Source of the DNA: Clostridia bacterium
GTDB taxonomy: Bacteria; Bacillota; Clostridia; Christensenellales; CAG-138
DNA length: 38,551 nucleotides
Assembly: GCA_017438865.1 (NCBI GenBank)
Contig: JAFRUN010000038.1
Span: forward strand, 1 to 38,551
Reading direction: 5' to 3'
The notes beneath the pieces were generated by a model, which searched no databases, was not told the origin of the DNA, and saw only the letters and a list, made by a program, of their open reading frames with translations. Each line of letters begins with the position of its first letter. The stretch's first letter is position 1. Of this stretch, positions 1-38,551 are shown piece after piece. Position numbers and translations under genes: made by a program.

Positions 1-4
1 AAAC

Positions 5-27
5 AAGGCGGCTGCAGCCGCTTTTTC
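5..27 (+). terminator. Rho-independent terminator of an upstream gene
   Basis: A perfect 14-bp palindrome (GCGGCTGCAGCCGC, 8-21) is followed directly by five T. It would end a transcript entering from the left of the window, just before tRNA-Cys. Confidence 0.6.
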
Positions 28-38
28 ATACAGGTTTC

Positions 39-112
39 GGCGCCATGGCCAAGCGGTAAGGCACGGGTCTGCAAAACCCTCATCCCCGGTTCGATTCCGG
101 GTGGCGCCTCCA
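39..112 (+). tRNA. tRNA-Cys (anticodon GCA)
   Basis: A full cloverleaf can be folded. The acceptor stem GGCGCCA (39-45) pairs with TGGCGCC before discriminator T and an encoded CCA (110-112). The anticodon loop CTGCAAA reads GCA, and the T arm contains GGTTCGATTCC. A U at the discriminator position is the usual identity base of tRNA-Cys. The CCA merges into the left arm of the downstream terminator. The gene borders an AT-rich accessory island, a common situation because tRNA 3' ends serve as integration sites, but no integrase or repeated tRNA end was found here. Confidence 0.95.
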
Positions 113-149
113 AAACAAAACACACCCGAATGGGTGTGTTTTGTTTTGG
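110..149 (+). terminator. Terminator of tRNA-Cys
   Basis: A near-perfect 18-bp stem runs from CCAAAAC (110-116) through CACACCC to GGGTGTG and ends in TTTTGTTTTGG, with loop GAAT (128-131). The right arm TTTTGTTTTGGA is the same sequence that precedes the structured repeat copies at 1.85 and 2.01 kb, so it doubles as the left border of repeat copy A. Confidence 0.75.
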
Positions 150-150
150 A

Positions 151-318
151 AATGGTACTCCCTCAGCGAAGCGGGCGCGTCAGCGCACGGTTCGATGAGG
201 GCCGGTTCGGGGGTGAATGAAGCCGCAGTGCGGCTTCAGAGCCGAACCGTGACCGAGCCCGCGGCGAGAAGCGCCTCCAGAAGAAGCCCCAAAAACCTCA
301 GTGTTTTTGGGCTTTTTT
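151..318 (+). ncRNA. Structured repeat element, copy A (candidate RNA)
   Basis: Nested stems can be drawn: CCCTCA (160-165) with TGAGGG (196-201); CGGTTCGG (203-210) with CCGAACCG (242-249); GAAGCCGC (219-226) with GCGGCTTC (230-237); GGCG (263-266) with CGCC (272-275). A terminator hairpin follows, AGCCC/GGGCT with six T, at 284-318. Copy B at 1862-2018 has the same layout with paired substitutions in two stems, which argues that the structure itself is maintained. No promoter is obvious besides read-through from tRNA-Cys. I do not recognise the family. Translations across it are arginine- and serine-rich and unconvincing as protein. Confidence 0.6.
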
Positions 319-343
319 CTATCTCGGCTTGTGCTCGTTTTCG

Positions 344-365
344 AAAGTGGACACAAAGTGGACAC
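344..365 (+). repeat. Two tandem copies of AAAGTGGACAC
   Basis: The 11-mer AAAGTGGACAC occurs twice head to tail at the left edge of the AT-rich island, just after the terminator of repeat copy A. Such short tandems can be recombinase arm sites or slippage products; nothing here decides between them. Confidence 0.6.
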
Positions 366-464
366 AGTTTTTAAAAACACAATTTCATCTTTATGGTTTT
401 CCCTGTCTGAATATAAGCAATATTCCGGTATCGACAGATGCTTAGCGAAACTATGTCTAGCTTG

Positions 465-493
465 TTGTGAAAATAGAAGTATTACGATATAAT
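465..493 (+). promoter_or_regulatory. Promoter for the small ORF and lipoprotein
   Basis: TTGTGA (465-470) and a perfect TATAAT (488-493) are separated by 17 bp, 41 bp before the ATG of the small ORF at 535. Surrounding DNA is AT-rich, so chance matches are more likely than elsewhere in the window. Confidence 0.5.
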
Positions 494-534
494 ATATATA
501 TTACCATAATTAGGCACTAGAGGTGATAAGCTTT

Positions 535-621
535 ATGGCTTCAATAAGAAATGAATTTGAGAAAAGAGATATTAAAGCTGTTATTCTTTTTCTAAGACTC
601 AAATATCCCAAATACGTATAG
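535..621 (+). CDS. 28-residue small ORF upstream of the lipoprotein
   Basis: An ATG-started ORF encodes a 28-residue, lysine- and arginine-rich peptide beginning MASIRNEFEK and ending in TAG. AGGTG lies about ten bases before the ATG. The stop is followed by GGAAGG, the likely ribosome binding site of the lipoprotein gene 15 bp later, so the two could be translationally coupled. It resembles no family I know. It could be a leader peptide, a relic of a longer gene, or chance; no membrane segment or toxin-like feature is visible. Confidence 0.3.
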   Translation: MASIRNEFEKRDIKAVILFLRLKYPKYV

Positions 622-636
622 GAAGGTATATAAAAC

Positions 637-1443
637 ATGAGAAGAGTCAATAAATGGCAGATGACCGCTTTGGTAATACTAATCGCACTAAGCTCATTTT
701 CCGGTTGCATTTTCAATATGGGGACTCCGGGGCCGTACACGGGAAACGAAACAGCCCTTTTTACAATGGCGACGTTCAGCGTACCCGGTTGCAATCAAAT
801 TGGAACTAAGATAGAAATAATTGAAGCAGACGATCAAGGCAGAATTTTATTTAAAATCAGAACAGGAAACAGTCCTTTATATTTTAGCTGCTTCGGAGAA
901 GAAAGTCCTTTATTCGCATTTGCGATATGTCAGCACTACAATGATGAAAAGGTCTATTACTACGAGGACGACTGCTGGTTTATATACGCGAAAGAAGATG
1001 ATTTCAGTATAACGGATCAAGAACAACTGAAAGAACGGAATGACTGGAATTTGGCATTAGACTACGGGAAGATGATAGAAAAAACGATCATTCCGAAGGA
1101 GAGACAAGGTCGCAGAGATACAGGGAATGAGTGGCAAGTTGAGAATGGTATTGCAAAAGAAGCGTTTTTGAAACTCATTAGCATAAGAGAAGATGATTAT
1201 GTTTTTCCGACCATACTCGATGATGACGGTGAAGGTAGAATACTCCTTACTGTCGTTGTGGAACGATTCAACGATGGAGGCGCAATAGATGCTTCTTCGG
1301 TTCGTGCTTACTTGGAAATGATTGATACAAAAGCTCAAGGAGAAAAAGCAGTCATTGAAGAAATACTGGATCCAGCGCATATTTGGACACAGATTAAGGA
1401 ATTTAAGAAACAAAATCATTGGCATGAACAAGTTATTGGGTGA
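637..1443 (+). CDS. Secreted lipoprotein of unknown function, possibly an immunity protein
   Basis: The 268-residue protein starts with a basic N terminus and a hydrophobic stretch ending in lipobox F-S-G-C, with Cys24 the lipidation site. The mature part is acidic and rich in aromatic residues, with no domain I can name. GGAAGG ten bases upstream supports the ATG. The gene is clearly more AT-rich than the 2-38 kb part of the window, which suggests recent acquisition. It lies just upstream of a fragment of a YD-repeat (Rhs) protein. In polymorphic toxin loci, small lipoproteins next to Rhs tips often act as immunity proteins, so that is a reasonable guess from context, not something its sequence proves. 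Confidence 0.7.
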   Translation: MRRVNKWQMTALVILIALSSFSGCIFNMGTPGPYTGNETALFTMATFSVPGCNQIGTKIEIIEADDQGRILFKIRTGNSPLYFSCFGEESPLFAFAICQHYNDEKVYYYEDDCWFIYAKEDDFSITDQEQLKERNDWNLALDYGKMIEKTIIPKERQGRRDTGNEWQVENGIAKEAFLKLISIREDDYVFPTILDDDGEGRILLTVVVERFNDGGAIDASSVRAYLEMIDTKAQGEKAVIEEILDPAHIWTQIKEFKKQNHWHEQVIG

Positions 1444-1450
1444 TAATGTG

Positions 1451-1490
1451 ACGAACACAGCGGAACACAAGGGAACACAAGGGAACACAA
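1451..1490 (+). repeat. Four tandem 10-bp repeats, GGGAACACAA type
   Basis: Directly after the lipoprotein stop, four decamers follow one another: ACGAACACAG, CGGAACACAA and two exact GGGAACACAA. They may mark a recombination junction or be a product of slippage. Confidence 0.7.
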
Positions 1491-1598
1491 GAGGACGATT
1501 CTACTAACACACGCTAACCGCCCTTTGTGTTAATATCGTTAGTTCGGTATTAGTTAGCAGGTATTATAATTATAATGTCAAGAGGGCAGTTCTCTTGA
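1491..1598. other. AT-rich gap with double TATAAT
   Basis: About 110 bp without a coding frame. Two abutting TATAAT hexamers (1565-1576) are present, but no good -35 is spaced correctly for either. AGAGGGCAG-TTCTCTT nearby is a weak inverted repeat. Nothing else recognisable. Confidence 0.4.
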
Positions 1599-1838
1599 TA
1601 CACGATAATAAGCGCGATTAAGCACTTTGAAAAACAACTGATGCAGCAAAATAACGACGTGCTGATGTTCAGCTATGACGCAAGCGGGAATGTCGTGTCC
1701 GTTGACTACAACGGAGATGAATACTACTACCTCCGCAACGCACAGGGCGATATTGTCAAGCTGATTGACGCAAGCGGAGCGTCGGTAGTAGAATATACCT
1801 ACGATACGTGGGGAAAGAAGGTGACAACGACAGGCACC
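1599..1838 (+). pseudogene. Fragment of a YD-repeat (Rhs-family) protein
   Basis: An open stretch after a TGA at 1596 encodes typical YD-repeat core sequence: FSYDASGN, then YYYLRNAQGDIVKLIDASG and VEYTYDTWG, ending at TTTGTLA. Intact Rhs proteins continue after such a motif into a conserved core end and a variable toxin tip. Here the match stops and the reading frame runs into a terminator hairpin and structured repeat copy B. There is no start codon with a ribosome binding site before the conserved part. I read it as the remains of a polymorphic toxin whose 5' end and tip have both been lost. The neighbouring lipoprotein may be its surviving partner. Confidence 0.7.
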
Positions 1839-1857
1839 CTTGCGGGTGCTTTTGTTT
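1834..1857 (+). terminator. Terminator hairpin preceding repeat copy B
   Basis: GCACCC (1834-1839) pairs with GGGTGC (1844-1849) around TTGC and is followed by TTTTGTTTTGG. The identical hairpin recurs at 1995-2018. Confidence 0.65.
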
Positions 1858-1861
1858 TGGA

Positions 1862-2018
1862 GATGGTACTCCCTCAATCGAAGCGGCGCTTCAGCGCCGG
1901 TTCGATGAGGGCCGATTCGGGGGTGAATGAAGCCCCTGTGGGGCTTCAGAGCCGAATCGTGACCGAGCCCGCAGGCGAGAAGCGCCTCCTCAAAGCACCC
2001 TTGCGGGTGCTTTTGTTT
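1862..2018 (+). ncRNA. Structured repeat element, copy B (candidate RNA)
   Basis: Same architecture as copy A. The first arm is CCCTCA/TGAGGG with an inner GGCGC/GCGCC. The second is CGATTCGG (1913-1920) with CCGAATCG (1952-1959), enclosing GAAGCCCC (1929-1936) with GGGGCTTC (1940-1947). GGCG/CGCC follows, then terminator GCACCC/GGGTGC with TTTTGTTTT (1995-2018). Compared with copy A, one A-T pair has become G-C in the second stem, and a C-G pair replaces a G-C pair in the inner hairpin; both sides changed together. Unpaired segments such as GGGGGTGAATGAAG and GTGACCGAGCCCGC are almost identical between the copies. Confidence 0.6.
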
Positions 2019-2019
2019 T

Positions 2020-2063
2020 GGAGCCGGTACTCCCTCAATCGCAGCGGCGCGCTGTCGCTGCCA
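2020..2063 (+). repeat. Structured repeat, truncated copy C
   Basis: After the copy B terminator, the 5' part of the element starts again (GGTACTCCCTCAATCG) but changes into GCAGCG/CGCTGC and breaks off, without the TGAGGG partner strand or the second stem. Confidence 0.55.
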
Positions 2064-2077
2064 ACTTTTTGCGGATC

Positions 2078-2152
2078 GGTGCCTGCGGGAGCTGTTTTGT
2101 TTGGTGTCGGTACGCCCATGATCGAAGGGGCGCGTCAGCGCCTCGGAAAGAA
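2078..2152 (+). repeat. Structured repeat, degenerate copy D
   Basis: GGTGCCTGCGGGAGC followed by TTTTGTTTGG matches a decayed terminator unit, and GGTACGCCCATGATCGAAG plus GGCGC-GTCA-GCGCC matches the 5' hairpin. The outer stem can no longer form. It lies about 90 bp before the VTC gene. Confidence 0.45.
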
Positions 2153-2171
2153 GCAAAACATTTTTCACCGG

Positions 2172-2204
2172 TTTTAATTTCATTTTAGGAAGTGCAGGTA
2201 TGAT
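2172..2204 (+). promoter_or_regulatory. Promoter of the VTC operon with tandem TTTA boxes
   Basis: TTTTA occurs at 2172-2176 and again, as TTTTAGG, at 2183-2189, an 11-bp repeat. TATGAT (2199-2204) follows about 31 bp before the start codon. There is no good -35, so an activator is plausible. The same arrangement (tandem TTTAGG, then TATGAT, then ATG after 30 bp) is found before the gene at 7847. The OmpR-type regulator encoded at 7039-7713 is the obvious candidate, since its class binds direct repeats spaced by one helical turn. Confidence 0.45.
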
Positions 2205-2234
2205 GGTGCCATCAAAGAAAGAGAGGGACCGCTT

Positions 2235-2936
2235 ATGGAAAGCGTACAGGCGCCGATCACCGTGATGCAGCGGATCGAATGGAAATACATTTTAAGCGCG
2301 GAGCAGACGGAGTTCTTCCGCAAACGATTGAAGGGACACATGGAGCCGGACGCGTACGGGCTGACGACGATCCAATCGCTCTATTACGATACGCCGGACA
2401 GGCGGCTTGTCCGAACCTCGATCGAGAAGCCGGAATTCAAGGAAAAGATCCGGCTGCGTGCCTACGGACGCGCGACGAACGAATCGCCGGTCTTTCTGGA
2501 GCTCAAGCGCAAGGCGTTCGGGATCGTCTACAAGCGCCGCATACGGGCGACGGTGCCGGAGGTCGATCGGTTCTTCGCCGGAGAATTGCGCCTCGACGAA
2601 AACGGGCAGATCGACCGCGAGATCACCTATTTCCGCGACTATTACAAAAAGCTCGAGCCCGCCTGCATGATCCTGTACGATCGCACCGCGTATTACGAGC
2701 CGGACGGCGACCTGCGGCTTACGATCGACCGCAATCCGCGCTACCGCACCGACGCGCTGTCCTTCGATCACGCGCCGGTCGGGATCCCGCTTCTGAATCC
2801 CGGCGATACGATCCTTGAGATCAAGGTGCAGGATACGATCCCGCTGTGGCTTGTCCGCATTCTTTCCGAAGGGAACATCAAACGCGGGAGCATCAGCAAA
2901 TACGGCGAAGCATACCGGCGTTCGATGTGCCGATGA
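2235..2936 (+). CDS. VTC-domain protein (polyphosphate polymerase-like)
   Basis: The 233-residue protein matches the VTC domain, the tunnel-shaped catalytic domain of eukaryotic polyphosphate polymerase Vtc4. The visible basic and acidic tunnel signatures are RIEWKY (residues 13-18), FLELKRK (about 87-93) followed by KRR at 100-102, EIKV near 195, and SKYGEAYRR at the C terminus. No signal peptide is present, so it acts in the cytoplasm. It is followed after 12 bp by a DUF4956 membrane protein, the usual bacterial partner, and then by a surface carbohydrate-binding lipoprotein. In bacteria the polymer made and its use are not settled; a cell-envelope role is an inference from the neighbours. 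The ATG follows AGAGAGGGA. Confidence 0.85.
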   Translation: MESVQAPITVMQRIEWKYILSAEQTEFFRKRLKGHMEPDAYGLTTIQSLYYDTPDRRLVRTSIEKPEFKEKIRLRAYGRATNESPVFLELKRKAFGIVYKRRIRATVPEVDRFFAGELRLDENGQIDREITYFRDYYKKLEPACMILYDRTAYYEPDGDLRLTIDRNPRYRTDALSFDHAPVGIPLLNPGDTILEIKVQDTIPLWLVRILSEGNIKRGSISKYGEAYRRSMCR

Positions 2937-2948
2937 AAGGAGTACGTT

Positions 2949-3620
2949 ATGTTTGATTCGATCTATTCTTCCTCCGTAACCGCTTCGGAGTTTTTCATGA
3001 TGGCGGGCGTCGCCGTTGTTTCGGGACTGCTGTTTGCGTGGCTCATGTCGCGGCGGGTGCGCGCCACCAAACGCTTTTTCGTCGTTGCGGCGCTGATCCC
3101 GTTTGTGGTCGGCGCGGTCATCACCTTTGTGAACGGCAACATCGGCGCGGGCGTCGCGATCGGCGGCGCGTTCAGCTTGATCCGCTTCCGCTCGGCGCAG
3201 GGCACGGCGGACGAGATCGCCGCGATCCTGATCGCCATGGGCGCGGGCATCGCGTACGGCATGGGCTATCTTGCCTACGGCGTGATCATCCTGACCGCGC
3301 TTGCGCTTTTATACTTTCTCTTCGCTTCGCTGCATCTGTTTGACAGCAAACCGATGCGGGAGGAGCGGCTTTTAAAGGTGACCGTGCCGGAATCGCTGGA
3401 ATACACCGATATGTTCGATGAACCGTTCAGACGGTATCTGAAAAGCGCTGAGCGCCTCGGCGTCAAGACGACCGGCATGGGCTCCATGTTCCGGCTCTCG
3501 TTCCTGGTCCGCATGAAGGACCCGAAGGAGGAGAAGGCGTTTATCGACGAGCTGCGCACCAGAAACGGAAATCTTGAGATCGCGCTGCTGCCGTACAGCG
3601 AGCAGCAGGCACAGCTTTAA
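2949..3620 (+). CDS. DUF4956 integral membrane protein
   Basis: The 223-residue protein has about four hydrophobic segments in its first 125 residues and a soluble C-terminal half of about 100 residues. The motif SLIRFRS in the loop after the glycine/alanine-rich segment is characteristic of DUF4956. AAAGGAG stands just before the ATG, and the gene is 12 bp from the VTC gene. The family has no established biochemical role, but it is regularly paired with VTC-domain proteins, so the two probably work as one unit, with this one as the membrane component. Confidence 0.85.
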   Translation: MFDSIYSSSVTASEFFMMAGVAVVSGLLFAWLMSRRVRATKRFFVVAALIPFVVGAVITFVNGNIGAGVAIGGAFSLIRFRSAQGTADEIAAILIAMGAGIAYGMGYLAYGVIILTALALLYFLFASLHLFDSKPMREERLLKVTVPESLEYTDMFDEPFRRYLKSAERLGVKTTGMGSMFRLSFLVRMKDPKEEKAFIDELRTRNGNLEIALLPYSEQQAQL

Positions 3621-3642
3621 GGGCACGGAAAGGAGAGAGACC

Positions 3643-5730
3643 GTGAAACGCATATTTGCTTTTTTACTCATATTCGCACTTCTCTGCACCGCGTGCGGCG
3701 CAGGGGTGCAGACGAACGCAGGCGCTTCCTCGACCGCTGCCGCGCCGGGCGGCAGTACGGCTGCTCCCGCGCAGGACAGCGCCGAAACGCTGACCGATCC
3801 GACCGACCGTTCGAGAGAAACGACGGAGGATTTTTCCGTCACGTCGGAGGCGGGAGAGATCACGCCCGACGGTTCGGTGTACACGATCGTTTCGGCGGGC
3901 GAGTACACGCTCTCCGGGGCGCTTCCGGACGGTCAGATCGTGGTGGACGCGGGCGACGAAGATGAGATCAAGCTGATCCTCGATAACGCCGCGATCTCCT
4001 GCTCGACCGGCGCGCCGATCCTGATTCAAAACGCCGCGGAGGTCACCGTAAAAGCGGCGGAGGACAGCTATAACACCGTGACCGATCTCCGCACCGGCAG
4101 CGCGGACGGGATTGAGGAGGACGCCGCGATTTATGCGGCCTGTGATCTTAAACTCTCCGGCAGCGGTACGCTGATCGTGGAGACCGCATTCGACAACGGC
4201 GTGAAATCGAAGGACGATCTCTCCGTCAAGAATCTGACGCTCAAGGTGACCGCAGTCGGCAACGCGCTGAAAGGCAACGATTCCGTCACGATCAAATCCG
4301 GCAATCTCATTCTGATCTCCACGGCGAGCGACGGCGTCAAGACCGAAAACACAGGCGTCTCCTCGAAGGACAAACAGCGCGGCACCGTGTCGATTCAGGG
4401 CGGACAGGTCGATATCTACGCGGCATGCGACGGCATCAGCGCGGCATACAACGTTGAGATCTCCGAAGAGGAGACCTGTATCGTCAACATCTGTACCGCC
4501 TCATATGCGGACCTCGGAACGGCTGCGGCGGGTGCGGAAACGTATCTGATCGTGCCGGGCTCTCTATACAGCGAGACCTGCGACTACTATGCGTATCTTT
4601 ACAACGACGACGATTCCGACGGACTCTTCGTGCAGTGTGTCTATGAGACGATGGTTTACAGCGGACGCACCGGGTATTACGGGCTCGTATTCCGCATCCC
4701 GGACGGTTACCGGAACATCCTGTTCCATATCGTCACGCGCGGCGCGGTGCCGGACGGAACGAACTGCAAGGCGAGCACGACCGGCGAGACGGTCAACACC
4801 GCCATGAACGGATACCTTCTGACCTCCGTTTCCGGCGATACGGCATACGGCGACTGGGTACAGATCACAAGCGGCGGCAATTCGTCCAAAACGACGTATT
4901 CCGCGAAAGGGATCAAGGCGGAAAACGAGATCCTCGTCGACGGCGGCACGGTCACGATCCGTGCGGGCGACGACGGTCTGCACGCAAACGGCGGGACGGC
5001 GCTGGAAAACGGTGCCGAAGGGCTCGGCAATATCACCGTGAACGGCGGTTCCGTGACGGTCACGTCTGCGGACGACGGCATGCATGCGGACAACGCGCTG
5101 ACGATCAACGGCGGCACGGTCATCGTCGTCGAATCCCACGAGGGACTCGAAGCGAACGTGATCACGCTGAACGGCGGCACGACGTACGTCTATGCCGACG
5201 ACGACGGACTGAACGCCTGCAAAGGCGCGGCGACACCGATGGTGATCATCAACGGCGGCTATGCCGAGATCCGCACACCGTCCGGCGATACGGACGCGAT
5301 CGACTCGAACGGCAGCTTTCTGATGACCGGCGGCACGGTGCTGGTGCTCGGCGGCGCACAGATGGGCGGCATGGCGGGCTCGGTGGACACGGACGGTACG
5401 GTCACCGTCACGGGCGGCACGATCGTTGCGCTCGGCGGCATCTGTCAGACTCCGCAAAGCGGTTCGGTCAACACCTATGTATCGAACGGCACGAGCTTCG
5501 CTTCCGGCGAATACCGCATTGCGGACGCAAGCGGCAATACGATCTTTTCGTTCACGCTTTCCGGCTCCTGTTCCTCCTGCTGGATCGCGTCCGACGCGTT
5601 CGCGCTGAACGGTTCTTATACGGTGGAAAAGGACGGTTCGACCTTCCTTTCGTGGACGCAGTCGTCCCAAACGGAAGGGGACGCGGGCAATTACGGCTTC
5701 GGCGGATTCGGCGGCTTCGGCAGACATTGA
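3643..5730 (+). CDS. Cthe_2159-type carbohydrate-binding lipoprotein
   Basis: I take the GTG at 3643 as the start because AAGGAGAG lies seven bases upstream and a lipoprotein signal follows at once (basic start, hydrophobic run, C-T-A-C with Cys18). The longer upstream reading overlaps the DUF4956 gene and has no such signal. The mature 680 or so residues contain a threonine/serine-rich linker. Then come beta-helix-like repeats with recurring INGGTV, DDGLHA and ADDGMHAD motifs, in the style of Clostridium thermocellum Cthe_2159, which binds cellulose and pectin. The tail is glycine/phenylalanine-rich (GFGGFGGFG). It is the last gene of the VTC-DUF4956 operon. It probably sits on the cell surface, and its ligand is unknown. 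Confidence 0.8.
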   Translation: MKRIFAFLLIFALLCTACGAGVQTNAGASSTAAAPGGSTAAPAQDSAETLTDPTDRSRETTEDFSVTSEAGEITPDGSVYTIVSAGEYTLSGALPDGQIVVDAGDEDEIKLILDNAAISCSTGAPILIQNAAEVTVKAAEDSYNTVTDLRTGSADGIEEDAAIYAACDLKLSGSGTLIVETAFDNGVKSKDDLSVKNLTLKVTAVGNALKGNDSVTIKSGNLILISTASDGVKTENTGVSSKDKQRGTVSIQGGQVDIYAACDGISAAYNVEISEEETCIVNICTASYADLGTAAAGAETYLIVPGSLYSETCDYYAYLYNDDDSDGLFVQCVYETMVYSGRTGYYGLVFRIPDGYRNILFHIVTRGAVPDGTNCKASTTGETVNTAMNGYLLTSVSGDTAYGDWVQITSGGNSSKTTYSAKGIKAENEILVDGGTVTIRAGDDGLHANGGTALENGAEGLGNITVNGGSVTVTSADDGMHADNALTINGGTVIVVESHEGLEANVITLNGGTTYVYADDDGLNACKGAATPMVIINGGYAEIRTPSGDTDAIDSNGSFLMTGGTVLVLGGAQMGGMAGSVDTDGTVTVTGGTIVALGGICQTPQSGSVNTYVSNGTSFASGEYRIADASGNTIFSFTLSGSCSSCWIASDAFALNGSYTVEKDGSTFLSWTQSSQTEGDAGNYGFGGFGGFGRH

Positions 5731-5741
5731 ACGGAAAACAA

Positions 5742-5776
5742 CAAACAGCTCCGGCGCAAAAACCGGAGCTGTTTTC
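5742..5776. terminator. Bidirectional terminator between VTC operon and histidine kinase
   Basis: AACAGCTCCGG pairs with CCGGAGCTGTT around a short A-rich loop, with TTTT on the plus strand and TTGTTGTTTT on the minus strand. It lies between two convergent operons. Nearly the same hairpin is used at 25018-25052. Confidence 0.8.
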
Positions 5777-5788
5777 TGTCGGATTCGT

Positions 5789-7042
5789 TTATGCCTCGAA
5801 CGTCGCTTCCACGGTCAGGGACTGTCCGTCCGAGATCGCGTGGATCTTTCCCTTGTGCGCATCGACGACTGCTTTCGCGATCGCCAGCCCGAGTCCGAAC
5901 CCGCCGGTCTCGGAGCTGCGCGAGGCGTCGGCGCGGTAGAAACGGTCGAACAGCCGGTCGTGGTTTCCCTTTTCGAGATTCGGCGCGGTATTTGTCACGG
6001 AAAGCAGGATCTGCCTGCCGGTCTTTCTGAGCGACAGTGTGATGCTTCCGCCGTCCGGCGAATACTTCATGGCGTTGTCCAAAAGGATCGAAACGAGCTT
6101 GCGGATCGATTTCTCATCGCCGTGCAGGGAAAGCATCGGCTGAACGTCTGCGGAGAACGTCTTGCTTTGCGCTTTGGCAACCGCCCGGTACGGCTGCGCG
6201 GCGTCCGAAACGACGTCGGACAGCGGGAAATCCAGCATCTGCGGTCCTGCGCCTTCCTCCTCCATGCGCGACAGATAGATCAGGTCGTTGGTCAGCGAGG
6301 AAAGCCGGTCCGTCTGCGTGCGGATATCGGCGATCCATTCGCTGCCCCCGACGTCCTCCTCGAGCACGTCCGTATCCGCGCGGATGATCGTGATCGGCGT
6401 TTTCAGCTCGTGCCCCGCGTCGGTGATAAACTGTTTCTGCTTTTCATAGCTGACCGCGATCGGACGCACGATCCGCGCCGACAGGAGCATCAGCAGCAGA
6501 AATACCATGACAAAGCCCGCCGCGGAGATCCCGACGCTCGTCCAAAGGAACGTGCGGAACGTCGCATGCTCGCGCTCACGGTTCAAAAAGATCCAGCGCG
6601 TTCCGGCGTCCTCGTGTACGCCCAGATACCGGTACTCGCCCGAGAATCCCTTTTCGCGTCCCTTCTTTGCGGCGGTTTTCGCCATTTCCAGCGCCGTTTG
6701 CTCGTCTACGGTCACAACGTTCTTGAGATCGGAGCTTTCGATTTCGCCGGATTCCGAAAGCGTCACCGAAAAGTAGCGCGCCTGATACGGAAGCTCGCCG
6801 TTCCATCCACGCCGCCGATCGTTCCGCGCGCCGTCGGGCGGTTCCGGCATATCCCTTCCGCCGAAGGTGAACGCGCCGGGCGGATTCCCGTTCATTTCCG
6901 CAAGCATGGAAAGCGTATCGTCTGACTCCTTAATAAAACTGCGGTAATTCAGGACGTTGATCAGCCCGATCAGAAGCCCGAGCACGATGAACAGCGACAG
7001 CATCGCCGCCAGCACGAATTTGCGTTGGAGTTTTCCGATCAT
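5789..7042 (-). CDS. Sensor histidine kinase (HisKA/HATPase)
   Basis: The 417-residue membrane kinase has a first transmembrane helix at about 10-31, an extracellular region of about 130 residues, and a second helix at about 166-188. The phosphoacceptor H-box DAGHELKTPI follows (His211). The ATPase domain has the N-box DNAMKYSPDGG and the glycine-rich GFGLGLAIAKAV. A clear HAMP domain is missing or very short between helix two and the H-box. Its start overlaps the response regulator stop by 4 bp (ATGA), so the pair is co-translated. It faces the VTC operon and probably controls envelope genes nearby; the signal is unknown. Confidence 0.92.
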   Translation of the reverse strand: MIGKLQRKFVLAAMLSLFIVLGLLIGLINVLNYRSFIKESDDTLSMLAEMNGNPPGAFTFGGRDMPEPPDGARNDRRRGWNGELPYQARYFSVTLSESGEIESSDLKNVVTVDEQTALEMAKTAAKKGREKGFSGEYRYLGVHEDAGTRWIFLNREREHATFRTFLWTSVGISAAGFVMVFLLLMLLSARIVRPIAVSYEKQKQFITDAGHELKTPITIIRADTDVLEEDVGGSEWIADIRTQTDRLSSLTNDLIYLSRMEEEGAGPQMLDFPLSDVVSDAAQPYRAVAKAQSKTFSADVQPMLSLHGDEKSIRKLVSILLDNAMKYSPDGGSITLSLRKTGRQILLSVTNTAPNLEKGNHDRLFDRFYRADASRSSETGGFGLGLAIAKAVVDAHKGKIHAISDGQSLTVEATFEA

Positions 7043-7713
7043 TCCGACACCTCCAGATAATAGCCGACGCCGCGCTGCGCCCTGATCTTCACGTTCGCAC
7101 CGACCGCTTCCAGCTTCTTGCGGAGATAGGAGATATAAACCCAGACGACGTTTTGCTCCGCTTCGCTGTCATATCCCCAGATGCGGTCCATAAACGCGTC
7201 GGTCGACAGGAGCCGCTTCGGGTTCCGCATCAGCATTTCCAGCATCTGAAACTCTTTTCCGGCGAGCTTGAACTGTCCGTCCGGACCTTTCATATCGTAC
7301 GTCGCGACGTCCAGCGTCAGGTTCCCGACGCAGAGCGTCGAATCGGTCTGCACCGCGGCCTGCCGCGTCATCACGCGGATGCGCGCCAGAAGCTCCTTGG
7401 TATCGAACGGCTTCGTCAGATAATCGTTCGCGCCGGAATCGAGCCCGAACACCTTGTCGTCGATCTCGGAACGCGCGGTCAACATCAAAACCGGCGTTTT
7501 GTTTCCGGCTTCGCGCATGCGCCGGAGGACCGTGAATCCGTCGACCTTCGGCATCATCACGTCGAGGATCACGCCGTCGTAGTTCTCGGTCGCAAGGTAA
7601 TCCAGCGCGTCCGCGCCGTTATAGACCGCGTCGACGGAATAGTTGTTCTTTTTTAATATCGCGCACACCGCGCGCGACAGCGATCTTTCGTCTTCCGCAA
7701 ACAACAGGCGCAT
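7039..7713 (-). CDS. OmpR/PhoB-type response regulator
   Basis: The 224-residue protein has a receiver domain with acidic pocket E7-D8, phosphoacceptor Asp51 (VILDVMMPKVDG), Thr78 and Lys100 (TKPFD). A C-terminal winged-helix DNA-binding domain follows, with motifs GKEFQMLEMLMRNP and YISYLRKKL. It is first in the operon with the kinase and diverges from the phosphodiester glycosidase gene. Tandem TTTAGG boxes in the shared intergenic region and before the VTC operon fit the direct-repeat sites bound by this class. Confidence 0.94.
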   Translation of the reverse strand: MRLLFAEDERSLSRAVCAILKKNNYSVDAVYNGADALDYLATENYDGVILDVMMPKVDGFTVLRRMREAGNKTPVLMLTARSEIDDKVFGLDSGANDYLTKPFDTKELLARIRVMTRQAAVQTDSTLCVGNLTLDVATYDMKGPDGQFKLAGKEFQMLEMLMRNPKRLLSTDAFMDRIWGYDSEAEQNVVWVYISYLRKKLEAVGANVKIRAQRGVGYYLEVSE

Positions 7714-7740
7714 ACCGCTCCTCCCGAAGATGTTTTCTGC

Positions 7741-7820
7741 ATTATATCATATACCGGGAAAATAAGCACGAAAAAGTTTTGCGGATTTAGGTTCGTTTAG
7801 GGTTGACGCCGTATGATATA
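7741..7820. promoter_or_regulatory. Divergent regulatory region with tandem TTTAGG boxes
   Basis: On the plus strand, TTTAGGTTCG (7786-7795) and TTTAGGGTTG (7796-7805) form a 10-bp direct repeat. TATGAT (7812-7817) is the likely -10 for the gene at 7847, again without a consensus -35. On the minus strand, TATAAT (7741-7746) is the likely -10 for the regulator operon. The arrangement matches the VTC promoter at 2172-2204, so autoregulation and co-regulation by the response regulator are proposed. Confidence 0.5.
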
Positions 7821-7846
7821 GGCAAGAAAAAGAGAGGTGAAGGATT

Positions 7847-8803
7847 ATGAAGATCCCCAGGCACGGTTTTGCGGTCCTGTTCGGACTTGCGCTGCTGCTG
7901 TTCACAGGATATCTTCTGGCGGATACGTTCCTGATCAGACGCGTGTATGCGACCGCGGCGGAGGAACCTGCGGCGCAGGCGATCGAACTGCAAACCGCAG
8001 AGGAAACGGAAACGATCGCGATCCTTGCGGAAGAATCCGAAGCAGCGGAGGAACCGGTCCCGAACGAGCCGGTCGCGACCGATACGACCTATTCGGACGG
8101 GAACATTTCCGTAGAGCTTAAAACGTACCGGCTTTATGAAACGACCGTCTACGTTGCGGACGTGCGGCTTTCTTCGGCGGAGTATCTTAAAACCGCGTTT
8201 GCCGAGAACAGCTACGGACGCAACATCACCGCAAAAACCTCGGCGACGGCGGCATCGGTCAACGCGATCCTTGCGATCAACGGCGATTACTACGGCGCGC
8301 AGCGATCCGGCTATGTGATCCGCAGCGGCGTGCTGTACCGCAGCACGCCGGGCGGCGGGGAGGACCTGGTGATCTATCGGGACGGCTCGTTCGGCATTGT
8401 CAGCGAAGATGAAATCACCGCGGAGGAACTGCTGGCGTCCGGCGCGTGGAACGTGCTCAGCTTCGGCCCGGCGCTTGTGGAAAACGGCGCGGTCGCCGTT
8501 TCGGAGAACGACGAGGTCGGCAGGGCGATGGCAAGCAACCCGCGCACGGCGATCGGCGTGATCGACGGGCTGCACTATGTGTTCGTCGTGGCGGACGGGC
8601 GCACAAGCGACAGCGACGGGCTTTCCCTCTATGAGCTTGCAACGTTTCTGCAATCGATCGGCTGCAAGACCGCCTACAACCTCGACGGCGGCGGCTCGTC
8701 CTCGATGGTGTTCCTCGGAAATCTCGTCAACAACCCCGCAAACGGCAGAAGATCCAGCGAAAGGAGCGTGAGCGACATTGTCTACATCGGTTACGGCGCA
8801 TAA
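7847..8803 (+). CDS. Phosphodiester glycosidase (NAGPA-domain) exported protein
   Basis: The 318-residue protein has a single N-terminal membrane anchor (about 8-26), an acidic glutamate/alanine-rich linker to about residue 80, and a NAGPA domain. The family landmarks are AINGDYYG, NPRTAIGV and YNLDGGGSSSM near the C terminus. The eukaryotic relative removes N-acetylglucosamine from a phosphodiester. Bacterial members are thought to act on phosphodiester-linked sugars of wall polymers or exopolysaccharide, so an extracellular envelope role is likely. GAGGTGAAGG precedes the ATG. The next gene overlaps its end. The promoter shares boxes with the VTC operon, linking this gene to the same response. 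Confidence 0.85.
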   Translation: MKIPRHGFAVLFGLALLLFTGYLLADTFLIRRVYATAAEEPAAQAIELQTAEETETIAILAEESEAAEEPVPNEPVATDTTYSDGNISVELKTYRLYETTVYVADVRLSSAEYLKTAFAENSYGRNITAKTSATAASVNAILAINGDYYGAQRSGYVIRSGVLYRSTPGGGEDLVIYRDGSFGIVSEDEITAEELLASGAWNVLSFGPALVENGAVAVSENDEVGRAMASNPRTAIGVIDGLHYVFVVADGRTSDSDGLSLYELATFLQSIGCKTAYNLDGGGSSSMVFLGNLVNNPANGRRSSERSVSDIVYIGYGA

Positions 8804-9194
8804 ACTGAATGCGCAGCAGAAGCTGATCTTAATCGACCTTTTCGCAGCCCTGTTCTGCGTGCTGTTCGGCGCAGTCTATGAACTGTTCAGCCACGGCGTC
8901 TATTCCTACGGTATGCTCTATGCCTTCGTGTTCCCGCTCGTGCTCGGCGTGCTGCCGCTGCTGATCATCACGATGCTGCGCGCGCCGTATCCGAACCGCT
9001 TTGCGCGCGGCGTCTGTCACGCAGGGATCGCGACGCTGACCGTCGGAAGTCTCGTTTCCGGGGCGCTGGAGATCTACGGCACCACGAACCCGCTGACGCT
9101 CGTCTATTGGATCGCCGGCATAGCGCTTGCGGTATTCGGCATTGCGGCATATCTCGTTTCGCTGTTTCGCAGAACCGGCAGGACGGCGGAATGA
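8778..9194 (+). CDS. Small four-helix membrane protein
   Basis: I read a TTG start at 8778, inside the last codons of the previous gene (26-bp overlap), because AAGGAG (8761-8766) lies 11 bases upstream and the frame then stays open for 138 residues. The protein is mostly hydrophobic, with about four predicted membrane segments separated by short loops and an arginine-rich end (FRRTGRTAE). No family is recognised. Tight coupling to the phosphodiester glycosidase suggests a shared task at the membrane. Function unknown. Confidence 0.75.
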   Translation: MSTSVTAHKLNAQQKLILIDLFAALFCVLFGAVYELFSHGVYSYGMLYAFVFPLVLGVLPLLIITMLRAPYPNRFARGVCHAGIATLTVGSLVSGALEIYGTTNPLTLVYWIAGIALAVFGIAAYLVSLFRRTGRTAE

Positions 9195-9284
9195 GCGTTT
9201 ACAATGTCCATACGGCGCGCTGATCATCCGGCGGAAAACCGGGCGGCCGTTCCCGAAAATCACGGGAAAAGAACCCGTTTTATC

Positions 9285-9324
9285 AACCGCCTTGATGTTT
9301 TAAAGCATCAAGGCGGTTATTTTT
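9285..9324 (+). terminator. Terminator after the small membrane protein
   Basis: A 13-bp perfect stem, AACCGCCTTGATG (9285-9297) with CATCAAGGCGGTT (9306-9318), has an 8-base loop and an ATTTTT tail. The arms are symmetric, so it could also work on the minus strand. Confidence 0.85.
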
Positions 9325-9605
9325 AATGAAAACGGATGAATTCTATCAACAAATGAAGAAAAGAACTGATCTCGCGCGTCAATATAATACGCAGGTATGA
9401 ATTGAACAGAGCATTGCAATATGAAACGGCCGGCACCCGGAAACGGTATTCCCGCGATCAAAACGGCGCTGTCGCGCCGGTTCAAGCGCGGGCCGCGAAG
9501 CCGCAGACAGGGGATACTGCTGCGTGATCGGATTTTTTTATGCGGGTAAAACCAAACGCGGTCTGTTCCTGTCCTGTTGAGCAGAAAGAGGAAAGGAGAG
9601 CGGCG
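9325..9605 (+). other. Intergenic region holding repeat copy E
   Basis: About 280 bp without a convincing gene. It holds a TATAAT (9383-9388) with no clear -35, and the 5' hairpin of the structured repeat (9445-9492). It also holds a T-run (9534-9539) followed by AAAACCAAACGCGG. A weaker match to that last stretch recurs at about 9769 inside the small gene that follows. Confidence 0.4.
9445..9492 (+). ncRNA. Structured repeat, 5' hairpin copy E
   Basis: GGTATTCCCGCGATC corresponds to GGTACTCCCTCAATC of copy B, and CGGCGC-TGTC-GCGCCGGTTC to its inner hairpin. The outer stem is CCCGCG (9451-9456) with CGCGGG (9487-9492). Relative to CCCTCA/TGAGGG, three consecutive base pairs have changed on both sides. 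The second stem domain of copies A and B is not present downstream. Confidence 0.5.
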
Positions 9606-9842
9606 ATGACCTTTTATGAATGGATCCGGCAATGCCTCCTGTGGGATGCGGAGCGAAAAGCGCTGCCGCCCGCGCAAAAAACGGCGATGCTTTCCAGCGT
9701 CGCAGCGCGGCGGCGGGAGGACGCAGGGGGTCCCGAACGGGAATTTCAAAAAAAACCTGTCGGGAATAAAACCAAATGCAGCGGCGCCGTGTCCTGCTGT
9801 ATGAAAACAAAAGAAAAGAACGATCCGTTCTTGCAGAATTGA
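9606..9842 (+). CDS. Small hypothetical protein
   Basis: The ATG at 9606 has AAAGGAG eight bases upstream and gives a 78-residue protein starting MTFYEWIRQCLLWDAERKAL. The first 35 residues look like a short amphipathic helical protein. The rest is basic and contains several cysteines. An upstream in-frame ATG at 9540 lacks a binding site. It ends 15 bp before the zinc-ribbon gene, whose AAAGGAG follows directly, so the two probably form an operon. No family recognised. Confidence 0.5.
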   Translation: MTFYEWIRQCLLWDAERKALPPAQKTAMLSSVAARRREDAGGPEREFQKKPVGNKTKCSGAVSCCMKTKEKNDPFLQN

Positions 9843-9857
9843 AAGGAGAAAGAAACC

Positions 9858-10808
9858 ATGTATTGTTCCAAATGCGGAAAACAGATCCCCGAAAACCAGA
9901 CCGTATGCCCCGCTTGCGGCACCGACGCCGCACCGGCCGCGCCGACTGCGCCGCAGCCGACGCCGGTCAAACGCCAGACCTTTCTGAACGTTTTTTCCTT
10001 TATCGTCGCGTTGTATACCGCGTGGTCGACCGTTATCATCGTTTTGCTGCGCAGCGGCTTGCTCACCGCCTGGATGCCGCAGACTGCGCATCCGATGATC
10101 CTTTCGATGAGCAGGGCGTTCGTGGCGGTCGGCGTCCCGTTTTGCCTCGGGGCTGCGCTGTTGGCGCTGTTCTCCCTGTTCGGCAAGAACAAAAAGAAAG
10201 GTCTCGGCGCAACCGCGCTGATCCTCTCCTGCATCTGTCTTGCCGTTCTGGTGCTGCCGGGCGCTTTTGAACGCAGCGAACAAAGCGCCGCCGCTCCGGA
10301 GGAAAACGCGTCTGTCGTGTTTACGGTCACGCCGGTCGAGCCGCAGCCGGTCGTAAATCCGGTCGAGCCGCAGCCGGCCGTAAACCCGGTCGAGCCGCAG
10401 CAGGCCGCAAACCCGGTCGAACCGCAGCAGGGCGCGGAGCCGGTCGAACCGGCGCAGGGCGGCTGGGCACAGCAGATCTGCTCTGAAGACGTCTTTCTGA
10501 CGCTGGAGCAGCCGGATGAAACGACCTGCATTCTGACCGTTGACAACCGGTCCGACCGGAACGTGAATTTCGGATGGGTTTCCCAAACGACCTATATCCT
10601 TATCACCACGGAGCAGGGCAGGTTCCGGATCGACGTCAACGAATCGATCTTCAGCCCGGTGCAGGCCTATACGCAGCGCACCGTCACGCTATCGCTCGCA
10701 GAAGTAAGCGGAACGCCGCAGACGTTTGAGCTGATCAATCTGTGCCATCTGGACGCGCGCGGTCTGCCGAGCAACGGAATGATGCAGGGGCTGATCTTTG
10801 CGCGGTGA
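9858..10808 (+). CDS. Zinc-ribbon membrane protein with proline-rich repeats
   Basis: The 316-residue protein begins with a zinc ribbon, CSKCG (Cys3, Cys6) and CPACG (Cys17, Cys20), then an alanine/proline linker. Three membrane segments follow at about 40-62, 85-107 and 114-136. Five 9-residue repeats of the type NPVEPQPAV lie at about 158-202 (10329-10463). The C-terminal 110 residues look like a beta-rich extracellular domain. This cytoplasmic ribbon plus membrane plus ectodomain plan is common in Clostridia. Function unknown. It lies directly upstream of the membrane-tethered sigma factor, which has its own promoter. Confidence 0.8.
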   Translation: MYCSKCGKQIPENQTVCPACGTDAAPAAPTAPQPTPVKRQTFLNVFSFIVALYTAWSTVIIVLLRSGLLTAWMPQTAHPMILSMSRAFVAVGVPFCLGAALLALFSLFGKNKKKGLGATALILSCICLAVLVLPGAFERSEQSAAAPEENASVVFTVTPVEPQPVVNPVEPQPAVNPVEPQQAANPVEPQQGAEPVEPAQGGWAQQICSEDVFLTLEQPDETTCILTVDNRSDRNVNFGWVSQTTYILITTEQGRFRIDVNESIFSPVQAYTQRTVTLSLAEVSGTPQTFELINLCHLDARGLPSNGMMQGLIFAR

Positions 10809-10819
10809 GCCGAAAGGCG

Positions 10820-10847
10820 TTGCAAACAGAGCGATTCGGAGTATAAT
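10820..10847 (+). promoter_or_regulatory. Promoter of the sigma factor gene
   Basis: TTGCAA (10820-10825) and TATAAT (10842-10847) are 16 bp apart, 22 bp before the ATG at 10870. This is a housekeeping-type promoter, so the gene does not appear to depend only on its own sigma factor. Confidence 0.6.
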
Positions 10848-10869
10848 AACAGCAGAGGGATAAGGAATC

Positions 10870-13397
10870 ATGAGCGAAAAACGGGCATTCACGGCGATCG
10901 CCGCGGACGTGCGGTCGGCGCAGAACGGCGACGGAGAGGCGATGAACCGCATCCTTGCCGACGTGCAGGATATGGTGTATTACAATTGTCTGAAGATGCT
11001 GCGCGACGAGCAGGCGGCGCAGGACACGACGCAGGAAATACTGATCGCCGTCTATCAGAAGCTCGGCGCGCTGTCCGATCCGCAGGCATACGTCGGCTGG
11101 GTGAAGCGCATCACGGCAAATCTGTGCAAAAACCGTCTTTGTAAGGTCAATCGTGAATTTCTGCTGTCCGTGAACGAGGACGGCGAGGACCCGTTTGCCG
11201 ACTTTGAGGACACCGACGAACAGCGCATCCCGGACAAGGCGCTCGACAACGAGGAGACGCGCCGCATGATCGCGGATCTGGTGGACCGGCTTCCCGACGA
11301 GCAGCGCATGTGCGTACTGCTGTACTATTACGACGAACTGAAAACGCATGAGATCGCGGAGACGCTCAAGGTTTCGGAGGGGACGATCAAGAGCCGCCTG
11401 AACTATGCGCGCAAATCCATCCGGGAGGGCGTCAGGGCATACGAAAAGGCGGGCGTCAAGCTGTACGGCTTCTCCCCGATCCCATTCCTTGCGTACTTTC
11501 TCGGCAAGGCGGCGGCGTCGACCGTGTCCCCGGTGGCGGCCGCAAGCATTACGGGCGCATCGACCGCGACGGCGGCAACCGCAGCGACGGCATCGACTGC
11601 GTCGGCGGCTTCCGCAGGCGGGATCGGCGCGTTTCTGGCAACGACGGCAGGAAAGGTCGTCGCGGGCATCGCGGCAGCCGTCGTGCTCGGCGGCGCGGTG
11701 ACCGGAACGGTGATCGCGACCAGATCCCCCAAAGAGTCCGTTCCTGCAATCGTGCAGACGGAAACCGAACAGCCGTCCGAAACGCCGGTCGTCGTGCATA
11801 CCGCCGCGCCGTCGGCGCAGCAACGCCCGCGTCGACGGTGGAGCCGACCGAAGAACCGACGCCTGTGCCCGAAACGCCGGAGGAAAAGCTGCAGAGCTTC
11901 ACGGGACTTCCGTCCGGCGATGCGGCGTTCTTTTTGGAAAAGCTGTATCAGATCCTTGCGGGAGATAACGCATACGGATACGTCAACGGCAATCCGGTTA
12001 CGGAGATCCGGGAGATACACAGCATGGATGCGTACCGCGCGTTCCGCGAAACCGATGCATGGGAGCAGGGTGTTCCGGAATCGGAACTGCCGTGCTACGC
12101 GGTGTATCTTGCGGACGGGACGTGCCTGTATATCTATCTCGGCGACGGCCGCCCGCAGAACGGCGGACCTGCGCAGGATTGGGATCTTTACAGGGTGCGC
12201 TATATGGGCTTCGCGGACGGACGGGAGGACGCCGGTCAATGGACGGAGTGGAGCACGGAACGGCCGCCGGCGGATGCGGCGAAAACGGAGCAGCGGACGC
12301 AGTGGAGATACCGCGCGGCGGAATCGTGGGGCATCTATGAATGTACCTATCCGAACTGGGCCGGTGCGGAACAAGCGATACAGAATGATATCAACGGGAT
12401 CCTTTCCGGTGCGCCGGGCTGCGTATACCATCACATCGCCTCGGAGAATCGGTATGTCGGCGAATGGCGCGACGGAACCGCGCCGGAGGACGTCTCCGCG
12501 CTGAACGGTCCGTATGCGGATCGGTTTGAGTATAAAACCGAAATCGACGAAGAAACCGGCGAATCCAGAACGCTGTTCCGGATCTGGAGCGTGGACGTCG
12601 ATTGTTATCTCTTTTCCGCCTGGACGGCATGGCAGAATTCCGATCCGGGACAGGTTCCGGACAGTGACGACGGGGAGCCGGCGCCCGGAAGCGTGACCAG
12701 AAACGAGCTTTCGATGATGCTGTACCATAACCTGTCAAGCGGAAGCAGTATGGATCTGTGGCAGGAAACGCAGACTCGCACGATCTATCGTTATTGCATG
12801 CTGTCTGTTTCGCCCGGGGACTACCTCTATTATCAGGATTATCTGGAGGGACCGCTGTGGTCGGAGTGGTCCGAGACGAAGCCGCCCGAGGACGCGCTGG
12901 AGGTGCAGACGCAGGTTTTTCGCCGCGGGAGATGGAAAAACTATGCAGACGGGATGGGATATGCCGACTGTGCAACAAAAGCGGAATGGGAAGCGCTGGT
13001 TGAAAGCGAGAAAGGTCAGATCAGGCGGGACGGGTATCCCGTGATCGTTACCTCGGTTCGCCGCACGGAGGATTCGGATTGGGTTTATCTCGGCGAGCGG
13101 GACAATCTTACCTGGTTCCAGGATTGCAATTATTACAACCATACAGCGTCGTACCGGATCGAAGAAACTGACGGCGGAAGATGGAACGTATGGAAAAAAG
13201 AAAAGCGCATGTGCGTGGACGGAGTATGCTATACCGATTGGTCAAAATGGTACAGCGAAGCGGAAGCCGCGCCGTATGAACTGCGCGATTATCATTTCTT
13301 CTATACGGGCGATTTGTCGGATTGTGCATACGCATGGACATTTAAGCCCGATTGGGAGCTCGAGGAGAGTACCTTCTACCGCTACCGCAGACGCTGA
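10870..13397 (+). CDS. Membrane-tethered ECF sigma factor with large ectodomain (one frameshift)
   Basis: The first frame encodes ECF sigma region 2 (about 25-95), region 4 (about 125-190; ETLKVSEGTIKSRLNYARKS), an alanine/threonine-rich stretch and one membrane helix (about 252-284). It then turns into arginine-rich nonsense after residue 316, near 11817. The frame one base back continues without a stop from there to 13397, with a proline/threonine-rich spacer and about 500 acidic, tryptophan-rich residues. These contain four W-x-x-W motifs: QWTEWS, AWTAWQ, LWSEWS and DWSKWY, recalling thrombospondin-type modules. The total length is one base short of 843 codons. So this is one gene with a 1-nt deletion, real or an assembly error. 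No slippery sequence is visible at the junction. The ectodomain probably senses an external ligand. Confidence 0.75.
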
Positions 13398-13413
13398 ACC
13401 TTGAGACGTTCCG

Positions 13414-13447
13414 AGACAGGGAAGATCTTTCCCTGTCTTTTTCTTTC
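13414..13447 (+). terminator. Terminator of the sigma factor gene
   Basis: GACAGGGAA (13415-13423) pairs with TTCCCTGTC (13429-13437), followed by a T-rich tail TTTTTCTTTC. Confidence 0.85.
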
Positions 13448-13501
13448 GATAATACCGAACCGTTCTTCGGACACACTTTTTATTTTCCGTCGTTTTCTCT
13501 C

Positions 13502-13531
13502 TTTTCAAGTTTCGGCGGTTTATGGTAGAAT
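13502..13531 (+). promoter_or_regulatory. Promoter of the GH5 lipoprotein gene
   Basis: TTTTCA (13502-13507) and TAGAAT (13526-13531) are separated by 18 bp, about 50 bp before the ATG. No LacI-type AATCGATTAAG site is nearby, so this gene seems to be outside the operator set of the rest of the cellulose locus. Confidence 0.4.
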
Positions 13532-13582
13532 AACATCGTACAGCGGATTCTCGATATGCGCTGAAGAAAGGGATGGCGCCTT

Positions 13583-14602
13583 ATGAAAAAAGGATTATCA
13601 TTGCTGGTTTCCGTAATCGTTTTACTCTCCGTTCTCGGCGGCTGCGCCGGCGCCGACCGGACCGGCGCCGCCCGCGTGAACGACGGAAGGGCGCGTCCTT
13701 CTTCCTGCGGACGGCTTCAGGTAAAAGACGGAAAACTCTGCTCCGAGCGCGGAGAACCCGTCATGCTGCGCGGCGTCAGCACACACGATCTCATCACCGT
13801 CGAGTCGTTTGTCAACGACGATCTGTTCCGGGAGCTGTCGGAGGATTACGGCGTGAACGTTGTCCGGCTTGCCGTTTATACCTACGGCGTGGGCGTGGTC
13901 GGATACTGCACAAAAGGAGACCGGGAACGTTATCAGAAGAATGTTGCAAACGGCGTCGCATTCGCGAAGGCGCACGATATGTATGCGATCATCGACTGGC
14001 ACGTTCTGAGCGAGGGCGATCCGAACATCTATCTGGAGGACGCAAAAGCGTTTTTTGCGGAGACGGCGGAGCAGTATCGCGATCACAATCATGTGCTGTA
14101 TGAGATCTGCAACGAGCCGAACGGCGTGGACTGGCAGACGGTGAAGCGCTACGCAGAGGAGATCATTCCGATCATCCGGGAAAAGGATCCGGATTCGGTC
14201 ATCCTCGTCGGGAATCCGGACTGGTCGAAGGACCTCGAAAGCGTTGCCGCCGATCCGCTTTCGTATGACAACGTCATGTATACGCTGCATTTCTATTCCG
14301 CGACGCACGGACAGGAGTTCCGCGATATGCTGGAGCGCGTCGGCAGGGACGGGCTGCCGGTCTTTGTCACCGAGTTCGGCGTGACGGCGTCCAGCGGCGG
14401 ACTTCCCAGAGATCTCGAAAGCGCAGACCAGTGGATCGATCTTCTGGAACGGTACAATGTTTCCTACTGCATGTGGGCGCTCTCCAAGGCGAACGAAGCG
14501 TGTTCGATGATCCGGTTCACCGTTCCGAAGTACAGCGGCTTTGCACATGACGATTTTACCGAGACGGGACTCTGGCTTCTCGAAACGCTGAAAAAGCATT
14601 GA
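13583..14602 (+). CDS. GH5 endoglucanase-like lipoprotein
   Basis: The 339-residue protein has a lipoprotein signal peptide (LGGC, Cys21) and a glycoside hydrolase family 5 barrel. The acid/base glutamate is Glu178 in YEICNEPNG, the nucleophile Glu264 in FVTEFGV. Other conserved residues are Arg63 (LRGVS), His140 (IIDWH) and His236 (TLHFY). It should be displayed on the outer face of the membrane and cleave beta-1,4-glucan into oligosaccharides for the ABC importer encoded next door. No cellulose-binding module or dockerin is present. AAAGGG precedes the ATG by 12 bases. An ATG ten bases upstream is in another frame and gives no signal peptide. Confidence 0.9.
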   Translation: MKKGLSLLVSVIVLLSVLGGCAGADRTGAARVNDGRARPSSCGRLQVKDGKLCSERGEPVMLRGVSTHDLITVESFVNDDLFRELSEDYGVNVVRLAVYTYGVGVVGYCTKGDRERYQKNVANGVAFAKAHDMYAIIDWHVLSEGDPNIYLEDAKAFFAETAEQYRDHNHVLYEICNEPNGVDWQTVKRYAEEIIPIIREKDPDSVILVGNPDWSKDLESVAADPLSYDNVMYTLHFYSATHGQEFRDMLERVGRDGLPVFVTEFGVTASSGGLPRDLESADQWIDLLERYNVSYCMWALSKANEACSMIRFTVPKYSGFAHDDFTETGLWLLETLKKH

Positions 14603-14623
14603 TCCGACGACCGGACAGGCAAC

Positions 14624-14655
14624 AAAAAAGCACGGCGCGCCGCCGTGCTTTTCTG
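14624..14655. terminator. Terminator after the GH5 lipoprotein gene
   Basis: AAAAGCACGGCG pairs with CGCCGTGCTTTT, leaving a 3-4-base loop; both flanks carry A and T runs. Confidence 0.8.
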
Positions 14656-14684
14656 CGATCCCGTGCAAATCATATATAATTACG

Positions 14685-14733
14685 AAATCGATTAAGATTT
14701 CTCTTGACAAGTCGAAACAAGGGTATTTATAAT
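14685..14733 (+). promoter_or_regulatory. LacI-type operator and promoter of the ABC ATPase gene
   Basis: AAATCGATTAAGATTT (14685-14700) is followed by TTGACA (14704-14709), an 18-bp spacer and TATAAT (14728-14733). The same operator occurs at 18741-18756, and its symmetric form at 18564-18577. Here it lies just upstream of the -35, so repression may need looping or interference with polymerase binding. Confidence 0.75.
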
Positions 14734-14948
14734 AAAACTGTCCCCGGAAAGGACGATCGATCTGTGAATCGGCCGGGATCCTTCCACTCCACTCTTTGGA
14801 GAGACGACGGCTGAAAATAAAGGAGGAAACACATCCCCTCGGCTTGGGGTGCGGCAGTGTGGAGACCTGCCGCAAGGCGCGGCCGACATATGCGCGGCGC
14901 GCGAGGCGGTTCGTTGAAGAAGTTCGGGACCGTTAAAGTCAAAGCAGT
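14734..14948 (+). other. 215-nt leader of the ABC ATPase gene with an orphan Shine-Dalgarno
   Basis: The stretch from the promoter to the ATPase start codon holds several potential hairpins: CTCCA/TGGAG near 14790, CCCC/GGGG near 14838, and GCGGCAG/CTGCCGC near 14851-14876. A perfect AAAGGAGG (about 14820-14827) is followed by no ATG, GTG or TTG at usable distance, only ATC. By contrast the ATPase ATG at 14949 has no good ribosome binding site. The leader may regulate translation, or the sequence may be a remodelled 5' end. Confidence 0.4.
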
Positions 14949-16070
14949 ATGGCAAATCTGTCACTCAGGAACATCAAGAAGGTTTACGACAACAAGGTCA
15001 CGGCGGTCGACGATTTCAATCTGGAGATCAAGGACAAGGAATTCGTCGTCTTCGTCGGTCCGTCCGGCTGCGGCAAATCCACAACGCTCCGCATGATCGC
15101 GGGGCTCGAGGAGATCTCCGGCGGCGAACTGTATATCGACGACAAGCTCGTGAACAGCATTGCGCCGAAGGATCGCGACATCGCGATGGTTTTCCAGAAC
15201 TACGCGCTGTATCCGCACATGACGGTGTACCAGAACATGGCGTTCGCGCTGAAGCTGCGCAAGATGCCGAAGCAGGAGATCGACAAAAAGGTCCGTGAAG
15301 CGGCGGAGATCCTGGGCATCACCGAGTATCTGGACCGCAAGCCGAAGGCGCTGTCCGGCGGTCAGCGGCAGCGCGTCGCGATCGGCAGAGCCATCGTGCG
15401 CGCGCCGAAGGTCATGCTCATGGACGAACCGCTTTCAAACCTCGACGCAAAGCTCCGCAACCAGATGCGCGCCGAGATCATCAAGCTCCGTCACCGTATC
15501 GACACGACGTTCATCTACGTCACGCATGATCAGACCGAGGCAATGACGCTGGGCGACAGGATCGTTATCATGAAGGACGGTTTTATCCAGCAGATCGGAA
15601 CGCCGCAGGAAGTGTTCAATCATCCGGACAATCTGTTTGTCGCGGGATTCATCGGATCTCCGCAGATGAACTTTTTCGACGCGGAACTGGAATGCGGCGC
15701 CGACGGCTACAGCGTGCGGATCGACGACGTCCGCTTCGCGCTGAACGGGACGCAGCAGCAGACGCTGAAGGAGAACGGCGCTGAACCGCAGAAGATCGTG
15801 CTCGGCATTCGTCCGGAGCATATTTCCCTTTGCGCGGCGGATGAGCCGACGCCGCATCTGAACGCGGTCGTCGACGTCTGCGAAATGATGGGTTCCTCCA
15901 TGCATCTGCACGTCAACGCAAAGGATAAGGACGTCGTCCTTGTTCTGCAGACGGTCGATCTGCCGGCCGACAAGCGCAGCGGGTTTGCATACGGCGAGCC
16001 GATCAGCTTTACGCTCGACAGCGAACTGATGCATCTGTTCTCCGCGGAAACGCAGAAGAATCTGATCTGA
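14949..16070 (+). CDS. Sugar ABC transporter ATPase (MalK/MsmK/UgpC type)
   Basis: The 373-residue protein has Walker A GPSGCGKST (37-45), signature LSGGQRQRVAIGRA, Walker B VMLMDEPLSNLDAKLR, the switch histidine in IYVTHDQ, and a C-terminal MalK-like regulatory domain with IRPEHISL. It supplies energy for carbohydrate uptake of the CUT1 class. The cognate binding protein and permeases (19868-23498) lack an ATPase gene of their own. They share the AATCGATTAAG operator with this gene, so it is probably their partner, though such ATPases often serve several importers. Start choice: the protein aligns with family members from this ATG even though no strong binding site precedes it. Confidence 0.93.
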   Translation: MANLSLRNIKKVYDNKVTAVDDFNLEIKDKEFVVFVGPSGCGKSTTLRMIAGLEEISGGELYIDDKLVNSIAPKDRDIAMVFQNYALYPHMTVYQNMAFALKLRKMPKQEIDKKVREAAEILGITEYLDRKPKALSGGQRQRVAIGRAIVRAPKVMLMDEPLSNLDAKLRNQMRAEIIKLRHRIDTTFIYVTHDQTEAMTLGDRIVIMKDGFIQQIGTPQEVFNHPDNLFVAGFIGSPQMNFFDAELECGADGYSVRIDDVRFALNGTQQQTLKENGAEPQKIVLGIRPEHISLCAADEPTPHLNAVVDVCEMMGSSMHLHVNAKDKDVVLVLQTVDLPADKRSGFAYGEPISFTLDSELMHLFSAETQKNLI

Positions 16071-16079
16071 ACGACAGAA

Positions 16080-16112
16080 AAAAGAACCCTGCGGATCGCA
16101 GGGTTCTTTTTG
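16080..16112. terminator. Bidirectional terminator between ATPase and cellobiose phosphorylase
   Basis: AAAGAACCCTGCG (16081-16093) pairs with CGCAGGGTTCTTT around GAT; T-runs on both strands serve the two convergent genes. Confidence 0.9.
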
Positions 16113-16124
16113 TTTGTTTCCGAT

Positions 16125-18536
16125 TCAGATCGTCAGCACAACGGTGCAGACGGGCGCGTCGATCAGCGGAACGGTATTGCCCGATACCGGTTTTCCGTCG
16201 ACGATCAGGCCTTTGTTTTCGCCGCGGCGAACGGTGACGTCATAGCGCGTGCCGCGGAACAGACGGGAAAGGCGATAGCCCTCCATCGAATCCGGCAGGC
16301 AGGGATCGACGATCAATCCGTCGTAATCCGGACGAATGCCGAGGATGCCCTGACTGACGGCGACGAACGACCATGCCGCCGTGCCGGTCAGCCATGCGTT
16401 TTTGGCTTCGCCGTATGTTTTCGCGTCGCGTCCCGCAATGGTCTGGCTGTAGCAATACGGTTCGGTGCAATGGATCTCGCTCTTGTCCTCGATATAGGCG
16501 GGCGCGTTGCGCCTGTAAAGATCGAATGCGCCGTTGCCGTCCTTCACGGTGCAGTACGCCAGCGTGATCCACGGATTGTTGTGGCAGAAGACGGAGCCGT
16601 TCTCCTTATAACCCGGCGGATAGGAGGAGATCTCGCCGAGATAATCGTGATACTCCGTGTAGCACGGATGCAGCACTTCGACGCCGAACGCGTTGCCGAG
16701 GTATTTCTCGGTGGACGCGAGCGCGCGTTTGCCGTAATCCGCGCCGCCGATGCCCGCCATCACGCAGAAGCCCTGCGGCTCGATGAAGATCTTTCCTTCT
16801 TCGTTTTCGCGGCTGCCGATCGGACGCTCGAACGCGTCGTATGCGCGGCGGAACCATTCGCCGTCCCAGCCGGACGTCAGCGCGGCGTCTTCGATCTCTT
16901 TGACCGATCCGCGCACGGTTTCCGCCTCACCGGAAAGGCCGATCCGGTCGCACAGCGCGGCGTATTCCCTGCCGTATTTCACGAACATGCCCGCGATAAA
17001 GACGCTTTCCGCCTTGCCGCTTTCAAAGTTCGAGCAGGTCTGGAAACTCTCGCCCGGCGTTTTGCTGAAGCAGTTGAGGTTCAGACAGTCGTTCCAGTCG
17101 GCGCGGCCGATGAGCGGCAGTCCGTGCGGACCGCGGTGCGTGACCGTATAATTCAGACTGCGGCGCAGATGCTCGAGAAGCGGCACTTCCGTACCCGGTT
17201 TGTTGTTGAACGGCGTCGGCTCGTCGAGAACGGAGAAGTCGCCGGTCTCGCGGATGTACGCGCAGGTACAGGCGACAAGCCACAGCGGATCGTCGTTGAA
17301 GCCGGAACCGACGTCGGCGTTGCCGCGCTTGGTCAGCGGCTGATACTGGTGATAGGTGCTGCCGTCCGCAAACTGGATCGACGCGATGTCGATGATGCGC
17401 TCCCGCGCGCGTTCGGGGATCAGGTGCACAAAGCCCAGAAGATCCTGACAGCTGTCGCGGAAACCCATGCCGCGTCCCGTGCCGCTCTCATAATAGGAAG
17501 CGCTTCGGGACATATTGAAGGTCACCATGCACTGGTACTGGTTCCAGATGTTGACCATGCGGTCGAGCTTTTCTTCGCTGCTCTTTACGGTGAAGCGGGA
17601 GAGCAGATCCGTCCAGTATGCTTTGAGCGCGTCCATCGCGGCGTCGAACTGCGCTTCCGTTTCAAATGCGGCGAGCATGGCGTGCGCTTTTTCCTTATTG
17701 ATGACGTTCAGCGACGCGAACTTCCGGTCTTCCGGATTCTCGACATAGCCGAGCCGGAAGAGAAGCGTTTTGGATTCTCCCGGCTGAAGGACAACGGAAA
17801 GCCGCAGCGCGGCGATCGGCGCCCAACCCGCGGCGACGCTCGAGAACGAGGTGCGCCGTTCGACGGCCAGCGGTTCGCTCCATCCGCGGAAACGCCCGAG
17901 GAACGTATCCCGATCGGTGTCGAAACCGTCGATCGGAGCATTGACGGAATAGAATGCGTAATGATTGCGGCGCTCGCGGTATTCGGTCTTGTGATAGACC
18001 GTGCCGCCCTCGATCTCGACTTCGCCGATGTTCCAGTTCCGCTGGAAATTGGTGGAATCGTCGACCGCGTTCCAAAGGCACCATTCGACGGACGCATAAA
18101 CGGTCAGCTTCTTTTCCGTACCGCCCTCGTTGGTCAGGACGAGCTTCTGAACCTCCATATCGGTGTGCATCGGCACCGTGACGGTCAGAGCGGCGGAAAC
18201 GCCGTTCTTTTTGCCTTCAAAGACGGAATAGCCGAGACCGTGCCGGCAGCGATACGCGTCGAGCGGCGTCTTCATCGGAAGGAACGCCGGGCTCCACACC
18301 GTTTCGCCGTCACAGATCCAGAAGCAGCGGCCGCCGTCGTCGTGCGGAACGTTGTTGTACCGGAACCGCGTGATGCGCCGGAGCTTTGCATCCTTATAAA
18401 AACTGTACCCGCCGCAGGTGTTGCTGATCAGCGAAAAAAAGCCGTCGCTGCCGAGATAGTTGATCCAGGGCAGGGGCGTGTCCGCGCGCGTGATGACGTA
18501 TTCCTTTGCGGCGTCGTCGAAATATCCGTATTGCAT
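16125..18536 (-). CDS. Cellobiose phosphorylase (GH94)
   Basis: The 803-residue cytoplasmic enzyme belongs to glycoside hydrolase family 94 and has the length and motifs of cellobiose phosphorylase rather than the longer cellodextrin enzyme. It should convert cellobiose and phosphate to glucose 1-phosphate and glucose, saving one ATP. Visible landmarks are the N-terminal beta-sandwich starting MQYGYFDDAAKEYVI, ESGTGRGMGFRDSCQD (about 350-364), and GRADWNDCLNLNCF with the probable catalytic acid Asp483. Also present are EPQGFCVMAG and CHNNPW in the alpha-barrel. GGGGTGA precedes the ATG. Its promoter contains a perfect CTTAATCGATTAAG operator, so it should be induced together with the transporter. 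Confidence 0.95.
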   Translation of the reverse strand: MQYGYFDDAAKEYVITRADTPLPWINYLGSDGFFSLISNTCGGYSFYKDAKLRRITRFRYNNVPHDDGGRCFWICDGETVWSPAFLPMKTPLDAYRCRHGLGYSVFEGKKNGVSAALTVTVPMHTDMEVQKLVLTNEGGTEKKLTVYASVEWCLWNAVDDSTNFQRNWNIGEVEIEGGTVYHKTEYRERRNHYAFYSVNAPIDGFDTDRDTFLGRFRGWSEPLAVERRTSFSSVAAGWAPIAALRLSVVLQPGESKTLLFRLGYVENPEDRKFASLNVINKEKAHAMLAAFETEAQFDAAMDALKAYWTDLLSRFTVKSSEEKLDRMVNIWNQYQCMVTFNMSRSASYYESGTGRGMGFRDSCQDLLGFVHLIPERARERIIDIASIQFADGSTYHQYQPLTKRGNADVGSGFNDDPLWLVACTCAYIRETGDFSVLDEPTPFNNKPGTEVPLLEHLRRSLNYTVTHRGPHGLPLIGRADWNDCLNLNCFSKTPGESFQTCSNFESGKAESVFIAGMFVKYGREYAALCDRIGLSGEAETVRGSVKEIEDAALTSGWDGEWFRRAYDAFERPIGSRENEEGKIFIEPQGFCVMAGIGGADYGKRALASTEKYLGNAFGVEVLHPCYTEYHDYLGEISSYPPGYKENGSVFCHNNPWITLAYCTVKDGNGAFDLYRRNAPAYIEDKSEIHCTEPYCYSQTIAGRDAKTYGEAKNAWLTGTAAWSFVAVSQGILGIRPDYDGLIVDPCLPDSMEGYRLSRLFRGTRYDVTVRRGENKGLIVDGKPVSGNTVPLIDAPVCTVVLTI

Positions 18537-18563
18537 TCGTTCACCCCATATCGTATTGATTTA

Positions 18564-18609
18564 CTTAATCGATTAAGTTCATTATATGCAAAACCTGCGA
18601 AAAACGCAA
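18564..18609 (-). promoter_or_regulatory. Promoter and palindromic operator of the phosphorylase gene
   Basis: On the minus strand, TTGCGT (18604-18609), a 17-bp spacer and TATAAT (18581-18586) are followed by the perfect palindrome CTTAATCGATTAAG (18564-18577) over the expected transcription start. The centre CG and even symmetry fit a LacI-family operator. Confidence 0.8.
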
Positions 18610-18701
18610 GATGTATTTTCGGAAAAATCAGTTTTTTTAAAAAAAGCGGCATCCGCGGGCATTTCGGCATGAAAAATCGTAAAAAAAGTATAAAAACCCC
18701 C

Positions 18702-18756
18702 TTGACGCGCGAAGAAGAGGACGCTATAATGAGCTTGACGAAATCGATTAAGATTT
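18702..18756 (+). promoter_or_regulatory. Promoter and operator of the LacI regulator/transporter operon
   Basis: TTGACG (18702-18707), a 17-bp spacer and TATAAT (18725-18730) are followed by AAATCGATTAAGATTT (18741-18756), placed between the transcription start and the ribosome binding site GAAAGGGG. This implies autorepression and substrate induction of the operon from 18779 to 24617. Confidence 0.8.
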
Positions 18757-18778
18757 TCTTTTTGAAAGGGGACGGCGC

Positions 18779-19789
18779 ATGGTCACCATCACGGATATTT
18801 CCAAGGCATGCGGCGTATCCCGTGCAACGGTCAGCAAGGCGCTCAACGGCGCGCCGGACATTGCACCGAAGACGGCGGAGCGGATCCGCGAGCAGGCGAA
18901 GGCGCTCGGATATCTGCCGAACGCGACGGCAAGAGCGCTGAAGGTGGGCAGAAGCTACAACATCGGCGTCCTGTTCTCGGACACGACGGGCGGCGGCATC
19001 TCGCACGAGTACTTCTCACAGATCCTCGAGAGCGTGAAAGCCGAAGCGGAGCGGCTCGGATACGACATCACCTTCATCAGCAAGGATCTCGGCGCAATGT
19101 CTATGGATTACTACGAGCACGCGAAATACCGCAACTGCGACGGCGTCGTCATCGCTTCCGCGGATTTTCAGGATCCGGCGATCGCGCGGCTGGTGACGAG
19201 CGAGATCCCGACGGTGACGCTCGATTACACGTTTGACAGCCGCACATCGATCCTTTCGGACAATGTGCGCGGCATGGAAGCGCTGGTGCGCTTCGTATAT
19301 GAGAACGGACACCGGAAGCTGGCGTTCATTCACGGCGAAATGACGTCGGTCACGCAAAAGCGCATCGCGAGCTTCAAAAAGACCTGCGCGGCGCTCGGAA
19401 TCACGGTCCCGCCGGGATGCATTCGCCCGGCAGTGTATCACGATCCGAGATCGAGCGGACTCGCGACAAGGGCGATCCTGGAGCTGCCGGAACGTCCGAC
19501 ATGCATCTTTTATCCGGATGATCTTTCGTTCCTGGGCGGCATGAGCGAGCTCGAACGCCACGGCATCGCGGTGCCGAAGGACATGAGCGTCGTCGGGTAC
19601 GACGGCATCCCGCTTTCGCAGGTGCTTCGCCCGAAGCTCACGACCTACCGGCAGGGAGCGGAGCAAATGGGAAGGGAAGCGGCACGGCTTCTGATCGAGC
19701 AGATCGAGCACCCGGACACCTGGCTGCCGCAGCAGGTGATGGCGGAAGGCGAGCTGCTGCCGGGCAGCACCGTGCGGAACATCGGTTAA
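18779..19789 (+). CDS. LacI-family transcriptional regulator of the cello-oligosaccharide locus
   Basis: The 336-residue protein begins with a LacI helix-turn-helix (ITDISKACGVSRATVSKALN, residues 4-23) and the hinge-side motif ALGYLPNATARALK. A periplasmic-binding-like effector domain follows, containing YDGIPLS and RPKLTTYRQ. It most probably represses the three AATCGATTAAG promoters at 14.7, 18.57 and 18.74 kb and releases them on binding an oligosaccharide derived from cellulose. The operator is deduced from repetition in the sequence, the effector from the neighbouring enzymes. Confidence 0.93.
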   Translation: MVTITDISKACGVSRATVSKALNGAPDIAPKTAERIREQAKALGYLPNATARALKVGRSYNIGVLFSDTTGGGISHEYFSQILESVKAEAERLGYDITFISKDLGAMSMDYYEHAKYRNCDGVVIASADFQDPAIARLVTSEIPTVTLDYTFDSRTSILSDNVRGMEALVRFVYENGHRKLAFIHGEMTSVTQKRIASFKKTCAALGITVPPGCIRPAVYHDPRSSGLATRAILELPERPTCIFYPDDLSFLGGMSELERHGIAVPKDMSVVGYDGIPLSQVLRPKLTTYRQGAEQMGREAARLLIEQIEHPDTWLPQQVMAEGELLPGSTVRNIG

Positions 19790-19805
19790 AACGCGCAAGC
19801 GTTTT
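19788..19805 (+). other. Intercistronic hairpin overlapping the lacI-type stop codon
   Basis: AAAACGC-GCAA-GCGTTTT forms a 7-bp stem that starts in the TAA stop. It may act as a partial terminator or an RNA stabiliser separating low regulator expression from high binding-protein expression. Confidence 0.5.
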
Positions 19806-19867
19806 GATATAGGAAAGAGGAGCCGAAAAGGTTTCAAAAAACAGAATAAAAAAAAGGAGTAACAATC

Positions 19868-21202
19868 ATGAAGAAACTGGTCGCAATCCTGATGGCAGTC
19901 CTGATGCTCGTCGGCATCGTCGCCTGCACCGCGAAACCTGCGGATAAGCCCGCAGACAAGCCGGCAGACAAACCCGCAGAGACTGTCGCACAGGGCAAGG
20001 TGTTCAACATCTATGCCTGGAATGAAGAATTCAAGGGATTCTTCGAGAAGTACTACACCGTTCCGGAAGGCGTCACCGTCAACTGGATCATTACCCCGAG
20101 CGACAACGGCGCTTATCAGCAGAAGCTCGACGAGGCGCTCCTGAATCAGGCGAACGCGGCGGATGACGACAAGATCGACCTGTTCCTCGCGGAAGCGGAC
20201 TACATCGGCAAGTATGTCGATTCCGATTACACGATGGATATCAGCAAGATCGGCTTCACCAATGCCGACACGATGTATGAGTACACCATCAAGGCGGCTT
20301 CCGACGTGAACGGCGTCTGCAAGGGCGTTTCCTTCCAGTGCTGCCCGGCAGCCGTCATCTATCGCAAGAGCATTGCGAAGGATGTTCTCGGCACCGATGA
20401 TCCCGCAGAAGTCCAGGCGGCGATCGATTCCTGGGAGAAGTTCGACGACGTAGCGGCGAAGGCAAAGGAAAAGGGTTACTACATGACCGCTTCCTTCGCA
20501 GAGACCTTCCGCGCGTTCTCCAACAACTGCACCAAGCCGTGGGTTGATGCGAACGACAATCTCCAGTTTGATCCGCAGATCACCAAGTGGATCGAGCAGA
20601 CCGACAAGTACATCAAGAACGGCTACACCCTGACCGCAGGTGTTTGGGACGCCGAGAAGACGAACGAAATGTTCAAGACCGGCAAGACCATGTGCTTCTT
20701 CGGACCGGCATGGTACTACAACTTCTGCATGACCAATGCGATGGATCCCGAGAACGGCTGCGTCGGTGACTGGTGCATTGTCAAGGGACCGCAGGCATAC
20801 TTCTGGGGCGGCACGTGGCTGCTTGCAGCAACCGGTTCCGACAACACCGAAATGCTGAAGGACATCTTCGAGACGTTCACCAAGAACGAGGACGTCTGCA
20901 CGAAGCTCGTCCAGAACGAAGGTCAGTATCCGAACAACACCAAAGTTGCTGAGAAGTTTGCAAGCGATCCGGCATGGGGCAACACCATGATCCTCGACGG
21001 CCAGAACGACACCGCAATCTTTGCAGAGCTTGCGAAGGACATCAAGTGGGAGAATCACACCAACTATGACCAGATCCTGAACGAAGGTCTGCAGAACAAG
21101 CTGCAGGAGTACTTCAACGGTTCCGTCGATTACGATACCGCAATGAACAACTTCTATCAGCTGATCAAGGAAACCTATCCGAACATCAAGCTGCCTGCGT
21201 AA
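19868..21202 (+). CDS. Sugar ABC transporter solute-binding lipoprotein
   Basis: The 444-residue lipoprotein has lipobox I-V-A-C (Cys20), then a PADK repeat linker (four tandem repeats), then a family 1 extracellular solute-binding fold beginning FNIYAWNEEF. Tryptophan- and tyrosine-rich segments such as FFGPAWYYNF and FWGGTW are likely sugar-stacking surfaces. AAAGGAG precedes the ATG. It is the first structural gene after the regulator, and it is bounded by two intercistronic hairpins, the usual layout for binding proteins made in excess. Predicted ligands are cellobiose and longer cello-oligosaccharides, judged by the phosphorylase and GH5 genes nearby. Confidence 0.92.
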   Translation: MKKLVAILMAVLMLVGIVACTAKPADKPADKPADKPAETVAQGKVFNIYAWNEEFKGFFEKYYTVPEGVTVNWIITPSDNGAYQQKLDEALLNQANAADDDKIDLFLAEADYIGKYVDSDYTMDISKIGFTNADTMYEYTIKAASDVNGVCKGVSFQCCPAAVIYRKSIAKDVLGTDDPAEVQAAIDSWEKFDDVAAKAKEKGYYMTASFAETFRAFSNNCTKPWVDANDNLQFDPQITKWIEQTDKYIKNGYTLTAGVWDAEKTNEMFKTGKTMCFFGPAWYYNFCMTNAMDPENGCVGDWCIVKGPQAYFWGGTWLLAATGSDNTEMLKDIFETFTKNEDVCTKLVQNEGQYPNNTKVAEKFASDPAWGNTMILDGQNDTAIFAELAKDIKWENHTNYDQILNEGLQNKLQEYFNGSVDYDTAMNNFYQLIKETYPNIKLPA

Positions 21203-21213
21203 TCTGACAGCAT

Positions 21214-21242
21214 ACTGCGGCAGGGGTTTCCCCTGCCGCAGT
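21214..21242 (+). other. Intercistronic 13-bp hairpin after the binding-protein gene
   Basis: ACTGCGGCAGGGG (21214-21226) pairs perfectly with CCCCTGCCGCAGT (21230-21242) around TTT. The following GTTTCATC is a poor T-tract. It is therefore likely to stabilise the binding-protein mRNA and let only some transcription through to the permeases. Confidence 0.75.
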
Positions 21243-21273
21243 GTTTCATCTGAACTTCTCGGAGGAGAATCCT

Positions 21274-22257
21274 ATGGAAAAGATCCAGACGGGAACCGGC
21301 AAAAAGCTGAAGTCCGTGAGCTATGCGAAATGGGGGTACATTTTCATAGCGCCGTTCTTCATCGCCTATATCATCTTTACGCTCGTCCCGCAGTTATTGA
21401 CCATTTACAACAGTTTTTTTGAGACGTATCGAATCGGTCTTCAGCAGGTCGGTCCGAACTTCGTCGGACTGGACAATTATAAAGCGCTGTTTCAGCCCGA
21501 CGCGAACGGAACGATCCTGATCCTAAAATACGCGCTGAACACGATGATCCTCTGGATCGCCGGCGCGGTGCCGCAGTTTGTCATCGCGATGCTGCTGGCG
21601 CTGTTCTTTACGAGTACTCGTCTCAACATCAGGGGACAGGGCTTCTTCAAGACGGTCATCTACATGCCGAACCTGATCATGGCGGCGGCATTCTCGATGC
21701 TGTTTTACACGCTGTTTTCCCGCGTCGGACCGATCCAGGCGCTTTTGGAGCAATGGGGCGTCATCGACGAATCGTTCGACTTCTTTGCCATCCGCGTCAG
21801 CGTGCGCAGTATGATCGCGCTGATGAACTTCCTCATGTGGTTCGGCAACACGACGATCGTGCTGATGGCGGGCATCATGGGCATCGATCAGTCGCTGTTC
21901 GAGTCCGCGACGATCGACGGCGCGAACTCCGTGCAGGTGTTTTTCAAGGTAACGATGCCGCTTCTGATGCCGATCTTCGTCTACTGCCTCATTACGGCAA
22001 TGATCGGCGGCATTCAGATGTTCGACGTACCGCAGGTCCTGAGCAAGGGCGACGGCGTGCCGAACGGCACAACGAGAACGCTCGTCATGTATCTGAACGG
22101 GTATCTGAAGACGAGAAACCTCGGTATGTCCGGCGCGATCTCCGTGATCATGTTCATCATCACGGGCGGGCTCGGCGCGATCGTGTACAAGATGCTCTCC
22201 GCGCCGTATAAAGATCAGAACCGCAAGCACAGAATGAGAAAGGGGAACGTATTATGA
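21274..22257 (+). CDS. Sugar ABC transporter permease, MalF/LacF type
   Basis: I place the start at ATG 21274, with GGAGGAG six bases upstream; the longer reading begins inside the preceding hairpin. The 327-residue protein has six membrane segments. The cytoplasmic EAA loop ESATIDGANSVQVFFKVTMP contacts the ATPase. Together with the following gene it makes the membrane channel of a CUT1 importer. The stop overlaps the start of the second permease by 4 bp. Confidence 0.93.
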   Translation: MEKIQTGTGKKLKSVSYAKWGYIFIAPFFIAYIIFTLVPQLLTIYNSFFETYRIGLQQVGPNFVGLDNYKALFQPDANGTILILKYALNTMILWIAGAVPQFVIAMLLALFFTSTRLNIRGQGFFKTVIYMPNLIMAAAFSMLFYTLFSRVGPIQALLEQWGVIDESFDFFAIRVSVRSMIALMNFLMWFGNTTIVLMAGIMGIDQSLFESATIDGANSVQVFFKVTMPLLMPIFVYCLITAMIGGIQMFDVPQVLSKGDGVPNGTTRTLVMYLNGYLKTRNLGMSGAISVIMFIITGGLGAIVYKMLSAPYKDQNRKHRMRKGNVL

Positions 22258-23498
22258 TCGGTACGCTGTTCTCCGGGGCATCGGTCGCTGCGATGCAGGA
22301 ATCCTCGACGCAGAGTACTGTACAATTCAGCGCAGCAGTCATTGTGTACAGTATTCTGGCAAGTATCTGCCTGATCGGCATTATTCTCGGCGTTATGGGG
22401 TTTGTAACCAGTGTTCGCCGCTCGACACGTTCCGTTTCCGGCATCGTGATGAGTATCATCAGCGTGTTTATTCTTCTCGAAGGATTGGGGTTGGCGATCA
22501 TCTTCATTCTTGCCGGCAGAGCTTTCTTATGCCTTGCTGAAGAAGGCGTTGACGTCAAACTGCCGATTTGGATGCATATATCGGCGTGGATCTTCGGCAT
22601 CGTCGGATTGGTACTGTCGTTTCTCGCATTCAGTCACAGGTTCAGTGAGAATACGCAGGGAAAGATCAAGCTGACGTTACTTCGTGTGATCGTATACGCG
22701 ATCCTCGTTTTCCTGACGTTCCTCTGCCTGTTCTTCTTCTATCTGATGATCGTCAACGCAACGCGGTCGAACGCGGAGCTTGCAACCGGATTCTCGATTT
22801 TGCCGAAGGGGAATTTCTTCATCAACCTTAAGAACGCGTGGAACGACGCTTCGATCAACATTCCGCGCGGCATGCTGAACAGTCTGATCATCGCGCTGTC
22901 CTCGGCAGTCATCACGACCTATTTCTCGGCGTTGACCGCCTACGGCATTCACGCATATGATTTCCGCGGCAAGAAGCTCGTGTTCACGTTCATCATGGCG
23001 ATCATGATGATCCCGTCGCAGGTTTCGGCGCTCGGATTTCTGCAGCTGATGAACAAGATGCACCTTACGAACAGCTACATTCCGCTGATCGTACCGGGCA
23101 TCGCGGCGCCGGTCGTGTTCTTCTATATGAAGCAGTACATGGAAAGCGTGCTTCCGCTTGACGTCATCGACGCGGCGCGCGTGGACGGCTCCAACGAATT
23201 CCGCACGTTCAATACGATCGTGCTTCCGATGATCAAACCCGCGATCGCGGTACAGATGATCTTCTCCTTCGTGAGCTCCTGGAACAACTACTTCGTTCCC
23301 GCCCTGCTTCTGGATAAGGCGGAGATGAAGACGGTTCCGATCATGATCGCGCAGCTGAGAAGCGCGGACTACTCGAAGTTCGATATGGGCAAGGTTTATA
23401 TGTTCATTCTTCTGGCGATCCTGCCGGTCATGATCGTTTACATCATCCTGTCCAAGTCGATCATCAAAGGCGTCACAGCCGGCAGTGTGAAAGGGTAA
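22254..23498 (+). CDS. Sugar ABC transporter permease, MalG type, with N-terminal extension
   Basis: The 414-residue protein is about 130 residues longer than usual MalG-type permeases (about 270-290). The C-terminal part is canonical, with six helices and the EAA loop DVIDAARVDGSNEFRTFNTI. The extra N-terminal part has three additional hydrophobic segments (about 24-50, 62-93 and 102-128), resembling a small membrane protein fused in frame. Start ATG 22254 overlaps the previous stop (ATGA). No internal start with a good binding site was found at the canonical N terminus, so the extension is probably translated. Confidence 0.9.
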   Translation: MIGTLFSGASVAAMQESSTQSTVQFSAAVIVYSILASICLIGIILGVMGFVTSVRRSTRSVSGIVMSIISVFILLEGLGLAIIFILAGRAFLCLAEEGVDVKLPIWMHISAWIFGIVGLVLSFLAFSHRFSENTQGKIKLTLLRVIVYAILVFLTFLCLFFFYLMIVNATRSNAELATGFSILPKGNFFINLKNAWNDASINIPRGMLNSLIIALSSAVITTYFSALTAYGIHAYDFRGKKLVFTFIMAIMMIPSQVSALGFLQLMNKMHLTNSYIPLIVPGIAAPVVFFYMKQYMESVLPLDVIDAARVDGSNEFRTFNTIVLPMIKPAIAVQMIFSFVSSWNNYFVPALLLDKAEMKTVPIMIAQLRSADYSKFDMGKVYMFILLAILPVMIVYIILSKSIIKGVTAGSVKG

Positions 23499-23523
23499 TT
23501 TCTTCATTACCTTCCCTCCTGAT

Positions 23524-23556
23524 AACCGCTCTGATCATGCAGAGCGGTTTCTTTCA
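23524..23556 (+). terminator. Terminator after the permease genes
   Basis: AACCGCTCTG pairs with CAGAGCGGTT, followed by TCTTTC. The T-tract is imperfect, so some read-through into the GH5 gene 30 bp downstream is likely. Confidence 0.65.
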
Positions 23557-23588
23557 AAACAAATTTTTTACAGAATAGGAGCAATCAA

Positions 23589-24617
23589 ATGAACGTCTGG
23601 AACGGCTATCGGAAAGGCATCAATCTCGGCGGCTGGTTTTCCCAGTGCGACCACACGCAGAAGCGATACGATACCTTTATCCGCGATGCGGATTTTGCAG
23701 CGATCAGAAGCTGGGGCGCGGATCATGTGCGCGTGCCGATCGACTATGAGCTTCTGGAGGATAAGGACGGCGCACCGCGGGAGGACGGATACCGGCGTCT
23801 TCAAAAGACGATCGATCTCTGCAGAAAAAACGGGCTCAACATGATCCTCGATCTGCATAAAACGGCGGGGTTTTCGTTCGACGCGGACGAGGGAGAAGCG
23901 GGATTCTTTGACAGCGAAGCGTATCAGGAACGGTTCTGCCGGCTTTGGGAACGCATTGCGGCACATTTCGGAAACAACGCGGATATGCTGGCGTTCGAGC
24001 TTCTGAACGAGGTCACGGAAAAGGAATACCGCGATACCTGGAACCGTGTCGCGGCTGCCTGCATCCGCCGCATCCGGGCGATCGCGCCGGACGTGTGGAT
24101 CCTGGTCGGCGGGTACTATCACAACAGCGCCGTAGCCGTCAGGGACATCGACGTGCCGAACGACGGCCGCATCGTTTATAACTTCCATTGCTACGAGCCG
24201 CTGATTTTCACGCACCAGGGTGCGGACTGGATCAAAACGATGGATCCGGCGTTCCGGATCCCGGTCACGGCGACCTTTGCGGAAATGGCGGAGGCGGACG
24301 TTCGCATGGGAACGCTGTCCTGCGCGGGCTATGAGAAATACCCGAAGGATACCGTCTTGTCGAGCGCGTATTTTGAAGCGTTCATGGCGGAAGCCGTGTC
24401 GGTCGCGGAGCGGAAGGGCGTGCCGCTGTACTGCGGCGAATACGGCGTGATCGACCGCGCAAAACCGGAGGACGCCGTCGAATGGTTCCGCATGATCCAC
24501 GCGGCGTTTGAGAAGTACGGCATCGGACGCGCGGCGTGGAGCTATCGCGAGATGGATTTCGGTCTTTCCGACGCGCGCATGGACGCCGTGCGGGAAGAAC
24601 TGCTGCGGTATCTGTGA
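23589..24617 (+). CDS. Cytoplasmic GH5 beta-glucanase or cello-oligosaccharidase
   Basis: The 342-residue family 5 protein has no signal peptide. It starts MNVWNGYRKGINLGGW with AGGAG seven bases before the ATG. The catalytic glutamates are Glu141 (FELLNEV) and Glu284 (YCGEYGV); His90 (LDLHKT), His200 and Tyr202 (NFHCYEP) are also conserved. Acting inside the cell, it should shorten imported oligosaccharides, complementing the phosphorylase, which prefers the disaccharide. It is the last gene of the regulator-transporter cluster, behind a leaky terminator. Exact specificity (beta-1,4 versus mixed-linkage) cannot be read from the sequence. Confidence 0.88.
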   Translation: MNVWNGYRKGINLGGWFSQCDHTQKRYDTFIRDADFAAIRSWGADHVRVPIDYELLEDKDGAPREDGYRRLQKTIDLCRKNGLNMILDLHKTAGFSFDADEGEAGFFDSEAYQERFCRLWERIAAHFGNNADMLAFELLNEVTEKEYRDTWNRVAAACIRRIRAIAPDVWILVGGYYHNSAVAVRDIDVPNDGRIVYNFHCYEPLIFTHQGADWIKTMDPAFRIPVTATFAEMAEADVRMGTLSCAGYEKYPKDTVLSSAYFEAFMAEAVSVAERKGVPLYCGEYGVIDRAKPEDAVEWFRMIHAAFEKYGIGRAAWSYREMDFGLSDARMDAVREELLRYL

Positions 24618-25017
24618 TGCGATGAACGGCGCAAATCGTTGACTGAAGATATCGGATCCGATCGGAGGCGTGCTGCGGCTTCATACCGCTGTTCATCGAC
24701 GGGAAGGCGCGCCTGCGCGGAACGGAACCCGTTTCGGCGAAGTCGTTCTTTCGGAAACGGAATTGAGAAAAGAGATCGTTCTGAAGGCCGTTTTTTCAGC
24801 CGGAGAGGGCACGACATCTTCCGGGCCCGGCCGGAAACACAAAGTAACGCCGCCGTCTGCACCGAGTTGGATCATCATCGGAGTTTGAAGCATCTTAAAA
24901 AGATCGTCTTGTCCGGTTTGCAAAGGAAATATCGTGCGTCCGCCGCGATGCCGCATTGCCCGGCGAACGGAACATCGGTGCAGATCGGTTTTCCCGTAAA
25001 CGACGCCGAACGGCAAA
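24618..25017. other. 400-bp stretch without a recognisable gene
   Basis: All six frames give only short arginine- or serine-rich translations without a ribosome binding site or known motif. No strong hairpins were found until the two terminators that follow. It could be a decayed gene or a long 3' region. Confidence 0.4.
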
Positions 25018-25052
25018 AACAAACAGCTCCGGCAGTACCGGAGCTGTTTTTC
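25018..25052. terminator. Bidirectional terminator, first of two
   Basis: AACAGCTCCGG (25022-25032) pairs with CCGGAGCTGTT (25038-25048), with TTTTT on the plus side and TTTGTTTTTG on the minus side. It is nearly the same hairpin as at 5742-5776 and serves the convergent hydrolase gene. Confidence 0.85.
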
Positions 25053-25079
25053 ATTGCAGTATGTCCTGTTCCGTAAACA

Positions 25080-25107
25080 CCGCAGGCAAAAGCGCCTGCG
25101 GGTTTTT
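25080..25107 (+). terminator. Second terminator between convergent units
   Basis: CCGCAGGC (25080-25087) pairs with GCCTGCGG (25094-25101), followed by GTTTTT. The T-tract is on the plus strand. Confidence 0.75.
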
Positions 25108-25115
25108 CTGCGGTT

Positions 25116-26123
25116 TCAGATCGCGCCGCCGAAGAAGCGCAGGACCGTTTCGAGAAACGCCGGATCGAGCTCGTTCGCAAGCGCCTTGTCCGCATCGTTC
25201 GGATCGGCAAGCTCACACCGGTAGCGCGCGGCGCCCGCGGACAGCCACGGCGTGGAATGCTCGCTGCGGTACGGCGAGGTGATCAGAAGACTTTTTACAT
25301 TCGGATTCCGGTACTGCTCCGGATCGCGGATCAGACTGTTCTCATACGGCACGAGATCGTCCGAGTCTCCGCCGACGATCCAAACGGGCGTAACCGCCGC
25401 GTCGATCGCTTCGCGCGCCGAATCGTTCGCGTCCGCGCCGAACAGGAAGAAGGATTCGAGCGCGAGGAAGGGGTACTGGATATCGGCAAGCACACCGACG
25501 CGCGCCTTTGCGTGTCCGTACATCAGCGGAACGGGACGGTCGAAGCCGGCGATGCAGACGGCGGCGCGAATCTCCGGATGATCCCTCAGCGCCGTCGCCG
25601 CGGCGTACGCGCCCGCGCTGTGTCCGTAGAGCACGACGGGAAGCCCGTTCCACGCCTTTGAGGCGGTCCGGTATTCCAGGAGCGCGGCAAGATCCCGGCG
25701 GATCTGCTGAAGCCCCTTTGACCAAGCGCCCTCGCTTTTGCCGATGCCCGTCGCGTCCCAGGTGACGACCGACCAGCCGGCGTGTACGAATTCGACGATC
25801 TCGGGAAGGTGCGCGTCCGCGCCGTCGCCGATGCCGTTGACGACGACGATCAGTCCGCGCGGATCTTCGGCGTCGTACCGGAAGCCCGAGAGCGTATTTC
25901 GTCCGGACGGAAAGACGAAGGATTCGCGCGAAACGTCCGGCTGAAGCTCCTCATAGGCGTAATGCAGCGGAGAAAGTCCGCTTCTTCGCGGAAAGAGCGC
26001 GAAAAACACGACGGCGGACGCGATCATCGAGACCGCACAGTATATGAGCAGCGCGCCGAGCGCGATGCACAGCGCTCTGCGTACCGGATGCTTTCGTTTG
26101 ACTTTTGGCGCCGAATGCTTCAT
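25116..26123 (-). CDS. Membrane-anchored alpha/beta hydrolase
   Basis: The 335-residue protein has a basic N terminus, one membrane helix at about 17-44, and an alpha/beta hydrolase domain. The nucleophile elbow is GHSAG (Ser169), the oxyanion region VVVNGIGD, the acid probably in GGDSDDLVP, and the histidine in RSEHSTPW. The long anchor puts the catalytic domain outside or at the membrane. GGGAGGAG precedes the ATG. It is transcribed after the DUF4190-like gene, but a terminator separates them. Substrate unknown; lipases, esterases and peptidases share this fold. Confidence 0.85.
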   Translation of the reverse strand: MKHSAPKVKRKHPVRRALCIALGALLIYCAVSMIASAVVFFALFPRRSGLSPLHYAYEELQPDVSRESFVFPSGRNTLSGFRYDAEDPRGLIVVVNGIGDGADAHLPEIVEFVHAGWSVVTWDATGIGKSEGAWSKGLQQIRRDLAALLEYRTASKAWNGLPVVLYGHSAGAYAAATALRDHPEIRAAVCIAGFDRPVPLMYGHAKARVGVLADIQYPFLALESFFLFGADANDSAREAIDAAVTPVWIVGGDSDDLVPYENSLIRDPEQYRNPNVKSLLITSPYRSEHSTPWLSAGAARYRCELADPNDADKALANELDPAFLETVLRFFGGAI

Positions 26124-26139
26124 TCCGCTCCTCCCGAAT

Positions 26140-26172
26140 CAAAAACGTGACGCCGGGAAACCGACGTCACGC
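26140..26172 (-). terminator. Terminator between DUF4190-like gene and hydrolase (minus strand)
   Basis: On the minus strand, CGTGACG (26171-26165) pairs with CGTCACG (26152-26146), with a smaller GG/CC pairing inside the loop, and TTTTT follows. Confidence 0.7.
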
Positions 26173-26201
26173 ATACTGACGCTTGATCAGTCCGGGACTG
26201 A

Positions 26202-26486
26202 TTATCTGAGCGCGCCGCTGGCAGCAGCCGCAATGATCAAGATGAGGTAGATCGCGATAACGATCGTTGCGATGATGCCGAGGATCAGACCGACTTTGCT
26301 CAGAATAAAGCCGACCTTGGCTGCACCGGCCAGTTCGCCGCCCTGTGCGATGAATTCCTTGCCCTTTTTACGGCCGATCGCACCGAAGATGATGCCGAGG
26401 ATGCCGCAGAAAACGAGACTCAGAATGCCGAACGTAAGCGTATTCGGCTGCGGCAGATTGTTCTGATCGAAATTGTACTGTTCCAT
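26202..26486 (-). CDS. DUF4190-like small membrane protein
   Basis: The 94-residue protein starts with an asparagine/glutamine-rich head (MEQYNFDQNNLPQPN). It has two hydrophobic segments (about 17-38 and 58-90) separated by the basic loop GRKKGKEF, as in the DUF4190 group. It has its own promoter and a strong GGAGGAGG ribosome binding site, then a terminator, so it is a single-gene unit. Function unknown. Confidence 0.8.
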   Translation of the reverse strand: MEQYNFDQNNLPQPNTLTFGILSLVFCGILGIIFGAIGRKKGKEFIAQGGELAGAAKVGFILSKVGLILGIIATIVIAIYLILIIAAAASGALR

Positions 26487-26517
26487 TATGTTTTCCTCCT
26501 CCTTTTGGATTCAATGC

Positions 26518-26546
26518 ATTATAGCACGCCGTACGCGCAAAAGCAA
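26518..26546 (-). promoter_or_regulatory. Promoter of the DUF4190-like gene
   Basis: On the minus strand, TTGCTT (26541-26546), a 17-bp spacer and TATAAT (26518-26523) lie about 32 bp before the start codon. No GC-rich terminator hairpin separates it from the end of the long operon at 26566. Confidence 0.65.
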
Positions 26547-26565
26547 CAAAAATACACTTTTTTCA

Positions 26566-27534
26566 TCAAATTGCATCTTCTTTCGCCTTTGCGTCCAGCT
26601 CCTTAAGATATTCTATGATCGTTTCGTCGTATTTTTCCGTATCGTTGATGCGGATGCGGGAATGCGCACCGTGCGGGAACCATACGATCTTTTTCGGCGC
26701 GCTGCAATGCGCGTAGAGGTATTCCGCCTGGTCCGGCGTGGAATAGGTATCCTCGCGGCTGTGCAGGAACAGAATGGGCTTTCCGAGCTTCTCAATGCGC
26801 TTGAACGGGCCGTCGGTGACGACATTTGCGTGCGAGCACAGCCGGATCCAGAGCATGACCTCCTGCTGCACGGGGAAGCGCTTTTTTTCGGGACGGTCGA
26901 CCTTCATGTGATTGTCGAACGACCGGTAGAAGGAGTAGTACATGCCCTCGCAGGACATCGCCTCGATATAATCCGGGCATTCCGGCGCGGTCAGCGCAAA
27001 CAGCGCCGTGGAGGAGCCGATGCAGATGCCGTGCAAAAACACGCGCTCGTTGCCGAGATCGTCGTGCAGAAGGCGGCACCATTCGAGGATGTCGCGGTAC
27101 TCGCGGTAGCCGAGGCAGCTCACCCTGCCCTCGGAAAGTCCGTGCGCGCGGTTGTCGATGACGAGCACGTTTCTGCCCGCGCGGCGGAACGGCTCCGCGA
27201 AATAGTAGGAATACAGCACGCATTCCGTGCGCCCCGCAATGATCAGCGCGGCGGAGCTGCCGCCGAAATCGAAATATTCGCCGACGAGCCGCAATCCGTC
27301 GCTTTTGATCTCCACCTCGCGCTTGCGGTCGGCGTATGATTTACCCCATTCGATGCCGATGTCATGCATCCTGCAGTATTCGGGATCCTCGGGGAAGCTG
27401 CAGCCGCGGTCCCATTTGCCGGGCTTGTTGCGCCGGAGCAGCACGGAATAGATGATCCATGCAAGGATCATCGTGGGGATGACGAAGAAGAAGAGCACCG
27501 CGCCGAGCGCGATCAGAATCCAAAGCCAGACCAT
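26566..27534 (-). CDS. Alpha/beta hydrolase with cysteine at the nucleophile position
   Basis: The 322-residue protein has an N-terminal membrane helix (about 3-32) and an alpha/beta hydrolase domain. The usual G-x-S-x-G elbow reads GICIG, so Cys171 takes the place of serine, as in dienelactone hydrolases. Other landmarks are VIDNRAHGLSEG, a probable acid in HSREDTYS and a histidine in PHGAHSRI. It closes the long minus-strand operon, 10 bp after FakA. Acting on an acyl or lipid substrate would fit the operon, but this is inference. Confidence 0.85.
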   Translation of the reverse strand: MVWLWILIALGAVLFFFVIPTMILAWIIYSVLLRRNKPGKWDRGCSFPEDPEYCRMHDIGIEWGKSYADRKREVEIKSDGLRLVGEYFDFGGSSAALIIAGRTECVLYSYYFAEPFRRAGRNVLVIDNRAHGLSEGRVSCLGYREYRDILEWCRLLHDDLGNERVFLHGICIGSSTALFALTAPECPDYIEAMSCEGMYYSFYRSFDNHMKVDRPEKKRFPVQQEVMLWIRLCSHANVVTDGPFKRIEKLGKPILFLHSREDTYSTPDQAEYLYAHCSAPKKIVWFPHGAHSRIRINDTEKYDETIIEYLKELDAKAKEDAI

Positions 27535-27544
27535 ACCGTTTCCC

Positions 27545-29182
27545 TCACATGATTCCGATTTCCCAACGATAAACCTCCTGCCCGGCGTCGACGAATTCGA
27601 GCCCGAGCATCGGATACCGCCCGGCGATCGCTTCGGCGAGCGCTTCCTCGTCGGATGCGGAGACGCCTGCGCCGCGCAGGACGATGCCGGTTTCGCGGTC
27701 GTCGATATCTTCGATCATGGCAAGCGCGCCGAGGATCGCCGCCTTCCAGTCGCGTTCGACACAGACGAGCTCGCCGCCCAGAAACGCGATTTCCTCGCCG
27801 CGGCGGCAGCGGATCTCGTGGTATGTGTAATCGCGCGAGGCGGTCGTTTCCCGCAGGGTGACGATGTTGTCGATGCCGGAGCGCATGCCGCGGATGCGCT
27901 TTTCAAGGTCCTTCTCGTCCGGAATATCCATGGCGATCGCGTAGTAGCCCTCCGCAAAGCTCCTGGACGGCAGGACCGTCACGCGCTTTTCGGGCACGAG
28001 CGACGCCGCCTGCTCGGCGGCAAGGATGATGTTCTTGTTGTTCGGCAGCACGACGATCTCATCGGCGTCGAGGGAATCGAATGCGGAAACGAACTCCTGC
28101 GCGGAGGTGTTCATGGCGGCGTCGGCGTCGAGCACACAGTCCGCGCCGAGTCCTTCAAACAGCTTGCGCATGCCCGCGCCGTTCACCACGGCGACCACGG
28201 ACAGGGGCTTGTGCACGGCGGGCTTGACGACGCGGTCGCGCTCGTTGTGCTGTATCTGCATATTTTCGAGCTTGAACGTCAGAAACTCGCCGTACCGCTG
28301 CGCCAGCTCGATGATGACGGACGGCGCCTTCGTGTGGATGTGCACCTTGACGCGCTTGCCGTCCTGCACGCAGACGACGGAGTCGCCGAGCCGGTCGAGC
28401 GCGCCGGCAAACGCTTTCAGCCGGAAGTCCTGCTCATAGGCGGAGCCGTTCATGCGCTGCAGGATGAACTCCATGCAGTAGCCGTCGACAAAGACGCTGT
28501 CCTCGTTGAACAGGCCGAGGTCCGGATCGTCGTTCTTCGGCTCGCTCCGCTGCGCGGTATCCTCCAGAACCTCGCCGTTCAGGTATTTCACCATGCCCTC
28601 AAAGATCAGGATGTAGCCCGTCGCGCCGCTGTCGACCACGCCCGCGTCCTTCAGCACCGGAAGCATTTCGGGGGTAAGGACCAGCGTCTTGCGCATTTCG
28701 GCGACATAGGCGGAGAGGATGAAGTCGATCGTGGAGCCGCGGGTGATCTGCGAGCGGATGTGCTCGATGCCCTCGCGCGCGACGGAGAGGATCGTGCCCT
28801 CGACCGGCTTCATGACCGCGCCGTAGGCGACGCGGTAGCCGCGCACCAGCGCGTTCCGGAGCTCGCCCGGACCGATCAGAAGCGCGCGCGAAAGCGCCTG
28901 CGAAAAGCCGTAGAAGAACTGCGACAGGATGACGCCGGAGTTGCCTCTTGCGCCGAGCAGCATACCGGAGGCGAGCGATTTCGTAAAGACGTTGACGTCG
29001 CCGCTGCGTTCCGCGAGGGAAAGCCCGTGCTCCAGCGTCTTCACCATATTGGTGCCGGTGTCGCCGTCGGGGACGGGGAAGACGTTCAGACGGTTGATCT
29101 CGTCCTCGCTTGCGCGAAGGTTTGCGAGCCCGTTTCTGAGCATTTGTTCCAATTCGATTCCGTTGATTCGTTTGACTGCCAT
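27545..29182 (-). CDS. fakA: Fatty acid kinase FakA (DAK2/DhaL domain protein)
   Basis: From ATG 29182 the product has 545 residues and aligns with FakA/YloV from its first residues (MAVKRINGIELEQML). An in-frame ATG at 29209 would add nine residues and cannot be excluded. The N-terminal DhaL kinase domain has the metal/ATP motif NVFPVPDGDTGTNM and LLGARGNSGVILSQ. The middle and C-terminal domains follow the FakA pattern, with ALAMIEDIDDRETG near the end. FakA phosphorylates fatty acids held by a FakB (DegV) protein, giving acyl phosphate for phospholipid synthesis. A DegV protein is encoded two genes upstream in the same operon, which strongly supports the assignment. Confidence 0.9.
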   Translation of the reverse strand: MAVKRINGIELEQMLRNGLANLRASEDEINRLNVFPVPDGDTGTNMVKTLEHGLSLAERSGDVNVFTKSLASGMLLGARGNSGVILSQFFYGFSQALSRALLIGPGELRNALVRGYRVAYGAVMKPVEGTILSVAREGIEHIRSQITRGSTIDFILSAYVAEMRKTLVLTPEMLPVLKDAGVVDSGATGYILIFEGMVKYLNGEVLEDTAQRSEPKNDDPDLGLFNEDSVFVDGYCMEFILQRMNGSAYEQDFRLKAFAGALDRLGDSVVCVQDGKRVKVHIHTKAPSVIIELAQRYGEFLTFKLENMQIQHNERDRVVKPAVHKPLSVVAVVNGAGMRKLFEGLGADCVLDADAAMNTSAQEFVSAFDSLDADEIVVLPNNKNIILAAEQAASLVPEKRVTVLPSRSFAEGYYAIAMDIPDEKDLEKRIRGMRSGIDNIVTLRETTASRDYTYHEIRCRRGEEIAFLGGELVCVERDWKAAILGALAMIEDIDDRETGIVLRGAGVSASDEEALAEAIAGRYPMLGLEFVDAGQEVYRWEIGIM

Positions 29183-29230
29183 ATTCGTTCCTGTATTGTT
29201 GCCGTACATGCGGGACGGTCCCGCAAAGGT

Positions 29231-30925
29231 TCACTTTTCTGTCCGCTCTTCTTTTCCCATCTGCGCGAGGGATTTCGGCAGCATAAAGGACAGCACAAAC
29301 GCGATCATGACCGCGATTGCGCAGATCAGCGTCATCCATTCGACGGTCCAGGTCTTTTTCAGCGCCGTCAGAATGACGTAGCTCGCAATGCCGGAGGCGA
29401 CGCCCGCAAAGAGTCCCTGCACCGCAAAATACATGGCGGCGTTCGAGATGCCGGTGCGCTGCTCGTCCTCTGCGGCGAGCTGGGCGGGTACCGAGTACGC
29501 AACGGAGAACAGCGCGCCGATGCCGAACGAGGAGATGAGACCGGTGAGGATCGCAAGGATCGTCTTCGCCGGACTCTGCGCCTTGATGGTGAACGCCTCG
29601 CGGCCGATCGTCGTAAGCGTGTCCTCCACGACGATGTCGTGTACGGCCGTCTTGCCGCGATTCTCGACCTGAACGGTGAATGTGACGGTTTCGCCCGCTT
29701 TGAGGTTGCTCGTCTTGCTTGCGGACTTGGTGACGCGGATTGCGTTGTCCGCGCGCTTCGCTGCCTGCTTCGATTCGATCGCGTCGGTTGTCAGAAGGGT
29801 ATAGTCATAGGAGTCGGAGACGGTGCTGCCGTCCTCGAGACGTCCCGTTGCGGTGATCGTGCTGTCGATGTGCCCCGCGCTGACGTCCGCCTCCGTGACG
29901 GTGTAGTCAAAGGAGAACTTCACCGGGCGCGTCGGCACGAAGGAAACGAGGAACATCGCCGCCATGCCGATCGCGAAGATCGCGAGCGTATAGCGGAACG
30001 AGAAAGCAAACCCTTTCTTTTTGGTCAGCTTGTTGTAGATGATCAGCGTGAACGGCACGGGCGCGAACGCCGCCATCATGACGAAGATCATGCTCATGCC
30101 GGACACCGAGAAGTACTCGTTGATGCCGGAAAGGAAGAGCTGCACGCCGAGCGTCATGAACGAATAGACGACCATCCAGAGGATGTACTTTTTATCCATG
30201 AAGGTGTAACGGATCGACTGGAACAGACCGACGGCTTTTTCCTCGCCGTTTTCGTTCCTGACGCCGTCCTTGGTGGAGTCTTCCTTGATGAGGAACAGCG
30301 GGATCAGCATCGTCGCGACGATCGGCAGCACGATCATGGCGACCGGACGGATGTTCATACCGTTCAGCAGCATGCGCACCACGACATAGCCGAGGATGAA
30401 GTAGACGATGTCGCAGACCGATTTCACGTTCGAAATGAAGTTGCGTTCCTCCTGCGTGTCGACGATCTCGGTGAACGTCGCGTAATAGGTGACCATCGTC
30501 AGCGTATAGAAGCTGTAGAACACGCACAGCGCAATGCCGTAGAAGAACGTGTTGCCGAGCGATTCGCCGCCCTTGTACGGCGTGACCAGCGCGAACAGCA
30601 CATATGCGAGGATCATCGGGACAAGACCGATGATCAGCGCCGGACGCCTGCGTCCGAACCGCGTTTTCAGGTTATCCGTAAACGACGCCATCGGAACGTC
30701 GATCACGCCGTCGATGATCTTTGCGATCAGTCCGAACACAGCCCAGACCGCCGGGATGACGAGGTCGCGGCTCCAAAAGGTCTGGTTCCCGACGACGTCG
30801 GGACCGAAGCCGGATGCGATGATCGCGCTGCACAGGTACGATCCGACCATCAGGTTCAGCATGTTGACGCCCATGCCGCCGATCGCGTACAGGAACATCT
30901 GCCATTTCTTGGTGAGCTTTCTCAT
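29231..30925 (-). CDS. GPH-family transporter with an inserted DUF11/DUF7507-like domain
   Basis: The 564-residue protein is a twelve-helix transporter of the glycoside-pentoside-hexuronide type. It has DGVIDVPMASFTDN and TRFGRRRPALI near the N terminus and AYSVPAQLAAEDEQRTG before the last helices. Between helices nine and ten (about residues 333-452; 29570-29929) sits a 120-residue insert. Its parts read DYTVTEADVSAGHIDSTITA and IRVTKSASKTSNLKAGETVT, then FTVQVENRG and VVEDTL. This is the style of DUF11 and DUF7507 repeat domains of surface proteins. By topology this loop should face outward. Without it the protein has a normal length of about 444. The cargo is unknown. AAAGGAA precedes the ATG. 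Confidence 0.85.
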   Translation of the reverse strand: MRKLTKKWQMFLYAIGGMGVNMLNLMVGSYLCSAIIASGFGPDVVGNQTFWSRDLVIPAVWAVFGLIAKIIDGVIDVPMASFTDNLKTRFGRRRPALIIGLVPMILAYVLFALVTPYKGGESLGNTFFYGIALCVFYSFYTLTMVTYYATFTEIVDTQEERNFISNVKSVCDIVYFILGYVVVRMLLNGMNIRPVAMIVLPIVATMLIPLFLIKEDSTKDGVRNENGEEKAVGLFQSIRYTFMDKKYILWMVVYSFMTLGVQLFLSGINEYFSVSGMSMIFVMMAAFAPVPFTLIIYNKLTKKKGFAFSFRYTLAIFAIGMAAMFLVSFVPTRPVKFSFDYTVTEADVSAGHIDSTITATGRLEDGSTVSDSYDYTLLTTDAIESKQAAKRADNAIRVTKSASKTSNLKAGETVTFTVQVENRGKTAVHDIVVEDTLTTIGREAFTIKAQSPAKTILAILTGLISSFGIGALFSVAYSVPAQLAAEDEQRTGISNAAMYFAVQGLFAGVASGIASYVILTALKKTWTVEWMTLICAIAVMIAFVLSFMLPKSLAQMGKEERTEK

Positions 30926-30955
30926 GTGAATTCCTTTCCCCCTCAGAAAGAAGTT

Positions 30956-31891
30956 TTATTTTTCGGAAGCCAGCGCTTTTTCGATGATCGCGCGTTCTTC
31001 GCCGAGATCCTTCGAGATCGGCTTTCCGATATAGTACGCCGCCATCAGACCCGGTCCGATGTTGATGCCGCAGGACGGGAACACGTCGTTGATAAAGATC
31101 GCCTTCGGATGAAAACGCTCCTCGATGAGCTCCTGATACTTCTCCGCCTGCGGGAAACGGCTGGTCTGCGCGATGAAGATGATCTGCTCGGACGGGTTCT
31201 CGATCGTGTTTTCAATGTAGTTCAGAAGCGCGGCGTAGGCGGCCTTCGCGCCCTTCGCCTTGCCGATCACGGTGGTGAGACCGTTGTAGTCGAATTCGCC
31301 GATCGGCTTGATGCCTGCGAGCGTGCCGAAAAACGCCTTGGCGTTGGTGAGACGGCCCTTCTTCGCAACGAAGCTCAGATCGTCGAGCCAGCCCGCCTGA
31401 TGGAAGCGGTTCTTGTTCGCCTCGATCCAGTCGGCGACCTCTTCCATTGTTTTGCCTTCTTCGCGGAGCATGGACGCATAGACCGCCATCAGACCGAAGC
31501 CCGGTCCGAAGCGCAGCGTATCGATGCAACGGATGTCTGCGTCGGGACAGGTCTCCCTGACCAGCTTTGCGGCGGTGCAGGCGAAGCCGTATGTGCCGGA
31601 AATGCCGCCGGAAATGGTCATCACGAGCAGCGGCGTGCCGTCTTTGACGATCTCCTCCATGGCGATGCGGAATTCCTCCACGTTGGCGGGCGCGGTGGAA
31701 TAGCCGTTCGGGTTCTTCTTGAGATCGGCATAGAACGCGTCGCGCGGGAAGCGGTCCCACGTCAGAGGACCGGGAATGTCCGACTTGTCGGGCAGAACGA
31801 TGTGTCCCGGAATGACGCGAATGTCGTACTGCTTCTGGAAATCTTCCTGCAGATCGCAGGTTCCGTCGCAAAGAATTGCAAATCTCTGCAT
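30956..31891 (-). CDS. DegV-family fatty-acid-binding protein (FakB-like)
   Basis: The 311-residue protein has the DegV fold: the N-terminal FAILCDGTCDL strand, the signature ISGGISGTYG (about 104-113), a middle region with SFVAKKGRLTNAKAFFGTL, and a C-terminal INIGPGLMAAYY motif. Proteins of this family bind a fatty acid deep inside and present it to FakA for phosphorylation. The co-operonic fakA supports that function. AGGAGG stands eight bases before the ATG. Many Clostridia have several DegV copies with different chain preferences; the preference here is not readable. Confidence 0.9.
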   Translation of the reverse strand: MQRFAILCDGTCDLQEDFQKQYDIRVIPGHIVLPDKSDIPGPLTWDRFPRDAFYADLKKNPNGYSTAPANVEEFRIAMEEIVKDGTPLLVMTISGGISGTYGFACTAAKLVRETCPDADIRCIDTLRFGPGFGLMAVYASMLREEGKTMEEVADWIEANKNRFHQAGWLDDLSFVAKKGRLTNAKAFFGTLAGIKPIGEFDYNGLTTVIGKAKGAKAAYAALLNYIENTIENPSEQIIFIAQTSRFPQAEKYQELIEERFHPKAIFINDVFPSCGINIGPGLMAAYYIGKPISKDLGEERAIIEKALASEK

Positions 31892-31892
31892 A

Positions 31893-32843
31893 TTATTTAT
31901 CCTCCTGTTGGTGGTTTTCTATGGTCTGTCCCTCCCCGAGGAACGTGAATAATTCCTGTTCCGCCCGTTCCGGATCGGCAATGAACGCTTCGGCGTGTCC
32001 CGCGCCCTCCGCGGTGAAAAACGCCTTGCTTGCGCCGCATGCCTCGAATACCGCGCGCCCCGTTTCATACGGCACGGTCCGGTCCGCGGTTCCGTGCAGG
32101 AAGAAGCAGGGGATCGACGCGTTCTTCAGCACATCGTCCGTGCGCGCGCGGATGTCGAGCTTCAAAAACAGCTTCGCAAGCAGCCGGATCGGCGGCATCA
32201 GCAGAAAGCCGGGTACGTTCCGCCGTCTGCAGTCGAGACGGATCTGCTCATAGGGCGAACGGAATCCGCAGTCGAGGATCAGCGCGCGCGTTTTTTCGGG
32301 ATCGAGATCGCAGGCGGCGAACCCCACCGCCGCCGCGCCCATCGACACGCCGTACAGCACGGTTTCGTTTACGCCTTCCGTTGAAAGCGCGCGTTCGTTC
32401 CATGCGATCGCGTCGTACCGCTCGAGAAGTCCGAGCCCGCAGCGCGCCTTTGCGCCCGCCTCGTGTCCGCGCTGGCGGATCAGAAGCACATTGTATCCGC
32501 GCCGCAAGAACATATCCGCCTGCACGGCGAAATTGACCATCGGATCCGTGCGGTAGCCGTGCATGAGGATCGCGGTCCTCGCGCTTCCGTTGTCGCAGTA
32601 GTCCGCCGAAAGCTCGGCGCCGTCGCGCGCCGCGATCGAGATCCGCTGCTTCGGGAACGCGTCGAACCGCGCCTTCGCCGCGCGCATCCGTTCCGCATAG
32701 GGCGCGAACTGCGCGCCGGGCGCAAGCAGCGCATCAAAGCTGTCGCCGGGCTTCGCCCGGAAGATCGTGCATACGGCGACGACCGCCGGTGCGAATACAA
32801 ACACCGCGTAGCATCCGATCAGGGCTGCAGGGATCCAAAGCAT
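31893..32843 (-). CDS. Alpha/beta hydrolase with N-terminal membrane anchor
   Basis: The 316-residue protein begins with a membrane helix (about 3-28). Its hydrolase domain has oxyanion strand AILMHGYRTD, nucleophile Ser167 in GVSMG, a probable acid in HGTADRTVP, and a histidine in EGAGHAEAF. It starts 10 bp after the LRAT-PPTase gene with GAGGAG upstream and ends one base before the DegV gene. It may release or trim acyl groups in the pathway encoded by the operon. Thioesterase, lipase and deacylase functions are all possible. Confidence 0.87.
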   Translation of the reverse strand: MLWIPAALIGCYAVFVFAPAVVAVCTIFRAKPGDSFDALLAPGAQFAPYAERMRAAKARFDAFPKQRISIAARDGAELSADYCDNGSARTAILMHGYRTDPMVNFAVQADMFLRRGYNVLLIRQRGHEAGAKARCGLGLLERYDAIAWNERALSTEGVNETVLYGVSMGAAAVGFAACDLDPEKTRALILDCGFRSPYEQIRLDCRRRNVPGFLLMPPIRLLAKLFLKLDIRARTDDVLKNASIPCFFLHGTADRTVPYETGRAVFEACGASKAFFTAEGAGHAEAFIADPERAEQELFTFLGEGQTIENHQQEDK

Positions 32844-32853
32844 ACCGTTCTCC

Positions 32854-33894
32854 TCAGAAATGTACCGGTTCGTTCGTCAAAATCGGTTCGATCGCGGTTC
32901 CGTCCGTCCGGAACAGCCGCGAAAAAGCCGCGTGCTCGCTGCATACCGACACGATCGGCGTGCGCGGCGCAAGAAGCGTGAACGTCACCGCGCGGTCCGT
33001 GAGCGAGTTCGTTTTCACAGGCGAAAACGCGCGTTTGTCCGACGCCTTGAAGATCGCTTCCTTTCGCGTCCAGCAGGAAAGAAAGCCCTCGACTGTTTCG
33101 GGATACGCCGCGCGCTCGGTCTTCGTAAAGCATCGCGCACGGAGCTTTTCGAGCTTATCCGCGCCGAACCGCGCCGAAATACCCGCGACCGTTTCGAGAT
33201 CGACGCCGACCGGCGCGTTTGAAACCGCCGCGCAGCAGAGCCCGTCCGCGTGCGAAAACGAGATCGAGAACCGGCTGCACGTCCATCCGCCGTTTTTCCG
33301 GCGCGTGAAGACGAGTTCGTCCGGATCCTGCGAGAAGCCGTGCTTCGCCGCGAGCCGCAGAAGCGCCCAGTTCGCGATCCGCGCCTGCTTCAGAGAGGGC
33401 GCGGTGCAGGAATCGATCTCGCGCTTCCGTTCCTCCGGAAGCGGAAAATCGAGCGTGAACCGGTCTGCTTCGGCAAGGTACACGTTCAGCACGGGACGCG
33501 TGTTCCACATACGGAACACGGCTTCCTCCTGCAGACTCTTTCGCTCGCCGAACACGCATTCGTAGGCGAAATGCTCGCAGTTGTTGCGGATCATGTGATA
33601 TCCGTCTTCGCCGAGCCGCGCCCTTGCAAGCCGCACGGTCTCCTCCGGCGGGATACGCTTTTTGCGCTCCGCGCGGTCGAGGACCGCGATCTCGGGGATG
33701 CGTCCCGTTGAGAAGACGTCCATGTCCGTCTCCGTGACGAGGAAGCGATCGGGCGATTTTGCATATTCCGGCACGGGCGGCAGACCGAACGCAACGATCC
33801 TGCCGTCGCCCGTATAAACGCCGTAATGAAAGATCGAACCGATCTGCACCCGCACCATGTCGCCGGGCACGGGATCCCCGGGCAGCCACTTCAT
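32854..33894 (-). CDS. LRAT-domain / Sfp-type phosphopantetheinyl transferase fusion
   Basis: The 346-residue protein has two catalytic domains. Residues 8-118 match the lecithin:retinol acyltransferase family of the NlpC/P60 superfamily. GDMVRVQIGSIFHYGVYTGD carries the catalytic His23, and MIRNNCEHFAYECVFGE carries the catalytic Cys106. Residues about 136-340 match an Sfp-type 4'-phosphopantetheinyl transferase. SFSHADG leads into GVDLE (Asp232, Glu234 for magnesium), and CWTRKEAIFKAS supplies Glu279 and Lys283. The second half should attach phosphopantetheine to the ACP encoded immediately upstream (4-bp overlap). The first half is a thiol-dependent acyltransferase that moves acyl groups between lipids or amines. 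No signal peptide is visible, so it is cytoplasmic or peripheral. Confidence 0.88.
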   Translation of the reverse strand: MKWLPGDPVPGDMVRVQIGSIFHYGVYTGDGRIVAFGLPPVPEYAKSPDRFLVTETDMDVFSTGRIPEIAVLDRAERKKRIPPEETVRLARARLGEDGYHMIRNNCEHFAYECVFGERKSLQEEAVFRMWNTRPVLNVYLAEADRFTLDFPLPEERKREIDSCTAPSLKQARIANWALLRLAAKHGFSQDPDELVFTRRKNGGWTCSRFSISFSHADGLCCAAVSNAPVGVDLETVAGISARFGADKLEKLRARCFTKTERAAYPETVEGFLSCWTRKEAIFKASDKRAFSPVKTNSLTDRAVTFTLLAPRTPIVSVCSEHAAFSRLFRTDGTAIEPILTNEPVHF

Positions 33895-34142
33895 TTCAGC
33901 TTCGCCTCAATATAGCTCACGACGTCGCCGAGCGTTTCAAAATCGCTTGCGCCGACGTTGTCGAAGCGGATGTTCATCTCCTCTTCGATCGCGATGACCA
34001 TGTAGAGCATGCTCACCGACGAGAAGCCGAGGTCCGCGACGAGCCGCGAGTCCTCGGTGCACGCCGCGACCTTGTCGCGGTTCCGGTCGTCCGCGGCGAG
34101 CAGGATCTCCCTGAGCTTTTCGATGATCTCAGTCCTGGACAT
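33891..34142 (-). CDS. Acyl carrier protein
   Basis: The 83-residue acidic protein has the ACP four-helix pattern. The phosphopantetheine serine is most likely Ser42, in VADLGFSSVSML, corresponding to DLGADSL of fatty-acid ACPs; the residue before it is serine instead of aspartate. It overlaps the ligase gene by 14 bp and the LRAT-PPTase gene by 4 bp. It is therefore almost certainly a dedicated carrier loaded by the neighbouring enzymes rather than the housekeeping ACP of fatty acid synthesis. Confidence 0.92.
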   Translation of the reverse strand: MSRTEIIEKLREILLAADDRNRDKVAACTEDSRLVADLGFSSVSMLYMVIAIEEEMNIRFDNVGASDFETLGDVVSYIEAKLK

Positions 34143-35643
34143 GCTTGTACCTCACGATCTTCATCGCGGGCGACCGTTCGAAATCGGTATCGCGCACGAC
34201 GATCCGGCTTACCTGCGAAAATCCCGGCAGGGTGCGGTTGACCTTTTCAAGCTCCGCGACGGCGAACGCCTTGCGCGCCGCGTCGTCCATATCCGTAAGC
34301 TCGGTCGGGCGCAGGACCACCTCAAGCGCAAGGATCGGCTCGCCCAGCGCGCTGCGCGCCTCGAAGACCTGCGAATCCTGAATGAACGGGAGCGCGTTGA
34401 AGTGCGTTTCGACCTCGGCGGGGGAGACGTTCTCGCCGTTCGGCAGAACGATGATCTCCTTGATGCGGCCGGTGATGTAAAGATATCCTTCCTCGTCGAG
34501 CCGCACGAGATCGCCGGTACGGAACCAGCCGTCCTCGTAAGCGCCGGGTTCTTCGACGCCGACGTAGCCCTCCATCATGTTGCGGCCCTTGAGCCACAGC
34601 TCGCCGTCGACGATTTTGATCTCCTGGTTCGGGAACGGCAGACCGACGGAATCGGGCTTTCGGATGCTTTCCGGATTGCCGGAAACGAGGTTTGCGGATT
34701 CGGTGAGACCGTAGCCGGGCAGCAGCTTGATGCCGAGCTTGTCGTATTCTTTGATCAGGAACGGAGCGACCGGCGCCGCGCCGCAGATGATGGTCTTGAG
34801 GTCTGCGCCGAGCATATTGCGTCCGAACTTCTTGGACAGCGTCAGCGCCATCTCCGCAAGCGCGGGTACGATGACGAGGATCGTCGGACGGAAGATCGCG
34901 ACGTCGCGGAACATATCCTTGTTGTTGCGGCAGATATACAGCGCGCTGCCGGTATACAGCGAGGTCATCAGGTTGCGGATCAGTCCGAACACGTGCGAAA
35001 GCGGCAGCACCAGCAGATAGCGCTGACCGAACACGTCCGGATAGCCGTAGCAGCCGTTGATCGTGCCCTGCATCACGGCGTCGTTGCTTAAAAGCGCGCC
35101 CTTGCTGCGGCCGGTCGTGCCGCCGGTAAAGACGATCGCGCACGGCGTTTTCGGTTCGCACGCGACGGCGGGTTTCTTTTCGTCGGAAACGGCGGAAACG
35201 GGGATCAGCTCGATGTCGGGGCGCTTTGCTTTGACGATCGCAAGACGCGGTTCGAAGTCCGCCTGATAGACGAGCTTTTTGATGCCGAACATCATGCAGC
35301 AGCCGAACACGGCTTCCGCGGGCAGGTGCGCGGGGAAGATCGCGGCGGTCGCACCGGAGGTGACGACGGCAAGATACGCCTTGACAAAGTCATAGGAGTT
35401 CGCGGCGAAGATCGCAACGCGCGTGCCGACCGGGCAGTCGCCGAGGAGCGTACGGAAGCCCGCAACGTCCGCGTCAAGCTCCGCATAGCTTCTCGTTTTT
35501 CCTTCGTCGACGATCGCCGGCGCGTCCTTGAATTCACGCGCACAGTGCTCCCACATCGCGGAAACGGTCGTGAACTCTTTGATCCGTTCAAAGGTCTGTT
35601 CGTCCGTGTACTGACGGAAAATCTCTTTATCGGGTGTTTGCAT
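34129..35643 (-). CDS. AMP-forming acyl ligase (acyl-CoA/acyl-ACP synthetase)
   Basis: I choose ATG 35643 because AGAGGAGAT lies just before it; a TTG nine codons upstream is less likely. The 504-residue enzyme has the standard adenylation motifs: FTGGTTGRSKGA, GYGLTES, WFRTGDL, GRIKEIIVLPNGENVSP and the C-terminal lysine in SPAMKIVRYK. It activates a carboxylic acid to its adenylate and transfers it to a thiol. The adjacent ACP gene and two PlsC genes suggest the acceptor is holo-ACP, like the synthetase half of Aas (2-acylglycerophosphoethanolamine acyltransferase). Chain length and acid type cannot be told. Confidence 0.92.
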   Translation of the reverse strand: MQTPDKEIFRQYTDEQTFERIKEFTTVSAMWEHCAREFKDAPAIVDEGKTRSYAELDADVAGFRTLLGDCPVGTRVAIFAANSYDFVKAYLAVVTSGATAAIFPAHLPAEAVFGCCMMFGIKKLVYQADFEPRLAIVKAKRPDIELIPVSAVSDEKKPAVACEPKTPCAIVFTGGTTGRSKGALLSNDAVMQGTINGCYGYPDVFGQRYLLVLPLSHVFGLIRNLMTSLYTGSALYICRNNKDMFRDVAIFRPTILVIVPALAEMALTLSKKFGRNMLGADLKTIICGAAPVAPFLIKEYDKLGIKLLPGYGLTESANLVSGNPESIRKPDSVGLPFPNQEIKIVDGELWLKGRNMMEGYVGVEEPGAYEDGWFRTGDLVRLDEEGYLYITGRIKEIIVLPNGENVSPAEVETHFNALPFIQDSQVFEARSALGEPILALEVVLRPTELTDMDDAARKAFAVAELEKVNRTLPGFSQVSRIVVRDTDFERSPAMKIVRYKHVQD

Positions 35644-35647
35644 GGTT

Positions 35648-36307
35648 TTATCTCCTCTTCTGATAAGCAATTTGCTTTAATTCTTCTTCTTTCTGCTGAA
35701 GCGCCTGCGCGATCGCGTCGATCTCGGACATCGACGGACGCCGTCCGTACCGCGCGAACAGGTCGATCGGCTCGCCGATCACGAAGGTCACACGGTTATA
35801 GAAATGCGCCTTCGGCTTCACATAGACCGGTACGATCGGCACCCTGCCCTGCAGCGCGATCAGCACCATGCCGGATTTGAACGCGCCGAGGTTGTCGCCG
35901 TCCTCGTTGATGTGCCCCTCCGGGAAGATGGACACCAGCGAGCCCTTTTTGAGCTCGTCCGTGATCTCGCGCAGCGAATTGAAATTGAAATTCGCGCGAT
36001 CGATCGGAATGCACAGGAACTGTTTGAACAGCCAGCGGAATCCGGATTCAAAGAATTCCTTTCCGCAGATGAAATGATGCCGCCGGTACCACACCGCGAA
36101 CATCAGATACACGGGATCGAAGAACCCGTAGTGGTTTGCGATGAGCAGCGCGCCGCCGCGGATGCGCTTCTTTGCCGCCTTCGTCTCGAAGATCCAGCGC
36201 GGACGCATCCATATGAGTCCGGGGATCGCCGCCGTCGCCTTGACAAAGTCATAGACGAAGTAACGCGGCGAAAACAGCTCAGCGCGATTCGTTCGTTTCT
36301 GTTCCAT
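35648..36307 (-). CDS. PlsC-type 1-acyl-glycerol-phosphate acyltransferase
   Basis: I choose ATG 36307 (MEQKRTNRAELF), with GGAG ten bases upstream; it overlaps the preceding gene by 29 bp. The 219-residue protein has the acyltransferase motif NHYGFFD (His and Asp of H-x4-D) and SIFPEGHINEDG, with hydrophobic stretches near PGLIWMRP and VYLMFAVW. It should move an acyl group to a lysophospholipid or a similar acceptor at the membrane. It is the second of two PlsC genes in a row, between the two acyl ligases. The glycine after FPE is kept, unlike in the neighbour. Confidence 0.9.
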   Translation of the reverse strand: MEQKRTNRAELFSPRYFVYDFVKATAAIPGLIWMRPRWIFETKAAKKRIRGGALLIANHYGFFDPVYLMFAVWYRRHHFICGKEFFESGFRWLFKQFLCIPIDRANFNFNSLREITDELKKGSLVSIFPEGHINEDGDNLGAFKSGMVLIALQGRVPIVPVYVKPKAHFYNRVTFVIGEPIDLFARYGRRPSMSEIDAIAQALQQKEEELKQIAYQKRR

Positions 36308-36923
36308 ACAGCAGTTTCTCCAAAGCGGCGATCCGCTCCCGAAGCCGTTCGGAAACGATCGCAAGGTTTTCTTTCTCGTCCGCGCCGTCCTCTAAAAGGT
36401 CGGAGGCGAGGATCGGCTTTCCGATCAGCACGCGGGCGCGTTTGCGGCAGAAATACGATCCGTTCGTCACGACCGGAATGATCTTCGCGCCGCTTTCGAG
36501 CGCGAGCAGCGCCGCGCTCACCTTGAACGGCAGAGGACGTTCTTCGCCGGGACGGGGCAGACGGCTTTCCGGAAAGATCCCCACCACGCCGCCGCGGGAG
36601 AGGATCGAGAGCGATTTCGGCAGAAAGCCGAAATCGTGCGTGTTCCGGTCGACCCGGATCCCGCCCAGAAGCCGCAGAAACCATCCGAGCAGCGGTTTTT
36701 CATAGAGCACCTCCGCCATCTGAAAGCGCAGCGTGCGCGTCCAGAACACGAACAGATACACCGCGTAGTCAAAGACCGACGTGTGGTTCGAAATGATGAT
36801 CGCGCGCCCGTCAATGTGCCTACCCTGCACGCGCCTGTCCTCATAAAGGATCTTCGTGCGGAAGCACAGAAGCTGCGCGGGCCAGCCGGTGATCTTCACA
36901 AACCAGTTGAACAGCGCGATCAT
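36279..36923 (-). CDS. PlsC-type acyltransferase, second paralogue
   Basis: The 214-residue protein has NHTSVFD (H-x4-D) and a variant block III, IFPESRLPRPGE, where serine replaces the usual glycine of FPEG. An N-terminal hydrophobic stretch (ALFNWFVKITGWPAQLLCF) probably attaches it to the membrane. It overlaps the ligase-ACP gene by 4 bp (ATGA) and the next PlsC gene by 29 bp, so translation is coupled. Two adjacent, divergent PlsC proteins suggest two successive acylations or two acceptors. Confidence 0.9.
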   Translation of the reverse strand: MIALFNWFVKITGWPAQLLCFRTKILYEDRRVQGRHIDGRAIIISNHTSVFDYAVYLFVFWTRTLRFQMAEVLYEKPLLGWFLRLLGGIRVDRNTHDFGFLPKSLSILSRGGVVGIFPESRLPRPGEERPLPFKVSAALLALESGAKIIPVVTNGSYFCRKRARVLIGKPILASDLLEDGADEKENLAIVSERLRERIAALEKLLYGTETNESR

Positions 36924-38551
36924 GCAGGGGTCCCGCCTTTCTCGCCGCGGATGTAGTCCGCAATGCTGCGCACGGTCTTGAAGCCCGTGTCCTCCAGCGG
37001 AAACGCCGCGCCGAACTCATCCCTGAGCCGTGTCAGCATCGCGAAATAATCGAGACTCGTGCCGCCGAGGTCGAGGAAGAAATCGGCGTCAAGGGCGATC
37101 TCGTCTTCGCTTCGGTTCACGGCGGCGGCGACGATCGCGCGCACGCGGCGCATCAGCGCGTCGGCTTCCGCATCGTCGGTCCTTCCGGAAAGATCGAGCG
37201 GTTTCAGCGCGCCGGAGGCGAAGTCGCGGCGCAGACGGACGCGGTTCAGCTTGAACTCGTCCGCTTTCATCAAAGGTCCCTCGACGAGCACGATGCGCGA
37301 GATCGCGGAAGTCAGGTTCAGGCGTTCGATCTTTTCGATCAGCGTACCGCGCAGCTGTTCCGCGGCTTCCGCGGTGATCATGCGGTTCACACCGGCAAGC
37401 AGTACCGTCGCCGGTCTGCCGTTGTCGTTTGCGGGGATCAGGCAGACCTCCGCGCGGTCCGTTTTCAAAAGCGGCTCGACGGCGTTCGGGTTCAGGTTTT
37501 CGCCGTCCGGTCCGACGATCAGATCGTCGGCGCGCCCGAGGATGCGATAGTGCCCGTCGACGCATTCCGCAAGGTCGCGCGTCGGGAACCAGCCGTCGCG
37601 CTCCGCGCGTCCGTCGGCGGAAAGAATGTATTTCGCGGTCACGCGTCCGCGGACTGTAAGCTCGCCGGAATCGTTGATGCGGTATTCGACGTTTTGCATG
37701 GGCTTGCCGACGCAGCCGAGACGCAGATACTTTCGCTTTGCGGACAGCTCGACCGACGTGATGCCGATCTCGGTCATGCCGTAGCCGTTTGCAAGCCGGT
37801 ATCCGATCCCGTTGAAAAACGCCTGGATCGACGGATCGAGGAAGCTCCCGCCCGTGATCATAAAGAGCACGGAATCGCCGAACAGATTTTCGCGCACCTC
37901 GCGGAACGCAAGCTTCGAGAACGCCGCGGAGAGCGGGCGGGGGAGCTTTTCGGCAAGCGCCAGCGCGCGGTCGAATTTCTTTGCGGTCTTTTCGCCGCGA
38001 TCGGCAATGCCCTTTTTCGCCTGCTCATAAACCTTTTCCCAGAAAAGCGGCACGGCAAAAATATGCGTGACCTTGTGACGGCGGATCGTGTTGACGATCG
38101 TCGACGGGGAGAGGTCGTTGAGATGCACGAACGTGCGCGAGAAGAACGCGAACCAGATATACATCGCGATCAGTCCGAACACGTGATAGAAGGGCAGGAA
38201 GGTCAACAGCTTGAGGTTGCCTTCGTAATGCTTTTTAATGAGGGGTTGTTCTTTGATGATTCCGTAGCTGTCCCGGATCTGATAATAGAACTCCTCCGCG
38301 GAATACGCGCAGACCTTGACGTTTTCGGTTGTGCCGGAGGACATGACAAAAAGCTCCGTGCCGAACGGACGCGGGTCGATCGGCTCGCCGGAGGTCGGGA
38401 TCGCATCCGGACGCAGCACGGGACAGGAGAAATCGCCCTTTTCGGCGATGACCGCGCGGCAGTCTGCAATGCGCATCGCACCGGAAAGCAGGGGCATCGG
38501 CAGGCGCAGGTTCATCAAAAGCGGACGGAAGCCCGCGGCAAGGATCGCCCA
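36920..38551 (-). CDS. AMP-forming ligase fused to a C-terminal acyl carrier domain (5' end outside window)
   Basis: The frame is open to the window edge and its first visible residues (WAILAAGFRPLL) belong to the ligase fold, so the start lies beyond 38551; 543 residues are seen. Adenylation motifs are present but unusual: MSSGTTENVKV replaces the common SGTTGxPK, NGYGMTE is normal, the TGD core reads TRD in WFPTRDLAE, and GRADDLIVGPDGENLNP is present. A conserved-type lysine lies in ADEFKLNR. An ACP domain follows (about 70 residues), with FLDLGGTSLDYF carrying the attachment serine (codon at 37055-37057). The protein should load an acyl or amino acid onto its own carrier domain. Confidence 0.9.
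   Translation of the reverse strand, partial: WAILAAGFRPLLMNLRLPMPLLSGAMRIADCRAVIAEKGDFSCPVLRPDAIPTSGEPIDPRPFGTELFVMSSGTTENVKVCAYSAEEFYYQIRDSYGIIKEQPLIKKHYEGNLKLLTFLPFYHVFGLIAMYIWFAFFSRTFVHLNDLSPSTIVNTIRRHKVTHIFAVPLFWEKVYEQAKKGIADRGEKTAKKFDRALALAEKLPRPLSAAFSKLAFREVRENLFGDSVLFMITGGSFLDPSIQAFFNGIGYRLANGYGMTEIGITSVELSAKRKYLRLGCVGKPMQNVEYRINDSGELTVRGRVTAKYILSADGRAERDGWFPTRDLAECVDGHYRILGRADDLIVGPDGENLNPNAVEPLLKTDRAEVCLIPANDNGRPATVLLAGVNRMITAEAAEQLRGTLIEKIERLNLTSAISRIVLVEGPLMKADEFKLNRVRLRRDFASGALKPLDLSGRTDDAEADALMRRVRAIVAAAVNRSEDEIALDADFFLDLGGTSLDYFAMLTRLRDEFGAAFPLEDTGFKTVRSIADYIRGEKGGTPA

Follow-up and report, generated by a model that had tools for sequence, protein, structure and literature searches.

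A conserved eleven-gene run of gut Clostridia that may couple fatty-acid activation to glycerolipid reacylation

The described systems closest to the locus analysed here concern lysophospholipid reacylation and the use of exogenous fatty acids. LplT-Aas of E. coli is described as a lysophospholipid reacylation system comprising an MFS transporter, a PlsC-type acyltransferase and an acyl ligase with an acyl carrier protein (ACP) (PMC11416262), and FakAB-PlsX is presented as the exogenous fatty acid pathway of Gram-positive bacteria (PMC10146087, PMC11586512). An auxiliary ACP of Enterococcus faecalis (AcpB) is reported to be linked to exogenous fatty acid handling (PMC6509188), and a 2025 rumen study calls the incorporation of exogenous fatty acids into the membranes of rumen bacteria ‘largely unexplored’ (PMC12394162). 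The window, the whole 38,551-nucleotide stretch analysed here and one whole contig of a Clostridia bacterium, holds a run of genes from families that recall these systems. The combination was unfamiliar to the author of the original prediction, and the literature searched yielded no description of this operon.

Eleven minus-strand genes lie head to tail at 26566-38551, none separated from the next by more than 48 bp. Intergenic distances range from –38 to +48 bp when the start of PlsC2 is taken as 36316; from the likely ATG at 36307, the overlap between PlsC1 and PlsC2 becomes 29 bp. The original prediction had described such an overlapping or tightly spaced set, and all eleven genes are present, their families confirmed with Pfam and NCBIfam models, including the ligases, ACPs, PlsC pair, LRAT-PPTase, DegV, FakA and transporter that it had named. 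Its statement that no internal terminator is visible also held, as pattern scans gave no strong terminator within the run, and hairpins followed by T runs are strongest at two downstream sites, 26172-26145 and 25049-25021. Terminator-like sites overall number 21 versus 15.9 (sd 3.9) in shuffles, which is not clearly higher, and several of them are weak and intragenic. The first of the two downstream hairpins (26145..26172, minus strand; 12-bp stem and T run) follows a gene for a DUF4190-like small membrane protein (26202..26486, minus strand; DUF4190 at 17.6 bits, below the cut-off of 35), a frequent downstream neighbour that accompanies the unit in 47 of the 64 loci holding Hyd2. A third alpha/beta hydrolase with a GxSxG motif, Hyd3 (25116..26123, minus strand; PF12146, 71.8 bits; Ser169 in 45/45 rows), accompanies it in 43 of these 64 loci, at either end, being upstream of Lig1 in some genera. 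In this contig, the DUF4190-like gene and Hyd3 each have their own terminator-like hairpin 3′.

With Lig2 as bait, 194 relatives were fetched and the best 80 were compared. The gene-order search proposed earlier revealed a conserved order, maintained in 79 of these 80 loci for the genes that each contains, and 54 of the loci in the comparison hold Lig1, PlsC1, PlsC2, Lig2, ACP2, DegV, FakA and Hyd2 together. The same gene set occurs in many distantly related gut Clostridia, across many genera, and many named carriers of the unit come from ruminant guts. Ruminococcaceae bacterium P7 (L091), which also carries it, is by its name probably a cultured isolate. LRAT is absent from 10 of 78 loci and MFS from its usual place in 28 of 70; therefore, neither is essential. 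No additional family lies on the operon strand in more than 5 of the 80 loci (annotation covered one of the rarer neighbour families). Three recurrent minus-strand clusters that overlap operon genes represent shadow ORFs; besides these, a convergent sigma-70-type gene, present in 8 of 80 loci, is the sole family above that level on either strand. Comparison of the window’s other 25 kb says little, because whole-unit stretches in relatives extend only ~2 kb or less past the unit in that direction.

Co-occurrence was counted using Hyd2 as the marker of the FakA half. Within the window’s family (103 genomes), Hyd2 is found in 15 of 15 genomes with a strong Lig2 versus 8 of 88 others, and in a class sample (minus the window’s own genome) it is found in 4 of 4 genomes with a strong Lig2 versus 10 of 386 others; the two halves co-occur even where they are unlinked. 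Inter-locus gene-to-gene distances correlate (r 0.56-0.86 for the 16 pairs listed; largest permuted value 0.24), a pattern for which shared ancestry of the species could be enough. All 22 genomes tested, carriers and non-carriers of the unit alike, have plsX matches (over the cut-off in 20, partial only in two); therefore, the unit is accessory, and replacement of canonical lipid synthesis by the unit is ruled out by the same count. Its occurrence is patchy within one genus, where presence/absence pairs exist naturally.

Among 16 distant (order- or class-level) Lig2 loci, PlsC lies beside Lig2 in 13, and the FakA half is in the same stretch in 4 (L160, L163, L168 and L173); in several stretches lacking that half, MFS genes stand amid PlsC and ligase genes (L120, L161, L164, L167, L169 and L172). 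L170 retains only PlsC1 and ACP, most of the operon is missing around the weaker Lig2 relatives L162, L165, L171, L184, L185, L186 and L193, and the phylum-level Lig1 relative L178 has no other unit gene within 13.8 kb. Rearranged operons include L189, with a patatin-like phospholipase between FakA and MFS, and L187, with PlsX after FakA and a fused PlsC-PlsC. The original prediction had derived co-function from gene order and named scattered homologues as the observation that would speak against it. Conserved order across genera, the co-occurrence of unlinked halves and the recurrence of the families in rearranged operons support co-function, and the closest 80 loci are ordered, but the more distant ligase loci are often without an adjacent FakA half. 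That genes of unrelated pathways drifted together with no functional unit is very improbable: an accessory distribution, the coming and going of MFS, LRAT, PPTase, DUF4190 and Hyd3, and the absence of the FakA half from the stretch in 12 of the 16 distant loci would fit such drift, which is nevertheless contradicted by the near-universal order, by the pairing of the unlinked halves and by the reappearance of the same families in other orders.

Lig1-ACP (36920..38551, minus strand) joins an AMP-forming acyl ligase to a C-terminal ACP domain (Pfam AMP-binding and PP-binding). Both domains of the predicted ligase with an ACP in cis were found, but the gene is incomplete, because the contig stops before its 5′ end: the protein lacks ~100 N-terminal residues and begins at position 105 of a family model with 647 positions, with a full-length homologue aligned from L055. 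The P-loop Lys, Glu, Asp, hinge Asp and C-terminal Lys of Lig1 are retained in 65-66 of 66 aligned rows. Lig2 (34129..35643, minus strand; PF00501, 192 bits) is an AMP-forming acyl ligase of the fatty acid ligase type with catalytic Lys504 in 79/79 aligned rows. The free-standing carrier ACP2 (33891..34142, minus strand) scores 21.0 bits for PF00550 against a cut-off of 20.8 and falls below the cut-offs of the NCBIfam acyl carrier protein models; its Ser42 is invariant (80/80 rows), and an ACP gene follows Lig2 in each of the 78 loci in which that place is flanked by genes. In the PDB, both ligases match CoA ligases and NRPS adenylation domains best. The fused ACP of Lig1 and the ACP gene after Lig2 are circumstantial indications that the acceptor may be ACP rather than CoA.

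The two PlsC-type acyltransferases (both PF01553) are encoded on the minus strand at 36279..36923 (PlsC1) and 35648..36307 (PlsC2, its start at 36307 chosen from a conserved Met). The HX4D motif of PlsC1 is intact, with H47 and D52 in 71/71 rows, and PlsC2 has H62 and D67 in 72/72 rows. Within NCBIfam, PlsC2 scores higher with the Aas-type model PRK08633 (80.9 bits) than with AGP_acyltrn (69.5 bits), suggesting that it is closer to the Aas acyltransferase domain; Aas-type models, built on fused proteins, are far below their cut-offs for these separate ligase and PlsC genes. Together with the one-ligase, one-PlsC versions at L189 and L196, these scores fit the earlier description of an Aas system, split and duplicated, that is linked to fatty-acid kinase.

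LRAT-PPTase (32854..33894, minus strand) carries an N-terminal LRAT/PLAAT-type domain, a putative thiol acyltransferase or phospholipase (PF04970, 58.2 bits), and a C-terminal PPTase domain (PF01648, 37.3 bits), as expected of the carrier-activating enzyme fused to a thiol acyltransferase that had been predicted. A PDB profile search retrieved Group XVI phospholipase A2 / HRASLS (PLAAT) chains at 2e-9 and Sfp at 3e-6. The LRAT/PLAAT catalytic triad is given as CHH (PMC10318531); His23 and Cys106 (HYG and NCEHF contexts) occur in 69/69 rows, and the third catalytic His, at a column picked from the alignment to PLAAT chains, is absent in 69/69 rows (Q 40, A 25, E 3, S 1). The Sfp-type PPTase retains D and E of GVDxE in 25/25 rows and K and E of WxxKE in 24/25 each, and a PPTase signal lies beside or fused to LRAT in 31 of 77 loci. 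Matches to LRAT-PPTase in L049-L054 were set aside as other PPTases, the operon being absent there, and a PlsC-LRAT fusion at L190 was discarded as proof of LRAT function, as the His and Cys of its LRAT-like domain are replaced.

Both of the predicted hydrolases are membrane-anchored alpha/beta hydrolases encoded on the minus strand, but only one has a Ser nucleophile. Hyd1 (31893..32843; PF12146, with an N-terminal hydrophobic segment) has a Ser-Asp-His triad, S167/D254/H283, in 72/72 rows, whereas Hyd2 (26566..27534; PF00561) has an invariant Cys nucleophile (G-x-C-x-G), with C171/D262/H291 in 62/62 rows. In this nucleophile with its Asp and His, Hyd2 is like the PhaC-type Cys-nucleophile alpha/beta acyltransferases; the matches listed, however, are to families of alpha/beta hydrolases, to one lactonase model and, in the PDB, to esterases, lipases and hydrolases of that kind, with no PhaC family match among them. 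LRAT and Hyd2 could both be acyl transferases, which would suit a specialised acylated product (a glycolipid, lipoamino acid or signalling lipid) in place of bulk remodelling, with each ligase/ACP pair loading a different acid and the PlsC enzymes and LRAT transferring both acids to a non-standard acceptor. A doubled set of ligase and carrier, served by a PPTase of its own, does recall biosynthetic clusters, and the unit is patchy in one genus alongside canonical synthesis. However, no extra same-strand family recurs in more than 5 of the 80 loci (annotation covered one of the rarer families), so that no shared tailoring enzyme was seen, and the FakAB/PlsX, patatin and PLAAT relatives point toward phospholipid acyl chains; we therefore regard a specialised product as rather unlikely.

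The predicted DegV/FakB-like fatty acid binding protein (30956..31891, minus strand; PF02645, 178 bits; TIGR00762, 190 bits) reaches 89.5 bits with the FakB1 model, below its cut-off of 350, and DegV is present in 71 of the 72 loci in which its position is flanked by genes. The FakA-like kinase (27545..29182, minus strand) has the three-domain architecture Dak2, FakA-like_M and FakA-like_C, with Asp, His and Cys motifs invariant in 64/64 rows; it scores 483 bits with TIGR03599 (cut-off 396) and 333 with the FakA equivalog model NF038248, below the cut-off of 975. FakA is present in this genome in three full-length copies and DegV in six, and the operon FakA, at 34-38% identity to the other two, is a distinct paralogue. 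In 6 of 22 genomes, PlsX adjoins FakAB copies other than those of the unit. These copy numbers, the presence of kinase and ligase activation routes in one operon and the ruminant origin of many carriers would be consistent with a simple scavenging route for fatty acids of dietary or rumen origin that bypasses FASII, in which FakAB and the ligases supply acyl-ACP for bulk phospholipid and the other genes are accessory lipases. Such scavenging is improbable, however, as two dedicated PlsC enzymes, dedicated ACPs and LRAT would be superfluous given canonical plsX.

The MFS_2 (GPH-type) transporter (29231..30925, minus strand; PF13347, 84.9 bits; hydrophobic segments) contains an insert of 117 residues (DUF7507/DUF11, residues ~337-453) that occurs in none of 16 aligned relatives and that probably lies in an extracytoplasmic loop. 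In a single-sequence PDB search, the sole protein matched was the lysophosphatidylcholine symporter (E 0.0035 and 0.0087). Lysolipid transport is not claimed from homology, because in the family profile search the symporter (0.028) ranks behind the sucrose carrier SUC1 (0.0068); with weak PDB matches divided in this way, lysolipid cargo by homology was dropped.

We hold, with modest confidence, that the unit is a self-contained pathway for fatty-acid activation and glycerolipid deacylation/reacylation at the inner membrane face, like LplT-Aas doubled and joined to FakAB-PlsX. The gene families, intact catalytic residues, conserved order, pairing of the halves and swaps are observed; all of its reactions are inferred, as are the acceptor used by the ligases (ACP or CoA), what the transporter carries, the lipid product and co-transcription. 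The original prediction had proposed an unusual membrane lipid or acylated small molecule as the putative product. Fatty acids would derive from gut uptake or from release by the operon lipases (the LRAT/PLAAT-type domain and the Ser and Cys hydrolases). FakB and FakA would convert free fatty acid to acyl-phosphate, from which PlsX can hand acyl to ACP, and the two ligases would most likely pass fatty acids via acyl-AMP to their own carriers, the fused and the free ACP, rendered competent by the attached PPTase. The MFS_2 transporter may deliver lysolipid or glycerophosphodiester to the inner leaflet, onto which the two PlsC enzymes would put acyl chains. More tentatively, and well short of an even chance, the unit might form a second, insulated glycerolipid acylation line parallel to PlsX/PlsY/PlsC, in which each PlsC has its own ligase and carrier, the chains at both glycerol positions are selected without FASII from fatty acids that are exogenous or recycled, and the PLAAT-type enzyme edits the product; if true, this would amount to a bacterial Lands cycle on one horizontally spread operon.

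The operon gives concrete candidate genes for exogenous fatty acid incorporation in rumen bacteria and ties activation by FakAB as well as by acyl ligases to acyltransferases of its own. Work on the PLAAT/LRAT family has mostly been done in animals, and the operon puts an enzyme of this type into a bacterial lipid operon; it is alike in whole-domain similarity and in the catalytic His and Cys, but is bacterial, has a PPTase signal beside or fused to it in 31 of 77 loci, and has its third catalytic His replaced. With LplT-Aas, the operon shares an MFS transporter, PlsC-type acyltransferase with HX4D (in both PlsC enzymes) and acyl ligase with ACP. Whereas LplT-Aas has synthetase and acyltransferase in one chain, the operon, in a Clostridia host, encodes ligases and PlsC enzymes separately and has each of ligase, ACP (one copy fused, the other free) and PlsC twice; its transporter is MFS_2/GPH, with no LplT family among the NCBIfam matches listed, and it adds FakAB, LRAT-PPTase and hydrolases. 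Like AcpB, it provides an extra ACP, but two of them, together with ligases and PlsC enzymes. FakAB-PlsX is matched by FakA and a DegV/FakB-like protein, and by PlsX after FakA in the L187 relative, but the operon FakA is a dedicated paralogue tied to ligases and PlsC genes.

The window is a complete contig of 38,551 bases from a genome of 1.92 Mb that is 80% complete, and its closest named relative is the MAG 'uncultured Clostridiales bacterium RUG13758' (L055), with 99% identity in the acyl ligase Lig2. Eleven minus-strand genes occupy positions 26566-38551: Lig1-ACP (a ligase with fused carrier), the acyltransferases PlsC1 and PlsC2, Lig2, the free-standing carrier ACP2, the fusion LRAT-PPTase, the serine hydrolase Hyd1, the FakB-like DegV, the transporter MFS_2, FakA, and the cysteine hydrolase Hyd2. 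Intergenic gaps range from -38 to +48 bp, and Lig1-ACP is truncated at the contig end with ~100 residues missing. A pattern scan revealed no strong hairpin within the 26566-38551 run; one hairpin (26172-26145) occurs 3′ of the next small gene and another (25049-25021) 3′ of Hyd3, a neighbouring third hydrolase. The unit boundaries originally predicted are therefore good. The MFS_2 gene (29231-30925) carries a 117-residue DUF7507/DUF11 insert that is absent in 16/16 relatives. Relative to its nearest homologue, this gene is 82% identical before the insert and 73% after, while neighbouring genes reach 91-99%, which suggests local replacement.

To evaluate conservation of this arrangement, a named genome collection was scanned with a 13-row Lig2 alignment. 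The scan yielded 194 relatives, and analysis covered the 80 top-scoring ones, those closest in Lig2. Counting the genes that each locus holds, order is the same in 79/80 of these best 80 of 194 loci, bearing out the arrangement for which a search of other genomes had been proposed. The sole exception, L120, has MFS between Lig1 and PlsC1 and lacks the FakA half (DegV-MFS-FakA-Hyd2). Lig1, PlsC1, PlsC2, Lig2, ACP2, DegV, FakA, and Hyd2 are all present in 54/80 loci; FakA is missing from 10/80, in eight of which the contig end is reached first (the others being L120 and L102). Where operon genes flank the position on both sides, presence is complete for PlsC1 (67/67), PlsC2 (74/74), ACP2 (78/78), and FakA (64/64), followed by DegV (71/72), Hyd1 (73/77), LRAT (68/78), MFS (42/70), and PPTase (31/77). 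Median pairwise identity, measured for twelve genes, is 36-38% in Hyd1 and Hyd3 and 48-63% in the other ten. Between-locus distances correlate across the 16 gene pairs listed (r 0.56-0.86; maximum of 100 permutations 0.24), which fits inheritance as a block, although descent of the species would also produce correlation. Flanking sequence was available upstream of Lig1 in 67 loci (median 7.0 kb) and beyond Hyd2 in 64 (median 3.4 kb). The one additional family shared there by more than five of the 80 loci is a sigma-70-type sigma factor gene, which lies convergent to the unit on its downstream side in 8/80 (L073, L074, L076, L077, L081, L087, L089, and L091; copy scanned, L091:17747-18403).

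Gut sites of goat, sheep, buffalo, or yak appear in 25/80 locus titles, and another 25/80 bear RUG or Tb.RUG names, which we take to denote rumen uncultured genomes; Ruminococcaceae bacterium P7 (L091) is also a carrier. The operon occurs without LRAT and MFS in two Erysipelotrichaceae MAGs (L114 and L123) and in a Treponema MAG (L128; G+C 38%). No 16S gene was found in L128, whose operon was either transferred across phyla or misbinned.

The unit comprises a ligase half (Lig, PlsC, and ACP genes) and the FakA half, whose association was assessed in the 103 genomes of the window's family. With strong Lig2 defined as E 4e-230 or better, a cut-off placed post hoc at a natural gap, Hyd2 occurs in 15/15 strong-Lig2 genomes versus 8/88 others (Fisher 1.2e-12, uncorrected for kinship). 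Within the genus the counts are 10/10 versus 3/13 (p 4e-4, likewise uncorrected and with the post hoc cut-off), and adding six genomes with weaker Lig2 (1e-127 to 1e-134) gives 18/21 versus 5/82. Lig2 and Hyd2 lie on separate contigs in 5/15 genomes (G056, G060, G066, G069, and G072). The G069 contig ends within DegV; in G056, G060, and G072 the unit ends after LRAT-PPTase with at least 7 kb of sequence beyond, and DegV-MFS-FakA-Hyd2 is found at a second locus (L179-L181). In a class-level sample (391 genomes, E cut-off 1e-100), Hyd2 accompanies strong Lig2 (1e-205 or better) in 4/4 genomes besides the window's own versus 10/386, on another contig in three of the four; two genomes with weaker Lig2 lack Hyd2. 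The two halves thus belong together even when apart. Same-genus genomes G073, G074, and G077, 95-97% complete, possess neither Lig2 nor Hyd2, and the unit is therefore accessory.

Besides the window's own, Lig2 was found in 13 genomes of an order-level sample (396 genomes, E cut-off 1e-60) and six of the class sample; three of the 13 were family members already covered, and the other 16 loci were read. PlsC adjoins Lig2 in 13/16, and the FakA half shares the stretch in 4/16 (L160, L163, L168, and L173), some stretches being cut by contig ends; the joined eleven-gene order is therefore mainly a trait of closer relatives. In L168 the ligase half and DegV-FakA-Hyd2 lie on opposite strands of one stretch, and in L120, L161, L164, L167, L169, and L172 MFS sits among PlsC and ligase genes with no FakA half in the stretch.

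Apart from the window's own, there are 14 class-level Hyd2 loci, one of which (in G709) is L173, covered above. Among the other 13, which show several orders, Hyd2 has FakA and DegV nearby in 13/13 (on the opposite strand in L198, L199, and L204), PlsC in 11/13, and Lig1 in 9/13. A compact form with a single ligase and a single PlsC, DegV-FakA-MFS-Lig1-PlsC-Hyd2, occurs in L196, L200, and L203; L188 and L189 share this form but have space for one extra gene between FakA and MFS, which in L189 encodes a patatin-like phospholipase (85 bits). L187 combines Lig1-ACP, a fused PlsC-PlsC protein, ACP, a hydrolase, DegV, Hyd2, DegV, and FakA, and ends in a PlsX homologue (L187:12105-13028; Pfam 195 bits; TIGR00182 217 bits, under the cut-off of 243). 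Elsewhere, PlsX, DegV, and FakA lie within 5 kb of one another in 6/22 family genomes. A PlsC in L190 (10843-11796) is fused at its C terminus to an LRAT-like domain in which the catalytic His and Cys have been lost; the domain may be a remnant with a binding or scaffold role. The theme that recurs in these rearranged operons combines a phospholipase, activation of fatty acids, a carrier, and PlsC. As side observations, a Schlafen/AlbA-type regulator-like gene lies between MFS and FakA (L190:15292-16737); downstream of Hyd2, L179 and L180 carry two or three DUF4190-like genes, which suggests that a family of small membrane proteins is associated with the unit; and in the L197 genome both the FakA relative and the PlsC1 relative of the FakA half are broken across two reading frames, with Lig2 and part of the ligase half at a second locus (L174).

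Catalytic residues were checked in one alignment per gene of copies from the 80 named loci and the window, after removal of copies with a stop or <70% of the window protein length. The ligase lysine of Lig2 is kept in 79/79 rows, and those of Lig1 in 66/66 (C-terminal) and 65/66 (P-loop, the remaining row being a gap). Equally retained are the ACP2 phosphopantetheine serine (80/80), HX4D in PlsC1 (71/71) and PlsC2 (72/72), Hyd1 Ser-Asp-His (72/72), Hyd2 Cys-Asp-His (62/62), LRAT His23 and Cys106 (69/69), and the FakA Asp, His, and Cys motifs (64/64), which presumably serve metal and zinc binding; a third LRAT histidine is not conserved in the aligned rows. Judged by these residues, the unit's enzymes look active. 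The Hyd2 Cys nucleophile had been missed in the original prediction; alpha/beta enzymes of this kind are often acyl transferases (PhaC), and family-model and PDB searches gave no PhaC match for Hyd2.

In the known pathway, FakB presents fatty acid to FakA for conversion to acyl-phosphate, which PlsX links to acyl-ACP (PMC10146087, PMC11586512). The unit probably operates along similar lines: DegV would hand fatty acid to FakA, giving acyl-phosphate with PlsX as the link to acyl-ACP, while the ligases would form acyl-AMP and probably charge the fused and the free carrier, both primed by the PPTase, to give acyl-ACP. PlsC1 and PlsC2 would move the chains onto a glycerol backbone, and LRAT, whose nearest solved relatives in a PDB profile search are PLAAT-kind phospholipase A/acyltransferases, may with the hydrolases remove or shift acyl chains. 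MFS may bring in lysolipid or backbone, its cargo being the weakest step. Matches to plsX occur in 22/22 genomes, 14 with and 8 without strong Lig2, and the unit is therefore a supplement to the standard pathway. Two more full-length FakA matches in the window's genome are of another type (34-38% identity), so the operon FakA is a dedicated paralogue.

Each enzyme family is already known. Text searches of the open PMC library listed no paper whose title or abstract opening describes the gene set, and within the scope of these searches the association, its spread, and its fusions appear undescribed. The unit is classed here as a variant of the Aas/Fak type among fatty acid reacylation systems. 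Because it lacks two defining features of LplT-Aas, a ligase and acyltransferase in one chain and an LplT-type MFS transporter, it is not a member of that system, although it would work like it.
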